From positions 1 through 64,000 of the forward strand of contig CAMNXF010000015.1 of the NCBI GenBank assembly GCA_946567425.1: 64,000 bases of DNA. Direction: 5' to 3'. Each line of letters opens with the position of its first letter. Position 1 is the first letter of the stretch. The notes under the pieces were generated by a model. That model ran no database searches. It saw only the letters and a program-made list of their open reading frames with translations, and had not been told where the DNA came from. This document shows, one piece after another, positions 1 through 64,000 of this stretch. The DNA is from an uncultured Clostridia bacterium. Lineage in GTDB: Bacteria; Bacillota; Clostridia; Oscillospirales; Ruminococcaceae. A program made the translations under genes and the position numbers.

Positions 1-2
1 CA

Positions 3-554
3 CAGAACGCCGCCAGAGCCGCCGAAAAGCCCCTACCCAAACAGGAATACCCCCGCAGCATAAAAGACCGTTTACAGCGCAATAAAGCCGCCATAAATGC
101 CCCGAAGAATGACGGAGTACAGCGCATGGTAGACCGGGAAGCCAAGCGAGCCGAGGGCAAGGGCATAGGATATGACCGCTGGGCGGCTGTCCACAACCTA
201 AAGCAAATGGCGGCGACCATGAGCATTTACGAGGAATCCGGCTTTTCTTCCCCGGAAGAACTGGAAGCCGCCCTTGCCGCCGCCAGTGCGGAGCTGAACA
301 GCGTCCATGCAGAACTGAAAGCGGCAGAAAGCACTTTGCGGGAGAAAAAGGACTTGCAGAAACAGCTATTGGCATACATCAAGACCAAGCCCGCCCGTGA
401 TGAACTGAAAGCGCAGAAAACAGAGAAAGCCCGGAGAGCCTACCGGGAACAGCACGAAAGCGATTTTATCATAGCCGAAGCCGCCACCCGGTATTTCAAG
501 GCGAATGGAACCGCCAAGCTGCTAGCGTCCAAAGCGTTACAAACAGAGATTTAG
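3..554 (+). CDS. Relaxase/mobilization protein, C-terminal part (5' truncated by window)
   Basis: The frame is open from base 3. It encodes a charged, coiled-coil-rich tail (repeated Ala/Glu/Lys helices, residues KKDLQKQLLAYIKTKPARDE and similar) typical of the C-terminus of MobA/MobL-type relaxases of Tn4451-like elements; the nicking domain is upstream of the window. It ends at a TAG at 552-554, but the same frame stays open for another 48 codons to TAA at 699-701 and those codons keep the same coiled-coil character, overlapping the start of the next gene. The TAG is therefore probably a nonsense mutation or a readthrough site in a longer protein. Confidence 0.7.
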   Translation, partial: QNAARAAEKPLPKQEYPRSIKDRLQRNKAAINAPKNDGVQRMVDREAKRAEGKGIGYDRWAAVHNLKQMAATMSIYEESGFSSPEELEAALAAASAELNSVHAELKAAESTLREKKDLQKQLLAYIKTKPARDELKAQKTEKARRAYREQHESDFIIAEAATRYFKANGTAKLLASKALQTEI

Positions 555-690
555 CAGCTAACGAGGGAGAAAAACGCCCTTTACAACGAGTACCGGGAGA
601 AGAAAGAGAACGTCCGGGAATTGCAGACCGTGAAAAGCAATCTTGACAAAATATTGCGCCGTGAGCCGGAACGGGGAAAGGGGCGGGAAA

Positions 691-1077
691 ATGAACGGTA
701 AACGCCCCTACATGGACTACCCACAGTACAGAGCCGCCCGCCGCCTTGTGCATGAGTGCTGTAACTATGATAACGGTAACTGTATTGTACTGGATAACAG
801 CGAGCCTTGCGTATGTGTGCAGAGTATCAGCTATTCGCTTCTCTGCCGCTGGTTCATTGCCGCCGTGCTGCCGCTGGACGGGAAACTGGAAGCCGCCCTT
901 TTGCACCGGGCAGACAGGAAACGCTGTACCGAGTGCGGCGGGTATTTTCTCCCCAAATCCAACCGGGGGAAATACTGCCCGGATTGCGCCGGACGCATGA
1001 AAAGAATCAAGGCTACACAGCGCAAGCGGAAACAGAGGGATAAATGTCACGCTTTAGGATATTCCAAACCCCCGTAA
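691..1077 (+). CDS. Cysteine-rich VLP domain protein
   Basis: A 128-residue protein with about ten cysteines. It carries the Val-Leu-Pro motif (AAVLPLDGKLEAALL) that names the Cys_rich_VLP family, then a CxxC...CPxC zinc-ribbon-like block (CTECGGYFLPKSNRGKYCPDC) and a basic C-terminus. Members are found almost only in Tn4451-type mobilizable elements beside the relaxase; their biochemical role is unknown. The ATG at 691 is preferred over upstream in-frame starts because a GGGGAAAGGGGCGGG Shine-Dalgarno region precedes it; it overlaps the extended relaxase frame by 11 bases. Confidence 0.8.
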   Translation: MNGKRPYMDYPQYRAARRLVHECCNYDNGNCIVLDNSEPCVCVQSISYSLLCRWFIAAVLPLDGKLEAALLHRADRKRCTECGGYFLPKSNRGKYCPDCAGRMKRIKATQRKRKQRDKCHALGYSKPP

Positions 1078-1186
1078 ATCAAGGCTTTTTTGACTGCCTT
1101 CAAAGGGTAGACGATATTTATATCCTTTACCCCCGAAAAAGCCGCTTTCATTGCGTAACAGAAGCCACAGACAGGAGGTGAGAACC

Positions 1187-1942
1187 ATAACCGAATACAT
1201 CACATCCGACACCATAATGCCCCGTTTTCTGCCCTATCCCTATTTTCTGCTGAAAATGGACTTGTCATATACTGCAAGGCTGCTCTATGCGGTGCTTCTT
1301 GACCGTTCCACCCTCTCACAGAAGAACGGCTGGCAGGACAGCGAGGGCAGGACGTATATTGTCTATCCCGTTTCGGAGATAACGGAAACGCTGGATAAAG
1401 GCAGCACCGCCATAAAAAGCGCACTGAACGAGCTGGACGCTGCCGGGCTTCTGGTGAGGGAACGCCGGGGCTTCTCCGCACCGAACCGCCTTTATGTGAA
1501 AATACCGCAAGTGCCAGTGGTACAGTTTTCCGACCATATGACCCCCATACAGCCGGAAAACCGACCCTCTGATAGCCGGAAAAGCGACCCTCATAAGGGC
1601 GGAAAACCGACCATTGCGTTGGACGGAAAACCGACCCCTAACCAACTTACTATAAACCAACTAAAAGAGAACCAACTAAAGGGAGCGAGTGAGAAGCCGC
1701 CCGCCCCGTTTGGCAGATACCAGAATGTTTTCCTCTCTGAAAGCGAATATGCGGAGCTGAAAGAGGAATACCCGGACAGGCTGGAACGGTTCATTGAGGA
1801 AATGAGCGAGTACATGGCTGCTATCGGGAAAGAGTACGCCAACCATGCCGCCGCTGTCCGTATGTGGGCGGGGCGTGACAGGAAAGGCACGGGGAAGAAA
1901 GGAATCCCCGATTATACCTACAAGGAGGGCGAGAGCCTTTGA
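1187..1942 (+). CDS. RepA-type replication initiator of the mobilizable element
   Basis: About 251 residues. The N-terminal part (MPRFLPYPYFLLKMDLSYTA region, then an HTH with SALNELDAAGLLVRE) matches the RepA_N replication initiator family of low-GC plasmids and mobilizable elements; the middle is Ser/Pro/Lys-rich and the C-terminus is helical. The start is unusual: the best ribosome binding site, AGGAGGTG at 1173-1180, is followed after six bases by an in-frame ATA (1187), giving the family-like N-terminus (M)TEYITSDTIMPRF. Other choices are TTG 1151, GTG 1178 (inside the binding site) or ATG 1217. Probably starts element replication together with the DnaC-like protein next to it. Confidence 0.75.
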   Translation: MTEYITSDTIMPRFLPYPYFLLKMDLSYTARLLYAVLLDRSTLSQKNGWQDSEGRTYIVYPVSEITETLDKGSTAIKSALNELDAAGLLVRERRGFSAPNRLYVKIPQVPVVQFSDHMTPIQPENRPSDSRKSDPHKGGKPTIALDGKPTPNQLTINQLKENQLKGASEKPPAPFGRYQNVFLSESEYAELKEEYPDRLERFIEEMSEYMAAIGKEYANHAAAVRMWAGRDRKGTGKKGIPDYTYKEGESL

Positions 1943-2005
1943 CAGCATAGACACAACGCCCCGTAAACAGGGCGTAAAAGACCATGAACAAGGAGGAACG
2001 ATTTT

Positions 2006-2860
2006 ATGAGTGATTACGATAACGCCATTTTCCGGCTTGCCACGGCACAGGAAGCAGAGCCGGAGGACTACACGGGCGAGGACGGGCTTTTATATTGCGG
2101 GAGCTGCCGCCAGCCCAAAGAAGCCTACTTCCCGGAGGGCAAGACCTTTTTCGGACGTGACCGCCACCCCAAAGAGTGTGACTGCCAGCGCAAACGCCGG
2201 GAAATGTTGGAAGCCGCAGACCGGGAACAGAAGCACCGGGAGGAAGTGGAATGGCTGAAAAGAAAGGGCTTTACCGACCCCGCCATGAAAAAATGGACTT
2301 TTGAGAACGACAACGGGAAATGCCCCCAAATGGGAACGGCGCACTCCTATGTGGAGCGTTGGGAGCAGATGAAAGACGGGAACCACGGACTGATTTTGTG
2401 GGGGAAAGTCGGCACGGGCAAAAGCTATTTTGCCGGGTGTATCGCCAATGCCCTTATGGAGCGTGAAGTTTCCGTGTGCATGACAAATTTTGCCCTTATC
2501 CTCAATGACCTTGCCGCCAGCTACAAAGACCGCAACGAATATATAGCCCGCCTTTGCAGCTTCCCCCTGCTTATCCTTGACGATTTCGGCATGGAGAGGG
2601 GAACGGAATACGGGCTTGAACAGGTCTACAACGTGATTGACAGCCGATACCGCAACGGAAAGCCGCTGATTGTCACAACAAATTTGACACTGGAAGAATT
2701 GTGGAATCCAGAGGACACCGCCCACAAGCGGATTTATGACCGGGTAACAGAAATGTGTACCCCTGTCCGCTTTACCGGGGAGAATTTCAGAAAAGCCGCC
2801 GCAAGGAAGAAAATGGAACGCTTGAAAAAGCTGCTGAACGGAAAGGAGATTTGCCTATGA
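2006..2860 (+). CDS. DnaC/IstB-like AAA+ ATPase (helicase loader type)
   Basis: A 284-residue protein. The N-terminus has a Cys cluster (CGSC at ~33-36 and CDC near 59), followed by a DnaC/DnaI-type AAA+ domain with Walker A GKVGTGKS near residue 132 and Walker B LLILDDFG near 190. It probably loads the host replicative helicase at the element origin set by the RepA-type protein upstream. The RBS AAGGAGG precedes ATG 2006. The stop overlaps the start of tnpW (ATGA), so the genes are translationally coupled. Confidence 0.85.
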   Translation: MSDYDNAIFRLATAQEAEPEDYTGEDGLLYCGSCRQPKEAYFPEGKTFFGRDRHPKECDCQRKRREMLEAADREQKHREEVEWLKRKGFTDPAMKKWTFENDNGKCPQMGTAHSYVERWEQMKDGNHGLILWGKVGTGKSYFAGCIANALMEREVSVCMTNFALILNDLAASYKDRNEYIARLCSFPLLILDDFGMERGTEYGLEQVYNVIDSRYRNGKPLIVTTNLTLEELWNPEDTAHKRIYDRVTEMCTPVRFTGENFRKAAARKKMERLKKLLNGKEICL

Positions 2861-3048
2861 CCGACACCAAGAAGAAAGATCGTCCTGCCCGCCGCCCGGA
2901 TTGCGTCACCGAGGTACGCAGAGGGAACACCGTCCTTGTGGTTTCCGGCTACTTCAAACAGGGAACTACCGCCACCGCCGCCGACAAAATGCTGAAAGTG
3001 CTCGAAGCCGAAAGCGCAGTCGGGGAACGAACCGCCCACGCTATATAG
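2857..3048 (+). CDS. tnpW: TnpW-like transposon protein
   Basis: A 63-residue protein whose sequence (core TVLVVSGYFKQGTTATAADK, start MTDTKKKD) matches the TnpW family carried by Tn4451/Tn4453-type elements; function unknown, in some elements proposed to affect excision. The ATG at 2857 overlaps the previous stop codon and has AAAGGAG ten bases upstream, so this start is preferred over an upstream in-frame start inside the DnaC-like gene. It lies directly before the recombinase gene. Confidence 0.8.
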   Translation: MTDTKKKDRPARRPDCVTEVRRGNTVLVVSGYFKQGTTATAADKMLKVLEAESAVGERTAHAI

Positions 3049-3109
3049 TGCGATAAACCTTAATAAAAAACCGTGATATTTTTCGACATAAAGTAGCAAA
3101 AAGGACTGT

Positions 3110-4803
<1,694 letters not shown>

Positions 4804-4881
4804 AGCCCGACCTGTCCGGCAGTCAGCCGGATAGGAACGGCAAAATTTTTTACACTTCTTTTACTTCTTTATATCACATGA

Positions 4882-5226
4882 GCAAAGACACAGGGATTCG
4901 CAGATAAGAGCATGCAGAAGGCTGCCGAAAGAATAGCGATACTCGAGAAGAAGAAAAATGAACAAAAGCTCATAGAAGGTTTTATTGTTAATGGAATAAT
5001 ATCAGTTGCGGAGCTCGAAAAAACTATTGTCCCCGATGTGCTGAGAATATCCCTGCTCAGGTGGATATCTGATGCAAACCGTAATAAAACCATGTCCGGA
5101 ACAACAGATTTTGGTCGGAAGTTTCATCTGCGTAAAGATGTGGGGAAAGCTGTTTTGCACTGTACTGACGGTGATTTGCACATGCCGTCTTATATAATTG
5201 AATTTGAGGAAAAAACGGATGAATGA
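4882..5226 (+). pseudogene. jetA: jetA fragment (Wadjet TIGR02677-like), N-terminal part removed by element insertion
   Basis: The open frame begins right after a TGA at 4879-4881, at the end of the mobilizable element, and encodes about 114 residues. The sequence ends LHCTDGDLHMPSYIIEFEE, which resembles the C-terminus of TIGR02677-type JetA, the kleisin-like subunit of Wadjet; the full protein is normally about 400-500 residues. No ribosome binding site fits the first ATG (4912). It overlaps the jetB start by 8 bases, as expected of the intact operon. The missing part should lie left of the element, outside the window. The product alone could not act as a kleisin. Confidence 0.75.
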
Positions 5227-6421
5227 ATTTATTTTATTGCTGAAAAATTTCTGGATCGTCCGTAGCGAAAACGCAAGCGATTATGTTAAAATCAAACATG
5301 CCGCTGACAGCAATATGAAGAATTTTATAAATGGCTCTCTCGGCTGGAAATTGATTATTAACAGCAAGCTTATTAAGCTTGAAAAAATCCCTGCCGAGGC
5401 GGAGCCGTATATGGGTATACAGGAATTTCAGAGTCCAATGGACTACTGCCTGCTGTGTGCGTTATTGATATATTTGAGCGATATGGACGAGGGCAGTCAG
5501 TTTTTGCTTTCAGAGCTGACGGAGATTATAGAGAAAATATCGGCGAACACAATTGAAATTGATCTGAACAAATATTCAGACAGAAAATCATTAGTGCGTA
5601 TGCTGAGGTTTGCACAGAATATCGGTTTGCTGAAAATTGCTGAAGGCTCCCTGCACAATATTGAAAATGATCTTGAAAAAGAAATACTTTATGAAAACAC
5701 CGGATTGTCGGTGTATTTTTCGATTCATCACGACAGAGATATTTCGGAATATACCTCATATCATGATTTTGAAAATGCGGAGATGATTTATACGGACAGC
5801 GAAAAAGGCTATATGAGAACTAACAGAGTATACCGCCGCCTGATTGCGCAGCCTGCTATGTATTGGGACTCGAACCTTGACGCAGATAGTATTTATCTTA
5901 AAAATCAGAGAAATTCAATATCCAATTATTTAAGTAAATATTTAGGCGGTCGACTTGATATACACAATAAATCGGCATTTTATATGGTTGATGACGAGAA
6001 CCTTTTCGGCGATGTTCATCCCTCGGATGGAATGCTTTCGGGAATTGTTTTGCTTTTATGCGGAGAAATCCGAGATAATTATATGGAAATATGCACCAAA
6101 AACGGAGATGATTTAGTCGTTAAGCAAGATGCCTTTCACAGTTTTATTTGTGCCTGCCGGAAAAAATACCAGGACGGAATAAGCAAGGAATACTGCGATT
6201 ACACTGATGAAAAGCTAATTATAAAAATTACGGATTATATGATAAAATACAAAATGATCGAAAGTAAAAACGAAGATTATATTTTAAGAGACGGGGTTTT
6301 TAAAACAGCTGGCAAATATCCGGAGAATTTTAGATCCGACGAAAATAATAAAAATAAGGAGCACGGAAATGGAACGTTGGATAATGAGCAGACTGGGTTT
6401 TGTGAATTTTTGGGTGTATGA
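5219..6421 (+). CDS. jetB: Wadjet JetB (MukE-like, TIGR02678 type)
   Basis: A 400-residue protein in the position and size range of TIGR02678/JetB, the tandem winged-helix (KITE) subunit that bridges kleisin JetA and the SMC JetC. I assign it mainly by context: jetA end upstream, SMC-like jetC and TOPRIM jetD downstream, all overlapping or close. The start is ATG 5219, supported by GAGGA at 5206-5210; a longer TTG start at 5198 overlaps that site. The frame overlaps jetC by 53 bases, giving tight translational coupling. Codon use is AT-rich compared with the flanking core genes, which suggests transfer. Confidence 0.75.
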   Translation: MNEFILLLKNFWIVRSENASDYVKIKHAADSNMKNFINGSLGWKLIINSKLIKLEKIPAEAEPYMGIQEFQSPMDYCLLCALLIYLSDMDEGSQFLLSELTEIIEKISANTIEIDLNKYSDRKSLVRMLRFAQNIGLLKIAEGSLHNIENDLEKEILYENTGLSVYFSIHHDRDISEYTSYHDFENAEMIYTDSEKGYMRTNRVYRRLIAQPAMYWDSNLDADSIYLKNQRNSISNYLSKYLGGRLDIHNKSAFYMVDDENLFGDVHPSDGMLSGIVLLLCGEIRDNYMEICTKNGDDLVVKQDAFHSFICACRKKYQDGISKEYCDYTDEKLIIKITDYMIKYKMIESKNEDYILRDGVFKTAGKYPENFRSDENNKNKEHGNGTLDNEQTGFCEFLGV

Positions 6422-9400
6422 TACGGAGGAGTTTCCGTTCAGGAACGGCAAGCTGCTCCTGCGGGGACTGAACGGCTCCGGAAAATCCATTACCACGCAA
6501 AGCTGTATCCCATATATTTTGGACGGAGACAGAACGCCTTCGCGCCTTGACCCTTTTGGCACAAAGGACAGAAAGATGGAATACTATCTTTTAGGCGATC
6601 CTGATAGCGGAAAAGATGAAAGTACCGGATATATATACCTTGAATTTAAAAAGCCGATCAGCAGGCAATACCGCACGGTGGGGATAGGTCTCCACGCAAG
6701 AAAAGGCATGAAAATGAACATTTGGGGCTTTTGTATTCTTGACGGAAGGCGCATTGGTCTTGACATAATGCTTTATCGGGAGGCTGGAGCCGAAAAGATC
6801 CCGCTTGACGCAAAAGCCTTGCGGGAAGAGTTGGGAGACAAAAATCCTTTTACCGAAAAGCCAAGCGAATATAAAACGATCGTGGCAAAGCATATTTTTG
6901 ATATTGACGACGATTGTATCCAAGACTTTGAACAGCTAATAAATATCCTGATAAAGACACGTTCGTCAAAGTTGGCGTCAAAGGAAAATCTGAAGCCGGA
7001 GCAGCTTTATGCGATTCTCAATGAATCGTTGCAGCCGCTGTCTGAGGAAGAACTTCATCCTATGGTCGACGCTATGAATAAAATAGAGGAAATTCACCAA
7101 AAGGCTGACGAAATGCAAAGCGTTCTTAAAGAGGTGAAATCGGTCTCCGCAGAATATGACAGATACAACAAATATATGCTGTGGAAAAAGGCGGCGGAAT
7201 ATTCAAAAAAGAATAAGGATACATTGGCAGTAAAGGCCGAAACTGACGATTTAAAAGCTGAAATAAATAAAAATTCAACGAAAAAATCGGAGGCAGAAAG
7301 CAGCCTGAATGCATTGGAAACGAAGCTAAAGGATCTGGAAAGAGAACAGAGCTCTCTTCATTACGATGATATCCATAAACGCATAAATGAACAAAAGGAT
7401 GCGGAAAACAGCCTTTCCGATGCACTTAAAAGGAGGGATAATAAACAAGCGGTAATTGATGAAAAGGAAGAAAAGGTCAACAAAAAATATAGGGAACGGC
7501 AGGAAAACAATCAAAAAATATCCGACCTTGAAGATAATATCAAAAAACAGACGGCCGATTTGGAGGAATACGACGAATTTGTGCCGCCTTTTCACAATAA
7601 TTATCTCAGAGGAATAAAATCCGATGACAATTTCGGTGCAGATGCCGGAAAGTATATCAACGAAATTAATAATTACCGTGATAAGCTAAGAGGTATTTTT
7701 TCCATAATTGAAAGATTGGACAGCGAAAATGAGGCCTTGGAAAGTGCGGAAAAGAGTTTTGATGAGGCCAAACACGCAGAGGAGAGTGCGCAGAACAGCT
7801 TGAAAAAGGCACAGAAATTGCTGAACGATGAAAAGGACAGCTTGATAGAAAATTTCTATCGTTCGGCAAAAGAAAACCGTGAATTTATGATCAATGAAAA
7901 CCTTCTTGCCGAAATTGAGGCTTTTATTTCCGATTACGAGGGCGAGGGTACTTCGGGCGACTTGCTGAAGCTGCTTTCAAAAAATAAGGAAGATATCACA
8001 ATCGAACTGCAAAGAAATATTGCTAAACGTGAGAAGGAACACGAAACGGCAAAGGCTGATTACGACGCTGCATTGGCGGAACTTGAGGAATTGAAAAACA
8101 CAGCAGAACCTGTTCCCGAACGGAGCGGGCATCGTGCGCATGCAAGAAATGTCCTTTCGGAAAAAGGGATAGAGTACCGTTCCTTTTACGAGTGCATTGA
8201 TTTTAAGGACGGAGTTGACGACAGCACGAAAGCCATTCTTGAAGCTGAGCTTTCGGATATGGAAATGCTGGACGCTCTGGTCGTTTCCGAAGGACAAGCC
8301 GATGACGCAATGAAAGAATTGGGATATCTTTCGGATTGCATGATCATTTTGGAAAACAAATATGCGGATTATGAAAGTCCCTTTTTTACAGTCTCGGAGG
8401 GATGCAATCTGAAAAAGGAAACAGCGGCGATCATCGGTGCTCTTTCTGCCAAAAACGACTTCGGCGTGAAGGTAAACGCAGACGGTTATTATAAAAACGG
8501 TATTCTGGAGGGACATTCCGACGACGAAACTAATGCGAGATTTATAGGTGCGGAAAGCAGGAAAAAATATCGTGAAAAGCAAATTATGGAGCTTAACGAA
8601 AAATGTGCGAAGCTGCTGGCGCTGTATGAAACCGCAAAGGCGAAGCTTGACGCTGCGCAGGGGCGTCTTAAAAAGCTGGACGAAGAATATCAGCCGCTCA
8701 CTGATTTCGGAGATATTAACGAAGCATTGAAAATCGTAACCGAGGAGAAGGCAGTTCTTGCGGGAAAAATGAAGGAAACATCAGCGGCAGAGACTGCGTA
8801 TACTCAGGTAAAACAACGCACCGAGAATTTAAAATCTCAGCTTGAAATTGAAAGCAGGGATATTCCTTACAGAAAAAATGCTCAAGCTTATGCCGACGCA
8901 ATTTCCGAACTCGGATCGTACTCTAACATCTTGCAAAATATCTGTTCGCTGCTCTTGGATAAAAAGCAGTGCATTCTTGTTGATAATAATATAGGGGAAA
9001 GTATTGAAGATTTGGAAAGCGATATTGATTCCGCACTGCTCGATATGAAGCACATAAAGGATTCCATACACGGTTATGAGGAAACGATAAGATTATGCAG
9101 AGAATTTTTGGAGCGTCCCGAAAACAGAGACATTGCAAAGCGTGCCGATGAAATTTACGAGGGAATTAAAGCTGCCGAAGATGCAAAAGAAAAGGCAAAA
9201 ATAACGATCGAAGTATGCAAGAATAAAATCGAATCCGATTCTGAAAAGCTTGAAAGGTCAAAAATCAAGTTACTGCAATTAATTGAGGAAGAGACTCTTC
9301 TTGCAAAGTATCTTACGGAGGAATACAACCTTGGACTGGTTATTGATGAAAAGGAGCTGACGCTGATGCAGTGTGTGGAAACCGCCGAGAAATCCGTTTA

Positions 9401-10421
9401 TAAGGAAGATGTGAAAAAAAGCGAATCCGATATGCAGAGAGACTTGTTTATTTCTTTTAACAAGCATTTCAGCAGCGCTGCGGCGGAATATAATCCAACA
9501 ATCAATGAGCTTTTTGACGGCGGCGAAGCCGACTATGTAAGAAAACGCAGTATAATCGAGCTTACGTGGCAGGGTAAAAAGCTCTCCCCCACCGCCTTTG
9601 AAACGGAAATTTGTAATGAAATCGAAAACTGCCGGCTTTATTTGAAAGATGGCGAAGAAAATATTTTCACCGAAATCTTAATGGATACCGTAAGCAAAAA
9701 GCTTTACTACCGCATAGGCAGTAGCAGAAAATGGGTCGATTCAATGGCATGTTTAATGGAAAACATCAACACCTCTATGAAGCTGAAATTTTCGCTGAAG
9801 TGGAGCCCAAAAAAATATGCGGGGGAGGAACAGCTTGAATTTAAGGAACTATATTCCATTCTCGGCAAAAGCAAGAAGCTTATACGTCCTGAGGATTATG
9901 AAAAATTATCCGCTTGTTTCAAAGAAAAAATAGAGCTTGAAAAACGCCTGTTTGAGGAACGGGGCGAGGACATAAATTATTCCGATCTTGTTAAAAACGT
10001 TCTTGACTACAGGAAATGGTTTGAGTTTCGTTTGTTGTGCAAGCCTGCAAATGCGGATAAATTTTCAGAGCTTACGGTAAGCAGATTTAATACTTTCAGC
10101 GGCGACGAGAGAGCTTTGTCGCTGTATATACCGCTGTTTGCGGCAGTGGCGGCACAGTATGAGAAGGCGGGAGAGCATGCGCCGAAGATTCTCGCTCTGG
10201 ACGAAACGTTCGCCGGAGTCGACGACAGCAATATCAGCGAAATGTTTGGGCTTCTGGAAAAACTGGGATTTGGTTATATAGTCAATTCGCAGGCTTTGTG
10301 GGGGTGTTATGAGACAGTTCCATCCCTTGAAATAGCGGAGCTTTTCCATGAAAGATACAGTGATTTTATTTCTGTTGTTCTATACGAATGGGACGGCAAA
10401 ATCAAGATGCTTGCAGAATAG
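6369..10421 (+). CDS. jetC: Wadjet JetC, MukB/SMC-like ATPase (TIGR02680 type)
   Basis: A 1350-residue SMC-type ATPase. The N-terminal head has Walker A GLNGSGKS (~residue 34-41); two long coiled-coil stretches (~250-520 and ~700-1050) flank a globular hinge; the C-terminal head has the signature NTFSGDERALSLYIP and Walker B KILALDETFAGVDD. The start MSRLGFVNFWVYD-type and the length match TIGR02680. JetC forms the loop-extruding motor that lets Wadjet recognise small circular DNA. ATG 6369 follows AAGGAG. The protein appears complete with no frameshift, so decay has not begun here despite loss of jetA. Confidence 0.9.
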   Translation: MERWIMSRLGFVNFWVYDTEEFPFRNGKLLLRGLNGSGKSITTQSCIPYILDGDRTPSRLDPFGTKDRKMEYYLLGDPDSGKDESTGYIYLEFKKPISRQYRTVGIGLHARKGMKMNIWGFCILDGRRIGLDIMLYREAGAEKIPLDAKALREELGDKNPFTEKPSEYKTIVAKHIFDIDDDCIQDFEQLINILIKTRSSKLASKENLKPEQLYAILNESLQPLSEEELHPMVDAMNKIEEIHQKADEMQSVLKEVKSVSAEYDRYNKYMLWKKAAEYSKKNKDTLAVKAETDDLKAEINKNSTKKSEAESSLNALETKLKDLEREQSSLHYDDIHKRINEQKDAENSLSDALKRRDNKQAVIDEKEEKVNKKYRERQENNQKISDLEDNIKKQTADLEEYDEFVPPFHNNYLRGIKSDDNFGADAGKYINEINNYRDKLRGIFSIIERLDSENEALESAEKSFDEAKHAEESAQNSLKKAQKLLNDEKDSLIENFYRSAKENREFMINENLLAEIEAFISDYEGEGTSGDLLKLLSKNKEDITIELQRNIAKREKEHETAKADYDAALAELEELKNTAEPVPERSGHRAHARNVLSEKGIEYRSFYECIDFKDGVDDSTKAILEAELSDMEMLDALVVSEGQADDAMKELGYLSDCMIILENKYADYESPFFTVSEGCNLKKETAAIIGALSAKNDFGVKVNADGYYKNGILEGHSDDETNARFIGAESRKKYREKQIMELNEKCAKLLALYETAKAKLDAAQGRLKKLDEEYQPLTDFGDINEALKIVTEEKAVLAGKMKETSAAETAYTQVKQRTENLKSQLEIESRDIPYRKNAQAYADAISELGSYSNILQNICSLLLDKKQCILVDNNIGESIEDLESDIDSALLDMKHIKDSIHGYEETIRLCREFLERPENRDIAKRADEIYEGIKAAEDAKEKAKITIEVCKNKIESDSEKLERSKIKLLQLIEEETLLAKYLTEEYNLGLVIDEKELTLMQCVETAEKSVYKEDVKKSESDMQRDLFISFNKHFSSAAAEYNPTINELFDGGEADYVRKRSIIELTWQGKKLSPTAFETEICNEIENCRLYLKDGEENIFTEILMDTVSKKLYYRIGSSRKWVDSMACLMENINTSMKLKFSLKWSPKKYAGEEQLEFKELYSILGKSKKLIRPEDYEKLSACFKEKIELEKRLFEERGEDINYSDLVKNVLDYRKWFEFRLLCKPANADKFSELTVSRFNTFSGDERALSLYIPLFAAVAAQYEKAGEHAPKILALDETFAGVDDSNISEMFGLLEKLGFGYIVNSQALWGCYETVPSLEIAELFHERYSDFISVVLYEWDGKIKMLAE

Positions 10422-10438
10422 TTTTAAGGGGAAGAAAA

Positions 10439-11734
10439 ATGTCGGAAACCCAGAAATGCGTAGAACATTTTAAATCCAAATCGGGATATGCGAGAATTAT
10501 GGCGTCCATACACAAGCAATACTGCAAGTACGGCGAGGCCAAGGGCAACATTGTGATAAGCGAAGCGTCTGCCGAAAAATGTGACGCAGCAAATGAAATT
10601 GTTAATCCGAAGAATCCGTTTGTTCCGCCTTTAGTCAAATTCAGCGTTCGGGACTTTGAAGAGGGACTTAGGAAAACAAGCTTTGGCAATGTTGATCTAA
10701 GATACATAGCAGAAGCTTATTGCGGGAAAAAAATTTTCACTAAAAAGGAAGTATCCGCAGCAACGAAAGAAGTCAAAAATGCGGTTTTTAACAGGGTTGA
10801 AGAGAGAAATGCAGAATGCTTCTGTGAAAAATGGCTAAAAGAAATGGTCTTCCGAAAATCCTTTGGATACAAAAGCATTATTCGAGAAATTACCGCTTCG
10901 CCCAACGAGGCGGAGGAAATGCTGGAAAATGTTTGCAAGGCGATAAATTCAAGGCAAAATACGGAGCCTGTTCAGCTTGCGGTTTTGAGTGCGGAAATTA
11001 CGGGAGATTCTCATTATTTTGATAACACCCGTATTGCGGGAAAGCTTCTGCTGAAAGGACTTGCGTGTACTGCGGGAATGCCGAAAAGCAAGCACGCTGA
11101 GGAGGAAAAGGCTATTTACGCCGAATTTGGGATTGAACCCGACAACATTTCAAGCATGACCGCTGCTGTTGGGATAAGGCTGTATAAGAGCGATAAGTGT
11201 GAGCATCCCGCATTCAAAATTTTTGCGGATACCGGTGAAATATGTTTAATTGCCATGGCAAATCTTATGGATATAAGAGGCGCAGATACCGATGGCAAAA
11301 CGGTTATAGCGGTAGAAAATCCCATGGTATTTACCGCTTTGAGTGGTGCAGCGTTCAAGCACGGATATGGACTGATATGCACTTCGGGGCAGCTTAAAGC
11401 CTCGGGAATAAAACTTCTGCAAATGTTGGCAACTGCGGGCTGCAAAATTCTTTATGCGGGCGATTTCGATCCCGAGGGTCTGCAAATTGCCGATAAGATT
11501 CTTCGCAGATTTTCAGGATATGACGTTCATGCTTGGCACATGTCGGCAGATGATTATAACGCCATTGAAAAGGGAGATGAGATTACGGAAGCACGTCTTA
11601 ATAAGTTGAGCAGCGTACAATCGGCTGAACTTGCTTCTGCGGTAAATTCAATTCGCTCTGAAAGGCGTGCGGCATATCAGGAGCTTTTGGTTTCACAGAT
11701 GATTTACGATATATCCCATGAGTCTCTTGATTAA
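10439..11734 (+). CDS. jetD: Wadjet JetD, TOPRIM nuclease (TIGR02679/DUF2399 type)
   Basis: A 431-residue protein. The C-terminal half is a DUF2399/TOPRIM domain: the conserved Glu lies in AVENPMVF (~residue 301) and the Asp pair in YAGDFDPEGLQIAD (~342). The N-terminal part is a DNA-binding arm region. JetD cleaves circular plasmid DNA after the JetABC motor reels it in. The ATG at 10439 with AAGGGGAAG just upstream is preferred over an in-frame ATG at 10388 inside jetC; the gap to the jetC stop is 17 bases. All catalytic residues that I can recognise are kept. Confidence 0.88.
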   Translation: MSETQKCVEHFKSKSGYARIMASIHKQYCKYGEAKGNIVISEASAEKCDAANEIVNPKNPFVPPLVKFSVRDFEEGLRKTSFGNVDLRYIAEAYCGKKIFTKKEVSAATKEVKNAVFNRVEERNAECFCEKWLKEMVFRKSFGYKSIIREITASPNEAEEMLENVCKAINSRQNTEPVQLAVLSAEITGDSHYFDNTRIAGKLLLKGLACTAGMPKSKHAEEEKAIYAEFGIEPDNISSMTAAVGIRLYKSDKCEHPAFKIFADTGEICLIAMANLMDIRGADTDGKTVIAVENPMVFTALSGAAFKHGYGLICTSGQLKASGIKLLQMLATAGCKILYAGDFDPEGLQIADKILRRFSGYDVHAWHMSADDYNAIEKGDEITEARLNKLSSVQSAELASAVNSIRSERRAAYQELLVSQMIYDISHESLD

Positions 11735-12202
11735 GTAATTTTTAGCAGTCTTTAGCGGTAAATTTTTGAAATCATGCTAAGGTACGGCGACGATCTCACT
11801 CACCGCTAATTTTAAAGGTTATATTTTATAATTGCAGCTGCTCGAGATACTATGCAGATTTGACTTCTTGTTAAAATATCTGCGTATCAAATTTCACTAC
11901 CCATTAAATACGCCTTCCACATAGTTTCATTGCCCTGAATTTTCCCAAGCTGCGATGCTTCTGCGCCGCAGACAACGCCATTTTCTTTATGTTCGGCAGA
12001 CATTTGAGATAGAACCGCAAACCCATAACAGTTCATTCTATTGCTGCCTTGCTGCCCGCAAGTTATAATCCCTTGTTTTTAAGACTTGTGTATATAGGAT
12101 TTGTGCGTGTTTTTTCGAGCAAATTTTGTTGCCGGCAAGTCGAAAACACTTAAGAATGATTAATGTATTTCAAGAGATTTCAACGAAACCTGGTGGCAAA
12201 AT
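11735..12202. other. Non-coding stretch with a 49-codon minus-strand remnant
   Basis: No complete gene is seen. On the minus strand an open frame from ATG 12036 to TGA 11887 encodes 49 residues with normal protein composition (it includes NCYGFAVLSQMSAEHKENG and ends AYLMGSEI); the frame is also open about 15 codons upstream of that ATG. No good ribosome binding site precedes it. I read it as the C-terminal stump of an element gene that I do not recognise. The rest is AT-rich with no clear signal. Confidence 0.35.
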
Positions 12203-12715
12203 TTACAGAAAAGACACGTCTGATGAGTTACCCCGAGGTACGGCTAGTTGCAGCATCATGTGAACCTTGCGAACCATGCTGTCGGCAAGCTGTGTACCAT
12301 GTTTTTTATCCGGCTTGACTCGACCATTTTCCTTGATAGTGTTATAGAATTTTTGAATTTCCTGAGTTGTCAACGATGATGACGGATGTTTTCCCGGATA
12401 AGGATTAACTTGATTTTTAATTATCATTGTATAGCTGCTTAATGTATTCGGTCGAACGGAACATATTATATATTCTGCTATCCGCTTATCGAGCCATTCA
12501 GATAAGAGCATATTACAATCTTCACACAGATCAACATCACGATACATTTCAATTTTATCATGTAGTTTTTGAGTAAACTCCGCTTGCGTTTTTGCTAATA
12601 CATAGCGGTATATAGGCTATCCATTGTTCTTGTGACCAACTACAATTCTGCCTTCCCAACGTCCGTCCTCGCGCTTGCGAACCATTCCGTCGCCCGACGG
12701 TCTGCGTTTTGCCAT
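12203..12715 (-). pseudogene. Tyrosine recombinase (phage-type integrase), broken
   Basis: Starting at ATG 12715 (AGGAGGTG upstream) the frame reads as the N-terminus of a phage/transposon integrase: MAKRRPSGDGMVRKREDGRW, then an arm-binding domain, then the SAM-like core-binding domain (LSEWLDKRIAEY...NTLSSYTMIIKNQVNPY...LTTQEIQKFYNTIKENG). There is an in-frame TAG at 12617-12619, and after MVRKVHMMLQ the sequence diverges and stops at 12203, so the whole catalytic domain is missing. It is the last gene of a minus-strand cluster with the HTH and excisionase-like genes, so these are remnants of one integrated element. Confidence 0.8.
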
Positions 12716-12959
12716 AAACAGCACCTCCTTTGTAACCACACATCATACCACAAAAATTTGCAGAAGTCCAGCGGTTTTTCATTATTTGTTCAGTTTTTTC
12801 TCTCGCAGGAGACCGCCTTTTGGCAAGTAACTTTTTTCCTTCAAAGTGCCTTAAACGGTCGACTCTGCCGTCCGATGTGATCCGTGAGGGGGCGGCTTGC
12901 CGACCCCTCGCTTTGTCCTGCTTTCAAATAATATACGCCATATTTACCCCTCACGCCCG

Positions 12960-13400
12960 TCAAACCGCTTGCTTTTCGGGTTTTAAGCCGAGTTTGTCTA
13001 TCCGTTTTTTCTGCTTTTCTTCCGAGATTTGTCGGTCAATATTTTGAAATTGGCGGTTATAAGAATACTGTTTCGCTTGCTCGATAGGAAGTATCGTGTA
13101 GAGCAAATTTCCGTTGAGTTTCTTGCCCTGTGAAGTATGAATATCGGTTGGCTCAGTAGCAATAAGCTCCTTGTCAACAAGTAATTGAACGTACTTGCTA
13201 ACAGTGTTTCGCGACATATTAAGCGCTTTTCCGATGCTCTTGTAGCTCGGGTAACATTGGAATGTTTTTCGATTTTCGCGATATAGTAAGTACGAGTAGA
13301 CCGCTATCTCACCGCAGGAAAGATTGAGACAGAATATCTCATTAGGCAGCGGAAAGTAGTCTTTGATTGGGTCGCGATTTGGGTATCTGCTGTTCCTCAT
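12960..13400 (-). CDS. Helix-turn-helix protein of an integrated element
   Basis: A 146-residue protein with a winged-HTH region (YSYLLYRENRKTFQCYPSYKSIGKALNMSRNTVSKYVQLLVDKELI, given here only as positions ~30-75) like RepA/plasmid-replication-type or ICE-borne HTH proteins, followed by a basic tail. ATG 13400 is preferred to a GTG at 13406 because GAGG (13407-13410) gives normal spacing. The gene starts within 10 bases of the excisionase-like stop, so the two are one transcript. It appears intact although the downstream integrase is broken. Role unknown; replication or regulation of the element is likely. Confidence 0.7.
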   Translation of the reverse strand: MRNSRYPNRDPIKDYFPLPNEIFCLNLSCGEIAVYSYLLYRENRKTFQCYPSYKSIGKALNMSRNTVSKYVQLLVDKELIATEPTDIHTSQGKKLNGNLLYTILPIEQAKQYSYNRQFQNIDRQISEEKQKKRIDKLGLKPEKQAV

Positions 13401-13407
13401 ATGCACC

Positions 13408-13611
13408 TCACTTTCCCGTTTTCGCGTCTATCCAAAGCTGTAATTTTTCTTTTGGCACGACTAATCTTGAGCCGATACGGATTGCAGAAAAGTCTTTTTC
13501 ATGAATCAATTCATAGCTGCTTGAAATTGAAACACCAAGCACTTTCGCAAGCGTTTCAGCATTCAAGAACAGCGGCAGTTCCTCAAAGTTTGTGTACATT
13601 GCTTCTTTCAA
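13408..13611 (-). CDS. Excisionase-like small HTH protein
   Basis: A 67-residue MerR/Xis-type DNA-binding protein: FLNAETLAKVLGVSISSSYE forms the HTH and SAIRIGSRLVVPKEKLQLWI the wing, the usual excisionase-family pattern. The start is TTG 13611, chosen because GGAGG lies eight bases upstream; ATG 13599 is the alternative. It heads the minus-strand element cluster and would have served with the now broken integrase. Confidence 0.8.
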   Translation of the reverse strand: MKEAMYTNFEELPLFLNAETLAKVLGVSISSSYELIHEKDFSAIRIGSRLVVPKEKLQLWIDAKTGK

Positions 13612-13639
13612 ATTTTCTAACCTCCGATAAAATTTTAAT

Positions 13640-13684
13640 GACGGTCAAGAGCGGATTGGTATTTTTTAACCGCTTTTGATCGTC
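13640..13684. repeat. Inverted repeat between divergent genes
   Basis: GACGGTCAAGAGCGG (13640-13654) and CCGCTTTTGATCGTC (13670-13684) pair at 13 of 15 positions. The repeat sits in the 5' region of the excisionase-like gene, in the divergent gap before 13800. It is a plausible operator for one of the HTH proteins next door; there is no U-run on either side that would make it a good terminator. Confidence 0.4.
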
Positions 13685-13799
13685 TACTTTATTTTAGCAT
13701 ACCTCTTGCAAAATTTCAATAGATATGTTATAATTATATACAGTTCTCTACTTTTGATTTCTCATTATCTATTTTTTAAAATATTTTTCGGAGGTCAAA

Positions 13800-14984
13800 A
13801 TGTTTGGTTTTAAGGCTTACTTTTGGAATAGCGATGTCTACATTAACGAGAAATATAGGTTCAGCTCCTGTGAAATACTGACTGCATATCTGAACGATAA
13901 ACATTATGATTCGCTTTCACAGCAGGACTATATTTATCAGCTGAAATATTTCAAACGGCATTTGACTGTTTCACAAGATATGGATTATCAAGACTATAAA
14001 AATTATAATAGCACTGTTTACAAAGCAATGTCGCTTACGGAAAGTCTTAATAAAATAATGAAAAAACTGCCGCCATACAATAAAATTCTCGGCAATCAAA
14101 TTGTAAAGCTTGATGATATTTTAAACAGCTACGGTTACTTTTTTGAAGACGGATTAGATTATGAAGATTATGCCTACGGTCAATTCGACGAGGATACAGT
14201 GAATGAATACGGTGTTGGGGAAAAGAATGAAATGGGGAATTATTCTATGCACTTATACAAATTTCAGCTTTGCGAACCCAAATATATTGAAGTGGAAAAC
14301 GATGATATTCGTCACTCTCTTCATGAATTAAATCAGACAATATCCGGATTTTTTGATATGTACATCAAGTTTGTTACAGCATATTTTCAGGTGCATGAAA
14401 TTTACAAGCCGTTTCTGACAGAGTATTTTCATCAGAAGGAGACTTTTCCAACAGGAAGTGAAACCGCTGAATATTTTAACGACTTCAATACAAGCAAAGC
14501 CAAAAATTTCATAAAGATAAAATGCAAAATGGAATCGTTTGGGTATAAGGCATTGAAGGGCAAAAACGGCGATTTGATTTTATGTGAAGAGATTGGATTC
14601 AACGATTTTAGTTCATTTCTATATTACGATTTCTTCAACGTTATAAGGCAAAACTATGTGCCAAACCTCTGCAAAAACTGCGGTAAATTCTTTTTGATCA
14701 AGGGCAGTTGGTATTATACCTATTGTGACAGAAAACTTAAAAACGAGCCAAACAAGACCTGCCGCGATGTTGGTTCTAAGCGCAGATATGATGACAGATG
14801 CAAAACCAATCCTATTTGGCAGACCTATAATCGAGCTTATAAGGCGCACTATGCAAGATACATGAAAAAGAAAATGACTGTTGCCGAGTTTGAGGAATGG
14901 TCAAGATTCGCCTCCGAAATTCGGGATAGGGCGCTTGCAGGACAGATACCCTATGAGCAATATTATGATGATATCCGCAAGTAG
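13800..14984 (+). CDS. Cys-rich hypothetical protein (DUF6076-like)
   Basis: A 394-residue protein of unknown function. It has no signal peptide or membrane segment. The C-terminal third has a zinc-binding-like cluster: CKNCGKFF (~residue 296), then YCDR, TCRDVG and RCK, followed by a helical basic segment (YNRAYKAHYARYMKKK). The family resembles DUF6076, found in Clostridia mobile regions; I am not certain of this name. RBS GGAGG precedes ATG 13800, and a terminator follows immediately, so it is a single-gene unit. Base composition is AT-rich, like the Wadjet genes. Confidence 0.6.
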   Translation: MFGFKAYFWNSDVYINEKYRFSSCEILTAYLNDKHYDSLSQQDYIYQLKYFKRHLTVSQDMDYQDYKNYNSTVYKAMSLTESLNKIMKKLPPYNKILGNQIVKLDDILNSYGYFFEDGLDYEDYAYGQFDEDTVNEYGVGEKNEMGNYSMHLYKFQLCEPKYIEVENDDIRHSLHELNQTISGFFDMYIKFVTAYFQVHEIYKPFLTEYFHQKETFPTGSETAEYFNDFNTSKAKNFIKIKCKMESFGYKALKGKNGDLILCEEIGFNDFSSFLYYDFFNVIRQNYVPNLCKNCGKFFLIKGSWYYTYCDRKLKNEPNKTCRDVGSKRRYDDRCKTNPIWQTYNRAYKAHYARYMKKKMTVAEFEEWSRFASEIRDRALAGQIPYEQYYDDIRK

Positions 14985-14986
14985 AA

Positions 14987-15015
14987 GGACGGGGTGGTAA
15001 AGCACCGCCTCGTCC
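14987..15015 (+). terminator. Intrinsic terminator after the Cys-rich gene
   Basis: GGACGGGGTGGT pairs with ACCGCCTCGTCC (one G-T and small offset allowed), with a short AAAGC-type loop, followed by ATTTTTGT. It starts three bases after the stop codon. Confidence 0.75.
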
Positions 15016-15032
15016 ATTTTTGTCATGCCTAT

Positions 15033-15063
15033 TCTTTGTTTTATGCGGCTCAAATTTTGACTT
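15033..15063. repeat. Short direct repeat, copy 1
   Basis: A 31-base sequence beginning TCTTTGTTTTATGCG and ending AATTTTGACTT recurs at 17225-17255 with about three differences. The two copies lie in the same orientation on either side of the marR-MATE pair. Confidence 0.6.
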
Positions 15064-15249
15064 GCCCCGAGTATTTGAGATAACATATAATTCGGATATA
15101 ATGGATATTACTTCATTTCTTTTGCTGAATCATATACTTAAATATAACCGAAATAATAATTCGTTTTCTGAATCATAAATTATAATTTGTGATTTTGCAT
15201 AAATCGAATGTATTTTTTTGTAATATCTTACAAAATAAATAGCATGTTA

Positions 15250-15278
15250 TTGACAAACGATTAAAAGTATGCTATTAT
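15250..15278 (+). promoter_or_regulatory. Promoter of the marR-MATE unit
   Basis: TTGACA (15250-15255), a 17-base spacer, then TATTAT (15273-15278). The arms TAGCAT (15239-15244) and ATGCTA (15269-15274) form an imperfect inverted repeat across the promoter, a plausible site for self-regulation by the MarR protein. Confidence 0.65.
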
Positions 15279-15302
15279 TATTTTGGAAAGGGTGATGAAG
15301 GT

Positions 15303-15725
15303 ATGAGCAAAAAAAGATGCGGGAAGTTAATAAAACAGATACACACGACATTGGAAAAGAACGCAAACAACGCTTTCCGAGAAGCCGAACTGACAATGGC
15401 GCAGGTGGATGTTTTAATGGAGCTTGGTTCAGCGCCGGGATTTACTCTTTCATTGAAGGAGCTTGAAAAGGAACTGCTGCTTTCACAGCCAACCGTGGCG
15501 GGACTTGTGTCTAGACTGGTACAAAAGGGGCTCGTCGAATATTGTTATGATGCGAACGACAAGCGAATTAAGCTTGCTTGTATGACTGAATCGGGGAAAA
15601 AACACCGCGATAGAATAGTCATGCTGCTTGACGGAGCAGAAAACAGACTTCTCGGTGGGTTAACGGACACTGAAAAGGATATTTTTATCGCTCTTCTTGA
15701 AAAGGTATGCGGTTCTTTAAAATAA
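15303..15725 (+). CDS. MarR-family transcriptional regulator
   Basis: A 140-residue winged-HTH protein: recognition helix region LSQPTVAGLVSRLVQKGLVEY (~58-78) and wing YDANDKRIKLACMTESGK fit MarR. It stands directly before a MATE pump on the same strand, so it probably represses the pump and itself and releases DNA on binding a toxic ligand. A terminator whose stem contains the stop codon separates the two genes, so pump expression may depend on readthrough or a second promoter. Confidence 0.9.
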   Translation: MSKKRCGKLIKQIHTTLEKNANNAFREAELTMAQVDVLMELGSAPGFTLSLKELEKELLLSQPTVAGLVSRLVQKGLVEYCYDANDKRIKLACMTESGKKHRDRIVMLLDGAENRLLGGLTDTEKDIFIALLEKVCGSLK

Positions 15726-15753
15726 AATATCCGCTTTTCGGATATTTTATTTT
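15719..15753 (+). terminator. Hairpin between marR and MATE gene
   Basis: A perfect 15-bp stem (arms 15719-15733 and 15739-15753, core ATATCCG/CGGATAT) with a CTTTT loop. The outer arm is A-rich on the left and T-rich on the right, so it can terminate in both directions. The marR stop codon lies in the left arm. Confidence 0.8.
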
Positions 15754-15815
15754 GTCTATTTCGATAGCGTGCTGTTAAATGTAAGCTATTAAAATTGTTT
15801 TAAGGAGGTTTTATT

Positions 15816-17174
15816 ATGAACGACAAATCAATGGAAGTATTTGAAAAAGCGCCTGTTTCCACAGCGGTGTTGAGAAACGCACTTCCTGCGATGGCGGCAA
15901 TGCTTATGGTTCTGGTATATAATCTCGCGGACACTTTCTTTATCGGTCAGACGCACGATGACCTTCAGGTCGCGGCAGTATCTATCGCAACCCCCGTTTT
16001 TCTGATTTTTATGGCGGTGGGTACGGTGTTCGGAGTAGGTGGTACATCCGTTATTTCGCGGGCAATTGGCAGAGGACAGCACGACTATGCCAAAAAGGTT
16101 TGCTCATTCTGTATGTGGAGCTGCGTTGCTGTCGGCGTAGTAATATCGGCACTTATGCTCGTTTTTATGGAGCCTATTCTTTCTTTGATTGGAGCGAAAC
16201 CCGATACATGGGATTTTTCGCGGACTTATCTTACTATAGTGGTGTGCTCCGGTCCGTTCGTGCTGATCTCAAACTGCTACTCAAATGTTATACGCGCCGA
16301 GGGGCAGTCTGCTAAAGCGATGATGGGACAGCTTATCGGAAATCTTTTGAATGTTATTCTCGATCCGATTATGATAATCGGATTTGGCTGGAATATAGCG
16401 GGTGCGGCAATAGCGACCGTCGTCGGAAATGTTGTTGGCGCGGGCTATTACATCATTTATTTCCTGCGGGGGAAATCCTCATTAAGCATTAAATTAAAAG
16501 ACCTTTCCGTTAAAAATAAAGTAGCGAGCAGCGTTCTCGCGATAGGCGTTCCCGCCGCTCTCGGCTCGTTGCTGATGAGTGTTTCACAGATACTTATAAA
16601 CGGTCAAATGGCGGAATACGACACTCTTGCCGTGGCGGCAATGGGTGTTGCAATGAAAGTCGTCACAATCACGGGAATGGTCTGCATGGGACTTGGGCAG
16701 GGAATTCAGCCGCTGCTTGGATATTGCGTTGGAGCAAAGCTATGGGATCGCTTTAAAAAATCACTGAGGGTTTCGCTTGTTTTCTCGTTAATATTGAGTA
16801 TCATACTAACAGCTCTTTGCTATATTTTCACGGAACAAATAGTAGGAATGTTTCTTACCGAACAAGCCGCTTTTGATTATTCCGTACAGTTTTCAAGGAT
16901 ATTACTTACGACAAGTTTTCTGTTCGGTGTGTTTTATGTGCTGACGAACGCACTTCAAGCTATGGGAGCGTCAACGGAAACGCTGATTATAAATATTAGC
17001 AGACAAGGGATCATTTTTATTCCCGCGCTTTTCATTCTTAAAGCGATAATGGATCTGACCGGACTGGTGTGGGCACAGCCTGTCGCGGACGTGCTTTCGA
17101 TTGTCATTGCTATTATACTGTATGTTCGTATTTCCCGAAAGATAATGGCTGATCAGTCATTGCCTCACAAGTAA
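15816..17174 (+). CDS. MATE-family multidrug efflux transporter
   Basis: A 452-residue protein with twelve predicted membrane segments and a typical MATE start (LPAMAAMLMVLVYNLADTFFIGQ). MATE pumps expel cationic drugs or metabolites in exchange for Na+ or H+. RBS AAGGAGG precedes ATG 15816. It follows the MarR gene and so is probably induced by its own substrates. The length is normal and no frameshift is seen. It is not closely similar to the second MATE gene at 56268. Confidence 0.9.
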   Translation: MNDKSMEVFEKAPVSTAVLRNALPAMAAMLMVLVYNLADTFFIGQTHDDLQVAAVSIATPVFLIFMAVGTVFGVGGTSVISRAIGRGQHDYAKKVCSFCMWSCVAVGVVISALMLVFMEPILSLIGAKPDTWDFSRTYLTIVVCSGPFVLISNCYSNVIRAEGQSAKAMMGQLIGNLLNVILDPIMIIGFGWNIAGAAIATVVGNVVGAGYYIIYFLRGKSSLSIKLKDLSVKNKVASSVLAIGVPAALGSLLMSVSQILINGQMAEYDTLAVAAMGVAMKVVTITGMVCMGLGQGIQPLLGYCVGAKLWDRFKKSLRVSLVFSLILSIILTALCYIFTEQIVGMFLTEQAAFDYSVQFSRILLTTSFLFGVFYVLTNALQAMGASTETLIINISRQGIIFIPALFILKAIMDLTGLVWAQPVADVLSIVIAIILYVRISRKIMADQSLPHK

Positions 17175-17224
17175 AGATTTTTTTAGCTGATACCAATTTA
17201 TTTTACTAAATGAATGCGGGTTAC

Positions 17225-17255
17225 TCTTTGTTTTATGCGATTCAAATTTTGACTT
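17225..17255. repeat. Short direct repeat, copy 2
   Basis: Second copy of the 31-base repeat at 15033, starting TCTTTGTTTTATGCGATTC. It lies about 50 bases after the MATE stop codon. Confidence 0.6.
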
Positions 17256-17267
17256 CTCTGTGGTTAA

Positions 17268-17429
17268 CTTAGAGCCTGTTCAGAGTATCTCAATACGCCG
17301 CCCGTACCTGTCTTTTGGCGCATAACTGCGTTGATTCTTCTACAGTATTTCGGCAAAATATCGCCTTGTTCTGCGCCAAAATTCAGGCACATTCGGCACA
17401 TTTCGAACTCCTATACAAGCTCTTAGAGT
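17268..17429. mobile_element. Possible MITE-like remnant
   Basis: A non-coding stretch of about 160 bases with imperfect terminal inverted repeats: TTAGAGCCTGTTCAGAG at the left and, on the other strand at the right end, CTCTAAGAGCTTGTATAGG. The interior has no reading frame of note. A related end sequence (AACCTGT...ACAGGTT) appears at 19158-19184. Confidence 0.4.
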
Positions 17430-17459
17430 AGGCAAAAGCCTTTTGAAAAGGACTGCAAA

Positions 17460-19059
17460 TTATTGCACTGTCATCCCAAATGCGATTATAAGCCCAAACA
17501 TATGGATATACACTTCACTGTTCTTAGAAGTTGTACCGTTTGGCCATCTGAGTTTTCGCCTAAAGCTTTCGGTCTTTTTAACATCTCCGCCAATATATTC
17601 AGCCTCCCAAGGATATGGATACACAGGTCTTTCATAAGCAAATTTATCTTTTATGTGACCATTCAAAACATCATTATCCTCAAATGCAACAGGTAACAGG
17701 CATTCGGGAATATCATTTTCCTCAACCCATTTTTTTAAAGCTAAGAGAGCCAAATGCTGACTATCCTTTGGAGTTGCATGTAGTCCAAGCCAAATATCCT
17801 GACATCCCGGTCCGCCGAGTATATGTGCCATTCCGGGTATTAAGAACAGCCTACAAAAATTCATGGTTTTCTCTAATGATCCCTGCTTTTCTACCACTTT
17901 ATCATAATAATTTATAGTTTGTGTATATGGAATAATAGGGTCTGCTGTTCCATGCAAAATCAGAAGCTTGCCGCCAAGCCTTTCAAATTCTGAAAGATCC
18001 GCATCCGTTGCATCCAAAATGCCACTCAAAAGTTTCTCGGCGGTCTGCCTGTCTTTTTCAAAATCAAACTTTGAAAAATCAAAATCTTTTCCATAAATCC
18101 ATCTAAATAAATAGAAAAATTCTTTCGGAAACAAATCCCAAGTGCTTTTTGCCACAAAGCAAAAACCGTCGGATTCACACCCCGGTATAATAAGTGACGG
18201 GTATATTCTTGTGTTGTTTTTGGAATCTATCGGTCCCTGAATATAATAACTTTAATGCATTTATTTGGCTCCGAGAAAGCAGTTTGCACTCTTCAAAAAT
18301 CTTAGTGTCAATTGTAAGCTTATCGGAATGATTCATGAATTTCTCGTTTCCTATTGCTCCACCCTCATGTCCATAATGTTCCAATACTTTTTCGAAAATT
18401 TCCTGTGACTGTTCCATAGAAATTTTGGTTTGCTCATTTTGAGAAACAATCAGCCAATCCCATATAAATGCAATATGCAGATGCACTCTGTCATTTGCCG
18501 GGGCGCATACTAAGATGCCGTTATAGTCTTCAGGGTATCGTTGAGCTTCCATTAAGCCCTGCTGTCCACCGGTCGAACCACCGGTAAAATATGAATATCG
18601 TATTTCCTTTTGATAATACTCGCATATTATCTGCTTTGCAACCACTGTCATAAGATGTGTTGCACGATATCCGAAATCCTTCCAACGCTCCTCTTTGCCA
18701 ATCATTGTATCAGGATTCGGCGAGGTACCTAAATCCGTGTTAAACGAGGCAAATCCTAAACGTACGCCATTCTTCAGCATTGAGGTATCAATCGTGCCTG
18801 CGTATCCGCCGTTGCCGGTTCCGAGCAGACAGCCATTCCAATTATTTATGGGCAGCCACCCCTCGACTTTAATATTTGAGTCAAGTGAAGGATTTAATGT
18901 CACACATACCCTTAAATAATCCGGAACTTCATCTAAAGAAAGTCCAAATTCTTCTTTCGGATAGTGTTTTGATACCACATTTACTGTTGTAATAGTACCA
19001 TCCGAAATGACTAAACTTTTCAGCCTATTTATTGCATCATTAATACTATTTTCTGACAT
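17460..19059 (-). pseudogene. Tannase/feruloyl esterase family protein, frameshifted
   Basis: Two minus-strand frames together make one ~530-residue esterase. The first (19059-18175) starts at ATG 19059 after GGGAGG and has the nucleophile motif GGSTGGQQG (Ser ~170). The second (open from ~18235 to 17460) carries the acid/base part: LHGTADPIIPYTQT with the catalytic Asp and PGMAHILGGPG with the His. A one-base shift near 18231-18236, in a GGTCCC stretch, joins them: continuing the second frame upstream gives SKNNTRIYPSLIIPGCESDG without stops. The family hydrolyses gallate or ferulate esters of plant material. No signal peptide is seen. It may be a true pseudogene or an assembly error. Confidence 0.8.
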
Positions 19060-19157
19060 AGTACCTCCCGAAACGCACTTTTATGTCATAGAGCAGTGAC
19101 TACAACCACCGTATTTTCTTTTTTTGTCTGATGCACAATCTAATCTGACAGTTTTTT

Positions 19158-19184
19158 AGAACCTGTCCAATGTGAACAGGTTCT
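19158..19184. repeat. Hairpin with IS/MITE-like end sequence
   Basis: AGAACCTGT (19158-19166) and ACAGGTTCT (19176-19184) form a perfect inverted repeat. There is no U-run on the downstream side of either strand. The arm resembles the terminal repeat of the element at 17268. Confidence 0.4.
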
Positions 19185-19371
19185 TACTTGTCAGCACGTT
19201 TGAGTGCAACAAAATCCTATATATTACTTTCAAAAATTCCCAATCAAACACGCAAATTATAATTTTATTATACCACACTCAGCCCTGAAAGTCAAGTGCT
19301 TTCTGCGTAGCCACACGGAAATCAATTTTAAAAAAATTGACAAGTTTGACAAGCTATGATATAATAAAAAT

Positions 19372-19802
19372 ATGAAAAAAACGGAATAACAGAATATTAC
19401 GAAGAAGTGGAAACAGAAGAAGAATATAAGGGACATTTTTGCAGTGTATCAGAAGCGATAACAATAGTAATACTTGGAAGTATATGCGGATTGAAGAATG
19501 TTAGTCAAATACATCAATGGGCGGCAAATGACAGAGTAAGCGAGTTTTTGAAGGAGGAATTCGGAATCAAGCATGTACCTTGCTATTATTGGCTTTTGTG
19601 CTTACTGAAAATAATAAAAACGGAATCACTCAATCGTTGTTTTATCAATTGGGTATATTCGTTTATTCCCCAAAAAGCAGAAGCATTAACAATTGCTGTT
19701 GACGGAAAGACGGTTTGTTCGACAACTCGTTTTTCGATTTCGTCACTTTGCCCAAATTCAACCGCAAAAATTTTGTTGCTAAAAGGGGTCAAATCCTGTT
19801 AA
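19372..19802 (+). pseudogene. ISAs1-family transposase, N-terminal fragment
   Basis: The frame (open from 19371, written from GTG 19407) matches the N-terminus of ISAs1-family DDE transposases: SVSEAITIVILGSICG, the region VSQIHQWA and then LTIAVDGKTVCST where the first catalytic Asp sits. A normal protein is about 370 residues; this one ends at 142 with an unrelated tail. The natural ATG at 19372 is out of frame and stops at once; one extra A in the following seven-A run would restore it. So the copy is both frameshifted and truncated. Confidence 0.75.
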
Positions 19803-19828
19803 CATCTTTTTTGTCAAGATTCTGAAAA

Positions 19829-19881
19829 CAAAAAAGCGCCCGTAAATAATCTCTCCGATTTGAGAGATCACTCACAGGCGC
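19829..19881 (-). terminator. Distal minus-strand terminator behind tRNA-Arg
   Basis: On the minus strand GCGCC...GGCGC arms enclose a perfect ATCTCTC/GAGAGAT stem and are followed by TTTTTTG. It lies on the far side of the tRNA gene's first hairpin. Confidence 0.6.
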
Positions 19882-19990
19882 ATTGTGCGACATATACAAA
19901 AACGGACCGGAAAATTTTACATGGGAGGGTTCAAGTCTATTTTTGTGTCGAAAATATCTATGGACGAGAACTTCTTTTTTTTACAAGATT

Positions 19991-20049
19991 TATGCCCACA
20001 AATGGCAGCGTTTTGCGCGAAGCGCATAATGCTGCCGTTTGTGGGCATA
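19991..20049 (-). terminator. Long hairpin downstream of tRNA-Arg
   Basis: Arms TATGCCCACAAATGGCAGC (19991-20009) and GCTGCCGTTTGTGGGCATA (20031-20049) pair over 19 positions with one mismatch, and the loop has its own GCGC/GCGC pair. It stands 24 bases past the tRNA 3' end and is the likely first terminator. Confidence 0.7.
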
Positions 20050-20072
20050 ATATCTTTTTTGTCAGTGTTTCA

Positions 20073-20149
20073 TGGCGTCGCTGAGGGGATTTGAACCTCC
20101 GGCCTACCGCTTAGGAGGCGGTCGCTCTATCCTGCTGAGCTACAGCGAC
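20073..20149 (-). tRNA. tRNA-Arg (anticodon CCT)
   Basis: On the minus strand the acceptor arms GTCGCTG (20149-20143) and CAGCGAC (20083-20077) pair perfectly; the D arm is GCTC/GAGC; the anticodon stem ACCGC/GCGGT encloses the loop CTCCTAA, giving anticodon CCT (Arg, codon AGG). The T arm is GGAGG-TTCAAAT-CCCCT with one A-C mismatch. CCA is encoded (20075-20073). Confidence 0.93.
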
Positions 20150-20167
20150 AGACATCTCAACTTATTT

Positions 20168-20196
20168 ATTATAACACTTTTTTTGGAAATATTCAA
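20168..20196 (-). promoter_or_regulatory. Promoter of tRNA-Arg
   Basis: Reading the minus strand: TTGAAT (20196-20191), a 17-base spacer, then TATAAT (20173-20168), placed just upstream of the tRNA 5' end at 20149. Confidence 0.7.
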
Positions 20197-20312
20197 TAGC
20201 AAAGTAATTTTTTATGCAGAATTAACAAAAAATATGTAAAATAAAGCGCAAAAATTGGAGCAAGTTGTGTAAAAGTAACGAATTTTTTTTTGAGATTTAG
20301 ACAAAATGCATA

Positions 20313-20341
20313 TTGACTTAATTATCTTAAAATGTTATAGT
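20313..20341 (+). promoter_or_regulatory. Promoter of the anchored secreted protein at 20440
   Basis: TTGACT (20313-20318), 17-base spacer, TATAGT (20336-20341). The ~90-base leader that follows can fold into two stems (GGGCA...TGCCC around 20350-20381 and CTGTCT...AGACAG around 20393-20412) before the AGGAGG site. Confidence 0.7.
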
Positions 20342-20439
20342 AATATAGAGGGCAAGATAGGCGCAGTGTGCCGATATGCCCGTAAATCGTTCTGTCTTAA
20401 TTCCGAGACAGACAAATATTACTAGGAGGATTTTTTATT

Positions 20440-21276
20440 ATGAAGTTTTCTAAGATTTTATCGGCTGCTGCTGCAATTGCCGCTGCCGGAATGATGACCG
20501 TTGCGGCTAGCGCGGAAATTCTGCCTGTAGAGGGTGGCGATCCCGGATTGAGCACCGGTACTGCTGATTACGGCGTGCAGGTTTTCAATGTTGGTAATGC
20601 AGAAGAGAACAAGCCTGCTACTGATTACGGAATTGATCTCTCTAAGATTGCTAAGTTTTCTGTTACCTTTACGGTTATTGAAGAAGACAGAATTTTCTGG
20701 GATGGTCAAGTTGGCGGCGGTTTGATTATCTCTCAGAACGGTGGTTCCGGTATGCCTTCCGAGAAAGAAGCTCCCGAGCTGTGGGGCAAGTACAACTGGC
20801 CGCAGCAGCAGTGGTGGGGTGTAAATGACCCTGATCTTGGTCTTGCGGCTGCTACCGATAAGGATGTCATGGCTGAAAAGGTTGGCGACTACACCTATAA
20901 AATAACTTCTAACGAGTTCCCGAATGCTATCGGTTCTGGTGATGTTGCTGATGTTGGCTGCTTCCAGATATTCTTGAAAGAGTGGAGCGGCAATATTTCC
21001 CGTCTTGAGGTTACTGAGCTTGCTGTTCTTGACGCTTCCGGTAACGTTCTGATGACGTTTGATAACAAGGGCAAGGGTACTGTAGGTGCCGGCGCTTCTA
21101 CCACTACTCCTCCTGCTGACAATAACGGCGGCAGCGATGCTAACAGTGGTGACGCTAATGCAAACGGCAACAATGCTGCAAACAACGTAGATACTGGCGT
21201 TGAGGGCGTAGCTGCGGTTGTAGGCGTAGCTGCTCTGGCTGCGGGTGCTGTAATTCTCTCCAGAAAGAGAAAGTAA
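20440..21276 (+). CDS. Secreted protein with C-terminal membrane/wall anchor
   Basis: A 278-residue protein. An N-terminal signal peptide (MKFSKILSAAAAIAAAGMM, cleavage likely after ASA) precedes a ~170-residue Trp-rich globular domain, then a Thr/Pro/Asn/Gly-rich linker and a tail with NVDTGVEG, a hydrophobic stretch and SRKRK. The tail has the layout of a sortase sorting signal and is nearly the same as that of the small protein at 36256. The globular part looks like a beta-sandwich binding module, but I do not recognise its family. It has its own promoter and terminator. AGGAGG precedes ATG 20440. Confidence 0.8.
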   Translation: MKFSKILSAAAAIAAAGMMTVAASAEILPVEGGDPGLSTGTADYGVQVFNVGNAEENKPATDYGIDLSKIAKFSVTFTVIEEDRIFWDGQVGGGLIISQNGGSGMPSEKEAPELWGKYNWPQQQWWGVNDPDLGLAAATDKDVMAEKVGDYTYKITSNEFPNAIGSGDVADVGCFQIFLKEWSGNISRLEVTELAVLDASGNVLMTFDNKGKGTVGAGASTTTPPADNNGGSDANSGDANANGNNAANNVDTGVEGVAAVVGVAALAAGAVILSRKRK

Positions 21277-21317
21277 TTCTGAACAGCTAAGGCTGCTTTA
21301 AAAACAGTTCTTGATTG

Positions 21318-21346
21318 GCGCTCCCCGTGCTTTGCGCGGGGAGCGC
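21318..21346 (+). terminator. Terminator of the anchored protein gene
   Basis: GCGCTCCCCG (21318-21327) and CGGGGAGCGC (21337-21346) pair perfectly, followed by TTTTTT. Confidence 0.9.
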
Positions 21347-21419
21347 TTTTTTATATTTTCTTCAAAAATTTTTAAAATATTCCGAAACTTTTTCCTCTTT
21401 TGCGCCGACTACACTTATG

Positions 21420-21869
21420 AACGGAGGAAAACCTCCTCCGCTTTACACACGAGGAAATATAAGATACACAGAGAGAAAGAGTAGTTGGGGAAAGACTACA
21501 AGGGCAAACGCCCGCAATCACCACAGCCGTGAAAACGGCAGACATCTCCCGATATGCAGCAAGGCGGAGACCGCAGCAGCGCCGTTGGGGAACGGCGTTC
21601 CGAGCTTGCGGACGGCGTAGAAAGCGCATAAGTGCAGAAAGCGCGCCACAGGAACGGGCAGAGGAAACCCGGTTGCATAGACTGAAACGCGGTATGATAG
21701 CGCAAGACGAACTTTTAAAGTTTGTGTTAAGTGAAATTTGCCGTCGGATTAAGTTGAAATTTGGCGAATGTCAATTAAAAAACCGCTCCGTGAACGACGG
21801 ATCGCAGCACATATTTGTTGCGATAAAATGTGAATTTTCACATTACGTCTGATCTCGGGGCGGTTTTTT
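21420..21869 (+). ncRNA. Candidate structured RNA of unknown class
   Basis: No protein gene is supported here, yet perfect stems are very dense on the plus strand: GGAGG/CCTCC (21423-21436, AAAA loop), GTAGT/ACTAC (21481-21499), GGGC/GCCC (21502-21513), GCCGT/ACGGC with a GAAA tetraloop (21526-21539), CGCCGTT/AACGGCG (21580-21597) nested in CCGCA/TGCGG (21571-21611). It ends in a three-way junction closed by AAAAAACCGC (21777) and GCGGTTTTTT (21869) with inner stems ATCGCA/TGCGAT and AATGTGAA/TTCACATT. It does not match the RNase P, tmRNA, SRP or 6S landmarks that I know. Strand is inferred from the terminal U-run; the left boundary is uncertain. Confidence 0.5.
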
Positions 21870-21931
21870 GTAACTTTTTATGAATTATTAGGTTAAAAAT
21901 TAAACAAAATCACTAAATTCAACAATAGTTA

Positions 21932-21960
21932 TTGACAGTAGGTGATAAATTTGTTATAAT
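21932..21960 (+). promoter_or_regulatory. Consensus promoter of the sugar-import operon
   Basis: TTGACA (21932-21937), 17-base spacer, TATAAT (21955-21960), an exact consensus. Transcription from here would start near 21967, so the solute-binding protein cannot start upstream of about 21970. Confidence 0.88.
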
Positions 21961-22008
21961 AAAGTGAGATATATTCAGCTAATTTGTTGTGGAAAGGTGG
22001 ATATTACT

Positions 22009-24975
22009 GTGACAAAAAAGCAGAAATTAGGGCTTAAAAGAATGCTCTCGCTTGCTGTGTCGGCAGTTACCGCATTGACTATGCTGCAAACGGGCGGCGG
22101 AGTTGTGTCTTATGCCGAAAACAGCGGGGAAGACGAAGAAGTCACCGTCGATAACCTTAATATCGTAAGCAATACCAACGCTTACAAAAACTACATAAAA
22201 AGGTATTCCGACGCCGCAAAGCCCATGGATGACGTTGTTGTCGACGTGACAAAGTTTACGGCGTCCGACGGAGCAGTCTGTGAGCTGGTCGACTTTGAGG
22301 GGGAACAGGACTGCGTTTCGTGGCTCGACAGCGAGGGAACGGTGTCGTGGACTTTCGACGTTAAGACCGCGGGTCTGTACAACATGGAGATGTTCTATTA
22401 TCCCGTTGCGGGCAATAACACGACTGTTGAAGTGGAACTGCTGCTGGACGATGAATCTCCGTTTGACGAGGTAAGACTTGTCGAGCTTGACAGATACTGG
22501 CATAACCAGACAAGCAGCATTCAGTACGACGCGCTTAACAAAAATCAGAAGCGCCCGCCGCAGGTGGAGTACGACTGCTGGGTTACTTATCCTATCAAGG
22601 ATAAGGACGGTCTTATCAACACGCCGTATTATTTCTATCTTGACGCGGGCCAGCACACGCTCACACTGAACGGCGTAAAGACCAACATTTATATGAAGAA
22701 TATCCGTTTTTACAATAACGAGGAGCTGCCGTCCTACGCGGACATCAAGCCCTCGCAGGACGAGATAAACAACACCCCCGCGCTTATGGAGGGGAAAGCT
22801 ATTCTCGTTGAGGCGGAGACCCCCAAATATACCACTTCGTCCACACTTTATCCGACTTACGACCGTTCGGATTATACGATAAGCCCCTCGCACCCCGTAA
22901 ACAAGCGCTACAACACTATCGGCGCGGATACGTGGAGCAAGGCGACGATGACGACGGTCTACGAGGTCACTGTGCCCGCCGACGGTTGGTATAACATAAA
23001 TATGCGCGTTCGCCAGAGCACCATGCGCGGCTTCTTCTCCAACAGACGAATTTACGTCAACGGTGAAGTTCCCTGCAAGGAGCTTGACGACGTTAAAATT
23101 CAGTACAGCCCCAAGTGGCAGACCGTCGAGCCGAAAACCGAGGACGGTGAGCCTATTTATGTGAAGCTCAACGCGGGCGTGAACACGATCGCGTTCGAGG
23201 CTATCCCCGGCGACATCGGAGAGGTCATGGAACGCCTTGACGATATCGTTTATCAGCTTAACTACTTCTACAGACGCATAGTAATGATCACCTCGACCGA
23301 CCCGGACGAGTTCAACGATTATTATATCCAGGAGCAGATCCCCGAGCTTATACCATTCTTTAAGTCCGCGATCGACCAGCTCTACGCCGAGAAAGAGGGC
23401 ATAGAGGCGCTCACTGGTTCGGGCGGTTCGGAGGCTACCACGCTCCAGACGCTCGCAGTCATTTTGAATATGGCGGTCAAGCACCCCGAGGATATTCCGA
23501 TGATGGTATCGAGCAGAAGTTCGGGTATCCGCGACCAGATCAACTCGCTTTCCGCGTGGATGAGAGACTACCGCGGTCAGCCGCTTGAAATGGACTATTT
23601 CGAGGTGAAGACGGTTCACGACGATTACAGGAACTCCAAGTCCAACTTCTTCCAGGCTTTGGCGTTTAATTTCCAGTCGTTTATGGGTTCGTTCTTCGAG
23701 GATTATACCTCGATTTCCGAAAGCAACTCCAAGTCGCTTAACGTCTGGGTTTCTCTCGGACGTGACCAGGCTACGGTCATCAATGAAATCGTTGCCAGCG
23801 AATATAACCCCGAGCATACCACACAGGTGGGCATACGTCTTGTACAGGGCGCGATCCTTGAGGCAACGCTTGCGGACAAAGGTCCTGAGGTCGCGCTGTT
23901 TGTGGGCGGCGACCAGCCCGTAGTATTCGCGTCAAGAGGACTTGCGGTCAACCTTAAGGAACTTCCGGGATTTGACAATGTAATGCAGCGTTTCCCGAGC
24001 GATATCTCGACGCTCTACGAATATGAGGGCGGCATTTACGGATTGCCCCTCACGGACAGCTTCCCGATGCTGTTTTACCGCACGGACGTTCTCGAGGAGA
24101 TCGGTCAGAAGCCGCCCGAGACGTGGACGGAGCTTATTGAAATGCTCCCCGACCTCCAGAGAAAGTATTTGCAGGTAGGTCTGATACTTCCGTCGAATAT
24201 CTCCTCGCAGGTATTTGACGCGGGAAATACGTTTGTACTGCTCATGAACCAGACGGGTCAGAGCTTCTACAACGACGATCTTACCGCGACGACGTTCGAC
24301 ACCGAGGCTGCTGTCGAGGCGTTTACGCAGTGGACAAAGTTCTACACGATATTTGACTTCAAGCAGACCTACGACGCGTTCTCGCTGTTCAGAACCGGTG
24401 AAATGCCGTTGGTAATGCAGAACTACGCGACGTTCTACAGCCAGCTTTCCGTAGCGGCTCCCGAGATCAAGGGTCTGTGGGATTTCACTCACGTTCCCGG
24501 CACTATCAGAGTTGACGAGAACGGCAACGAGGTGCTTGATTACTCTGCGAACTCCGGTTCGGGCGGAGCGGTCATCTTCAACAGCTGCTCCGACGTTAAC
24601 GCGGCATGGGATTTCCTTACATGGTTCACCTCCGCGGATGTTCAGGTCGAGTACGGTAAGACGATAGAGGCGGTAATGGGTCCGCTCGGACGTTACGATA
24701 CCGCCAATATCGAGGCGCTGTCAAGACTGAATTGGTCTACCGCAGAGTACAACAAAATCTATGACCAGATGCAGAGACTGAAGGAAGTGCCGATAATTCC
24801 CGCTTCCTACGCTGTAACGAGAAACGTTTACAACGCGTTCAGGGCCGTTGTAAACAATAAGAAGTCTCCGCGCTTCCAGCTTTCGTCCTACAACCGCGAC
24901 ATCAATGCCGAGATCGTAAGAAAGCTCGAGGATCTGGGATATGTTATTGACGACGACGGACATATAGTGCGGTAA
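22009..24975 (+). CDS. Large ABC-transporter solute-binding protein with N-terminal binding modules
   Basis: A 988-residue secreted protein. A signal peptide (KRMLSLAVSAVTALTMLQTG) is followed by two beta-rich, carbohydrate-binding-like modules (~90-240 and ~260-400, each with an 'aromatic...LDAGQHTLTL' or 'LNAGVNTIAF' strand pattern), a helical linker, and a C-terminal family 1 extracellular solute-binding domain (~600-950: YEYEGGIYGLPLTDSFPMLFYR, TWTELIEML). Ordinary binding proteins have ~430 residues, so this is about twice that. The start is GTG 22009, fixed by AAAGGTGG eight bases upstream and by the promoter position. No lipobox Cys is obvious. It is the first gene of the operon and presumably captures the substrate. 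Confidence 0.88.
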   Translation: MTKKQKLGLKRMLSLAVSAVTALTMLQTGGGVVSYAENSGEDEEVTVDNLNIVSNTNAYKNYIKRYSDAAKPMDDVVVDVTKFTASDGAVCELVDFEGEQDCVSWLDSEGTVSWTFDVKTAGLYNMEMFYYPVAGNNTTVEVELLLDDESPFDEVRLVELDRYWHNQTSSIQYDALNKNQKRPPQVEYDCWVTYPIKDKDGLINTPYYFYLDAGQHTLTLNGVKTNIYMKNIRFYNNEELPSYADIKPSQDEINNTPALMEGKAILVEAETPKYTTSSTLYPTYDRSDYTISPSHPVNKRYNTIGADTWSKATMTTVYEVTVPADGWYNINMRVRQSTMRGFFSNRRIYVNGEVPCKELDDVKIQYSPKWQTVEPKTEDGEPIYVKLNAGVNTIAFEAIPGDIGEVMERLDDIVYQLNYFYRRIVMITSTDPDEFNDYYIQEQIPELIPFFKSAIDQLYAEKEGIEALTGSGGSEATTLQTLAVILNMAVKHPEDIPMMVSSRSSGIRDQINSLSAWMRDYRGQPLEMDYFEVKTVHDDYRNSKSNFFQALAFNFQSFMGSFFEDYTSISESNSKSLNVWVSLGRDQATVINEIVASEYNPEHTTQVGIRLVQGAILEATLADKGPEVALFVGGDQPVVFASRGLAVNLKELPGFDNVMQRFPSDISTLYEYEGGIYGLPLTDSFPMLFYRTDVLEEIGQKPPETWTELIEMLPDLQRKYLQVGLILPSNISSQVFDAGNTFVLLMNQTGQSFYNDDLTATTFDTEAAVEAFTQWTKFYTIFDFKQTYDAFSLFRTGEMPLVMQNYATFYSQLSVAAPEIKGLWDFTHVPGTIRVDENGNEVLDYSANSGSGGAVIFNSCSDVNAAWDFLTWFTSADVQVEYGKTIEAVMGPLGRYDTANIEALSRLNWSTAEYNKIYDQMQRLKEVPIIPASYAVTRNVYNAFRAVVNNKKSPRFQLSSYNRDINAEIVRKLEDLGYVIDDDGHIVR

Positions 24976-25014
24976 CCGATATGAGGTACCTATTAAATTT
25001 TAGGAGGAATCAGC

Positions 25015-25953
25015 TTGTTCGGTAAAGAAAAATCTCAATATATCGAGGACAGCAAGTTTCGCTATACAATGCGCGAGATGAAGAAAAACACCAGCGCTTA
25101 CGTCCTCGCTCTGCCGTACTTTTTACTGTTCTTGGTCTTTACGGCAATTCCCGTATTGATTTCGCTGCCGGTCGGCTTTACGAACTTCAATATGGCGCAG
25201 TTCCCGAAGTGGACAGGTTTGTCCAACTTCTATACGCTGTTTTTGGCGGACGACGTATTTCTGATAGCAATTCAGAATACGCTCGTGTTCGCTATCATCA
25301 CGGGTCCCGTGAGCTACATCATGTGCTTCTTGCTCGCGTGGCTTATCAATGAAATGCCCGGTCCGCTTAAGACCGTGTTCACCTACATCTTCTATGCGCC
25401 TACGCTGGCGGGTAATATCTATGCTACATGGCAGCTGATATTCTCGGGCGACTCGCAGGGACCGCTGAACTCGATACTTATGAACCTCGGCATTATCAAG
25501 GGGCCGCAGCAGTGGCTGACCGACTCCCGCTACATACTGATGTGCGTTATCATCGTGCAGATGTGGATGTCGCTCGGCGCGGGCTTCCTTGCGATCCGCG
25601 CGGGTCTGCAGGGTATCGACAAGGCAGGCTACGAGGCGGGCGCTATCGAGGGCATCAAGAACCGTTTCCAGGAGCTTATCTACATAACCGTTCCCGCGAT
25701 GGGACCGCAGCTGCTGTTCGCGGCGGTAATGCAGATCACCGCTTCCTTTACGGCGGGCGATATCGGAAGATTTTTGACGGCTTTCCCGTCAACGGACTAC
25801 GCGGCTCATACGCTTATGACACACGCGTTCGACTACGGATCGATCCGTTTTGAAATGGGATATGCTTGTGCGGTATGCTTCTTCCTGTTCGTCGTGATGC
25901 TGCTTGTAAACAATGTTATCCGCAAGGCAATGAGCGGAATACTCGATACGTAA
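25015..25953 (+). CDS. Sugar ABC transporter permease (MalF-like, pair 1)
   Basis: A 312-residue permease with six membrane segments and the EAA coupling loop (EAGAIEGIKNRFQELIYITVP, given as ~residues 208-228), the CUT1 MalF/UgpA pattern. The start is TTG 25015, supported by AGGAGG (25003-25008). It follows the binding protein by 39 bases. It presumably pairs with the MalG-like protein at 26158. Confidence 0.9.
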   Translation: MFGKEKSQYIEDSKFRYTMREMKKNTSAYVLALPYFLLFLVFTAIPVLISLPVGFTNFNMAQFPKWTGLSNFYTLFLADDVFLIAIQNTLVFAIITGPVSYIMCFLLAWLINEMPGPLKTVFTYIFYAPTLAGNIYATWQLIFSGDSQGPLNSILMNLGIIKGPQQWLTDSRYILMCVIIVQMWMSLGAGFLAIRAGLQGIDKAGYEAGAIEGIKNRFQELIYITVPAMGPQLLFAAVMQITASFTAGDIGRFLTAFPSTDYAAHTLMTHAFDYGSIRFEMGYACAVCFFLFVVMLLVNNVIRKAMSGILDT

Positions 25954-25966
25954 GGAGGGCTTTGAG

Positions 25967-26167
25967 ATGAGATTTCTGAAAAAAGAGCTTACCGAGGCGG
26001 ACGCTTGCGAAAAGGAGTGCCGCTGCCCTATGCGGGTATTTGACAGCGAGATTATGAGAGTGCTTGCCGTGGGTTTGTTGGCGGTACTGGCGTGCTCGGT
26101 GATTACCGCGCTCGCAGTTCACACGATCAAGAGACTGACCGGAGAGGAGGGCTTCACTTGCGACTGA
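25967..26167 (+). CDS. Small single-span membrane protein in the transporter operon
   Basis: A 66-residue protein with a charged, Cys-containing N-terminus (EADACEKECRCPMRVF) and one membrane helix (VLAVGLLAVLACSVITALAV) near residues 32-52. AAGGAGGG stands eight bases before ATG 25967, and its stop overlaps the next permease start by ten bases, so it is very likely translated. The position between the two permeases of a pair suggests an accessory subunit. I know no family name for it. Confidence 0.7.
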   Translation: MRFLKKELTEADACEKECRCPMRVFDSEIMRVLAVGLLAVLACSVITALAVHTIKRLTGEEGFTCD

Positions 26168-27018
26168 TAAAGAAGCGGAGAATGTGGGGAGGCTCCCGCG
26201 GCGGAGATATCTTCATATTTATTCTCCTGGCGCTGGTCGGCATATTTATGCTGTTTCCGATCTATTTCTCGATCATTCAATCAATAAAGCCCGTCGAGGA
26301 GCTGTTCCTCTTCCCGCCCAAGCTCTATGTACAGCGTCCGACAATGCAGTCCTTTGAGGATATGCTTAAGGTCGCGGGCGGAATGGACGTTCCGTTTTCA
26401 AGATACGTATTTAACTCCGTATTCGTTTCGGTAGTTGTTACGGCGGCTCAGTTGCTGTTTGCTTCCTCGGCGGCATATGTGCTCGCAAAAGTAAAAGCCC
26501 CCGGCATTAAGGCAATGAACAAGGTCATTGAGGTAGCGTTGCTGTTTACATCGTCCGTTACATATATCGTACAATATATTGTAATGGCGAATATGGGACT
26601 TATCGACACATACTTCGCGCTTACTCTGCCGTATATCGCGACGCCTATGGGTTTGTTCCTCATGAAGCAGTTTATGGGGCAGATACCGGAGTCGATGATC
26701 GAAGCGGCAAAGCTCGACGGCGCGTCTCACCTGAGAATTTGCTGGCAGATCGTAATGCCGAACGTTAAGCCCGCGTGGCTGACGCTGATGATATTTGCGT
26801 TCCAGGGCGCGTGGCAGATCACAGGTTATCTGTTCGTTTACTCCGAGCAGCTGAAGCCGATCCCGATCGTAATGCAGCAGATAGCGGCATCGGGTCTGGC
26901 AAGAGCGGGCGTTTCTTACGCAACGGTAGTTGTGCTGATGCTTCCGCCGATGATACTGTTCCTTATCTTGCAGAGCAATGTTGTTGAAACAATGGCTCAT
27001 TCGGGTCTTAAGGACTGA
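26158..27018 (+). CDS. Carbohydrate ABC transporter permease (MalG-like, pair 1)
   Basis: A 286-residue permease with six membrane segments and the EAA loop (MIEAAKLDGASHLRICWQIVMP region, ~residues 180-202), the CUT1 MalG type. The start is TTG 26158, chosen from AGGAGG at 26145-26150; a longer reading from 26092 runs back into the small membrane gene without a binding site. It forms the second half of permease pair 1. Confidence 0.88.
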   Translation: MRLIKKRRMWGGSRGGDIFIFILLALVGIFMLFPIYFSIIQSIKPVEELFLFPPKLYVQRPTMQSFEDMLKVAGGMDVPFSRYVFNSVFVSVVVTAAQLLFASSAAYVLAKVKAPGIKAMNKVIEVALLFTSSVTYIVQYIVMANMGLIDTYFALTLPYIATPMGLFLMKQFMGQIPESMIEAAKLDGASHLRICWQIVMPNVKPAWLTLMIFAFQGAWQITGYLFVYSEQLKPIPIVMQQIAASGLARAGVSYATVVVLMLPPMILFLILQSNVVETMAHSGLKD

Positions 27019-27050
27019 TAATTGATTAAACTAACGAAAGGATGATTTCG

Positions 27051-28694
27051 GTGCCATCAATTAAACGCATAGCAAGACGGGTCGTATCGGCGGTTCTGGC
27101 AGCGGCTGTGTTGTGCACAAGCGCTGTGGCGTTTGCCGACGAGCCTTATATGGGCTACAATTACGACTGGTGGGGCGATCCCGTACCGTCACAGAACGGC
27201 TACGTTGTTGACAAGGTCGTTTCGGGACAGGATATAGGCTGCGGTTCATTGACAACTCCCGCCGACCTGTTTTTCGACGATGAGGAACAGCTCTACATTG
27301 CGGACAGTGCGTATGTCGGCAACTTCGATTCAAAGGCTCAGAAAGGGCGTATCGTTGTTACCGATAAGGACTTCAATCTTATAAACACCATTGAATACCT
27401 TGATTTCTCCGGAAAGCAGGAGTGGCTCGACGAAAAGAAAGCCGCCCTTGACAGCGGTTCAATGGACGAGGAACGCTATCAGAAAGAGACAAACATCTAC
27501 TTCAACACCCCTACGGGCGTGTTCGTGGACGAGGGCAACATCTACGTTGCAGACAGCGAGAATAACCGGGTTGTGCAGTTCAAGCCTGATAAGGACGCGA
27601 ACGGTATCGGTTACGGAAAGGTCGATGAGGTTTACACAAGACCCGAGGGTATCTACTATGATGCCAACACGACTTTCAAGCCCGAAAAGGTGCTTGTGGA
27701 CGCGGCAAAAAACGTTTACGTCTGCATTACAACCATTACGCGCGGCGCGGTAGTGTTCTCACGCGAGGGCGAGTTTAACGGTTATTACGGCGCGAACCGC
27801 GTTGAAAAAACCGGTGAGGTAATCCTTAACGCGTTCTGGAAGCTGATCATGACAACAGAGCAGATCAAGCGAATGAAGAGAAGCGTTCCCGTTGAGATCA
27901 CGAACTTCGATATCGATTCGGACAACTTCGTTTACACGGTAACGAAGAGCAAGAACTCCGACACGGACATTCTGAAGAAGATGAACTCGGCAGGTACGAA
28001 CATTTTCATCAATCTGGGTTATAACGAATATACGTTCGGCGACGCGCTGGTAAAGTACTACCGCGGCACGACCTACTCCTCGCAGATATGCGACGTTGAC
28101 GTAGGACCGCACGGCGAGATCAACTTGCTTGATCTGACAACGGGACGTGTGTTCCAGTATGACGATGAGTGCACGTTGCTGTTTGTTTTCGGCGGAAACA
28201 GCGACCAGAAGGGCACGTTCACCAACGTAAACGCGGTCGAGAGCCTCGGCACAAACGTATACGTGCTGGACAGCAGAAAGAGTTCCATTACGGTGTTCAA
28301 GCGTACTGAGTTCGGCTCGATAGTTCAGGAGGCAATGTCGCTCTTTAACGCAGGTAAGTACGAGGAGTCTATAGAGCCTTGGAACGAGGTGCTCAGACGC
28401 GACTCCAACTACTGGATGGCGTACATCGGTCTCGGAAACGCATACCTTAACGCAAAGGACTACGAGAACGCAATGGATTACTTTTATATGCAGTCCAGAA
28501 GCGGCTATTCCGATGCGTTTAAGAGTTGGCGTATGAACTTTATCCGCGACAACTTCACAATCTTTGCGGTTGTGATTATTCTGATATTTGTGGCGATTTA
28601 TGTAATTTCGTCTATCAGAGGCAAAAAGAGAGCGAAAAAACGCGCTGCCGCAGACAAAATATTGCGTGAGCAGCAAAAGAAAGAGGAGGGGTAA
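27051..28694 (+). CDS. Secreted/membrane NHL-repeat and TPR protein
   Basis: A 547-residue protein. A signal peptide (RRVVSAVLAAAVLCTSAVAFA) precedes NHL-like beta-propeller repeats (~40-420; units such as LYIADSAY, IYVADSENNRVVQF, NVYVLDSRKSSITVF), then a short TPR stretch (~430-500: AMSLFNAGKYEESIEPW, GLGNAYLNAKDYENAM), one membrane span (~512-530) and a Lys-rich cytoplasmic tail. GTG 27051 is preferred since ATG 27042 overlaps the AAAGGA site. A surface propeller tethered to the membrane would suit contact with the binding protein or glycan. Confidence 0.8.
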   Translation: MPSIKRIARRVVSAVLAAAVLCTSAVAFADEPYMGYNYDWWGDPVPSQNGYVVDKVVSGQDIGCGSLTTPADLFFDDEEQLYIADSAYVGNFDSKAQKGRIVVTDKDFNLINTIEYLDFSGKQEWLDEKKAALDSGSMDEERYQKETNIYFNTPTGVFVDEGNIYVADSENNRVVQFKPDKDANGIGYGKVDEVYTRPEGIYYDANTTFKPEKVLVDAAKNVYVCITTITRGAVVFSREGEFNGYYGANRVEKTGEVILNAFWKLIMTTEQIKRMKRSVPVEITNFDIDSDNFVYTVTKSKNSDTDILKKMNSAGTNIFINLGYNEYTFGDALVKYYRGTTYSSQICDVDVGPHGEINLLDLTTGRVFQYDDECTLLFVFGGNSDQKGTFTNVNAVESLGTNVYVLDSRKSSITVFKRTEFGSIVQEAMSLFNAGKYEESIEPWNEVLRRDSNYWMAYIGLGNAYLNAKDYENAMDYFYMQSRSGYSDAFKSWRMNFIRDNFTIFAVVIILIFVAIYVISSIRGKKRAKKRAAADKILREQQKKEEG

Positions 28695-28697
28695 GCA

Positions 28698-29459
28698 ATG
28701 CGTTTTGATTTGGACTTACCGGCTTGGCAATGGCCGTTCTACGTTATGCGGCACCCCTTTGAGGGCTACGAGGATCTGCGTTGGAAGAAAGCCTATAACA
28801 TGAAAGTGGCAATGGTTATTGTAGTGCTGTTTTTCCTTGTTACAATAGCAGACCAGGTGCTGACAGGGTTTCTGCATAACTACACGATGGTCAAGGTATT
28901 CAACATCGTGCCGATCATAATTAATTCGATCGTGCTGTTCTTTACCTGGGTAATAGGAAACTGGGCGCTGTGTACGCTGTTCAACGGCGAGGGCACAATG
29001 AGAAATATATGTGTCAATACGGCATACGCGCTCGTTCCGTATATCATAGGCAAGGTAGTCAATATCATTCTCTCCAACTGCCTTACCCGTGACGAGTATA
29101 TGTTCCTTAACTTTGTAACCTACATTACCGTGGGATACAGTATACTGTTGCTGTTCTCGGGAATGAAAACCGTTCACCAGTACAATTTCTGGCAGACAAT
29201 CCTGTCGATGCTGTTTACGATCGTCGCGATGGTTATCATTATCATTCTGACGGTGCTTCTGGTGTCGCTGTTCCAGCAGGTGTACTTGTTTGTTTACGCG
29301 ATCTACACCGAGTTGCTTTACAGAAACCCGAGTATGTCCTCCGTGGCGCTGATAGCTATAATGGTCGGCGTTATTGCGGCAGTTGTTGCGATTATCTGCG
29401 TTGCGTACACGGCATTTGAGAAAGCGCAGATCAGGAAAGAGCAGAAGAAGCTCCATTGA
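28698..29459 (+). CDS. Yip1-family membrane protein
   Basis: A 253-residue protein with five or six hydrophobic segments and the Yip1 pattern in the first 70 residues (PFYVMRHPFEGYEDLRWKK, then membrane helices). GGAGGGG precedes ATG 28698, three bases after the previous stop, so it is coupled to the NHL/TPR gene. Yip1-domain proteins in Firmicutes are mostly uncharacterised; the conserved place beside DUF5696 and sugar permeases suggests an assembly role. Confidence 0.82.
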   Translation: MRFDLDLPAWQWPFYVMRHPFEGYEDLRWKKAYNMKVAMVIVVLFFLVTIADQVLTGFLHNYTMVKVFNIVPIIINSIVLFFTWVIGNWALCTLFNGEGTMRNICVNTAYALVPYIIGKVVNIILSNCLTRDEYMFLNFVTYITVGYSILLLFSGMKTVHQYNFWQTILSMLFTIVAMVIIIILTVLLVSLFQQVYLFVYAIYTELLYRNPSMSSVALIAIMVGVIAAVVAIICVAYTAFEKAQIRKEQKKLH

Positions 29460-29500
29460 GAGCTTGTTAAGAATAGTTTACTGAAGATGGTGGTGTAAAA

Positions 29501-31870
29501 ATGCTGCAATTTCGCAAGAGAATAATGATTTCCGCGCTTTGCGCAGTTATGCTGGTAACAACGAGCCAGAGCGCATTGTCTCAGGCTGCGGAAAATACCG
29601 AGGTAACTCAGCCCGCCGACGGCGGAGCGGAAAACCCCGGAGACGGTGCTACTGATGCAAATACGGGCGGCGATGCCGCACCGGAAACACCCGAGGACAC
29701 CGCGCTTACCGAGGAACAGGCGCTCGCTGCTATGAGCGAATGCGCCTCAAGCTCCACGCTGAAGCTGTATGTTGACGACGCTACGGGAACATTTGCGGTG
29801 GAGTGTCTCGAAAACGGCGAGATAATCTGGAGCAATCCGTACAATTCCGACAACGATCCCCTGACAAAGAGCCAGCAGCTGAAAGCGCAGTTGAAGTCCG
29901 CGATGGTCATTAGCACCGTTAAGGTCACGGACACCGACGCGCCCATTACGTTGGTGCGCTCGGCGTTGGACGGTACAACTACGGTTGAAAGGATAAACAA
30001 CGGCTTCAAGGCCACGGTATCGTTCCCCGAGCAAGGAATAACCGTTCCGTATACCGTTACGCTCACCGACGACCATTACGATGTTTCCGTTTTGGTAAAC
30101 GAGATTACCGAGGTTGAGCTGGACGCTCCGGCAGAGGTTCACGAGGCGACGCGTTCGGTTGTTGATCTCAGCCTTTTCCCGAATATGAACGCGGGCTATG
30201 CCGACGAGGAGGGATACTTTGTTATTCCCGACGGCTCCGGAGCGGTCATCAACTTCAATAACGGTAAGGGCTCGTCGATGAAGTATTCGCAGAAGATCTA
30301 CGGACGCGAATACGCTTATTCACAGGATAGAGCGCCCAAAAAGACGGAGCAGGCGTATCTGCCCATTCTCGGCGTTGTAAAGAAGGACTCCGCCTTGTTG
30401 GAGGTTATTACCGAGGGCGCGGCTTACGCGACCGCTAAGGCGGGTATTGCAGGTCAGGACGCTACGGGCTACAACTCCGCATACTTTGATTTCGCGATCA
30501 GGGGCAACGATCAGTACTTCATGGGAGCGGTCAACGCGTCGGCGCTGAAGGCCTACGAGCAGACGAGGATCCCCGAGGAGCGTGTGACCGTTCGCTACTA
30601 CCCGATAGCAAAGAGCGATACTACTTATGTTGACATAGCTAAGCGTTATCAGAAGTACCTTCTGGACGAGGGTCTTATGTCGAAGAAAACCGACGCGGAC
30701 AATACAGCGCTTTACGTCGACCTTTACGGCGGCGCGGTAAAGGAGCGCTCGATAATGGGTCTGCCGATCAAAATGCAGACCGCCGCGACTACCTACGAGC
30801 AGGCAAAGATCATTCTTGAGGAATTGAAAAACCGCGGTATCGACGAAATGGTCGTCGGGTATAACGATTTCAATACGGCAGGTCTTACCGACAAAATATC
30901 CAGTTCGGTAGATTACGCCAATTCGCTTGGCGGAAAGAGCGCGTTTAAGGCGCTTTACGACTACTGCAAGTCGGCAGGTATAACGCTCGCTCCCAACGTA
31001 GACCTTACCGAATTTGAGCGCAGCGGCAACGGATACTCCAAGACGGGCGCTTCGGTAATCGGACTTTCCAAGTCATACGCTACTCAGGGCGAATACGAGA
31101 TAGCGTTCGGTACTCCTCACGACACGAGACCCAACTGGTTCATTCTCACGCCCGCTTACTACACCAAGGTTTACGGCGAAGTTGTTTCGAGCTACTCCTC
31201 GGAGGGCATAGGCGCGATCTCCGTCGGCAATGGCACAAGTATGCTGTACAGCGATTACAGCGGCAACAAGGATAAGAAAACCTCCAGACAGCAGGCTGTC
31301 GAGAATCTGAAGAAGAGCTACGAGATTATCAACAACAGCGGCATCAAGTTTGAGGCGTCGGCGTGCAACGACTACGCGTTCAAGTACGTTGACAGCATTC
31401 GCGACGTTCCGCTTTACAGCAGCGGCTTCGACCTCACGGACTACGATATTCCGCTTTACGAGATGGTAATTCACGGATATATCCCGTACTCCTCAAAGGA
31501 AAAGAACGCAAGCGCAAGCGCGGACGAGTTGCTTTTGCTCTCCCTTGTTACGGGTACTCCGCTCCACTATGGCCTTATGTACGAGTCGCCCAACGAGCTT
31601 ACGGACTGCAAGTACGAGACGTTGTTCTACACGCATTACTCGGGCTGGCTGGACGTTGCGGCTGAGGAATACAAATTCTTCAAGGAAAATCTCGCGGGCG
31701 TTTCCAAATCGCCTATTACAGATCACAAGTACATTTCGTCAAGAGTGATCGAAACCACGTTCGAGGACGGTACGGTTCTTACGGCGGATCTTGACAACTA
31801 CACGCTGAAAATCAACGGCACAGAAGTTCAGCTGCCGAAAAAAACTTGGAAAGGAGCGACGACTGACTGA
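29501..31870 (+). CDS. DUF5696-type secreted protein
   Basis: A 789-residue protein with a signal peptide (MISALCAVMLVTTSQSALS region), a Pro/Gly/Glu/Thr-rich linker (~30-75), a beta-rich N-terminal half, and a C-terminal half that looks like a TIM-barrel glycosidase fold (strand-like blocks VDLYGGAV, EMVVGYNDF, ITLAPNVDL, KFEASACNDYAF). This fits DUF5696, a family seen beside CUT1 permeases in Firmicutes. It may be a surface glycan-active enzyme, but catalytic acids cannot be assigned by eye. The stop overlaps the next start (TGATG). Confidence 0.75.
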   Translation: MLQFRKRIMISALCAVMLVTTSQSALSQAAENTEVTQPADGGAENPGDGATDANTGGDAAPETPEDTALTEEQALAAMSECASSSTLKLYVDDATGTFAVECLENGEIIWSNPYNSDNDPLTKSQQLKAQLKSAMVISTVKVTDTDAPITLVRSALDGTTTVERINNGFKATVSFPEQGITVPYTVTLTDDHYDVSVLVNEITEVELDAPAEVHEATRSVVDLSLFPNMNAGYADEEGYFVIPDGSGAVINFNNGKGSSMKYSQKIYGREYAYSQDRAPKKTEQAYLPILGVVKKDSALLEVITEGAAYATAKAGIAGQDATGYNSAYFDFAIRGNDQYFMGAVNASALKAYEQTRIPEERVTVRYYPIAKSDTTYVDIAKRYQKYLLDEGLMSKKTDADNTALYVDLYGGAVKERSIMGLPIKMQTAATTYEQAKIILEELKNRGIDEMVVGYNDFNTAGLTDKISSSVDYANSLGGKSAFKALYDYCKSAGITLAPNVDLTEFERSGNGYSKTGASVIGLSKSYATQGEYEIAFGTPHDTRPNWFILTPAYYTKVYGEVVSSYSSEGIGAISVGNGTSMLYSDYSGNKDKKTSRQQAVENLKKSYEIINNSGIKFEASACNDYAFKYVDSIRDVPLYSSGFDLTDYDIPLYEMVIHGYIPYSSKEKNASASADELLLLSLVTGTPLHYGLMYESPNELTDCKYETLFYTHYSGWLDVAAEEYKFFKENLAGVSKSPITDHKYISSRVIETTFEDGTVLTADLDNYTLKINGTEVQLPKKTWKGATTD

Positions 31871-33015
31871 TGAGTAAAGAAGAAAAGCAGGCATCGGAAA
31901 ACACCGCCAAGACCGAAAACGCAGTTGAAAAGGCGGAGCAGACCGCACAGGCAGTTCCCGAAGCAGCCCCCGCTCCCGTAAAGAGATCGGCGCACAACAC
32001 TGCGGCGGCAGCGGCATTCAACGCCGAGGGCGAGGAAGTCGACGTCCGCAGACAAAAGGGCGAAAAACGCGAGCGCAAGATCAAGACGAACAAGATCCCT
32101 TACGAGCGCAAAAAGCACCTTTACGGTTACGGATTTATCGCGCTGTGGTTCATTGGAACGGTCTGGCTGTTCGTAATACCCGTTATCAAGTCGATCGAGT
32201 ATTCGTTCAGCAACGCGATGATGCACGACAAGGCGGACGCTCTTGCGGCAGGCTACACCAGCGCGGGTATCCACACCGAGTGGAACAACTTCGCAAACTA
32301 CATCAAGGCGTTCACGGGCGACCCGGACTTCCCGAGAGAGCTTGTGGCTTCAATAGGACAGATCATACCTCAGGCATTCGTTATCATGATCTTTTCGCTG
32401 TTCATTGCGATCATGCTTAATCAGAAGTTCAGAGGAAGAACATTCGCGAGAGCGATATTCTTCTTGCCGGTACTTATCGCAACAGGTCCGATTATCACGG
32501 TTATCAACGGTGATATGGCATCTCAGGGTATCTCAGGCGCAACGCAGTTCAGTGCACTGTTCAAGACCGACCTTGTTTCGGAGCTTATGGAGTTTGTGGG
32601 AATTTACAACATAAACCCGGATTTCACGACATTCATTGAGGAGCTTACCTCCAATGTCCTGAACCTTGTATGGAACTCGGGTATCCAGATATTGATATTC
32701 CTCTCGGCGCTTCAGAATATTCCGCCGTCCGCAAAGGAAGCGGCAAATATGGAGGGCGCGACCGCGTGGGAGTTCTTCTGGAAGATAACGTTCCCCATGA
32801 TAAGCCCGATGATTTTGGCGAACCTGATATATACGATCATAGACGCGTTTGTTGCAACCGACAACGAGGTCATGAACCTCATACTCAAGCAGTCGAGACT
32901 GGGTGACTACGGATATTCGGCGGCGATGGCATGGATATACTTCGCGATAATCGGCGCGATACTCGGAATTGTCGTATTGATCGTAAACAGATTCGTTTAT
33001 TACGAGAATGAATAA
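31870..33015 (+). CDS. Sugar ABC transporter permease (MalF-like, pair 2)
   Basis: A 381-residue permease with a long Ala/Glu/Lys-rich cytoplasmic N-terminus (~85 residues) before the membrane domain. The EAA loop (SAKEAANMEGATAWEFFWKI region, ~residues 290-310) marks a CUT1 MalF-like subunit. It overlaps the DUF5696 gene by one base; AAGGAG is at 31851-31856. It is longer than the pair 1 protein by about 70 residues, mainly by the charged tail. Confidence 0.88.
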   Translation: MSKEEKQASENTAKTENAVEKAEQTAQAVPEAAPAPVKRSAHNTAAAAAFNAEGEEVDVRRQKGEKRERKIKTNKIPYERKKHLYGYGFIALWFIGTVWLFVIPVIKSIEYSFSNAMMHDKADALAAGYTSAGIHTEWNNFANYIKAFTGDPDFPRELVASIGQIIPQAFVIMIFSLFIAIMLNQKFRGRTFARAIFFLPVLIATGPIITVINGDMASQGISGATQFSALFKTDLVSELMEFVGIYNINPDFTTFIEELTSNVLNLVWNSGIQILIFLSALQNIPPSAKEAANMEGATAWEFFWKITFPMISPMILANLIYTIIDAFVATDNEVMNLILKQSRLGDYGYSAAMAWIYFAIIGAILGIVVLIVNRFVYYENE

Positions 33016-33027
33016 GGAGGTGCTTTT

Positions 33028-34131
33028 ATGTCAGAAGAAAATATTAAAAAGGCCTCCGACGTCGAGAGTGCTGCTGCGGGCACGTCCGCAGGCAAGGCAT
33101 CGCGCGTGAACGAGGACGACCGCGACAAGAAGTATCACCGCGTTACAAACTGGAGCATTATCAAGAACTACCGCCACTATAACGCGAAAGAGCGCAAGCA
33201 TTACACTTACATTTTCTGGAATAGAATTGCGAACCGCGTATGGCCGGTATTCAGATTTTTGCTGCTGTTCGGTCTCGGATTTGTAATTCTGTACCCGATA
33301 ATGTACATGATAAGCGCTTCGCTCCGTCCGCAGATCGATATGAACGACCCGTCCATAATGTGGATACCTAAAAGCATTCGTCTCCAGAATTTCTCGGAGG
33401 TATGGGACGCGATTAAGTACCCGGACGTTCTTTGGAACACTATCCAGCTTAACGTTGTGGCTTCGGTGCTTCAGGTTGGCGCGTGCGCGCTCACCGGCTA
33501 TGGCTTTGCGCGTTTTCAGTTCAAGGGCAAAAAGGTGCTGTTTGCGCTGGTTCTGCTGCAAATTATTGTACCGCCGCAGGTCATCATACTTCCGCAGTAC
33601 AATATATTCGCGAACTTCGACATCTTCGGTCTGCTGAATGCACTTACAGGCAACTCCATTCGTCTTACGAACACGAACTTCTCGATGTACATTCCCGCGA
33701 TATTCGGCAATGGTATCCGTGGTGGTCTGTTCATCTACCTGTTCAGACAGTTCTTCCGTGGTCTTCCCAAGGAGCTTGAGGACGCGGCGTACCTTGACGG
33801 CTGCGGTCCGTTCAAAACGTTTATAAGTGTAATGGTTCCGAACGCGGCAAGCTCGTTCCTTACGGTATTTATCTTCTCGATAGTATGGTACTGGAACGAC
33901 TACTTTATCAGCTCGATGTTCTTCCTGAACTCGCAGACGATCTCCCTGCAGGTTGCGGGTCTCGCAAGTACAATGGCCATCTACCTTACGGGTGAACCCG
34001 GAATAGCCGCGAACTTCATGGTATGGGTAGAAGCGGGCTGTCTTATGGCGATCACGCCTATCGTAATTATGTATATCTTCCTCCAGAAGTACTTTACGGA
34101 AGGTATTGAAAGAGCAGGTCTCGCAAACTGA
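33028..34131 (+). CDS. Carbohydrate ABC transporter permease (MalG-like, pair 2)
   Basis: A 367-residue permease with a ~75-residue charged N-terminal extension, six membrane segments and the EAA loop (LEDAAYLDGCGPFKTFISVM, ~residues 248-267). AAGGAGG precedes ATG 33028. It is the last gene of the operon; a strong terminator follows. There is no ATPase gene in the operon, so a shared MsmK/UgpC-type ATPase elsewhere in the genome presumably drives both permease pairs. Confidence 0.88.
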   Translation: MSEENIKKASDVESAAAGTSAGKASRVNEDDRDKKYHRVTNWSIIKNYRHYNAKERKHYTYIFWNRIANRVWPVFRFLLLFGLGFVILYPIMYMISASLRPQIDMNDPSIMWIPKSIRLQNFSEVWDAIKYPDVLWNTIQLNVVASVLQVGACALTGYGFARFQFKGKKVLFALVLLQIIVPPQVIILPQYNIFANFDIFGLLNALTGNSIRLTNTNFSMYIPAIFGNGIRGGLFIYLFRQFFRGLPKELEDAAYLDGCGPFKTFISVMVPNAASSFLTVFIFSIVWYWNDYFISSMFFLNSQTISLQVAGLASTMAIYLTGEPGIAANFMVWVEAGCLMAITPIVIMYIFLQKYFTEGIERAGLAN

Positions 34132-34152
34132 TTACCTTGGCTCATTTCGGCA

Positions 34153-34188
34153 AAAAATATCCGCTCTTGAAAAAGGGCGGATATTTTT
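34153..34188 (+). terminator. Terminator of the sugar-import operon
   Basis: AAAATATCCGC pairs with GCGGATATTTTT around a TCTTGAAAAAGG loop, followed by ATTTTATC. It lies about 20 bases past the last permease gene. Confidence 0.88.
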
Positions 34189-34253
34189 ATTTTATCTTTT
34201 GTGTTGCTAAAATGCGTTTTTTGTAACATTTTGTTAAAACAAACAGCAGTTGC

Positions 34254-34796
34254 TTAATACAGATAGCTGCCTGGCAGAACTGAAGCGGTTTCTTCCCAAT
34301 TATCAGGAATACAATCAAAAGAACCATACTTCCGTAAAAAGAATGTATTCTCTTTGTATTCAAAAGTAACATCAAACTGTGTGCAATTTATGGTACTCCA
34401 ATAATCAAAAACGATATGATTTTGATTTTCTATATAAATAATCTGTAGTTTAAAAGGGAACTCCTTTCTTTGTGTGACAGGATCATCTTCCATGCTAAGC
34501 GAATAATCAAACCGTAAAATCCCTGCGGGGCTTGGAAGACTTACACACCCTTGTCCGCCATTTTTTATTCTTTTTTTCTGATTAAAGCGTTGAACAAGGT
34601 TGTCAAGTTCACAAATATGCTTAGTTAATAAAACAATAAATGGCTTTACTACATCAAATGAAGCATAACAACCTTCCATATCTACTGCAATATCGTAGTC
34701 TTCCTCCTTGGATATATATACATATCCATCATCTGCAACACACAGTTGATTTATATCATTAATAAATTTTGAGATATCTTTATAACGATTATACAA
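34254..34796 (-). CDS. Hypothetical cytoplasmic protein
   Basis: A 180-residue acidic protein with no signal peptide or membrane segment. The first half is helical; the second half has alternating beta-strand-like blocks (KLQIIYIENQNHIVFDYW, DVTFEYKENTFFLRKY). I do not recognise the family; size and composition resemble immunity or SMI1/KNR4-type orphan proteins, but nothing in the neighbourhood is a toxin. The start is TTG 34796, with AGGAGGAG just upstream. Convergent with the sugar operon. Confidence 0.6.
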   Translation of the reverse strand: MYNRYKDISKFINDINQLCVADDGYVYISKEEDYDIAVDMEGCYASFDVVKPFIVLLTKHICELDNLVQRFNQKKRIKNGGQGCVSLPSPAGILRFDYSLSMEDDPVTQRKEFPFKLQIIYIENQNHIVFDYWSTINCTQFDVTFEYKENTFFLRKYGSFDCIPDNWEETASVLPGSYLY

Positions 34797-34933
34797 GCTA
34801 ACTCCTCCTAATCAAATAACGACCTGTCACCTTCTCCATATCATTGGAATTTTCAAACTGCAGATTGGTGAAATCACCAATGCTATACTTCAGCAAAATA
34901 CAAGGTACAAAGAACACATTTCTATGGGAAAAA

Positions 34934-34952
34934 GGGGAGCGTCACGCTCCCC
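34934..34952 (-). terminator. Terminator of the flavodiiron gene
   Basis: On the minus strand GGGGAGCG-TGA-CGCTCCCC is followed by TTTTTCC. It lies seven bases after the gene's stop codon. Confidence 0.88.
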
Positions 34953-34958
34953 GAAAAA

Positions 34959-36110
34959 TTAAAGCAGCTCCTTTGCGAGCGCGTCTATCTGTGCCTCGCT
35001 TACGGAGTTAAGCGAGGACTTGAGCGTGACTGTAGTATCGGTGAACTTTATATCCTTGCTCTTCTCAAACATACCCTTAATGACCTTAGCCGCTGTGGGC
35101 GCCCAACTTCCGTTCTCAATAATGCCTATCGTGCGCTTCTGATAGTTGCGCTCGGTGAGGTGCAGAATAAAATCGCGCATAAACGGGAAAATATCAGCGT
35201 TGTAGGTGGTCGTCGCCAGCACGAGCTTGCCGTAACGGAACGCGTCCTCAACAGCCTCCGCCATATCGTCGCGCGCAAGATCGGTAACTGTCACTTTTGG
35301 GCAGCCGCCCTCCTCGAGCTTCTTCGCAAGCAGCTCAACCGCCTTTTTGGTGTTTCCGTAAACCGAGGTGTACGCAATTGCCACGCCCTCGCTCTCAACA
35401 CCGTAGCTCGACCAGATGTTATACAAATTGAGATAATATCCGAGATTTTCCAGCAGCATAGGACCGTGCAGCGGCAGAATTTTCTCGATATTCAGCCCAG
35501 CCGCTTTCTTGAGAACCGCCTGAACCTGCGCTCCGTACTTGCCGACAATGCCGAAATAGTAGCGGCGAGCCTCGCAAGCCCAGTCCTCGTCAGCGTCCAG
35601 CGCGCCGAATTTGCCGAAACCGTCCGCTGAAAACAGCGCCCTGTCAACGTCATCGTATGTCATAATGACCTCGGGCCAGTGAACCATCGGCGCCGTAACA
35701 AATGTAAGCGTATGCTTGCCGAGGGAAAGTGTATCGTTCTCGCCGACAACAACCTGCCTGTCCGCAAAATTGTCGCCGAAAAACTGCTCCATCATCACGA
35801 ACGCCTTAGCTGAAGCAACAAGCTTGGCAGAGGGGTATTTCTCAGCAAAAAACTTGATGTTTGCCGAGTGGTCGGGTTCCATGTGCTGAACCACCAGATA
35901 ATCGGGGGCGCGTCCGCTCAGAACCGTTTCGAGATTACCGAGCCACTTCTCGCCGAAGTGCGCGTCAACGGTATCCATTACAGCAATCTTCTCGTCAAGG
36001 ATAACATAAGAATTATACGCCATACCGTTGGGCACGTCGTACATTCCCTCAAAAAGGTCGATTTCGCGGTCGTTCACACCAACATATTTAATATCGTTAG
36101 AAATTTCCAT
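34959..36110 (-). CDS. fprA: Flavodiiron protein (FprA-family A-type flavoprotein)
   Basis: A 383-residue enzyme. The N-terminal metallo-beta-lactamase-like domain binds two irons: HMEPDH at ~79-84, a His in APMVHWPE (~147), an Asp in FSADGFG (~165) and a His in LPLHGP (~227). The C-terminal flavodoxin domain starts at ~253 (IAYTSVYGNTKKAVE, FMN phosphate loop). Such proteins reduce O2 to water, or NO to N2O, and protect strict anaerobes. Start ATG 36110 has GGAGG. A single-gene unit. Confidence 0.93.
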   Translation of the reverse strand: MEISNDIKYVGVNDREIDLFEGMYDVPNGMAYNSYVILDEKIAVMDTVDAHFGEKWLGNLETVLSGRAPDYLVVQHMEPDHSANIKFFAEKYPSAKLVASAKAFVMMEQFFGDNFADRQVVVGENDTLSLGKHTLTFVTAPMVHWPEVIMTYDDVDRALFSADGFGKFGALDADEDWACEARRYYFGIVGKYGAQVQAVLKKAAGLNIEKILPLHGPMLLENLGYYLNLYNIWSSYGVESEGVAIAYTSVYGNTKKAVELLAKKLEEGGCPKVTVTDLARDDMAEAVEDAFRYGKLVLATTTYNADIFPFMRDFILHLTERNYQKRTIGIIENGSWAPTAAKVIKGMFEKSKDIKFTDTTVTLKSSLNSVSEAQIDALAKELL

Positions 36111-36195
36111 AATTTACCTCCAAAAATAATTCTACACACTGATTATATCACACTTTAATATGCAAGTCAAGTATATTTGCCTGAAAATCTTAAAT

Positions 36196-36226
36196 GAAAA
36201 ACGCCCCCGACTATTGCCGGGAGCGT
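36196..36226 (-). terminator. Terminator of the small anchored protein gene
   Basis: On the minus strand ACGCTCCCGGC and GTCGGGGGCGT pair around AATA, followed by TTTTTC. It lies about 30 bases past the stop at 36256. Confidence 0.8.
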
Positions 36227-36255
36227 GCATAAACGGAACATACCGTTTATATGCA

Positions 36256-36480
36256 TTAGTCTCTCTTGCGGGAGATAACGATAGCTGCGCCTGAAAGCGC
36301 AATGGCACCCGCAAAAGCCGCAACGCCCTCAACACCCGTATCGGGGTTTTCTTTGGCAGCCTCAGCCGCCTCGGGGGCGGGGGATATCTCCAAACTGTCT
36401 GTTGCCGCAAAACCGCATACTGATACTGCAGATACGGTCGCAGTCGCAACAAGTGCAGCGAGAACCGATTTTAACTTCAT
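36256..36480 (-). CDS. Small secreted protein with NPDTG-type C-terminal anchor
   Basis: A 74-residue protein consisting almost only of sorting signals: a signal peptide (MKLKSVLAALVATATVSAVS), ~20 residues of Ala/Glu/Pro-rich linker, and a tail NPDTGVEG followed by a hydrophobic stretch and SRKRD. The tail is almost the same as that of the 278-residue protein at 20440. ATG 36480 is set by GGAGG just upstream. It might be a remnant that lost its exposed domain, a minimal wall or membrane peptide, or a decoy substrate for the anchoring enzyme. Confidence 0.75.
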   Translation of the reverse strand: MKLKSVLAALVATATVSAVSVCGFAATDSLEISPAPEAAEAAKENPDTGVEGVAAFAGAIALSGAAIVISRKRD

Positions 36481-36681
36481 TCTCAAATCCTCCAAAATCC
36501 GTTTTGCAAAAGCATTTTATGAACCGATCCGAAATTCCCCTACGAATCGTATTCTTTCCCCAAATAATATTTTACTATATTTCGACGTTTTTTTCAAGTG
36601 TCATTTTATATACAATTGCCGGAAGAAAATAAAAACTTTTAGATAATTTGACCAAGAAACGCTCCCGTATATTTATGTAAA

Positions 36682-36707
36682 GCGCTCTCCGCAAAAACGG
36701 AAAGCGC
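36682..36707 (-). terminator. Hairpin after the Ser/Asp-rich anchored protein
   Basis: GCGCTTTCCG and CGGAGAGCGC pair on the minus strand with one wobble-like mismatch; only a short T run follows, so termination may be weak. Confidence 0.5.
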
Positions 36708-36731
36708 CCGAAAAAGATGCGGAATAAACCG

Positions 36732-37502
36732 TTACTTTCTCTTCTTGGCAGCAATAACTACCGCGCCCGCAATAAGTGCGGGAACGAACGTCATTGCAAT
36801 ACCGGTGCCGGGGTTATTGTTGCCGCTGCCGTTGGACGTGTTCGAGGAATCGTCCTCGACAAGACCGCCGCTGTTGCTGTCGGAACCGCTGTCGGAAGAG
36901 CTGTCGCTTTCGGAGGGCGTGCTACTCTCGCTGTCACTGTCGGACGGAGTGCTGTCAGAGCTGTTGTCATCAGCATTCGAGTAAACCGAAACGGTTACGG
37001 TAGTAGCCTCGCCGCGGTTGGAGAATAGCTGCACATAATAGTTATCCCAATCAATGTCACTGCCCTTGATTGTTAAGGTATTAGAGGGCCAGTTTTCGTC
37101 GTCGTCGTTGGTCTGGAAGTAGCCCTCCGCCTTTGTGCCGGTGAGCGTCGTGTTAAAGCCCACGCCTATCTCGTCGTCCGCGTCCGCGCCCTTGATAACG
37201 ATAGCCTCAACATTTGCGGGCTTTACAGAACCGATAAGGTCGCTCTGAGTGATGTTTGTCGAAACCCAGCCCGAATCCTCGTTCTCGGAAGCGGGAACGT
37301 TCCAGGTGTAAACATATGCGGGGGTATCGTCGTCAACAAGATCGCTGTCAACAGGGTCGCTTGTGCTCTCGCCGACAGAGCCGTCGGGAGAAGTTCCGGC
37401 ATCCGAACCGCTGTCGTCAGAAGTGGCAAATACGGATACCGCAGCGGCGGAAAGGGCGCAAGCGCCCGCGATCAACGCCGCGAGTATTTTTTCTAACTTC
37501 AT
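36732..37502 (-). CDS. Secreted Ser/Asp-rich protein with NPGTG-type anchor
   Basis: A 256-residue protein: signal peptide (KILAALIAGACALSAAAVS), a low-complexity Asp/Ser/Gly region, a beta-sandwich-like domain (~55-165, from YTWNVP to TVTVSVYS), a long Ser/Asp/Gly repeat stalk (~170-225) and a tail NPGTGIAM, hydrophobic stretch, AKKRK. This resembles the layout of wall-anchored adhesins. ATG 37502 has AGGAGG nine bases upstream; an upstream in-frame start is unlikely. The globular domain may share a fold with the protein at 20440. Confidence 0.78.
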   Translation of the reverse strand: MKLEKILAALIAGACALSAAAVSVFATSDDSGSDAGTSPDGSVGESTSDPVDSDLVDDDTPAYVYTWNVPASENEDSGWVSTNITQSDLIGSVKPANVEAIVIKGADADDEIGVGFNTTLTGTKAEGYFQTNDDDENWPSNTLTIKGSDIDWDNYYVQLFSNRGEATTVTVSVYSNADDNSSDSTPSDSDSESSTPSESDSSSDSGSDSNSGGLVEDDSSNTSNGSGNNNPGTGIAMTFVPALIAGAVVIAAKKRK

Positions 37503-37682
37503 AAAATATCTTCCTCCTATAATATTTTGTCGGGAAATTTCCCTTATCTCTATTGTATAACAAAACGGCAAAACTTGGCATAATGATACTGCCTGTATAG
37601 CCGATTGCTTCAAAAAATTGCGGCTGATAAGGGCAAGCCGTCCAATACTGATTTGTTATACCTTTATCGCCGTTTTTTTAAT

Positions 37683-37707
37683 GCGCTCTCGGTTTGACCG
37701 AGAGCGC
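37683..37707. terminator. Perfect hairpin after the third anchored protein
   Basis: GCGCTCTCGGT (37683-37693), loop TTG, ACCGAGAGCGC (37697-37707). It is about 25 bases past the minus-strand gene at 37731; the U-run is poor on both strands. Confidence 0.55.
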
Positions 37708-37730
37708 GGAAAAATCTGAAAGGTTCGTCT

Positions 37731-38252
37731 TTAGTCGTCTCTGCGAACTGCAGTAACCGTAACGCCGAGCGCTGCAATTACTGCTGCCACAGCCGCGAAA
37801 CCGAACGAAACACCCGTCGTGGGGTTAGAGGGCTTGCTTGTGTTGTCTGTACCGCTTGTTCCCGAAGAAGCGCTGTCGCCGCTTGTTCCGGAAGAAGTGC
37901 TGTCACCGCTCGTTCCCGAAGATGTGCTGTCACCGCTTGTCTCCGAAGAGGTATCGCTGCTTGTTTCCGAAGACGTGCTGTCGCTTGCGGAATTGTCGTC
38001 GCTGTCGGTAGTGTTATCACCGTTCGTTGTATTGTCACCCGCAGAGTCGCCGTTGTTTCCCGTTCTGCCCGTAATACCGTTCATAATATCGCGTCCGGCG
38101 TTTGCCGCGCCGCCTACTATATCCTCACCGGCATTTATAGCGCCGTTGACTGCGCCGTTGACTGCCGAACCAACGCCGCTTGCCGAGGCCGCAGCCGTAA
38201 GAGCCGCAAAGCACGCCAATGCTGCCGCAGCCGAAGAAATTCTCTTTATCAT
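37731..38252 (-). CDS. Secreted repeat protein with NPTTG-type anchor
   Basis: A 173-residue protein: signal peptide (KRISSAAAALACFAALTAAASA), a Gly/Ala/Asn-rich segment with heptad-like AVNGAVNGAINAG repeats, a Ser/Thr/Asp stalk with a tandem 9-residue repeat (GDSTSSGTS, about three to four copies), then NPTTGVSF, hydrophobic stretch and a short Arg/Asp end. ATG 38252 has AAAGGAG seven bases upstream. Third anchored small protein in 2 kb. The repeat could change length by slippage. Confidence 0.75.
   Translation of the reverse strand: MIKRISSAAAALACFAALTAAASASGVGSAVNGAVNGAINAGEDIVGGAANAGRDIMNGITGRTGNNGDSAGDNTTNGDNTTDSDDNSASDSTSSETSSDTSSETSGDSTSSGTSGDSTSSGTSGDSASSGTSGTDNTSKPSNPTTGVSFGFAAVAAVIAALGVTVTAVRRDD
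37858..37965 (-). repeat. 27-bp tandem repeats encoding a Ser/Thr stalk
   Basis: The unit, about GTTCCCGAAGAAGTGCTGTC plus seven bases, recurs three to four times with silent differences, and codes for the GDSTSSGTS repeats of the anchored protein. Copies differ mostly at third positions. Confidence 0.65.
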
Positions 38253-38326
38253 AGCTGGTTCTCCTTTGTTCAATATTGCACGGAAAACTCCGCGCAAACA
38301 TATTATTCGCAAAGGAAAATCGTTTA

Positions 38327-38695
38327 TTAGAGGGGATTTTTGCCGTTTTTCTTCGGTAATTTTTTCCGCTTGTCCGTCAATCCGAAGCTCATGAGCGTCA
38401 TACGTTCGATCTCCCCGTCGGGAACGTCAGAGTCGAAAAACACTGTATTCCAGTGCACCTTATTCATGTGATACGCGGGAATAACGCCCTTAAAAACGCT
38501 TCTTAAAAAATCCGATTCCATCGGCTCACACTTTAAGTTTACCACGGTTTTTCCCTGATATTCCAAAATAGCCGCAAACCATTTTTTGGTATCGGAATGC
38601 CGCGCAATAGTCGTTTCAAAATCTTTGTTAAAGGGTTGGTCGACCTCAGCGCCTCCAATATTTTTACAAAAAGCTATAAATTGTTCTTTTGTCAT
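38327..38695 (-). CDS. MmcQ/YjbR family protein
   Basis: A 122-residue protein with the MmcQ/YjbR double-wing pattern: start TKEQFIAFCKNIGGAEVDQPF, then KKWFAAILEYQGKTVVNLKCEP, and the HMNKVHWNTV motif near residue 85-94. Members are small, mostly uncharacterised proteins with a DNA-binding-like fold. ATG 38695 is taken as start; a GTG three codons upstream is possible. It is the last gene of a unit with the small membrane protein and folA (28- and 22-base gaps). Confidence 0.82.
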   Translation of the reverse strand: MTKEQFIAFCKNIGGAEVDQPFNKDFETTIARHSDTKKWFAAILEYQGKTVVNLKCEPMESDFLRSVFKGVIPAYHMNKVHWNTVFFDSDVPDGEIERMTLMSFGLTDKRKKLPKKNGKNPL

Positions 38696-38723
38696 TTCCG
38701 TCACCCGTAATTAAGTCAAGAAG

Positions 38724-39020
38724 TTACTTTCCCGTTTTGCCAAGAATGTAATTTATTTCATCCTCGGTTTTTCCGCTAGCCGACAGATACTTTATCACAA
38801 GACCGTCCACTTTTTTAAATGTACATCCGGAAATAATGCAGACCGCCACGCCGAGCGCCGCAATGATCCCTCCGGATATCAGAAATAAGGCTATCAGCTC
38901 CGAGACGATAAATCCCGCGGCGATCATCAGCGCCGCAAGCACAAGCATGGCGATCATCGCAATAAACATATCTTTTTTCCATTTTTTTGCGTTATTATAC
39001 TGTTCAATAAGTTCTTCCAT
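38724..39020 (-). CDS. Small two-span membrane protein
   Basis: A 98-residue protein with two adjacent hydrophobic helices (~24-45 and ~48-70) and a C-terminal cytoplasmic helix ending KTEDEINYILGKTGK. ATG 39020 follows GGAG with normal spacing; six codons longer is possible. It sits between folA and the MmcQ/YjbR gene and is probably co-transcribed. No family recognised. Confidence 0.65.
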   Translation of the reverse strand: MEELIEQYNNAKKWKKDMFIAMIAMLVLAALMIAAGFIVSELIALFLISGGIIAALGVAVCIISGCTFKKVDGLVIKYLSASGKTEDEINYILGKTGK

Positions 39021-39042
39021 AATATTACACTCCATCAAAAGA

Positions 39043-39525
39043 TCACTTTTTCCGCACGTATTTCATCAGGCGGATTTTCTTGCAGCCCGTTTCAACGACA
39101 ATGCTTGAATTAGTAAGCTCCCACTGCGGGTCGCGGTCAATGTCCTCGAAAAACACATCGCCGCCCATATTCTCGTACAGACGGGTTATCAGAGCCTCGT
39201 CGCAGTAGGGTGCGAGCTGTCTGTACACCTCGCCGCCACCTATAACATAAACCTTATTCTTTACCGTTTTAACGTAATCAAGAAGGCTTTTCATATCGCC
39301 GAAAACGCGGGCGCCCTCAATATTCGCCGCGCTGCGTGAGAGTACAAGATTTTCGCGGTCGGGCAGCGGACGCTTCGGGAAACTCTCGTAGGTCTTTCTG
39401 CCCATAACGACTACCGCGCCCTGCGTCGTTTCACGGAAATGCTTCATATCCGCAGGAAGACTGCACAGCAGTCCTCCATTCCGTCCGATAGCGCAGTCGT
39501 TGTCCATAACCAGTATCAGCGTCAT
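39043..39525 (-). CDS. folA: Dihydrofolate reductase
   Basis: A 160-residue enzyme making tetrahydrofolate from dihydrofolate with NADPH. Family motifs are clear: AIGRNGGLLCSLPADMKHF with the catalytic Asp (~28), VVMGRKTYESFP for NADPH binding, NLVLSRS, and VIGGGEVYRQLAP. ATG 39525 is set by GGAGG; the upstream extension of the frame has no binding site. Length is typical. No thymidylate synthase gene is adjacent. Confidence 0.93.
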   Translation of the reverse strand: MTLILVMDNDCAIGRNGGLLCSLPADMKHFRETTQGAVVVMGRKTYESFPKRPLPDRENLVLSRSAANIEGARVFGDMKSLLDYVKTVKNKVYVIGGGEVYRQLAPYCDEALITRLYENMGGDVFFEDIDRDPQWELTNSSIVVETGCKKIRLMKYVRKK

Positions 39526-39806
39526 AATTCCTCCAAAAATAAAGCCGCAAACTTCATGAGAAATCTGCGGCTGATGACCGATCCCGTACAAACGCTGTCC
39601 TGTGAAAGACTGTCATTCAAGAAGCTCTTGTAGCGTCTGCACGGTCTTCATATTGCGCTCCCTATTGGGAACACTTTTCAATCAGAGAAGAACCGTAAGC
39701 GTACCGTTCTTGCCTCTTGATAATATTATCGGCAGCCTTTTCCCAAACTTTAGCAAATTTCCTGACAAATATTTCAACATAAAGACAATCTGTTTTGTGA
39801 GAATTG
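39526..39806. other. Gap between uvrD and folA
   Basis: 281 bases with no convincing gene. On the minus strand a 12-codon frame (MKTVQTLQELLE, starting near 39652, with GGGAG before it) precedes folA; it may be a leader peptide or chance. A weak GACAAT/ATTGTC hairpin near 39782-39809 may end the uvrD transcript. Confidence 0.3.
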
Positions 39807-42149
39807 TCAAATTTTTGTCATTTTAGCGTTATTCTTCATAACCTTTTTCAGACCGCGTGTGTCAAACTCGATAGTGACCAATGCGTCATTGCCCATCTGC
39901 AAAACCGTTTTGACTGTTCCCTCGCCGAAGAGATTGTGCTTTACTCTGTCGCCGGCAGCAAACGTCTCATCGTTGGCGCGCGGAACGGCGGCTTTCATTT
40001 TCGCGGTCTCCTCTTTGAGGAAACTGTGGCGCTCAGGCTTGGAGTAGGTCGGCGCTTTGCGGCGTTCGCCGTGCTTTTCGCAAAGCTCCTCGGGAATTTC
40101 ACGGATAAAGGTCGACAGCTTATTTGCGGAGGTCTTTCCGAACAGCATACGGTACTGCGAATGCGTTACGATAAGTCGCTTTTTCGCGCGCGTTATCGCG
40201 ACGTAGGCAAGTCGGCGCTCCTCCTCCATTTCGGTCGGGTCGAACTGGCACATTGCTGACGGGAAGACGTTGTCCTCCGCTGCTACTATGAATACTACGG
40301 GGAACTCCAGACCCTTTGCGGCGTGCATAGTCATAAGCGACACTCTGTCGGCTTCGGTATCGTAGTTGTCTATATCCGCGACGAGCGCGACCTGCTCCAG
40401 AAAATCGGGCAGCGCCGCTTCGGGATTTTCCTCCAACAGTTGCATAGCGTTGGATTTAAGCTCGTTTATATTTTCGATACGCGCCTTGCCCTCGTCGCCT
40501 TGGGCGTTCAGCATCTGCATATAGCCCGTTTTTTCGGCAACCGCTTCGATAAGCTCGTCAAGCCGCGCGCTGTCCGCGACCTCGTCCAACTCCTCGAACA
40601 GGTTCGCCGCCGCCTTTAAAGAGTTTGCCTTTCTTTGCAAAGTTTCAAACTGCATTGCGTCGCGGCAGACCTCGACGGGGCTTATCCCCAGTCCCTCGGC
40701 GATGCGCACTACCTCGTCGACCGTAGCGTCGCCGATACCGCGTTTCGGCTCGTTGATAACGCGGCGAAACCTCACCACGTCATACGGATTGTTAATAAGC
40801 GACAGATACGCCAGAATGTCGCGTATTTCCTTGCGGTCGTAGAAACGCAGACCGCCTACGATTTTGTACGGTATCCCGGACCTCGACAGCGCCGTCTCAT
40901 AGCCGCGCGAAATGGCGTTGTTGCGGTAGAGTAGCGCAAAATCAGAATATTTTGCGCCGTTTTCCACACCCTCGGCGATGATGTCCGCAATGCCCTTGGC
41001 TTCCATTTGCTCGGACGGGAACAAATCAACGTGAATTTTCTCGCCCTCGCCGAGATCGCTCCAGAGGTTCTTCTCCTTGCGCTGCGTGTTGTTTTTGATA
41101 ACGGAGTTCGCGGCGTTGAGAATGTTCTCGGTGGAGCGGTAGTTCTGTTCAAGGCGAATGACCTCGCAGTTTTTATACTGCTTCTCGAAGTTGAGGATAT
41201 TCTCGATAGTCGCTCCGCGGAAACGGTATATCGACTGATCGTCGTCGCCGACAACGCCGAGATTTCCCGAGTCACCCGCCAGCAGCGATATCAGCCTGTA
41301 CTGCGCTATGTTCGTGTCCTGATACTCGTCGACCATTATGTACTTGTACAGATTACGGTAGTGGCGCAACACGTCGGGAAAGTCCTCGAACAGCCGCACC
41401 GTTAGGAAAATAATATCGTCGAAGTCCACGGCGTTCGCGGTTTTCAGCGAATTCTGATACTCCAGATACACCTGCGAGGTCTTAATTTTGGTGATCTCCG
41501 CACTCTCCTGCGCCATGGGCGCGTAGTCCTCGGCGGATATCATCTGATCCTTAAGCCGAGAGATGTTGTTCTTGAACATTTTCGCGCTCATCACCTTTTC
41601 GCTGATGTCGTGCCGCTTCATTATTTCCTTTATCAGCCGCTTGGAATCGTCATCGTCGTAGATCGTAAAGCCGGGTTTATAGCCGAGGTGCTCTATCTCG
41701 CGGCGCAGTATCCTCACGCACGCCGAGTGGAACGTCGCCGCGCATATCTTCTCCGCGTCCCCGCCTATCATGTCGATAAGTCGCTGACGCAGCTCGCCCG
41801 CCGCCTTGTTGGTAAACGTTATCGCCAGAATGTTCCACGGGTTTACAGGGTTCACGGCGATTATATCGGCGAGCCGCTGCGCGGTCTCGGGTGTTTTCTC
41901 TATTGCGGGAAATTCCGCGAGAAAGCGCTCCTGTTCGGGAGTGACCGCGCGGATCTCTTCGTCGTGGTACGCGTTCCCGAACCTCATCATATTCGCGATC
42001 CTGTTGACAAGAACGGTCGTTTTTCCGCTGCCCGCGCCCGCGATTATCAGCACCGCGCCGTTTATATTGAAGATCGCTTTTTTCTGCATATCGTTTGCGC
42101 GTGAAAACCAGCTTTCCAGCGCCGTCTGTTTTAATTTAATGTAGTCCAT
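39807..42149 (-). CDS. pcrA: UvrD/PcrA-type superfamily 1 DNA helicase
   Basis: A 780-residue 3'-5' helicase. Motifs: Walker A AGAGSGKTTVL (~36-46), motif Ia NILAITFTNKAAGELRQR, Walker B YIMVDEYQDTNIAQY, motif III VGDDDQSIYRFRGA, motif IV RLEQNYRS, motif V VSLMTMHAAKGLEFPVVF, motif VI LAYVAITRAK. The C-terminus is a tudor-like RNA-polymerase contact domain (GDRVKHNLFGEGTV), as in PcrA. It serves repair and replication-conflict resolution. Start ATG 42149 with AAGGAG. It is 12 bases past the SPFH gene, so probably one operon. Confidence 0.93.
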   Translation of the reverse strand: MDYIKLKQTALESWFSRANDMQKKAIFNINGAVLIIAGAGSGKTTVLVNRIANMMRFGNAYHDEEIRAVTPEQERFLAEFPAIEKTPETAQRLADIIAVNPVNPWNILAITFTNKAAGELRQRLIDMIGGDAEKICAATFHSACVRILRREIEHLGYKPGFTIYDDDDSKRLIKEIMKRHDISEKVMSAKMFKNNISRLKDQMISAEDYAPMAQESAEITKIKTSQVYLEYQNSLKTANAVDFDDIIFLTVRLFEDFPDVLRHYRNLYKYIMVDEYQDTNIAQYRLISLLAGDSGNLGVVGDDDQSIYRFRGATIENILNFEKQYKNCEVIRLEQNYRSTENILNAANSVIKNNTQRKEKNLWSDLGEGEKIHVDLFPSEQMEAKGIADIIAEGVENGAKYSDFALLYRNNAISRGYETALSRSGIPYKIVGGLRFYDRKEIRDILAYLSLINNPYDVVRFRRVINEPKRGIGDATVDEVVRIAEGLGISPVEVCRDAMQFETLQRKANSLKAAANLFEELDEVADSARLDELIEAVAEKTGYMQMLNAQGDEGKARIENINELKSNAMQLLEENPEAALPDFLEQVALVADIDNYDTEADRVSLMTMHAAKGLEFPVVFIVAAEDNVFPSAMCQFDPTEMEEERRLAYVAITRAKKRLIVTHSQYRMLFGKTSANKLSTFIREIPEELCEKHGERRKAPTYSKPERHSFLKEETAKMKAAVPRANDETFAAGDRVKHNLFGEGTVKTVLQMGNDALVTIEFDTRGLKKVMKNNAKMTKI

Positions 42150-42161
42150 TTATCTCCTTGA

Positions 42162-43088
42162 TCATTGTCCGTTTCCTGTGGGTGTTGTGTTGGCGGGTGT
42201 ACCCGAATTTCCTGTATTTCCCGAGGTTGAGCCGCCGAGCGCAATAAACGGATTTACGTCCGTGCCTATCGCCTGCGGAAGAGTGCCGTCCCAATTCATT
42301 ATCTTCATATACTCGATATAGTTGGGGCTTTGAGTGAGCTGCTTCTGTACCGCCTCGATAGCGTATGCCTCAGCGTCCGCTTTTATTTTCTGGGAGTCCG
42401 CTTCCGCTTGCGCCGCTATGACCTTCTGTCTGGCCTCTTCTTCCTTTTCGGCGGTCTTGTTCTGCATTTTCAGAGCGTCCTGAGCCGCGATAACCTTTGC
42501 CTGAATAGACTGCTCGAATGCGTCATCAAACGAAAGGTTCTCGATAGCGAAAGCCGTAACGACAATCCCCTGTGGCTCGAGGGTCTCTTTCAGCGAATTG
42601 TAGATCGCGTTCTGCACCGAGGAACGGTTCTGTACAAGATCCTCCGCCTTTACCTTACCTATCTCATCCTTGGATATTTTCGCGACGTTCGGTACAAGCA
42701 GCTTTGATTCGACGTTGCTAACGCCTATAGTGCGTATGATCTCCGGCAGTTTGGACGCGTCGTAGCAATAGTTCAGCTTCAGCATAAGTGTATCCACGGT
42801 TTGCGTATCGGAGGTATAAGCGTCAGTCGTTACGGGGTACACCTGTTCACGCGTGTCCACCTGTTGTATCTCCTCGATGAACGGGATATGAAAATTAAGT
42901 CCCGCCGAAAGGTTCTGCCCGACGATCTTGCCGAACTGATACTTCACGCCGATAAAGCCCTCGTTCACCACCGTAAAGCTGTTGAATACCACGATGATCA
43001 CCGCGAGTATCACCAATACTACGATCGTGATAACGCCCCACTTGGGCTGTGATCCGCCCTCTTTGTTCTCTGTTGAAAATTTCTGCAT
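42162..43088 (-). CDS. SPFH/prohibitin-family membrane protein
   Basis: A 308-residue protein with one N-terminal membrane helix (~18-40), an SPFH/band-7 domain (~42-230; VNEGFIGVKYQFGKIV, TDAYTSDTQTVDTLML), a coiled coil rich in Ala/Glu/Lys (NKTAEKEEEARQKVIAAQAEA) and a Gly/Asn/Thr-rich tail. This is the HflC/prohibitin layout; such proteins form membrane microdomains or rings controlling proteases. ATG 43088 with AAAGGAG. Lies between the activase and helicase genes with small gaps. Confidence 0.88.
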   Translation of the reverse strand: MQKFSTENKEGGSQPKWGVITIVVLVILAVIIVVFNSFTVVNEGFIGVKYQFGKIVGQNLSAGLNFHIPFIEEIQQVDTREQVYPVTTDAYTSDTQTVDTLMLKLNYCYDASKLPEIIRTIGVSNVESKLLVPNVAKISKDEIGKVKAEDLVQNRSSVQNAIYNSLKETLEPQGIVVTAFAIENLSFDDAFEQSIQAKVIAAQDALKMQNKTAEKEEEARQKVIAAQAEADSQKIKADAEAYAIEAVQKQLTQSPNYIEYMKIMNWDGTLPQAIGTDVNPFIALGGSTSGNTGNSGTPANTTPTGNGQ

Positions 43089-43120
43089 TGTGTTCTCCTT
43101 TACATTTGTCTGCAATGATG

Positions 43121-46100
43121 TTATTGCATATTAACAAGCTCCGAATATTTGTCCGTCGCGCCGAGCTGCGGAACTGCCGATCTGCGGCTTATTCCCGCCC
43201 TCGCGAATGCCTGAGTAAGCATTAACTTTATGCGGTTTACCTGATTTACCTCGGAAGCACCCGGGTCGAAATCTACCGCGACTATGTTGCTTTCGGGGTG
43301 CTGGCGGCGAAGTTCGCCTATAACGCCCTTGCCCGTAACGTGATTGGGCAGGCACGCGAACGGCTGCATACAAACAATGTTCGGCACGCCCTCGTGAATA
43401 AGCTCGAGCATTTCCGCCGACAAGAACCAGCCCTCGCCCGCGATGTTGCCGGGGGAGACTATCGGGCGGACACTCTCGCGCATTTCAAAGATGTCGCCGG
43501 GGCAGCCGAATTTCGTGCCCGTGACCGCCTTGCGGTAGCTGTGTTCCATAAACTTGAACGCCTTTATCGCCGAGTTCTCGGCGAATTTCTTAAGCCGCGA
43601 GCAGTACAGTAGCTCGGATTTGGTCTTTCCGTGAGAGCAGATATAGTAGAAAAATCCCATAAGGTCGGGCACTACCACCTCGCAGCCCTCGTTTTCGAGC
43701 AAGCCGATGATATCATTATTCGCAACGGGGTGGAATTTAACCAGAATTTCTCCGACAAGTCCGACTTTAGGCTTTGCTATATCGTTCACGGGGAACTCCA
43801 GAAACTCCTTTACAATATTGCGGACGTTGTTGTTGAAACGCGGCAGACTGAGCGATTTCAGCTCGTCGCGCAGGAACAGCCGCCATTTTTCGTAAAGAGC
43901 GTCGGCGCTGCCCTTTACCTTTTCATACGGGCGAACCTTGTACAGACAGCGCTGTAAAACGTCGCCGTAAACAATTCCCATAAACGCGCGCACCGCCATG
44001 CCCGCCGAGAGCTTGAAGCCGCTCTGCTTCTCCAGACCGACGACATTCAGCGAAATGAGCGGTATCTTCTCAAAGCCCGCGTCCTTGAGCGCTTTTTTCA
44101 GCATACCGACATAGTTTGTTGCGCGGCACGCTCCGCCTGTCTGTGTTATCATAACGGAGGTGTTTTCAAGGTCGTATTTGCCGCTCTGAAGTGCGTGGAT
44201 AAGCTGTCCGACGATCAGTATCGACGGGTAGCAAGCGTCGTTGTTGACGTACTTCAAGCCCGTGTCAACAACGTCCTTTGAGCAGTCCTTGAGGATTATC
44301 ACATTGTAGCCGCTGTGCATAAACGCCGCTTCGAGCATATCGAAGTGGATAGGCGCCATCTGCGGACAGAGTATTGTGTGGTTCTTGCGCATTTCCTTGG
44401 TGAACTCGGGCTGGCGTATGTAACCGACGTGACCGCGCACAGGCTTGTATTTATGCCGCGCACGCTCGTCCACTACCGAGATGAGGGAGCGCAGACGTAT
44501 TCTCGCCGCGCCGAGGTTGTTGACCTCGTCGATTTTCAGACAGGTGTAGAGCTTGCCGAAGCTGCGCAGTATCTCTTGAACCTCGTCGGTGGTTATGGCG
44601 TCAAGTCCGCAGCCGAACGAGTTGAGCTGAACAAGCTCCAGACACTCGTTTGCACCGACAACATGAGCCGCTGCGTACAGCCGCGTGTGGTAAGTCCACT
44701 GATCGACAACGCGTATCGGGCGGACTACCTCGCCGAGATGCGCCACGCTGTCCTCGGTGAGCACCGCGAAGCCGTAGCCCGATATCATCTCGGGGAGACC
44801 GTGGTTTATCTCGGGATCGACGTGGTAGGGTCTGCCCGCAAGGACAATTCCGCGCTTGCCGTTCTCCTTGAGAAAGTTCAGCGTTTCCTCGCCCTTTTTA
44901 CGCATATCCTCCTTGAACGCCGCGTCCTCTGCGTATGCCTTTTCGAGCGCGGTCTCAATCTCGCGCTTGGTTATGTTCATTTCGGGGAGCGCAGCGGTGA
45001 ATTCCTCGTAAAGACGCTCCGCCATACGCTTTTCGTTGAATATCGGCAGGAACGGGTTCATAAACTTTACCGTCTCGCGAAGCTCAGGAACGGAGTTTTT
45101 GATGACCTCGCTGTATGTCGCGACCACGGGGCAGTTGTAGTGATTATCGCCGCCGTTGTTGTCCGCCATTTCGTAGGGCATGGACGGGTAGAAGATCAGC
45201 TTTACGCCGTCGTCGATAAGCGCCTGAATGTGTCCGTGCGCGAGCTTTGCGGGATAGCATACGCTCTCGCTCGGCATGGTCTCAATGCCCATATCGTAGA
45301 TATCGCGTGAGGATTTCGGCGATAATTTCACGGAAAATCCAAGCTCGGTAAACAGCTTGTGCCAGAACGGGAAATTCTCGTACATTCCAAGAACGCGCGG
45401 AAGTCCGATAATACCGCGCGTTGCAGTGTCTTCATTCAGACTCTCGCGGTCAAAAAGCAGATGATATTTGTAATCGTAGAGGTTCGGGAGCTTTTCACCC
45501 GCCGAAACGTTCCCCGCGCCGCGCTCGCAGCGGTTGTTGCTGATGTAGCGCTTGCTGCCACCCGGGCTCCGGGCGTCGGGAAATTTGCTGATCGTGAGCA
45601 GGCAGTTGTTGGAGCATTTTCCGCACCGCGCAGTCGTTTTCTCGACCTTGAAGCCGTCGAGCTTATCGGGCTCCGCGATAGTGCTCGGCTTGCCGTCGTC
45701 GCGTTCAATCGCGATGAGTGCCGAGCCGTATGCGCCCATTAAGCCCGCCTTGTCAGGGCGGATAACGTTCTTGCCTACTATCAGCTCGAACGCACGCAGA
45801 ACGCTGTCGTTCATAAATGTGCCGCCCTGAACAATTATCTTTTCGCCCACTGAAGCGGTGTCGCGCAGCTTTATTACTTTAAAGAGCGCGTTCTTGACTA
45901 CCGAATAGGACAGTCCCGCCGAGATGTCCGCGACTGTCGCGCCCTCCTTTTGCGCCTGTTTAACGCGCGAGTTCATGAATACCGTGCAGCGCGAGCCGAG
46001 GTCGACGGGATTTTCCGCAGACAGTCCGAGCGCGGCAAATTCGGCGCTTGTCATGCCGAGCGCGTTCGCGAAATTCTCAATAAATGAGCCGCAGCCCGAC

Positions 46101-47425
46101 GAGCACGCCTCGTTAAGCAGAATGCTCTCGATCTCGCCGTCCTTGACGCGCATACACTTCATATCCTGCCCGCCGATGTCAAGAATAAACTCCGCGCCGG
46201 GGAGGAATTTATCGGCAGCCTTGTAGTGCGCCATGGTCTCGATCTCGCCGAAATCAGCGCCGAGCGCCGCTTTTATCAGATGCTCGCCGTAGCCCGTCGC
46301 GCAGGTTTTCGCTATGTACGCACTTTCTGGCAGCTGAGCGTAAATTTCCTTGAGAATGCCGATGACCGATTTCAGCGGATCGCCCTGATTGCCCGCGTAA
46401 TGAGAGTAGAGTATCTCCGCGTTTTTATTCAGCAGCACTGCCTTTGTGGTCGTCGAGCCCGCGTCTATACCGAGATAGCACGCGCCCGAATGGAAATTTA
46501 TGTCGGCGGTGGGAATTATTGACTTTGCGTGACGGGCATGGAAGTCCGCAAGCTCGTCCTCGTTTTTGAAAAGCGGTGCTAATCGCTCGACCTCGCGGAG
46601 CTGATTGTCGCCAAGTACGGAAACGCTCTGCACAAGCTTGTCGATGTCAAGCTCGCAAGTCTCCTCGGACAGTGCGCATCCGATCGCGACAAACAGGTTC
46701 GCGTTTTCGGGAAAGATGATATTTTCGGGCTGCAAATTCAGCGTTTCGATGAAGCGCTGACGCAGCTCCGACAGGTGGTGGAGCGGTCCGCCGAGGAATG
46801 CGACATTCCCGCGGATAGGCTTGCCGCACGCAAGTCCGCTTATCGTCTGATTTACTACCGACTGGAAAACCGACGCGGCTACGTCGCTCTTTTTAGCACC
46901 CTCGTTGATGAGCGGCTGAATGTCGCTCTTGGCGAAAACGCCGCAGCGCGAGGCTATCGGGTAGATCGTGGTGTGCTTTTTGGCGAGCTCGTTCAAGCCC
47001 GAAGCGTCGGTGTTCAGCAGCGCCGCCATCTGATCGATGAACGCGCCCGTGCCGCCCGCGCAGCTGCCGTTCATACGCTGCTCAAGACCGCCCGTGAGGT
47101 ATGTAATTTTCGCGTCCTCGCCGCCGAGCTCGATAGCTACGTCGGTTTGAGGTGCGAAAGCCTTTATCGCGTCCGTACCCGCGGCGACCTCCTGAACGAA
47201 CGGTATTCCCAGCCATTTGGAAACGGAAATTCCGCCCGAACCGGTGACCGCGATCATTACGCGTTCGCCCTTTATCTCGTTCCCGACCTCGGCAATGATA
47301 TCCGCGACCGTTTTGCGGATATCGGAGTAATGCCGCTGATACCGCCCGAAGAGCAGCTCGTTGTTCTCCCCGACTATCGCCGCCTTGACGGTCGTTGAAC
47401 CTATGTCCAGTCCTACACGTTTCAT
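43121..47425 (-). CDS. Acyl-CoA dehydratase activase fusion (BadF/HgdC family plus HgdB-like part)
   Basis: A 1434-residue protein. Two ASKHA ATPase domains lie in tandem: the first at ~1-270 ([15 protein letters not shown]; Fe-S ligand region [16 protein letters not shown]) and the second at ~320-580 ([33 protein letters not shown]). A Cys cluster ([10 protein letters not shown], ~640) follows, then DUF2229- and 2-hydroxyacyl-CoA-dehydratase-like domains to the end. Activases of this family pump one electron with ATP into radical dehydratases; these long fusions are widespread in Clostridia but their substrate is unknown. ATG 47425 (AAAGGGG) is preferred to a start 34 codons upstream. Confidence 0.9.
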
Positions 47426-47710
47426 TCTATTAATCCCCTTTCGGATTTGGCGTTTTTTACATTGTCTCTCTATAAAAATATGTCTCATAATATTAAAAAT
47501 TATAGCACATTTTGAGTTAAAAGTCAACCGTTAAATTATACTAAAGCTGTATAAAAAACAGCAAGCCGGAAGTTTTTGATAATAAATATCATGTTTGAAA
47601 CGCATTTGTGTTGGTAATGCCATAGCATATTTATTAAGATATGTTTTATTATTAAAATGTTGTTTCACTATTGCGAGAGGGTACTCGTGCTCTGCTTATT
47701 GTTTTTTGTC
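47426..47710. other. AT-rich gap upstream of the activase
   Basis: 285 bases without a gene. It should hold the promoter of the minus-strand activase unit; no strong -35/-10 pair stood out. It ends at the first miniature element. Confidence 0.35.
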
Positions 47711-47898
47711 TTAAGGCAACACCGCACAATTACCGCGCTTCACGCCAAACGCTATTTTCGTCATAGGGTTGACCTTTGGTCAATTCGTGCACAATTCGTC
47801 CCGGCAAGGCATACAGCCTTGTGTCGTCCTCATTGTACAATCTGACGAAAAATCTCTCTGCGCAACCGCTCGACAATAATTATGCGGTGTTGCCTTAA
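47711..47898. mobile_element. Miniature inverted-repeat element, copy A (188 bp)
   Basis: Ends are TTAAGGCAACACCGCA and TGCGGTGTTGCCTTAA, a perfect 16-bp terminal inverted repeat that extends imperfectly inwards. The interior has no reading frame. A longer relative (copy B) lies at 52766-53058 and shares most of the right interior, including CAATTCGTCCCGGCAAGGC and CGCAACCGCTCGACAATAAT. It has no transposase and must be moved in trans. Confidence 0.85.
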
Positions 47899-47918
47899 AT
47901 AAGTCACAAATTACCGTA

Positions 47919-47979
47919 TTGACAAACTTATCCGGATATGATATAATTAAGCGAGTGATATCAAAATGATATCACTCGC
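47919..47979 (+). promoter_or_regulatory. Distal promoter and palindrome before the ABC exporter
   Basis: TTGACA (47919-47924), 17-base spacer, TATAAT (47942-47947): exact consensus. It is followed at the start-site region by a perfect palindrome GCGAGTGATATCA-AAA-TGATATCACTCGC (47951-47979). There is no U-run, so an operator is likelier than a terminator. Confidence 0.8.
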
Positions 47980-48002
47980 CTGAAAAAATTTTCAAATTCC
48001 CC

Positions 48003-48055
48003 TTGACAAAGTCGGGAAAATAATGTATACTGTTTATGTGATATATAAACAGTAT
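48003..48055 (+). promoter_or_regulatory. Proximal promoter and palindrome before the ABC exporter
   Basis: TTGACA (48003-48008), 17-base spacer, TATACT (48026-48031). A perfect palindrome ATACTGTTTAT-N7-ATAAACAGTAT (48027-48055) overlaps the -10 and start region, the usual place for a repressor of the GntR or similar type. No regulator gene is adjacent. Confidence 0.8.
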
Positions 48056-48089
48056 CGACAGATAATGTTGAAAAGGAGCGTTGGTAAAA

Positions 48090-48992
48090 ATGGGATTATC
48101 AGTCAGCAATATCGTTAAGAAATACGGTAATTACACCGCTGTTGACGACCTTACGTTCGAGATAACCTCCCCGGGAGTGTTCGCGCTGCTTGGCACGAAC
48201 GGCGCGGGGAAAACCACTTCGATACGTATTATACTCGGAATGCTCGCTGCCGAGAGCGGCGAAGTAAAGTGGGACGGCAAGCCGTTTCTCGCTTCCGAAA
48301 AGCCGATCGGCTACCTCGCCGAGGAGCGCGGGTTGTACCCGAAAATTAAGATAATGGATCAGCTTGTATATTTCTGCACGCTGAAAGGGATGCGCCGTCA
48401 GGACGCTTTGAAAGCGCTTGAATATTGGTTTGAGCGCCTGTCTGTTACCGAGCACAAAAACAAGCGCGCGGAGCAGCTCTCTAAGGGAAATCAGCAGAAA
48501 ATACAGCTTATCGCGGCACTTGCGCCGAACCCCGAGCTTATTATTCTCGATGAGCCGCTGTCGGGTCTCGATCCCGTAAACGCGGAGCTTTTCAAAAGTG
48601 TTATCCGCGAGGAAATGAAGAAGAACAAGTACATCATAATGTCCTCACATCAGATGACGACGATCGAGGAATTCTGCCGCGATATCGTCATAATGAACAA
48701 GGGCAGAACCGTATTGCAGGGTAATCTCAACGAGATAAAAAAGGGTTACGGGCGCGTAAAGCTCACCGTCAAGGCGGAGGGGAACATCTCGCCGCTCGCT
48801 GCCGAGTGCGGACTTGCCGCGACCGAGGAAACGCCGAACGGCTCAAGCTACAACGTTCAGAGCGAGGAGCAGGCACACAGGCTTCTCAATATGATAATCG
48901 AGCGGAAAATTCCGCTTATACGCTACGAGCTTCGCGAGCCTACGCTCAACGAATTATTCATAGAAAAGGTTGGTGAGTCAAGTGAGAACTAA
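48090..48992 (+). CDS. ABC transporter ATP-binding protein (NatA-like)
   Basis: A 300-residue ABC ATPase with Walker A GTNGAGKTT (~36-44), signature LSKGNQQK (~131), Walker B LIILDEPLSGLDP (~151) and an H-loop SSHQ. The C-terminal ~80 residues form the extra domain of NatA-type exporters. ATG 48090 has AAAGGAG upstream; a TTG at 48081 lies too near that site. Overlaps the permease gene by 11 bases. NatAB-type pumps expel Na+ or act in antibiotic/cell-envelope stress; the substrate here is unknown. Confidence 0.92.
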   Translation: MGLSVSNIVKKYGNYTAVDDLTFEITSPGVFALLGTNGAGKTTSIRIILGMLAAESGEVKWDGKPFLASEKPIGYLAEERGLYPKIKIMDQLVYFCTLKGMRRQDALKALEYWFERLSVTEHKNKRAEQLSKGNQQKIQLIAALAPNPELIILDEPLSGLDPVNAELFKSVIREEMKKNKYIIMSSHQMTTIEEFCRDIVIMNKGRTVLQGNLNEIKKGYGRVKLTVKAEGNISPLAAECGLAATEETPNGSSYNVQSEEQAHRLLNMIIERKIPLIRYELREPTLNELFIEKVGESSEN

Positions 48993-50418
48993 CGGCTGGC
49001 AGAAAGTATTCAAATTTACGCTTATTCAGCATATCAAAACGAAATCATTCATCGTAGGCAACATAATCACTTGCCTTATCGTCGCGTTGATCTGCGTGCT
49101 GACGAACGTTCTTCCTGCAGTGCTCGGCGGCGACAGCGGCATCGACAGCATTATCGGCGATAACACCGAAAATCCGCTTGCCGAATTTGACTCGGTTTAT
49201 GTTTATGACGACTCCGAGATATTAGCGGCGGAGGATATTGCGCAGCTTGAAACGCTTATGCCTGTCAGCGTTCCGGAAAAAAGCGTTGACGAGCTTGTAA
49301 AGGAACTTGAGACCTCTGAGGAAACAAGCGCGGCGGTACAGATAACTGCAGCGCTCGGCGAAGACGACGCGGTCATCGGCTACGACATTAAGACCTACTA
49401 TACTTCAGCGGCGGACGGCGGCGAGATTGATACGCTCAACGGGTTGTTAAGCGAGCTCATCAACCGCAGAGTGTTGCTGAACGCCGGCGTTTCCCCCGAG
49501 AAATACGAGTCCACACAAATTTCAATAACCACCTCGCGCGTTGAGGCGGGCGCTAAGGAGTGGAATTTCATTCAGAGCGCTATGAACTATTTTGTTCCCA
49601 TCGTAGTATCGTTGGTGCTGTTTTTACTGATATTCAGCTACGGAAACGCGGTCGCGCAGTCGATCGCGACTGAAAAAACAAGCCGTGTTATGGAGCTGCT
49701 GCTCACATCGGTGAGACCGCTTGCCGTGGTTATCGGCAAGGTTATGGCAATGTGTATCGTGAGCTTCGGGCAGTTTATCCTTATAGGAGTGGTGGGTTTC
49801 GCGAGTTTCCTGATCTCCGCGCCGTTCGGCTGGATGGGCGAGGCTATGAAGATCGCGAACGATCCTGAAATTCAGCAGGCACTGCAAAACGCCGCTCAGG
49901 GGCTCGGCGGAGTTCAGACCTCCGAAATGCAGATCGCCGAGGCAATGAACGACCTCGCGGCAGGCTTCAGCCCGCTGAACATTATACTGATAATCATTAT
50001 CTTTCTTCTCGGTTTTATGTTCTTCTCGCTGGTCGCGGCGCTTGTTGGCGCTTCCGTTTCGCGAATGGAGGACTTACAGCAGGCCATGGGTCCGTACTCG
50101 ATACTCGGCGTTCTGGGAATGTACCTCGCTTATTTCCCCGTTATCTTCAACGTTGACTCGCTCGATACGGGCGCGGCGACCACGAACCCCGTGCAGATAT
50201 TCTCGTATTATTTTCCGGTAAGCTCGCCGTTTGCGCTGCCGAGCGCGATAATGCTCGGCACTCTCGACACGGTGCAGTCGATAATTGCGGTCGCGGTACT
50301 CGCGGCGGCAGTGGTGCTCGTTGCGGTGATCGTCAGCAAGGTTTATGAGGCGATCATTCTCCACAACGGAAACCGAATTAAATTCGGGGACATTCTTAAA
50401 ATGGCAGCGAGAAAGTGA
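48982..50418 (+). CDS. ABC-2 type exporter permease (NatB-like)
   Basis: A 478-residue permease: one N-terminal membrane helix (~22-45), a ~160-residue extracellular domain rich in Asp/Glu, then five or six membrane helices (from ~185; YFVPIVVSLVLFLLIFSYG, ATEKTSRVMELLLTSVRP, the usual ABC-2 conserved block). The start is GTG 48982; GTG 48973 or TTG 48970 are alternatives. It overlaps the ATPase gene, so both are translated together. Confidence 0.9.
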   Translation: MRTNGWQKVFKFTLIQHIKTKSFIVGNIITCLIVALICVLTNVLPAVLGGDSGIDSIIGDNTENPLAEFDSVYVYDDSEILAAEDIAQLETLMPVSVPEKSVDELVKELETSEETSAAVQITAALGEDDAVIGYDIKTYYTSAADGGEIDTLNGLLSELINRRVLLNAGVSPEKYESTQISITTSRVEAGAKEWNFIQSAMNYFVPIVVSLVLFLLIFSYGNAVAQSIATEKTSRVMELLLTSVRPLAVVIGKVMAMCIVSFGQFILIGVVGFASFLISAPFGWMGEAMKIANDPEIQQALQNAAQGLGGVQTSEMQIAEAMNDLAAGFSPLNIILIIIIFLLGFMFFSLVAALVGASVSRMEDLQQAMGPYSILGVLGMYLAYFPVIFNVDSLDTGAATTNPVQIFSYYFPVSSPFALPSAIMLGTLDTVQSIIAVAVLAAAVVLVAVIVSKVYEAIILHNGNRIKFGDILKMAARK

Positions 50419-50424
50419 TGGTTT

Positions 50425-50452
50425 AACGGCAGGCGTTTTTGCGTCTGCCGTT
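50425..50452 (+). terminator. Terminator after the ABC exporter
   Basis: AACGGCAG(G)CG and CG(T)CTGCCGTT pair around TTTTTG, followed by AATTTTGT. It lies six bases after the stop codon. Confidence 0.78.
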
Positions 50453-50568
50453 AATTTTGTGTTGACGCACGGTTGCGAGAGGGCACTTGCGTTCTCTGGG
50501 TCTGATGCTTGCGTCAATTGTTGTCTGACATGCAATATACAAAAAATTGACAAGCAAAATACCAAAAG

Positions 50569-50597
50569 AGCCGCCGAAAAGAAGAAAATCGGCGGCT
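50569..50597. terminator. Second hairpin before the phage remnants
   Basis: AGCCGCCGA (50569-50577) and TCGGCGGCT (50589-50597) form a perfect stem with an A-rich 11-base loop. Only a short T run follows on either strand. Confidence 0.5.
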
Positions 50598-50620
50598 GTT
50601 CTATGCTTAAAACGCCTTTG

Positions 50621-51160
50621 TTAAACCAAATGCAGAAAGCAAAAGCAAAAATGTTGAGATTTTTTATCTTTGTGAATATTGCACAATTTTAACCGTTTTT
50701 CAGAAAATAAAATATGTACAATGACATCAACCGTCCAACCGTTCCCGAGGCACTTGTAACGCTGAATGTTTAAACCGCAGTCGGTGTATCCGTCGGGCAG
50801 CATCTGAAGATGTTCGCACTCCACGGGAGACAGCTTGCGGATAATATAATCGCTATCCAAGAGATCGATCTTGTATAATCCCGTTCCGGAGTTTTGTTTG
50901 CCTTGCTCGGTCAACAGCTCTATGGACTTCCCATGAACCGAATAAACGCGGCGAACTTGCCCTGTGCTTCCGATATTGCTTGATACGCATGGCGTCGCTC
51001 AAGCGTGTTCTTCAGCGCTGCGACCGCGTAATTCGCGGTCAGACAGTACGATTTTCCCGTTCAAGCGACGACGTAATCAATTATATCCGCGAGCATAATG
51101 CCCTTATCCGCAGGTTGTGTGACGTTCGGGATATTCGTCCGACTTACTTGACAATACAGT
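50621..51160 (-). pseudogene. DNA (cytosine-5) methyltransferase, C-terminal remnant
   Basis: The minus-strand frame 50914-50621 contains the conserved C-terminal block of phage-type C5 methyltransferases: IRKLSPVECEHLQMLPDGYT, then QRYKCLGNGWTVDVIVHIL. Further upstream, in other frames with stops, are more family pieces: ADKGIMLADIIDYV and GKSYCLTANYAVAALKN (51140-51000). The catalytic PCQ motif is gone. Several frameshifts and stops show that it is long dead; it marks an old prophage. Confidence 0.75.
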
Positions 51161-51253
51161 TGAGGCGGCTCCAAAACTACTAACGGTTATGTTGAATTGG
51201 AAATATTCAAATACAAGGCATATTACCGTTTTTGCCTTAAGAACAGCTTTTTA

Positions 51254-52030
51254 GGTTGTTACAGAGGGAACAAGTCCGGCACGAACAATTCTGCGTGCAA
51301 ATATTCTTCCTGCTTCGGACAGACAAAGCAAAAAGTATATGACTGTATCCGAAATTGCAAAGACGTATCACACCTCGCACACAACCGTGCAAACAGTAAG
51401 AGCTTCGTATTGTGAAAAAGGGGTTGAAACTACACTCAACAGAAAGAAGCGCGAAACATCACCGATTCCGGCGAAAGTGATTAAAGGTGTTGAAGCACAT
51501 ATCATTGCGCTTGCCTGCGGAGAACCTCCAAAGGGATATTCTAAGTGGACGCTTAGACTGCTTGCGGAAAAGACTGTTGACTCTGTATAACACACTACCG
51601 TCTCAAGCGTACTTAAAAAAATGAATGTATGCCTAATTTAAAGAAGTGTTGATGCATTCCTCCGGAGCAAAATGCCGCATTTGCGGCTGCAATGGAAGAT
51701 GTTCTTGCCGTGTACAGCCGTTTATACGATGAGGAGTATTTGTTTGTCTGCATGGAAGAAAAACCAATACAGTTTTTTGCTGACTTCCGAAAGGGCTTCC
51801 GTTCAAAAAAACGCGTTTCAATATGAGGACAAAGAATACATCTGCAAAGGCACTGCGAGTATTTTCCTGTTCACTGAACCTTTAGCAGGTTGGAGATACG
51901 CTGACGCTCAAGAACGGAGAAACCGACATGGGCAAGACAAATTGATTGGCTATTGACCAAGCAATATCCCAAATCTAAAAATGTCGTTCTTGTAATGGAT
52001 AATCTCAACACCCACAATATTGCATCTCCC
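51254..52030 (+). pseudogene. IS630-family transposase, degenerate
   Basis: The frame around 51339-51590 (open back to 51254) shows the N-terminal HTH of IS630 transposases: MTVSEIAKTYHTSHTTVQTV, then LACGEPPKGYSKWTLRLLAE. After a stop, later frames show AAFAAAMEDVLAVYSRLYDE and [15 protein letters not shown] near 51980, which carries a catalytic Asp of the DDE domain. At least three frameshifts or stops lie between. Terminal repeats were not found. Confidence 0.75.
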
Positions 52031-52085
52031 CAATTCCACATTATATCACAAGGGACAGTAAAACACAATAGTCAGAAGGTCTTTT

Positions 52086-52220
52086 ATGAACGAAATAAAG
52101 GTATTCGGCAGCACCGAGTTCGGCGGGCATGGGGTTATGTTAATTGACGGGAAAGAGTACTTCCCTGCTACACAATGTGCTGCTATCCTTTGTTATACTA
52201 TTCCAAAGGGCGTAATATAA
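52086..52220 (+). pseudogene. Phage antirepressor (BRO-N) N-terminal fragment
   Basis: A 44-codon frame starting [20 protein letters not shown] and continuing DGKEYFPATQCAAIL. This is the start of BRO/Ant-type antirepressors (normally over 200 residues), ending soon after where the domain should read 'LGY.NP'. It follows the IS630 remnant directly. Confidence 0.6.
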
Positions 52221-52223
52221 CAG

Positions 52224-52313
52224 AATTGCAAGGATTTTGAAGATCTGATCAAAGTTTACGACCGTCCAAGGGTGCTGTTTTACTGCGATCCGCCTTCGAA
52301 AAGCTATGAATGA
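52224..52313 (+). pseudogene. D12-class DNA adenine methylase fragment
   Basis: A 29-residue in-frame piece, CKDFEDLIKVYDRPRVLFYC followed by DPPSKSYE, matching the region around the catalytic DPPY motif of Dam/D12 methylases. Here DPPY has become DPPS. Everything on both sides is lost. With the antirepressor and C5 enzyme pieces it points to a decayed prophage. Confidence 0.6.
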
Positions 52314-52413
52314 ATGTTCTGTAACCGCAACGCTCGTTATGCATAGCTAATGCGGCTTACAATACGTTTCCGCAGCATATTTCGGGACAGCCGCGGGCTT
52401 AACGCCTTGCTAT

Positions 52414-52461
52414 TTGAAAAAGGTATCCGTATATGACAATGCGTGTATCGAAGCGTTTTTA
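52414..52461 (+). pseudogene. IS3-family transposase scrap
   Basis: The codons VYDNACIEAF match the strongly conserved 'YDNACIESF' block near the end of IS3-family OrfB transposases. Only about 15 codons are recognisable. Confidence 0.45.
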
Positions 52462-52680
52462 TTCGCCTTTTCGGTTTGCGTCGTTTTTCTTTTCTTTGCG
52501 TTCACGTTCGAGACCTTCCTCGATAATTCCCCGTGCAAGGTCAAGTATTCGGCGCTCTTGCTCACTGCGCCCCGCAATCACAAACTCCTCAGGCAAGAAC
52601 TCCGTGCCGTCGGGGTGGACATTCGTGATTTTTCGTCTGCATACCGTCCCATCGTCCAGTGTTATTTCTCTTATCGGCAT
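52459..52680 (-). CDS. Small hypothetical protein next to the serine recombinase
   Basis: A 73-residue protein: a beta-rich start (MPIREITLDDGTVCRRKITN) and a charged helical end (RILDLARGIIEEGLERERKE). GAGGTGA stands five bases before ATG 52680. It is divergent from the serine recombinase, with the miniature element copy B lying between them. Probably cargo or a control protein of that element; no family recognised. Confidence 0.55.
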   Translation of the reverse strand: MPIREITLDDGTVCRRKITNVHPDGTEFLPEEFVIAGRSEQERRILDLARGIIEEGLERERKEKKNDANRKGE

Positions 52681-52765
52681 AAAATCACCTCTATGTTATA
52701 TTGTATGTTCGCGGTGGTTGTACAGTTGTCAACCGTTTATCCCGTTTACGGCTATCTTCGGAGAT

Positions 52766-53058
52766 ATAAGGCAGCACCGCACAATTACCGCGCTACGCGC
52801 TTTGTCGCCCAGATTGCTTTGTTGGCGGCGTCCTTGCCGCCTCTTGGCAATCTTGCGACAACGTCATGTTGTCGGCGTTTGCTTGCACGCATTATGTGCT
52901 TTGCGCAAAACGCTATTTTCGTCATAGGGTGGATTTTTGGTCAATTGGTGCGCAATTCGTCCCGGCAAGGCATACAGCCTTGCGTCGTCCTCATTGTACA
53001 ATCTGACGAAAAGTCTTACTGCGCAACCGCTCGACAATAATTGTGCGGTGTTGCCATA
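52766..53058. mobile_element. Miniature inverted-repeat element, copy B (~293 bp)
   Basis: Ends ATAAGGCAGCACCGCACAAT and ATTGTGCGGTGTTGCCATA-type, close to copy A at 47711. Compared with A, it has about 100 extra bases after the left end (~52795-52905), rich in small inverted repeats; the remaining ~165 bases match A at most positions. It lies just upstream of the recombinase gene's RBS and so may supply or separate its promoter. Confidence 0.82.
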
Positions 53059-53100
53059 AAAAGGATAGGCAGATACATATAATTCAGCGAGGTGATACAA

Positions 53101-54495
53101 ATGCCAAAATCCCGTGAACTCCCCACAACGGCAGCCTGCTACTGCCGCGTATCGACAGAGAACCAGATTGAGAACTACTCGATAGACGAGCAGCGCGAGC
53201 GCCTTGAGGCGTTCTGCAAGGCAAAGGGCTGGAGCCACCCCACAATGTTTATCGACCCGGGCTTTTCCGGCGGAACTCTCGAACGCCCCGCGCTACGCAG
53301 TCTTCTTGAGGACGTAAAACGCGGCAAATTCGGCATGGTGGTCGTGTATAAGCTCGACAGACTTTCGCGTTCGCAGAAGGACACACTCTACCTTATCGAG
53401 GACGTGTTCAACAGGTACGGCGTGAGTTTCGTTTCGGTTTGTGAGAACTTCGATACGGGCACGCCGTTCGGCAAGGCAATGATAGGCATACTGTCCGTGT
53501 TCGCGCAGCTTGAAAAGGATCAGATAACCGAACGTTTCACAATGGGCAGAATAGGACGCGCCAAAAGCGGACTGTTCCACGGCGGCGGCAATGCTCCGAC
53601 GGGCTACGACTACGTTGATGGTCATCTTGTCGTCAACGAGTTTCGGGCAATGCAAGTGCGCGAGGTTTTCGAGCGTTTTAAGCGCGGCGAGAGCGTTCAC
53701 TCTATACAAAGAGCAATGCACGAAAAATACGGAGGCTGGACAAATCACACGCTCGTCTACAATGTTTTGCGCAACAGCATATATATTGGTATGGTGAAGT
53801 TCAACGGCGTGGAGTATGAGGGCGAACACACGCCGATAATCGACAGCACACTGTTCTATGAGACGCAGACGCTGCTGGGTTCTCGGAACGTTCCCAATGC
53901 TCAAAAAACGCCGTTCCGTGCGGGCTTTCTGCTGTCTGGGCTGGTGTGCTGCGGCAATTGCGGAGCACGCTATCACGGCAATCATGGGTATTACAAGTGT
54001 TATTCCCGAGCCAAGTCCGACAAGAGATACATAATCGACCCCGACTGCAAAAACCCGAACCTCAAAATATCCGAGCTTGACAAATTCGTTGTCGGGGAAA
54101 TATCAAAGGCGGCGCTCAACCTGTCCGCGATACTCAAGAACGTTCCCGAGACCACGAAGGATAACCGCCGTGCCGTAACGGAAAAAAGGCTCGCTGAGAT
54201 AGCATCGAGCACCGAAAGGCTTATCGACCTGTACCAAGCTGCCGAGATACCGCTTGACGGCGTAACGGGCAGACTGCGCGAACTTGAGACCGAGCGTGCG
54301 TTCCTCGAAAAACAGCTTGGCGGTATGCCGGAGTTCCACGTTGACAGACGCTCGGAGTGGCTCGAAAATATCGCGCGGCACAAGGAATTTCTTGAAGTTT
54401 CCGACGTTGCCTTGGCAAGAATGTATGTATCGTCGGTTATCCGCAGGATAATCGTAAGGATGAGCGGGGAAGTTAAAATAGAGTGGCGTATATAA
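53101..54495 (+). CDS. Serine recombinase (integrase) of an element in feoB
   Basis: A 464-residue large serine recombinase: resolvase domain (~10-150; ACYCRVSTENQ with the catalytic Ser, VVYKLDRLSRSQKD), recombinase domain (~160-260), zinc ribbon (CCGNCGARYHGNHGYYKCYS, ~282-300) and a coiled coil, ending IVRMSGEVKIEWRI. GAGGTGA precedes ATG 53101. It appears intact. It lies at the element end, with only ~40 bases between its stop and the cut feoB gene, which is the usual place for an integrase at its attachment site. Confidence 0.9.
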   Translation: MPKSRELPTTAACYCRVSTENQIENYSIDEQRERLEAFCKAKGWSHPTMFIDPGFSGGTLERPALRSLLEDVKRGKFGMVVVYKLDRLSRSQKDTLYLIEDVFNRYGVSFVSVCENFDTGTPFGKAMIGILSVFAQLEKDQITERFTMGRIGRAKSGLFHGGGNAPTGYDYVDGHLVVNEFRAMQVREVFERFKRGESVHSIQRAMHEKYGGWTNHTLVYNVLRNSIYIGMVKFNGVEYEGEHTPIIDSTLFYETQTLLGSRNVPNAQKTPFRAGFLLSGLVCCGNCGARYHGNHGYYKCYSRAKSDKRYIIDPDCKNPNLKISELDKFVVGEISKAALNLSAILKNVPETTKDNRRAVTEKRLAEIASSTERLIDLYQAAEIPLDGVTGRLRELETERAFLEKQLGGMPEFHVDRRSEWLENIARHKEFLEVSDVALARMYVSSVIRRIIVRMSGEVKIEWRI

Positions 54496-54518
54496 TGCGC
54501 TTTTATTTTATGGGGAAT

Positions 54519-55838
54519 TTACAAAATTGTAGTTCCCATACACATGGTCAGCGCCTGTTTCCCGCAAGCCTTGCACTTGCAGAACGGCTTGTCGAGGTTA
54601 TACGCGACGCGCGGCAGATAGCCCAAGTCCTCAAGCAGCGTAAACAGCGGGAAGAAGATCGCCATAGGCGGCAGCATAACGGCTACGACCCACGCGAGCA
54701 CGCGGTAAGCACCGTCGACGAGCAGCCCGTTCAGCCAATCGGGAGCGTTCAGTGCGATCATAAGCTCGCCCAATTTGTCGCCAAGCCGAGAGAGCGCGGT
54801 GCTCAACAGTTCGCTCGGGTAGTTCGCGCCGACAATGGTTATCCAGAAGACCGTCATCAGCATAAGCAGCATTATCGGAAAACCGAAAACGCGGCTCGTG
54901 AGTATCCTGTCTGCGCGCGAGAGCTTGCCGCCCTGACTGCTCCCGCTTACGCATTCGGCGCAGACCTCTTCGGCATTCAGCAGAATACACGAGACTATCC
55001 TGTCCTTAAGGCGGTCGGCGGTAATTTCGTTTTCGGCGAGCAGCGTCCGCGCGCGCTCAACGGCTTCGGATATCTCCGCGATATCGCCAAGGCTTTTGCC
55101 GAAGTATTTCTCGATCTCGGCGGTGAGCGAACTGTCACCGTCGATAAGCCGAAGCGCCAGCCAACGCGGCGGGACAGCGCCGCCGAGGTGCTTTTCCAGC
55201 ACGGGCTCGACTATCGAAACGGCTTGCTCAATAGGCTTTATGTAGCGCAGCTTGCGCGGTTTCGGAGTGATTTTCCCGCTGCATATCCCGTCCAGCTTGT
55301 CGGTAATTTTTTTCAGCGACGGCTTTTTGTGCGCGGACGTTCCCACGACGGGCACGCCCAGCTCCTCTTCCAGCTTGGCTAGGTTTATCTTAATGCCTCG
55401 CCGCTTCGCTTCATCGAGCAGATTGACGCAAACAAGCGTTTTCGGGCAGAGCTCCATTACCTGTAAGGCGAGGTTGAGACTGCGCTCGAGACAAGTCGCG
55501 TCGCAGACCACGACTGCTGCGTCGGGTTCGCCGAAGCAGATGAAATTTCTCGCGACCTCTTCCTCGGCGGAATGCGCCAGCAGCGAGTACGTTCCGGGAA
55601 TATCCACGAGAATGTAGGAAAACTCACGTCCTCGGCACTCGCCTTGTGCAATGGAAACGGTCTTGCCCGGCCAGTTTCCCGTGTGCTGATGAAGTCCCGT
55701 CAGCCCGTTGAACACGGTGCTTTTGCCAACGTTGGGATTGCCCGCGATCGCTATTACGCGGTCGTCGGGGCTCGACCTCTCGACCCTGATATCCGAGGAC
55801 AGCACGCCGCTGCCCATAGATTTTGCGGTAAGTCCCAT
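54519..55838 (-). pseudogene. feoB: Ferrous iron transporter FeoB, truncated by element insertion
   Basis: 439 codons remain of a protein normally over 650. The G domain is complete: G1 GNPNVGKST, G3 DIPGTYS, G4-like NLLDE, then the GDI helices and the first membrane helices (FPIMLLMLMTVFW, MLPPMAIFFPLF). The frame follows the family up to CGKQALTMCMG (~54545) and then reads TTIL and stops, exactly where FeoB should go on with FGCNAAGV. The Gate motifs and last helices are missing, so iron transport is very unlikely. ATG 55838 abuts the feoA stop. Confidence 0.88.
54527..54545. other. Likely attachment-site junction in feoB
   Basis: The join between feoB coding sequence and element lies at the codons for Met-Cys-Met-Gly, just after ATGTGTATGGGA on the minus strand. 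The second junction and the rest of feoB are not seen elsewhere in the window, so no target duplication can be read. Confidence 0.5.
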
Positions 55839-56075
55839 TTATTTCCCCCTCACTATAACGCCCCGACTGTCGCACGCGCGGATAGCGATCACCGCGCCGC
55901 GTATAAGATATGCGCTCGGGTCGCCCATGGGGCTTCTCCCCACGCACTTGACCGCTGTTCCGCCGCACAGTCCTATATCCAGAAGCCGCCGCCGCATTGA
56001 GCCGTGTATCGTCAACCGCTCCACGACGGCGTTTTCTCCGACTTTAATATCACATAAACGCTTTATCTCGCCCAT
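55839..56075 (-). CDS. feoA: FeoA, small SH3-like partner of FeoB
   Basis: A 78-residue FeoA-domain protein (LCDIKVGENAVVERLTIHGS, RRRLLDIGLCGGTAVKCVGR, a typical SH3-like core). It supports the GTPase FeoB in Fe(II) uptake. GAGGTGG precedes ATG 56075, and the stop directly abuts the feoB start. Intact, although its partner is cut. Confidence 0.92.
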   Translation of the reverse strand: MGEIKRLCDIKVGENAVVERLTIHGSMRRRLLDIGLCGGTAVKCVGRSPMGDPSAYLIRGAVIAIRACDSRGVIVRGK

Positions 56076-56196
56076 ATGCCCACCTCATATATATTTTCGC
56101 GTTACGGCATTATATGCTTTCGCTGAATGTTTGGTGAGACCTTTTTAGTTTACAAAAAAAAACCGCAGATGAGGGCGTATTTTTTTGAAAACCCCC

Positions 56197-56225
56197 TTGC
56201 ATTCCCGAATTGTTTGTGATATACT
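56197..56225 (+). promoter_or_regulatory. Promoter of the second MATE gene
   Basis: TTGCAT (56197-56202), 17-base spacer, TATACT (56220-56225), about 40 bases before ATG 56268. Confidence 0.65.
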
Positions 56226-56267
56226 GTATTGGTGCGTTTACGGATAATATGATAAGGGGGCGTTTTT

Positions 56268-57638
56268 ATGGGAAAAACCGCACTTCGCGATATGACCTCG
56301 GGTTCTCCCATGAAGCTGATACTCGGCTTTATGCTGCCGCTGCTGCTCGGTATGTTGTTTCAGCAGCTTTACAATATGGTGGATACGATAATAGTTGGGC
56401 GGTATCTGGGCGTGAATGCTCTTGCGGGCGTCGGCTCTACGGGTTCGGTGAACTTTCTGGTGATAGGCTTCGTGCTGGGAGTATGCACGGGCTTTGCCAT
56501 TCCCGTGGCGCAGAAATTCGGCTCAAAGGACTATGACGGGCTGCGGAAGTTCGTCGGCAACACTATCTGGGTCGCGGTGTTTTTCGCGGCTGTGCTGACC
56601 GCCGCGACCTGTCTGCTGTGCTCGAAAATTCTGGGGTGGATGCACACGCCCGACGGCGTTTTTGCGGAAGCGCGCGATTATATTTTCGTAATATTCCTCG
56701 GCATTCCCGCAACATTCTTGTACAACACTCTGTCGGGCTTTATACGTTCGCTCGGCGACTCGAAAACGCCCGTCGTGTTTCTGGTTATCTCTAGTCTGCT
56801 GAACGTCGCGCTTGACCTGTTTATGATAGTGGTGCTGAAAATGGGAGTAGCGGGCGCGGGCTGGGCAACAGTAATTTCGCAGCTTGTCTCGGGGCTGTTA
56901 TGTCTGGGATATATCGCGAGAAAATTCGAGATACTCCGCCTGAAACGCGCCGACCTCAAGCCCGACCCTTACTATATCGGACGTCTGTGTGCCACGGGTC
57001 TGCCGATGGGCTTACAGTATTCAATAACGGCAATAGGCTCGATACTCATTCAGTCCGCCGTGAACTCGCTCGGAGCGTCGAGTATGGCGGCGGTAACGGC
57101 GGGCAGCAAGGTCAGTCAACTTATGTGCTGTCCGTTCGACGCAATGGGCAGCACCATGGCGACGTTCAGCGGGCAGAATATCGGCGCGGGAAAGCTCGAC
57201 CGCGTCAAAAAGGGCTTGGGCAGCTGCTCCTTGCTCGGTGTGTGCTGGGCCGTGCTGGGGCTGGGGATAGTTCTGCTGTTCGGCGAAAACCTTATAATGC
57301 TGTTTATGGACAAGGAAAACGCTGCCTCCACCGAGGACATAAAGACGATAATTAGGCTGGGGCGGCAATTTCTGATAACGAACGCGGCATTTTACATTCC
57401 GCTGGCGTTCGTGAATATCGTGCGTTTCCTTATCCAGGGAATGGGCTTTTCGCAGATAGCGCTGTTCGCGGGGGTTTTTGAGCTCTTCGCAAGGGGCTTC
57501 GTGGCGCTCTTTACCGTGCCGTTCATCGGCTTTACGGGAGTGTGCTTCGCAAATCCCTCGGCGTGGGTGCTCGCGGACGCATTCCTCTTCCCCGCGTATT
57601 TTATGTGCTGCCGTTACGTCAAGCGGCATTCGTTATAA
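56268..57638 (+). CDS. MATE-family efflux transporter (second copy)
   Basis: A 456-residue protein with twelve membrane segments and MATE landmarks (PLLLGMLFQQLYNMVDTIIV near the start; NVALDLFMIVVLKMGVAGAGWAT near ~187). GGGGGCG-type RBS is weak. It has its own promoter and no regulator next to it. The 3' end overlaps the convergent helical-protein gene by six bases. Confidence 0.9.
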   Translation: MGKTALRDMTSGSPMKLILGFMLPLLLGMLFQQLYNMVDTIIVGRYLGVNALAGVGSTGSVNFLVIGFVLGVCTGFAIPVAQKFGSKDYDGLRKFVGNTIWVAVFFAAVLTAATCLLCSKILGWMHTPDGVFAEARDYIFVIFLGIPATFLYNTLSGFIRSLGDSKTPVVFLVISSLLNVALDLFMIVVLKMGVAGAGWATVISQLVSGLLCLGYIARKFEILRLKRADLKPDPYYIGRLCATGLPMGLQYSITAIGSILIQSAVNSLGASSMAAVTAGSKVSQLMCCPFDAMGSTMATFSGQNIGAGKLDRVKKGLGSCSLLGVCWAVLGLGIVLLFGENLIMLFMDKENAASTEDIKTIIRLGRQFLITNAAFYIPLAFVNIVRFLIQGMGFSQIALFAGVFELFARGFVALFTVPFIGFTGVCFANPSAWVLADAFLFPAYFMCCRYVKRHSL

Positions 57639-58067
57639 AAAGCCTCGTATATCAACGGCAAGTTTTTCCTCGAGATTTATCAGCCTCTTTGTGATGTCCT
57701 TTGCTTTCTCCTCGGCGGCTTTGTATTGGTTCAGATATTTGTTGAGCGACTTTACTCCCATATTGCAGCCGTCAGTCATAAGGTCGGCTATCGTCTCGTC
57801 TGATTCGTTCATTATGAGCTTGGCGTTCGTCTTTATCCACGACATACCTTTCGCCATTGCGTCGGGGTCTTTTCCGCTGTCGTGATATTCGTTCAGCAGA
57901 CCTTGAATTTCCCTTTTGAGCTTGTTGTGCTCGTCTTTGCATGCGGAAAGGTATCTGCGCAGCTCCCCGCCGCGAACGTAGTCCAGAACGCCGTCAATCG
58001 ACGACACGCCTGTTTTTATTCCCGCGTCGCATTCACGCAGCAGTTTTATCGTATCGGGTTCTATCAT
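57633..58067 (-). CDS. Helical protein, possibly ferritin-like four-helix bundle
   Basis: A 144-residue, almost fully helical protein without membrane segments. The spacing of helices (~5-30, ~32-60, ~70-100, ~105-140) and motifs such as LLRECDAGIKTGVSSIDGVL recall DUF2383/PA2169-type four-helix-bundle proteins. Metal ligands cannot be named. AAAGGAG lies ten bases before ATG 58067. Divergent from the exonuclease gene. Confidence 0.6.
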   Translation of the reverse strand: MIEPDTIKLLRECDAGIKTGVSSIDGVLDYVRGGELRRYLSACKDEHNKLKREIQGLLNEYHDSGKDPDAMAKGMSWIKTNAKLIMNESDETIADLMTDGCNMGVKSLNKYLNQYKAAEEKAKDITKRLINLEEKLAVDIRGFL

Positions 58068-58161
58068 TGTGGTTCAACTCCTTTGTTTTGAGTTGAACTT
58101 ATTATTCCGCGCCGTAAGTAAAATATTCGGCAGCGGATTTCTGGTAAAGGAGCGCATTTTC

Positions 58162-58728
58162 ATGAAAAGATTTGCCGTGATTGACACCGAGACCACATGG
58201 GCGGACGAGGTGATGTCGATAGGCATAGCGGTCTCGGATTTTGGGGGTCTCGGGCTTATTGCCCAAAAATATTATGTGCTTACGCCGTTCAAGTCTCACG
58301 GCGGAATGTTCGCCCACGCGCTCTACGCAAGGGGAATAAAGCCCGATCTGGAGTGCCCGCGCGGTGAAGCAATCAGCAATATAAAGGCGTTCCTCGAGGA
58401 ACACAATGTCGACCTGATGTTCGCATACAACGCCCTGTTCGACTATCGACATCTTCCCGAGCTGCAGTATCTGAAATGGTTCGACATAATGAAGATTGCG
58501 GCGTATCGGCAGTTCAACAGCAAGATACCCGCAAACGCCGAGTGCTTCGCAACGGGCAGACTGAAGCGAGGCTACGGCGTCGAGGACGTTTACCGAATGT
58601 TAAGCGGAAACGGCAGATACGCCGAGCTCCATAACGCGCTTGCCGACGCTATGGACGAGCTTGAAATAATGCGAATGCTGGGCGTCGGGCTTGAGAGCTA
58701 TAATTCCGCGGAGTTATGCTGCGTGTGA
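58162..58728 (+). CDS. DEDDh-type 3'-5' exonuclease domain protein
   Basis: A 188-residue protein with exonuclease motifs: Exo I VIDTETTW (Asp7, Glu9), Exo II AYNALFDYRHL (~98) and Exo III ELHNALADAMDELE (~163-176), the DnaQ/RNase T pattern. It may trim DNA or RNA; the substrate is unknown. ATG 58162 has AAAGGAG; the frame is open further upstream but without a binding site. Confidence 0.82.
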   Translation: MKRFAVIDTETTWADEVMSIGIAVSDFGGLGLIAQKYYVLTPFKSHGGMFAHALYARGIKPDLECPRGEAISNIKAFLEEHNVDLMFAYNALFDYRHLPELQYLKWFDIMKIAAYRQFNSKIPANAECFATGRLKRGYGVEDVYRMLSGNGRYAELHNALADAMDELEIMRMLGVGLESYNSAELCCV

Positions 58729-58838
58729 ATTCTGATATTATCATTTTTTCCCCGAGAGCCTGAAATTACAGCATAACAGGAAATGTTTTCGCCGATATTA
58801 TGTGATATAATAAAACTATCCCGGGAAGGAGGACTTTC

Positions 58839-60143
58839 ATGCAGAATGCAGATATTATCGGAAAAAGCATTATCTACATTGAGCAAAATCTGAAAACCGA
58901 TATTACGCCCGAGGAGCTGGCGAGTATGGCGGGCTATTCGGTATGGCACTATCAGCGCTTGTTTGCGGAGGTGGTAGGCGTACCACCGGCTGCATACATC
59001 AACAGACGCAGGCTTGACTGCGCACTGTCGGAAATATGCGCAAAGCGCAAGGCGATAGACGCGGCAATGGATTACGGCTTTGACAGCTATGCCGGATTTT
59101 ACAAGGCGTTTTTGCGAATGTATGGTTGTTCTCCGAAAAAATATTTGTCTCTTTACGGAACTCATCAATCAATATCGGAGGTAACGACTATGTATACGGA
59201 AACGGAATTACGAAAGGTACTGAAGTACTGGAACATTTCGGAGGATATTCCGATCAGCGAAGTGCGAATCGTGGACGGAACAAAAACGGCAAACAATATC
59301 CGTCAAATCGGCAATGAGTATATTTTAAAGACAGGCGACAGAGCGGCATTGCTGCGTAACGCCCGTGTCGCAAAGGCAATAGCGGCACAAGGACTGTCGG
59401 CTGCGGTTCCCGTGCAGACAACAGACGGCGGCGATATCACGGATGATAACTTTGTTTTGATACGCAAAATAAAAGGCGAGCCGCTTTCCAAAGCTGAACG
59501 CTTTGGTGAAAACCGCGCAGAGTTCGGCTTTAAATACGGGCAAAGCATAGCGCGGCTGCATAATGCGCTGGCGGCGGTGGAGGATAGCATTCAGCCGTTT
59601 GAGCAGAATTTATTTGCCCATGTGTCCGAATGGGCGCTCCCGTTAGTTCAAAAGCAGAATGTACAGTGGGATATGGGCATACCGGACAATTTTTTTGAGG
59701 AGTATATCAATAATTTTGGCGCACTGTTTGAAAAGCTGCCGAAGCAATTGATACACCGCGACCCTAATCCGTGTAATATTTTGTTTTGCAGCGGCGAGGT
59801 CAGCGGGTTTGCCGACTTTGAACTCAGCGAGCGAAACGTGCGCTTGTGGGACCCTTGCTATTGCGCCACGGGAATATTGTCCGAGCAGCGCAGCGTTGAA
59901 AACGCGTATGAGAAATTCCCCGAGATACTGGAGGCTGTTCTTCGCGGCTATGACAGCGTAAATCATCTGACAGCCGAAGAAAAACAAGCGGTTTACTATG
60001 TGATTTGTTCAATTCAGATGATATGTGTGGCGTATTTTGAAAGCGTCAGCGAATATAAGGATCTGGCGAGGACCAATCGGGAAATGCTGCTGTACATTAT
60101 AGAGCAAAAGGATAGAATTAACAGCATTTTTACTATCGCATAG
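58839..60143 (+). CDS. AraC-type HTH fused to an aminoglycoside/choline kinase-like domain
   Basis: A 434-residue protein of two parts. Residues ~5-108 are an AraC/XylS double HTH (LASMAGYSVWHYQRLFAEVV, then AMDYGFDSYAGFYKAFLRMYG and CSPKKY). Residues ~130-430 are a phosphotransferase-like kinase domain with the catalytic loop LIHRDPNPCNILF (~306-318) and the Asp of ADFELSER (~327). GGAGG precedes ATG 58839. The kinase might sense or modify a small molecule that controls DNA binding. No internal start or frameshift is visible, so the fusion seems real. Confidence 0.8.
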   Translation: MQNADIIGKSIIYIEQNLKTDITPEELASMAGYSVWHYQRLFAEVVGVPPAAYINRRRLDCALSEICAKRKAIDAAMDYGFDSYAGFYKAFLRMYGCSPKKYLSLYGTHQSISEVTTMYTETELRKVLKYWNISEDIPISEVRIVDGTKTANNIRQIGNEYILKTGDRAALLRNARVAKAIAAQGLSAAVPVQTTDGGDITDDNFVLIRKIKGEPLSKAERFGENRAEFGFKYGQSIARLHNALAAVEDSIQPFEQNLFAHVSEWALPLVQKQNVQWDMGIPDNFFEEYINNFGALFEKLPKQLIHRDPNPCNILFCSGEVSGFADFELSERNVRLWDPCYCATGILSEQRSVENAYEKFPEILEAVLRGYDSVNHLTAEEKQAVYYVICSIQMICVAYFESVSEYKDLARTNREMLLYIIEQKDRINSIFTIA

Positions 60144-60188
60144 ATCGACATGACGCGCGCAAAACAGCCATAATTTTTTAACAGCTCC

Positions 60189-60217
60189 TTGACTTTTCCG
60201 TCAAAATGCGGTATAAT
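60189..60217 (+). promoter_or_regulatory. Promoter of the SDR gene
   Basis: TTGACT (60189-60194), 17-base spacer, TATAAT (60212-60217), about 40 bases before ATG 60256. Confidence 0.82.
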
Positions 60218-60255
60218 AGTTTTACGGCAAATTTATTTTCGAGGAGGTATTTGTT

Positions 60256-61005
60256 ATGGAACTTTTGAAGGATAATGTAGCATTCGTGACGGGTGGCACA
60301 AGGGGAATTGGCTATGCGATAGTACGCACGTTCCTTGAAAACAAGGCGAAGGTCGTACTCTGCGGCTCGCGCCCCGAGACGGCGCAAAAGGCGGTGGACG
60401 CTCTCAAAGCCGAGAACTCCGCGTTCGAGGTCGAGGGAATGTCGCCCGACCTTACGGACTACGCGAGCGTGGAAAAGGCGATAAACAACGTGAAAGCGAA
60501 GTACGGGAAAATTGACATTGTAGTAAATAACGCGGGTATAAGCGCGTCTGAGCCGCTTTACAATTACGACCCCGCGAATTTCGACAAGATAATGCAGCTC
60601 AACGTAAATTCCTGTTTTTACACGGTGCGCGCGGCTGCTCCCATAATGAAAGAGAACGGCGGCGGAGTTGTCATCAACACCTCGTCCATGGTGTCTATCC
60701 ACGGTCAGCCCGCGGGCGCGGGTTATCCCGCTTCAAAGTTCGCGGTGAACGGCTTGACGAAGTCGCTGGCGCGTGAGCTTGCCAAGGACAATATCCGCGT
60801 AAACGCGGTCGCCCCGGGCGTTACCGACACCGATATGGTCGCGGCGCTTCCCGAGCAGACCCGGCAGTATATTACCTCGACGATACCGCTCGGGCGTATA
60901 GGCACGCCGCAGGACGTCGCAAACGCGTTCCTGTTTCTGGCAAGCTCTCTTGCGTCTTATGTTACGGGCGAAATTCTGTCCGTTGACGGTTGCGCGCGTT
61001 CGTAA
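60256..61005 (+). CDS. SDR-family oxidoreductase (FabG-like)
   Basis: A 249-residue short-chain dehydrogenase: cofactor motif TGGTRGIGYA (~11-20), NNAG (~91), catalytic Ser in NTSSMVS (~141) and YPASK with Tyr ~156 and Lys ~160. It resembles 3-oxoacyl-ACP reductase and related alcohol or steroid dehydrogenases; the substrate cannot be given, since no fatty-acid genes are adjacent. GAGGAGG precedes ATG 60256. It is a single-gene unit with promoter and terminator. Confidence 0.9.
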   Translation: MELLKDNVAFVTGGTRGIGYAIVRTFLENKAKVVLCGSRPETAQKAVDALKAENSAFEVEGMSPDLTDYASVEKAINNVKAKYGKIDIVVNNAGISASEPLYNYDPANFDKIMQLNVNSCFYTVRAAAPIMKENGGGVVINTSSMVSIHGQPAGAGYPASKFAVNGLTKSLARELAKDNIRVNAVAPGVTDTDMVAALPEQTRQYITSTIPLGRIGTPQDVANAFLFLASSLASYVTGEILSVDGCARS

Positions 61006-61014
61006 ATAATTTTA

Positions 61015-61049
61015 ACGCCCCCTAGACCAAAACAAGGGGGCGTTTTTTA
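61015..61049 (+). terminator. Terminator of the SDR gene
   Basis: ACGCCCCCT (61015-61023) and AGGGGGCGT (61035-61043) pair perfectly, followed by TTTTT. It lies next to the 3' end of the convergent gene at 61047. Confidence 0.88.
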
Positions 61050-61460
61050 CGGCTGCGAAGTTTCCGAAAGCGTAAGCGCCGTGGTGGTGTACAGTCTTGA
61101 CAGGAACGCGTCAATAAAAAGCGCGGCAAATTTCACGAAAAGCGCGTTTTCGTCGTGCGGCGTGAGCGGGTCGAGCACGAAATAGAGCTTTAAAGCTGCT
61201 GAGAGCGCTCCGCAGACCGCGACCGAGCGGCTGCTTTTTTCGGGTGCTGCCGACGAGAACGCGTGCGTGAGTATGCAAAAGTACAGCGAAATCATAATGC
61301 ACGCGGACAGCTCCCCGACAAGCGCACCAAAGCACCTTGCCGCGAACGGCAGACCGTCTCCGCACATCGAGGTCAATATCCGCACCGCTGCGAAAATCCC
61401 GATGAGCGCGGCGGTCTTTTGGCAGTGTACGTCAAATTCGAGCCTGTTTATCAAGTCCAT
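61047..61460 (-). CDS. Hypothetical membrane protein
   Basis: A 137-residue protein with three or four hydrophobic helices (~18-33, ~42-66, ~80-98, ~108-125). GGGAGG stands seven bases before ATG 61460. No family recognised. It is convergent with the SDR gene and may share its bidirectional terminator. Confidence 0.65.
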   Translation of the reverse strand: MDLINRLEFDVHCQKTAALIGIFAAVRILTSMCGDGLPFAARCFGALVGELSACIMISLYFCILTHAFSSAAPEKSSRSVAVCGALSAALKLYFVLDPLTPHDENALFVKFAALFIDAFLSRLYTTTALTLSETSQP

Positions 61461-61856
61461 TTTCTGCCTCCCGTTTTTACTTTATTTTACCATATTATAA
61501 CGGTCGGCGCAAGGGGGAAAAATCCGCGCTTTAACGCGTAATTTTACAGTGGGTGGCGTGGCGTGTAAAAAGCGGTCGTTCAAAGGGTTATTTTGGACTT
61601 GAAACGACCTTTTTCCGTTTCTGTACAGATCGACGTCTTTTACAAATTTGGCGCGCTGATTTTTGAATTGTTCGCGGTTATCGTTTTCATAAAAGCAATT
61701 AAAGAATGTTTCAAATATGTTTGAAACTTAGCATTGTTGCTCCCCAAAGCAGTCTTTACTTGTAACATCATTTGCCTCATAAAAACACGCGGCAAAACAT
61801 CATTGCCGCGTGTAATTACTTGTAAATTAAATACTTTAACAGAGCCGCACACCGTT
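61461..61856. other. Gap with a terminator for the M1/ABC unit
   Basis: No supported gene in this ~400 bases. ACACGCGGCAA (61785-61795) and TTGCCGCGTGT (61803-61813) form a perfect 11-bp hairpin with a T run on the minus strand, ending the minus-strand transcript from 61857. A 70-codon minus frame at 61640-61852 runs through this hairpin and looks like chance. Confidence 0.6.
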
Positions 61857-62585
61857 TTAAGCCCTCTTTACTTTGGGACTTAACGCGGAGTTTACAATCA
61901 ATATAGCCGTTCCCGCAGCCAGATAAATTAACCGCGCGGTCAGCCATAACGAATTTATCACAAAATCGGGCTCGCCGTCGGGATTCAAGGGCAGCGTCAT
62001 AGGATAGGCCGAAAAGAAAGTTCCGCCGAAAAAATCAAACGCTCCCGCCGCTCCGAACGAGCTGATGAAAATAATGGGCAGCAGAACGTAGATAAGCCCC
62101 TGATGGAATCTACCGACGAGATGACCGACAGCTATCGTAAAAACAAAGCAGGGAATTATCTCAAGCAGCGTAGGGAGAATAAAAGCTCCAAAACCGTAAT
62201 ATCCGAAAAACGCCGCGCAGAACACCACGCCGAGAATGCTCTCGATTAGGCAAATTATCAAAAAGCATACGCCAAGCACCGCCGTCCTTATAAGCAGGCT
62301 CTGCGCGTAGGTGAGCGGAGACGCGCCTATCAATATATCAACGCGCTTCTGCTGTTTTCCGTAATAGCCTGCCTGAAGCAGCAACACGGTTATCATTGAG
62401 AGCGGAAGCGTTTTACCGAAGTATCCGCAGCAGCTCCACACCGAAAACGGTGCTGTATATGCAACTCCCTCTATAATATCGGTAGTCAGCACATACCACG
62501 CGAAAACCGCGTTTACGACAAGCATTGCTATAAACAGTCCGCTTGTCAGCAGACGTTTGAGCTCATATCCGAAAATTTTAACCAA
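61857..62585 (-). CDS. ABC-2 type permease subunit
   Basis: A 242-residue protein with six membrane segments (for example LFIAMLVVNAVFAWYV, PTLLEIIPCFVFTIAVGHLV) in the ABC-2 permease pattern. The start overlaps the end of the metallopeptidase gene by eight bases, so they are translated together. In related bacteria such permeases stand beside permease-M1 peptidase fusions; the ATPase would lie outside the window. Confidence 0.75.
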   Translation of the reverse strand: MVKIFGYELKRLLTSGLFIAMLVVNAVFAWYVLTTDIIEGVAYTAPFSVWSCCGYFGKTLPLSMITVLLLQAGYYGKQQKRVDILIGASPLTYAQSLLIRTAVLGVCFLIICLIESILGVVFCAAFFGYYGFGAFILPTLLEIIPCFVFTIAVGHLVGRFHQGLIYVLLPIIFISSFGAAGAFDFFGGTFFSAYPMTLPLNPDGEPDFVINSLWLTARLIYLAAGTAILIVNSALSPKVKRA

Positions 62586-64000
62586 GCTTCAAATCCTCCT
62601 CCGTAAGTCCGCAGTAGTCCAGAAATTCCTTGTAGGTAACGGGGTATTGGCCATCCACGCTCTCATTGTAATCGGCAAACATCTGCTTCAATACCGCGTC
62701 CATTTGCTCCTCGCCGCCCAGAAGCTCCTCTGCCTTGAGCAGCATAAGCGGCATACGCTTGTATTTGTTTACGCTCTGGTTCAAGGCGCTGAGCTGTTCA
62801 CTGTAATGCTCGGGCAGCTTTTCAAGATATTCGGGGTGGCGGTTGTAGAAGTTTCGGTCCTGTTCGGCGACTTCTCTTTTCCAGTCCTCGACATAGTATT
62901 GATTTGCGTAAAGCTCGCCGTATTTTTCCTTTACAATTCTGTAAGTCGAATACACCGTAAGACCCTCAGCGGACCACAGCCCGTCCTCATCGCACCACAT
63001 TCCGACACCGCCCCACCATTGATGTATCATCTCGTGAATAAATATCTCTGTGGCGTTTGCGCCCCTGTTGGAATCGCTCAAGGTATTCGGAGAAATAACA
63101 TCCTCAAGCCATGTCGACATACCGCTTACCGCGTATCCGCCCCCTGTCATTGAGTTCATCTGAAACAGCAGAAATGCATCGCCGTCGATATAAAGCGGTT
63201 TTCCGTAGTGCTCCGTACAGTAATCGAAAACGCTGCATATCGTCTGCCGCACATCATATTTATCCACGGCGGAGCGGTAGATATCCCCGTATATAAATCT
63301 GAAATCATAGTCGTCCGACGAGAATTCATCCGTCACATAGTTACCCGCGACAAAATCGGTAATATAATCCACGTCAAGCGCCGTTCTGTATGTTCTTGTT
63401 CCGTCACCGTTGTCGGTGAAGTCGGTAAGCGGCTTATGTTCACTTCCTAAAAACGGAGTCAAGCCATCGGGGAGTGTGACCTCCAGATCTGTTTTCATAA
63501 CGAAATAGTTTGCGAGTTTAGGCATACAGTCGGTGCCCGTCATGCGGATGTAATTACTTCCGATAGATGTACTCACCATCGGCATATAGCATCGCGCGGC
63601 TGTCAGATATCCGCCGTATTCTATTATCAGCTTTTGGCCGTGTTTGTAAGGCAGTTCAAAATAAGTGTCATACTGTCCGTTTATATCCTCTTTAACGGTT
63701 CGGAAGTTTATGGTCTCGCCGCCGTAGGTCATGCTTTTGATCTTATATCCCGCGTTCAGGCGCAGAATATTTTCACCCTCCTTGACCTTGTTAAGCTGAT
63801 ATTCCGATTTACCAGACAGCGTTCCGAAAACGGGATCGAGTTTAAGATAATGATTGGCTGTGGTAATAGCCTCCGATGTCATATTTTCATCCATAAACTT
63901 GTTTTCGTTCTCAAGATCGTATTCATCGGAGCCATTCCCGATAAACGGCTGAACGTTCCACAATACCGCACCCGTTACCGCGAGCGCCGCCGCGCATACT
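62578..64000 (-). CDS. M1-type metallopeptidase domain protein, N-terminus beyond the window
   Basis: The frame is open up to base 64000. Its first visible residues form the end of a membrane helix (AALAVTGAVLW), followed by a beta-rich domain and the gluzincin site HEMIHQWWGGVG (HExxH) with the downstream Glu in LWSAEGLTVYSTYR. This is the M1 aminopeptidase pattern, here probably as the C-terminal, outside-facing part of an ABC permease/M1 fusion. About 474 residues are visible. The end KEFLDYCGLTEEDLKLG overlaps the permease start. Confidence 0.82.
   Translation of the reverse strand, partial: VCAAALAVTGAVLWNVQPFIGNGSDEYDLENENKFMDENMTSEAITTANHYLKLDPVFGTLSGKSEYQLNKVKEGENILRLNAGYKIKSMTYGGETINFRTVKEDINGQYDTYFELPYKHGQKLIIEYGGYLTAARCYMPMVSTSIGSNYIRMTGTDCMPKLANYFVMKTDLEVTLPDGLTPFLGSEHKPLTDFTDNGDGTRTYRTALDVDYITDFVAGNYVTDEFSSDDYDFRFIYGDIYRSAVDKYDVRQTICSVFDYCTEHYGKPLYIDGDAFLLFQMNSMTGGGYAVSGMSTWLEDVISPNTLSDSNRGANATEIFIHEMIHQWWGGVGMWCDEDGLWSAEGLTVYSTYRIVKEKYGELYANQYYVEDWKREVAEQDRNFYNRHPEYLEKLPEHYSEQLSALNQSVNKYKRMPLMLLKAEELLGGEEQMDAVLKQMFADYNESVDGQYPVTYKEFLDYCGLTEEDLKLG

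Follow-up and report, generated by a model that had tools for sequence, protein, structure and literature searches.

Genes at the locus

We analysed a window of 64,000 nucleotides from contig C15 (CAMNXF010000015.1) of the draft assembly GCA_946567425.1 (40 contigs, 91.71% complete, 2.43% contamination). It begins within a mobile element, whose end is followed by the C-terminal part of jetA and by jetB, jetC, and jetD, while the N-terminal part of the split jetA is found on contig C33 of the same assembly. The features are as follows.

3..554, + strand: relaxase, C-terminal part (60% identical to the relaxase frame of the G222 element, 556 aa, over its residues 327-552)
643..1077, + strand: Cys_rich_VLP protein (Pfam PF14194, E 9.1e-24)
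1151..1942, + strand: RepA_N replication-initiator-like protein (Pfam PF06970, E 6e-14)
2006..2860, + strand: DnaC/IstB-like ATPase (PF01695; NF005992 above cut-off)
2755..3048, + strand: TnpW protein (Pfam PF14202, E 2.1e-10)
3151..4803, + strand: large serine recombinase, open frame (Resolvase, Recombinase, Zn_ribbon_recom, and DUF4368 domains)
4805..4851, + strand: hairpin followed by AAAATTTTTT, probable terminator within the end of the element (fold and covariation)
4864..4884, + strand: right terminal inverted repeat, 21 bp, pairing with C33 from 11438 onwards and common to relatives
4885..4886, + strand: crossover dinucleotide AA of the right junction, conserved at the ends of relatives
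4885..5226, + strand: jetA C-terminal part, kleisin C-terminal domain, 113 codons plus stop (PADLOC, Pfam, AF2 model)
5219..6421, + strand: jetB, KITE subunit, full length (PADLOC JetB2 8-387 of 388; TIGR02678 above cut-off)
6369..10421, + strand: jetC, SMC ATPase, full length (PADLOC JetC2 2-1352 of 1355; TIGR02680 above cut-off)
10439..11734, + strand: jetD, Toprim-type nuclease, full length (PADLOC JetD2 2-426 of 430)
C33:10278-11437: jetA N-terminal part, 386 codons, adjoining the other inverted repeat of the element

Wadjet is a type of system that destroys small circular DNA. All four Jet proteins matched the PADLOC type II models best, and the genes follow the type II order (kleisin jetA, KITE jetB, SMC jetC, nuclease jetD), except that jetA, expected to be complete and uninterrupted, is in two pieces. 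The start of jetB overlaps the stop of jetA, and the start of jetC overlaps jetB. The start of jetD is most likely at 10439, 17 bases past jetC, its frame being open already from 10388. JetC matched JetC of PDB 9qe0 with E 1.4e-153, and jetD scored 184.6 bits against TIGR02679, under the cut-off of 196. Neither stops nor frameshifts were found inside jetB, jetC, and jetD, which are near full length against the type II models and had been called intact in a first-pass annotation of this DNA.

jetA is divided at a linker

The two parts of jetA complement each other. The PADLOC JetA2 model PDLC00540 (496 positions) is covered from 3 to 385 by the C33 part and from 385 to 494 by the window part, and Pfam DUF2397 (483 positions) is split likewise (1-371 and 374-482). 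The first-pass annotation had placed a TIGR02677-like JetA C-terminus in a frame opening at 4882, directly where the element ends. The window does encode a JetA C-terminus and the frame does open there, but 4882 is one codon early, as the element ends at about 4884. Since TIGR02677 itself fell short of E 0.001 against the short window part in the profile search, the label "TIGR02677-like" rests on Pfam, PADLOC, and the fold: an AF2 model of this part (mean pLDDT 85.7) matched JetA of 9qe0/9qe1, structure prediction being one of the checks that this annotation had proposed. It had also staked its reading beforehand on JetA N-terminal coding sequence beyond the element; this sequence is present on C33 and is the sole TIGR02677 match in the genome.

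When the flanks were fused at the 2-bp AA core, an open JetA of 499 codons with a single stop, at its end, was obtained. The fused protein was 54.6% identical to that of the intact relative L007, which has the uninterrupted jetA arrangement, over 498 columns with one gap outside the junction. The insertion point corresponds to the linker before the JetA C-terminal domain, and the frame of each half stays open as far as the core. Since the two halves complement each other in a single family model and the inverted repeats of the element lie at both junctions, a chance arrangement is very unlikely. Because the flanks lie on separate contigs and the middle of the element is absent from the assembly, we infer the continuity of C33, the element, and C15.

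L007 was the single relative returned by a scan of genome contigs with the JetA N-terminal part, and a search of viral contigs with the C-terminal part returned none. As none of six same-genus genomes had a JetA match, the empty site of a near relative was not visible.

Ends and gene content of the element

The element terminates at C33:11438 and at about 4884 in the window, 81 bp from the recombinase stop (4803) to the 3' end. The 21-bp extent of the repeat was adopted from the repeat length in PMC12904643. The AA core was present at all 10 distinct left ends, this one included, and at 42 of 43 distinct right ends, the window included. A GC core was also considered, because flanks joined there are likewise in frame (501 codons). 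It was rejected on three grounds: it adds two linker codons compared with L004, L005, and L007; it is not kept at every right end (some have GT), whereas AA is kept; and the extra bases are absent from three uninterrupted MAFF2 genes (L112-L114), whose frames continue straight across the site.

The hairpin at the end of the element had a folding energy of -24.6 kcal/mol (z -3.22). Among 11 distinct sequences including the window, 95.8% of cells were paired and three pairs were changed on both sides. A simple terminator scan did not list it among its predictions, and promoter prediction found no promoter-like site on the + strand from 4600 to 5660.

The relaxase part, the recombinase, and the RepA_N and DnaC/IstB-like genes bear out the earlier claim that a mobilizable element with replication genes has cut the kleisin gene. 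The relaxase C-terminal part has no Pfam or NCBIfam match of its own and is the sole match to the G222 relaxase in the genome; its N-terminal part was not found in the assembly, and a MobL search of the genome gave three matches, none within the element at jetA. Close relatives of the recombinase, at least 76% identical, occur elsewhere in the class and family, and those of the G222, G343, and G347 elements are 81-83% identical. The window part of the element matches three related elements, which are 10.8-11.4 kb long, with 71-77% DNA identity. In view of the RepA_N and sigma-like genes, a larger conjugative element was weighed and rejected, the three related elements being of the size just given. 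The left end carries MarR, FMN-binding (FMN_bind), and flavodoxin genes, and the 7.6 kb visible here showed no resistance gene.

The target site resembles a MAFF2 half-site

Of the distinct right ends of related elements, 28 of 43 lie in MAFF2-like sites, one of them doubtful. The MAFF2 model gave no match in the present draft genome, whereas it matched in six of six genomes with related elements; as the draft is 91.71% complete, a MAFF2 gene may have escaped detection. The jetA site is a short MAFF2-like half-site. With a 12-nt profile built from 17 other flanks, 2 of 156,324 positions, counting the site itself, scored as high as this site, whereas a 20-nt version was much less selective (53 of 156,292 positions equalled its score). 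A longer MAFF2-like pattern matched three other positions in the genome, the jetA site not being among them. Because no MAFF2 target was found and jetA offers this half-site, the landing in jetA was most likely opportunistic.

Wadjet genes and the element in other genomes

Of 28 distinct genomes in which TIGR02677 gave a match, the element was seen at a break in this genome only, and no case of Wadjet interrupted by a mobile element was among the literature matches listed. Four same-family genomes had both the recombinase and a JetA match; all except the present one (G137, G592, and G605) carry intact-looking jetABCD with this recombinase type elsewhere in the genome, although their Jet proteins are more distant (30-43% identical to the present ones). 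Four of 396 family-sample genomes, this one included, thus have both, against 0.64 expected, which is an excess and not avoidance. Without the present genome, the family sample (395) had 22 with the recombinase, 10 with JetA, and three with both (expected 0.56, p 0.014). In the class sample without it (390), the corresponding numbers were 24, 17, and none (expected 1.05, p 0.61), where the recombinase threshold of E 1e-150 takes in relatives of only 45-49% identity and six of the 17 JetA matches are under cut-off. These statistics ignore kinship and assume that the paired searches covered identical genomes. Avoidance between Wadjet and the element is thus not supported in either sample. The three genomes with both suggest that residence of the element does not need Wadjet to be off.

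Interpretation of the insertion

It is very likely that an integrative mobilizable element (IME) akin to IME_Rho_tet integrated at a secondary site within jetA and thereby inactivated the type II Wadjet system, perhaps reversibly. The element would have integrated by its own large serine recombinase at the AA core in the jetA linker, parting the first 386 kleisin codons from the last 113. A kleisin without its C-terminal domain would be unable to close the SMC ring. In addition, the hairpin and the T-run behind it, a predicted terminator, would sever jetBCD from the presumed jetA promoter and probably silences these genes as well. With both losses, Wadjet would be off while the element is resident. 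Were the element to excise precisely, jetA would again be an open frame, so that the loss of function may be reversible.

A switch driven by conflict, in which jetA is favoured because Wadjet would destroy the circle of the element and excision restores the defence, is unlikely. The exact in-frame joining of the flanks is compatible with a reversible switch, as are the open recombinase frame, the presence of both element ends, and the full-length jetBCD; related elements of about 11 kb are also below the Wadjet size limit, given as roughly 100 kb in PMC10586767. However, such elements reside beside intact-looking jetABCD in three genomes, co-occur with JetA in excess, mostly occupy MAFF2-like sites, and break jetA in this genome only. 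The co-occurrence points to opportunistic landing rather than to a dedicated switch. Somewhat less probable still is a seamless, reversible off-switch that enforces residence, in which leaving the chromosome would be punished because the restored Wadjet could destroy the excised circle.

It is about equally improbable that Wadjet was dead beforehand and the insertion is one step of decay. Such decay is seen in relatives, as two internal deletions have removed parts of jetA to jetD in G715 and JetA fragments occur in G374, G488, and G317, but here jetB, jetC, and jetD are free of stops and frameshifts and the jetA halves are open up to the core.

A kleisin must form a bridge between the two SMC heads. 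A split but working kleisin, whose two parts assemble with JetB and JetC as separate proteins, would suit the cut in the linker, the C-terminal domain predicted to fold alone, and the ATG at 4912 as a possible start of a 104-aa C-terminal part; it is nevertheless highly improbable in view of this bridging role, the conserved hairpin with its T-run just upstream, and the lack of a predicted promoter-like site. An assembly or binning artefact, with C33 and C15 derived from two strains and no such split within any single cell, is just as improbable. It would fit the fragmented draft with its 2.43% contamination and the missing middle of the element, but hardly agrees with element ends sharing the AA core at both junctions, complementary jetA halves, and no other JetA found in the genome.

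The locus documents that a mobilizable element, with defined junctions and crossover core, lies in the gene for the kleisin of an anti-plasmid system on the chromosome. It provides a concrete locus for testing whether the defence is off with the element resident and on after excision. The data also indicate that such elements are not barred from a genome by Wadjet type II genes that look intact, and that an IME_Rho_tet-like backbone can lack a visible resistance gene and use a site outside MAFF2.

Comparison with known systems

The locus differs from Wadjet type II (JetABCD) by the split of jetA through the element. Both JetA parts and JetC match 9qe0 of the Neobacillus vireti type II complex (9qe0/9qe1).

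The crossover dinucleotide of Tn4451 is GA. The first-pass annotation had called the element Tn4451-type, and the large serine recombinase and TnpW are indeed shared with these mobilizable transposons, which were compared by description only; its crossover is AA, however, and its gene content is like that of IME_Rho_tet.

The element appears to be related to IME_Rho_tet; for the signature relaxase and serine recombinase of that family, the comparison covered the related elements G222 (both proteins), G343, and G347 (recombinase). In the main text of PMC12904643, which does not mention Wadjet, TIGR02677, DUF2397, SMC, or defence/defense, 116 of 256 IME_Rho_tet are integrated in MAFF2 genes, a common but not universal site, whereas the present element is in jetA. 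IME_Rho_tet carries a ribosomal-protection tetracycline-resistance gene near its 5' end, where the visible part of our element has MarR, FMN_bind, and flavodoxin genes. As described there, IME_Rho_tet has inverted repeats at both ends and a 3' boundary 81-90 bp past the recombinase stop, and the present element has both, with 81 bp. The inverted repeats, Cys_rich_VLP, RepA_N, DnaC-like, and TnpW are shared with it, as the serine recombinase and the relaxase C-terminal part probably are, and the genes stand in the order read by eye from the frames of two relatives, G222 and G347.

jetA is divided between two contigs

The element splits jetA of a type II Wadjet system (jetABCD). The window starts with base 1 of contig C15, inside the element, and is arranged as follows.

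1-4884: mobile element, right part
4885-5226: jetA, C-terminal part
5219-6421: jetB
6369-10421: jetC
10439-11734: jetD

The first-pass annotation expected the N-terminal part of JetA beyond the element, and it was found there, at the element's opposite end on contig C33 of the same draft genome (2.91 Mb, 40 contigs, completeness 91.71%, contamination 2.43%). It exceeds the TIGR02677 cut-off on its own and is the sole TIGR02677 match found in this genome. The N-terminal part covers positions 3-385 and the C-terminal part 385-494 of PADLOC JetA2 (PDLC00540, 496 positions), and Pfam DUF2397 is broken at the same point. The description of the C-terminal part as TIGR02677-like rests on these two models and on the fold; in NCBIfam, this part alone had no match at E 0.001. 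Its structural model (13 aligned sequences, mean pLDDT 85.7, pTM 0.71) yielded just two PDB matches at E ≤0.001, both of them JetA of Neobacillus vireti type II Wadjet (TM by query length of 0.78 to 9qe1 and 0.82 to 9qe0). The type II Wadjet models were covered nearly end to end by jetB, jetC, and jetD; the JetD score is slightly under the TIGR02679 cut-off. When the jetA flanks were joined at the dinucleotide AA, they gave 499 codons with a single stop, at the end. The joined JetA is 54.6% identical over 498 columns to JetA of L007, a relative with uninterrupted jetABCD (49-58% identical to the proteins studied here), with one gap, away from the junction. The sequences indicate that the two parts belong together as halves of one gene.

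Just after jetD, the window at 12206-13611 holds the N-terminal part of an integrase (Phage_int_SAM_3) and an HTH_17 frame, along with a small frame judged by eye to be of the replication type; these are probably relics of another integrated element. Upstream of the jetA N-terminal part, two long repeat-rich frames, surface-protein-like by eye, occupy C33:2082-9054, and a MobL relaxase fragment lies at the contig start.

Ends and gene content of the element

An imperfect inverted repeat pairs the sequence that starts at C33:11438 with the reverse complement of the one that ends at window 4884. AA precedes the repeat in all 10 distinct left ends found, including that of the present element. A right-end scan of 69 sources (the window and comparison loci; ≤2 substitutions) gave 49 distinct rows, of which six were left ends read backwards, leaving 43 right ends with the window included; there was no row for the loci L032, L139, and L148. 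Since AA stands at 10/10 left ends and starts 42/43 right ends (the exception is locus L124), these ends identify AA, at C33:11436-11437 and window 4885-4886, as the crossover core.

The nearest recombinase relatives, at least 76% identical, numbered nine in the class sample besides the present one, with more in the family sample and six in viral contigs. Three related elements of 10,830, 11,007, and 11,366 bp end to end share 71-77% DNA identity with the window part and are taken for IME_Rho_tet by comparison with excerpts of PMC12904643. The frames of the G222 and G347 elements include one of the tetracycline ribosomal-protection type, recognised by eye. On its left side the present element carries MarR, FMN-binding, flavodoxin, and sigma-like genes, and no resistance gene was seen among the frames read in its visible 7.6 kb; a search of the assembly did not recover its central part, which includes most of the relaxase. 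A shortened relative (~3.3 kb, L102:2767-6068) in a viral-collection contig keeps both ends; by eye, it has a ribosomal-protection-like gene and a recombinase reduced to its C-terminal part. The present genome contains 17 recombinase matches (C7, C20, C39, C28, and others), the window's own included; the remainder are ≤51% identical and several have stops. It thus has many serine-recombinase genes or remnants.

Consequences for Wadjet

The insertion deprives the kleisin of its C-terminal domain. According to excerpts of PMC10586767, protection of B. subtilis from plasmid transformation takes all four Wadjet subunits, and circles larger than ~100 kb escape Wadjet; Clostridium cellulovorans jetABCD had a five-log effect on conjugative plasmid uptake (PMC12287153, excerpt). 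Close to its right end the element contains a hairpin, with AAAATTTTTT after it. Over 11 distinct sequences including the window, 95.8% of cells are paired (11/500 shuffles as high) and three pairs are altered on both sides (24/500 as high); further pair types did not exceed the shuffles (335/500). A simple terminator scan did not list this hairpin, and a simple scan of 4600-5660 found no promoter-like site on the + strand. We infer that jetBCD would be silenced while the element is resident.

Switch or accident

Residence turning Wadjet off and precise excision turning it on again would make the insertion a reversible switch, as first proposed. The exact junction and the open recombinase frame make this possible; one insertion, known from one genome, is not enough to demonstrate selection. 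Of the 396 genomes in the family sample, 23 have this recombinase (E 1e-200), TIGR02677 matches 11, and four have both, namely the present genome, G137, G592, and G605. The latter three, whose elements are known from the recombinase alone, have stop-free JetA frames of 520-522 aa and JetB, JetC, and JetD matches over most of their length (30-43% identical to the present proteins). Having Wadjet off thus does not look like a requirement for this type of element. The class sample (recombinase 25/391, JetA match 18/391) has both in the present genome only; without it, 0 was seen against 1.05 expected.

TIGR02677 matched 28 distinct genomes over both samples: the present one, 20 over the cut-off, and seven below. 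The latter comprise fragments or internal deletions (G317, G374, G488, G715), beside whose JetA no such recombinase was seen by eye, a match at a contig end (G251), and two very weak matches (G331, G430). The JetA N-terminal part of G715 (C39:50426-53998, L155) is 63% identical to the present one, and its operon is shrunk by two internal deletions, from jetA to jetC and from jetC to jetD.

Target choice and comparison with known elements

According to excerpts of PMC12904643, MAFF2 genes hold 116 of the 256 IME_Rho_tet for which a site was matched; a simple rule flagged 28 of our 43 right ends as MAFF2-like, among them the terminator-like and doubtful L026. The MAFF2 model matched in 6/6 genomes picked for carrying related elements, where MAFF2 genes are split near position 43 and whole ones also occur. 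It had no match in the present draft genome or in the control genomes of the same search. A half-site profile built from 17 other flanks was scored over the window and C33. The score of the jetA site was reached by 2 of 156,324 positions with the 12-nt profile, the site itself included, and by 53 of 156,292 with the 20-nt profile. As the shorter profile is far more selective, the MAFF2 resemblance of the jetA site is confined to its inner part. A longer MAFF2-like pattern matches three genome positions and misses the jetA site (reversed control pattern, one match); hence the jetA half-site alone does not decide target choice. The best-ranked matches of the open-licence literature included no IME_Rho_tet-like element in jetA; type II Wadjet is known already, as are this family of elements and its habitual target.
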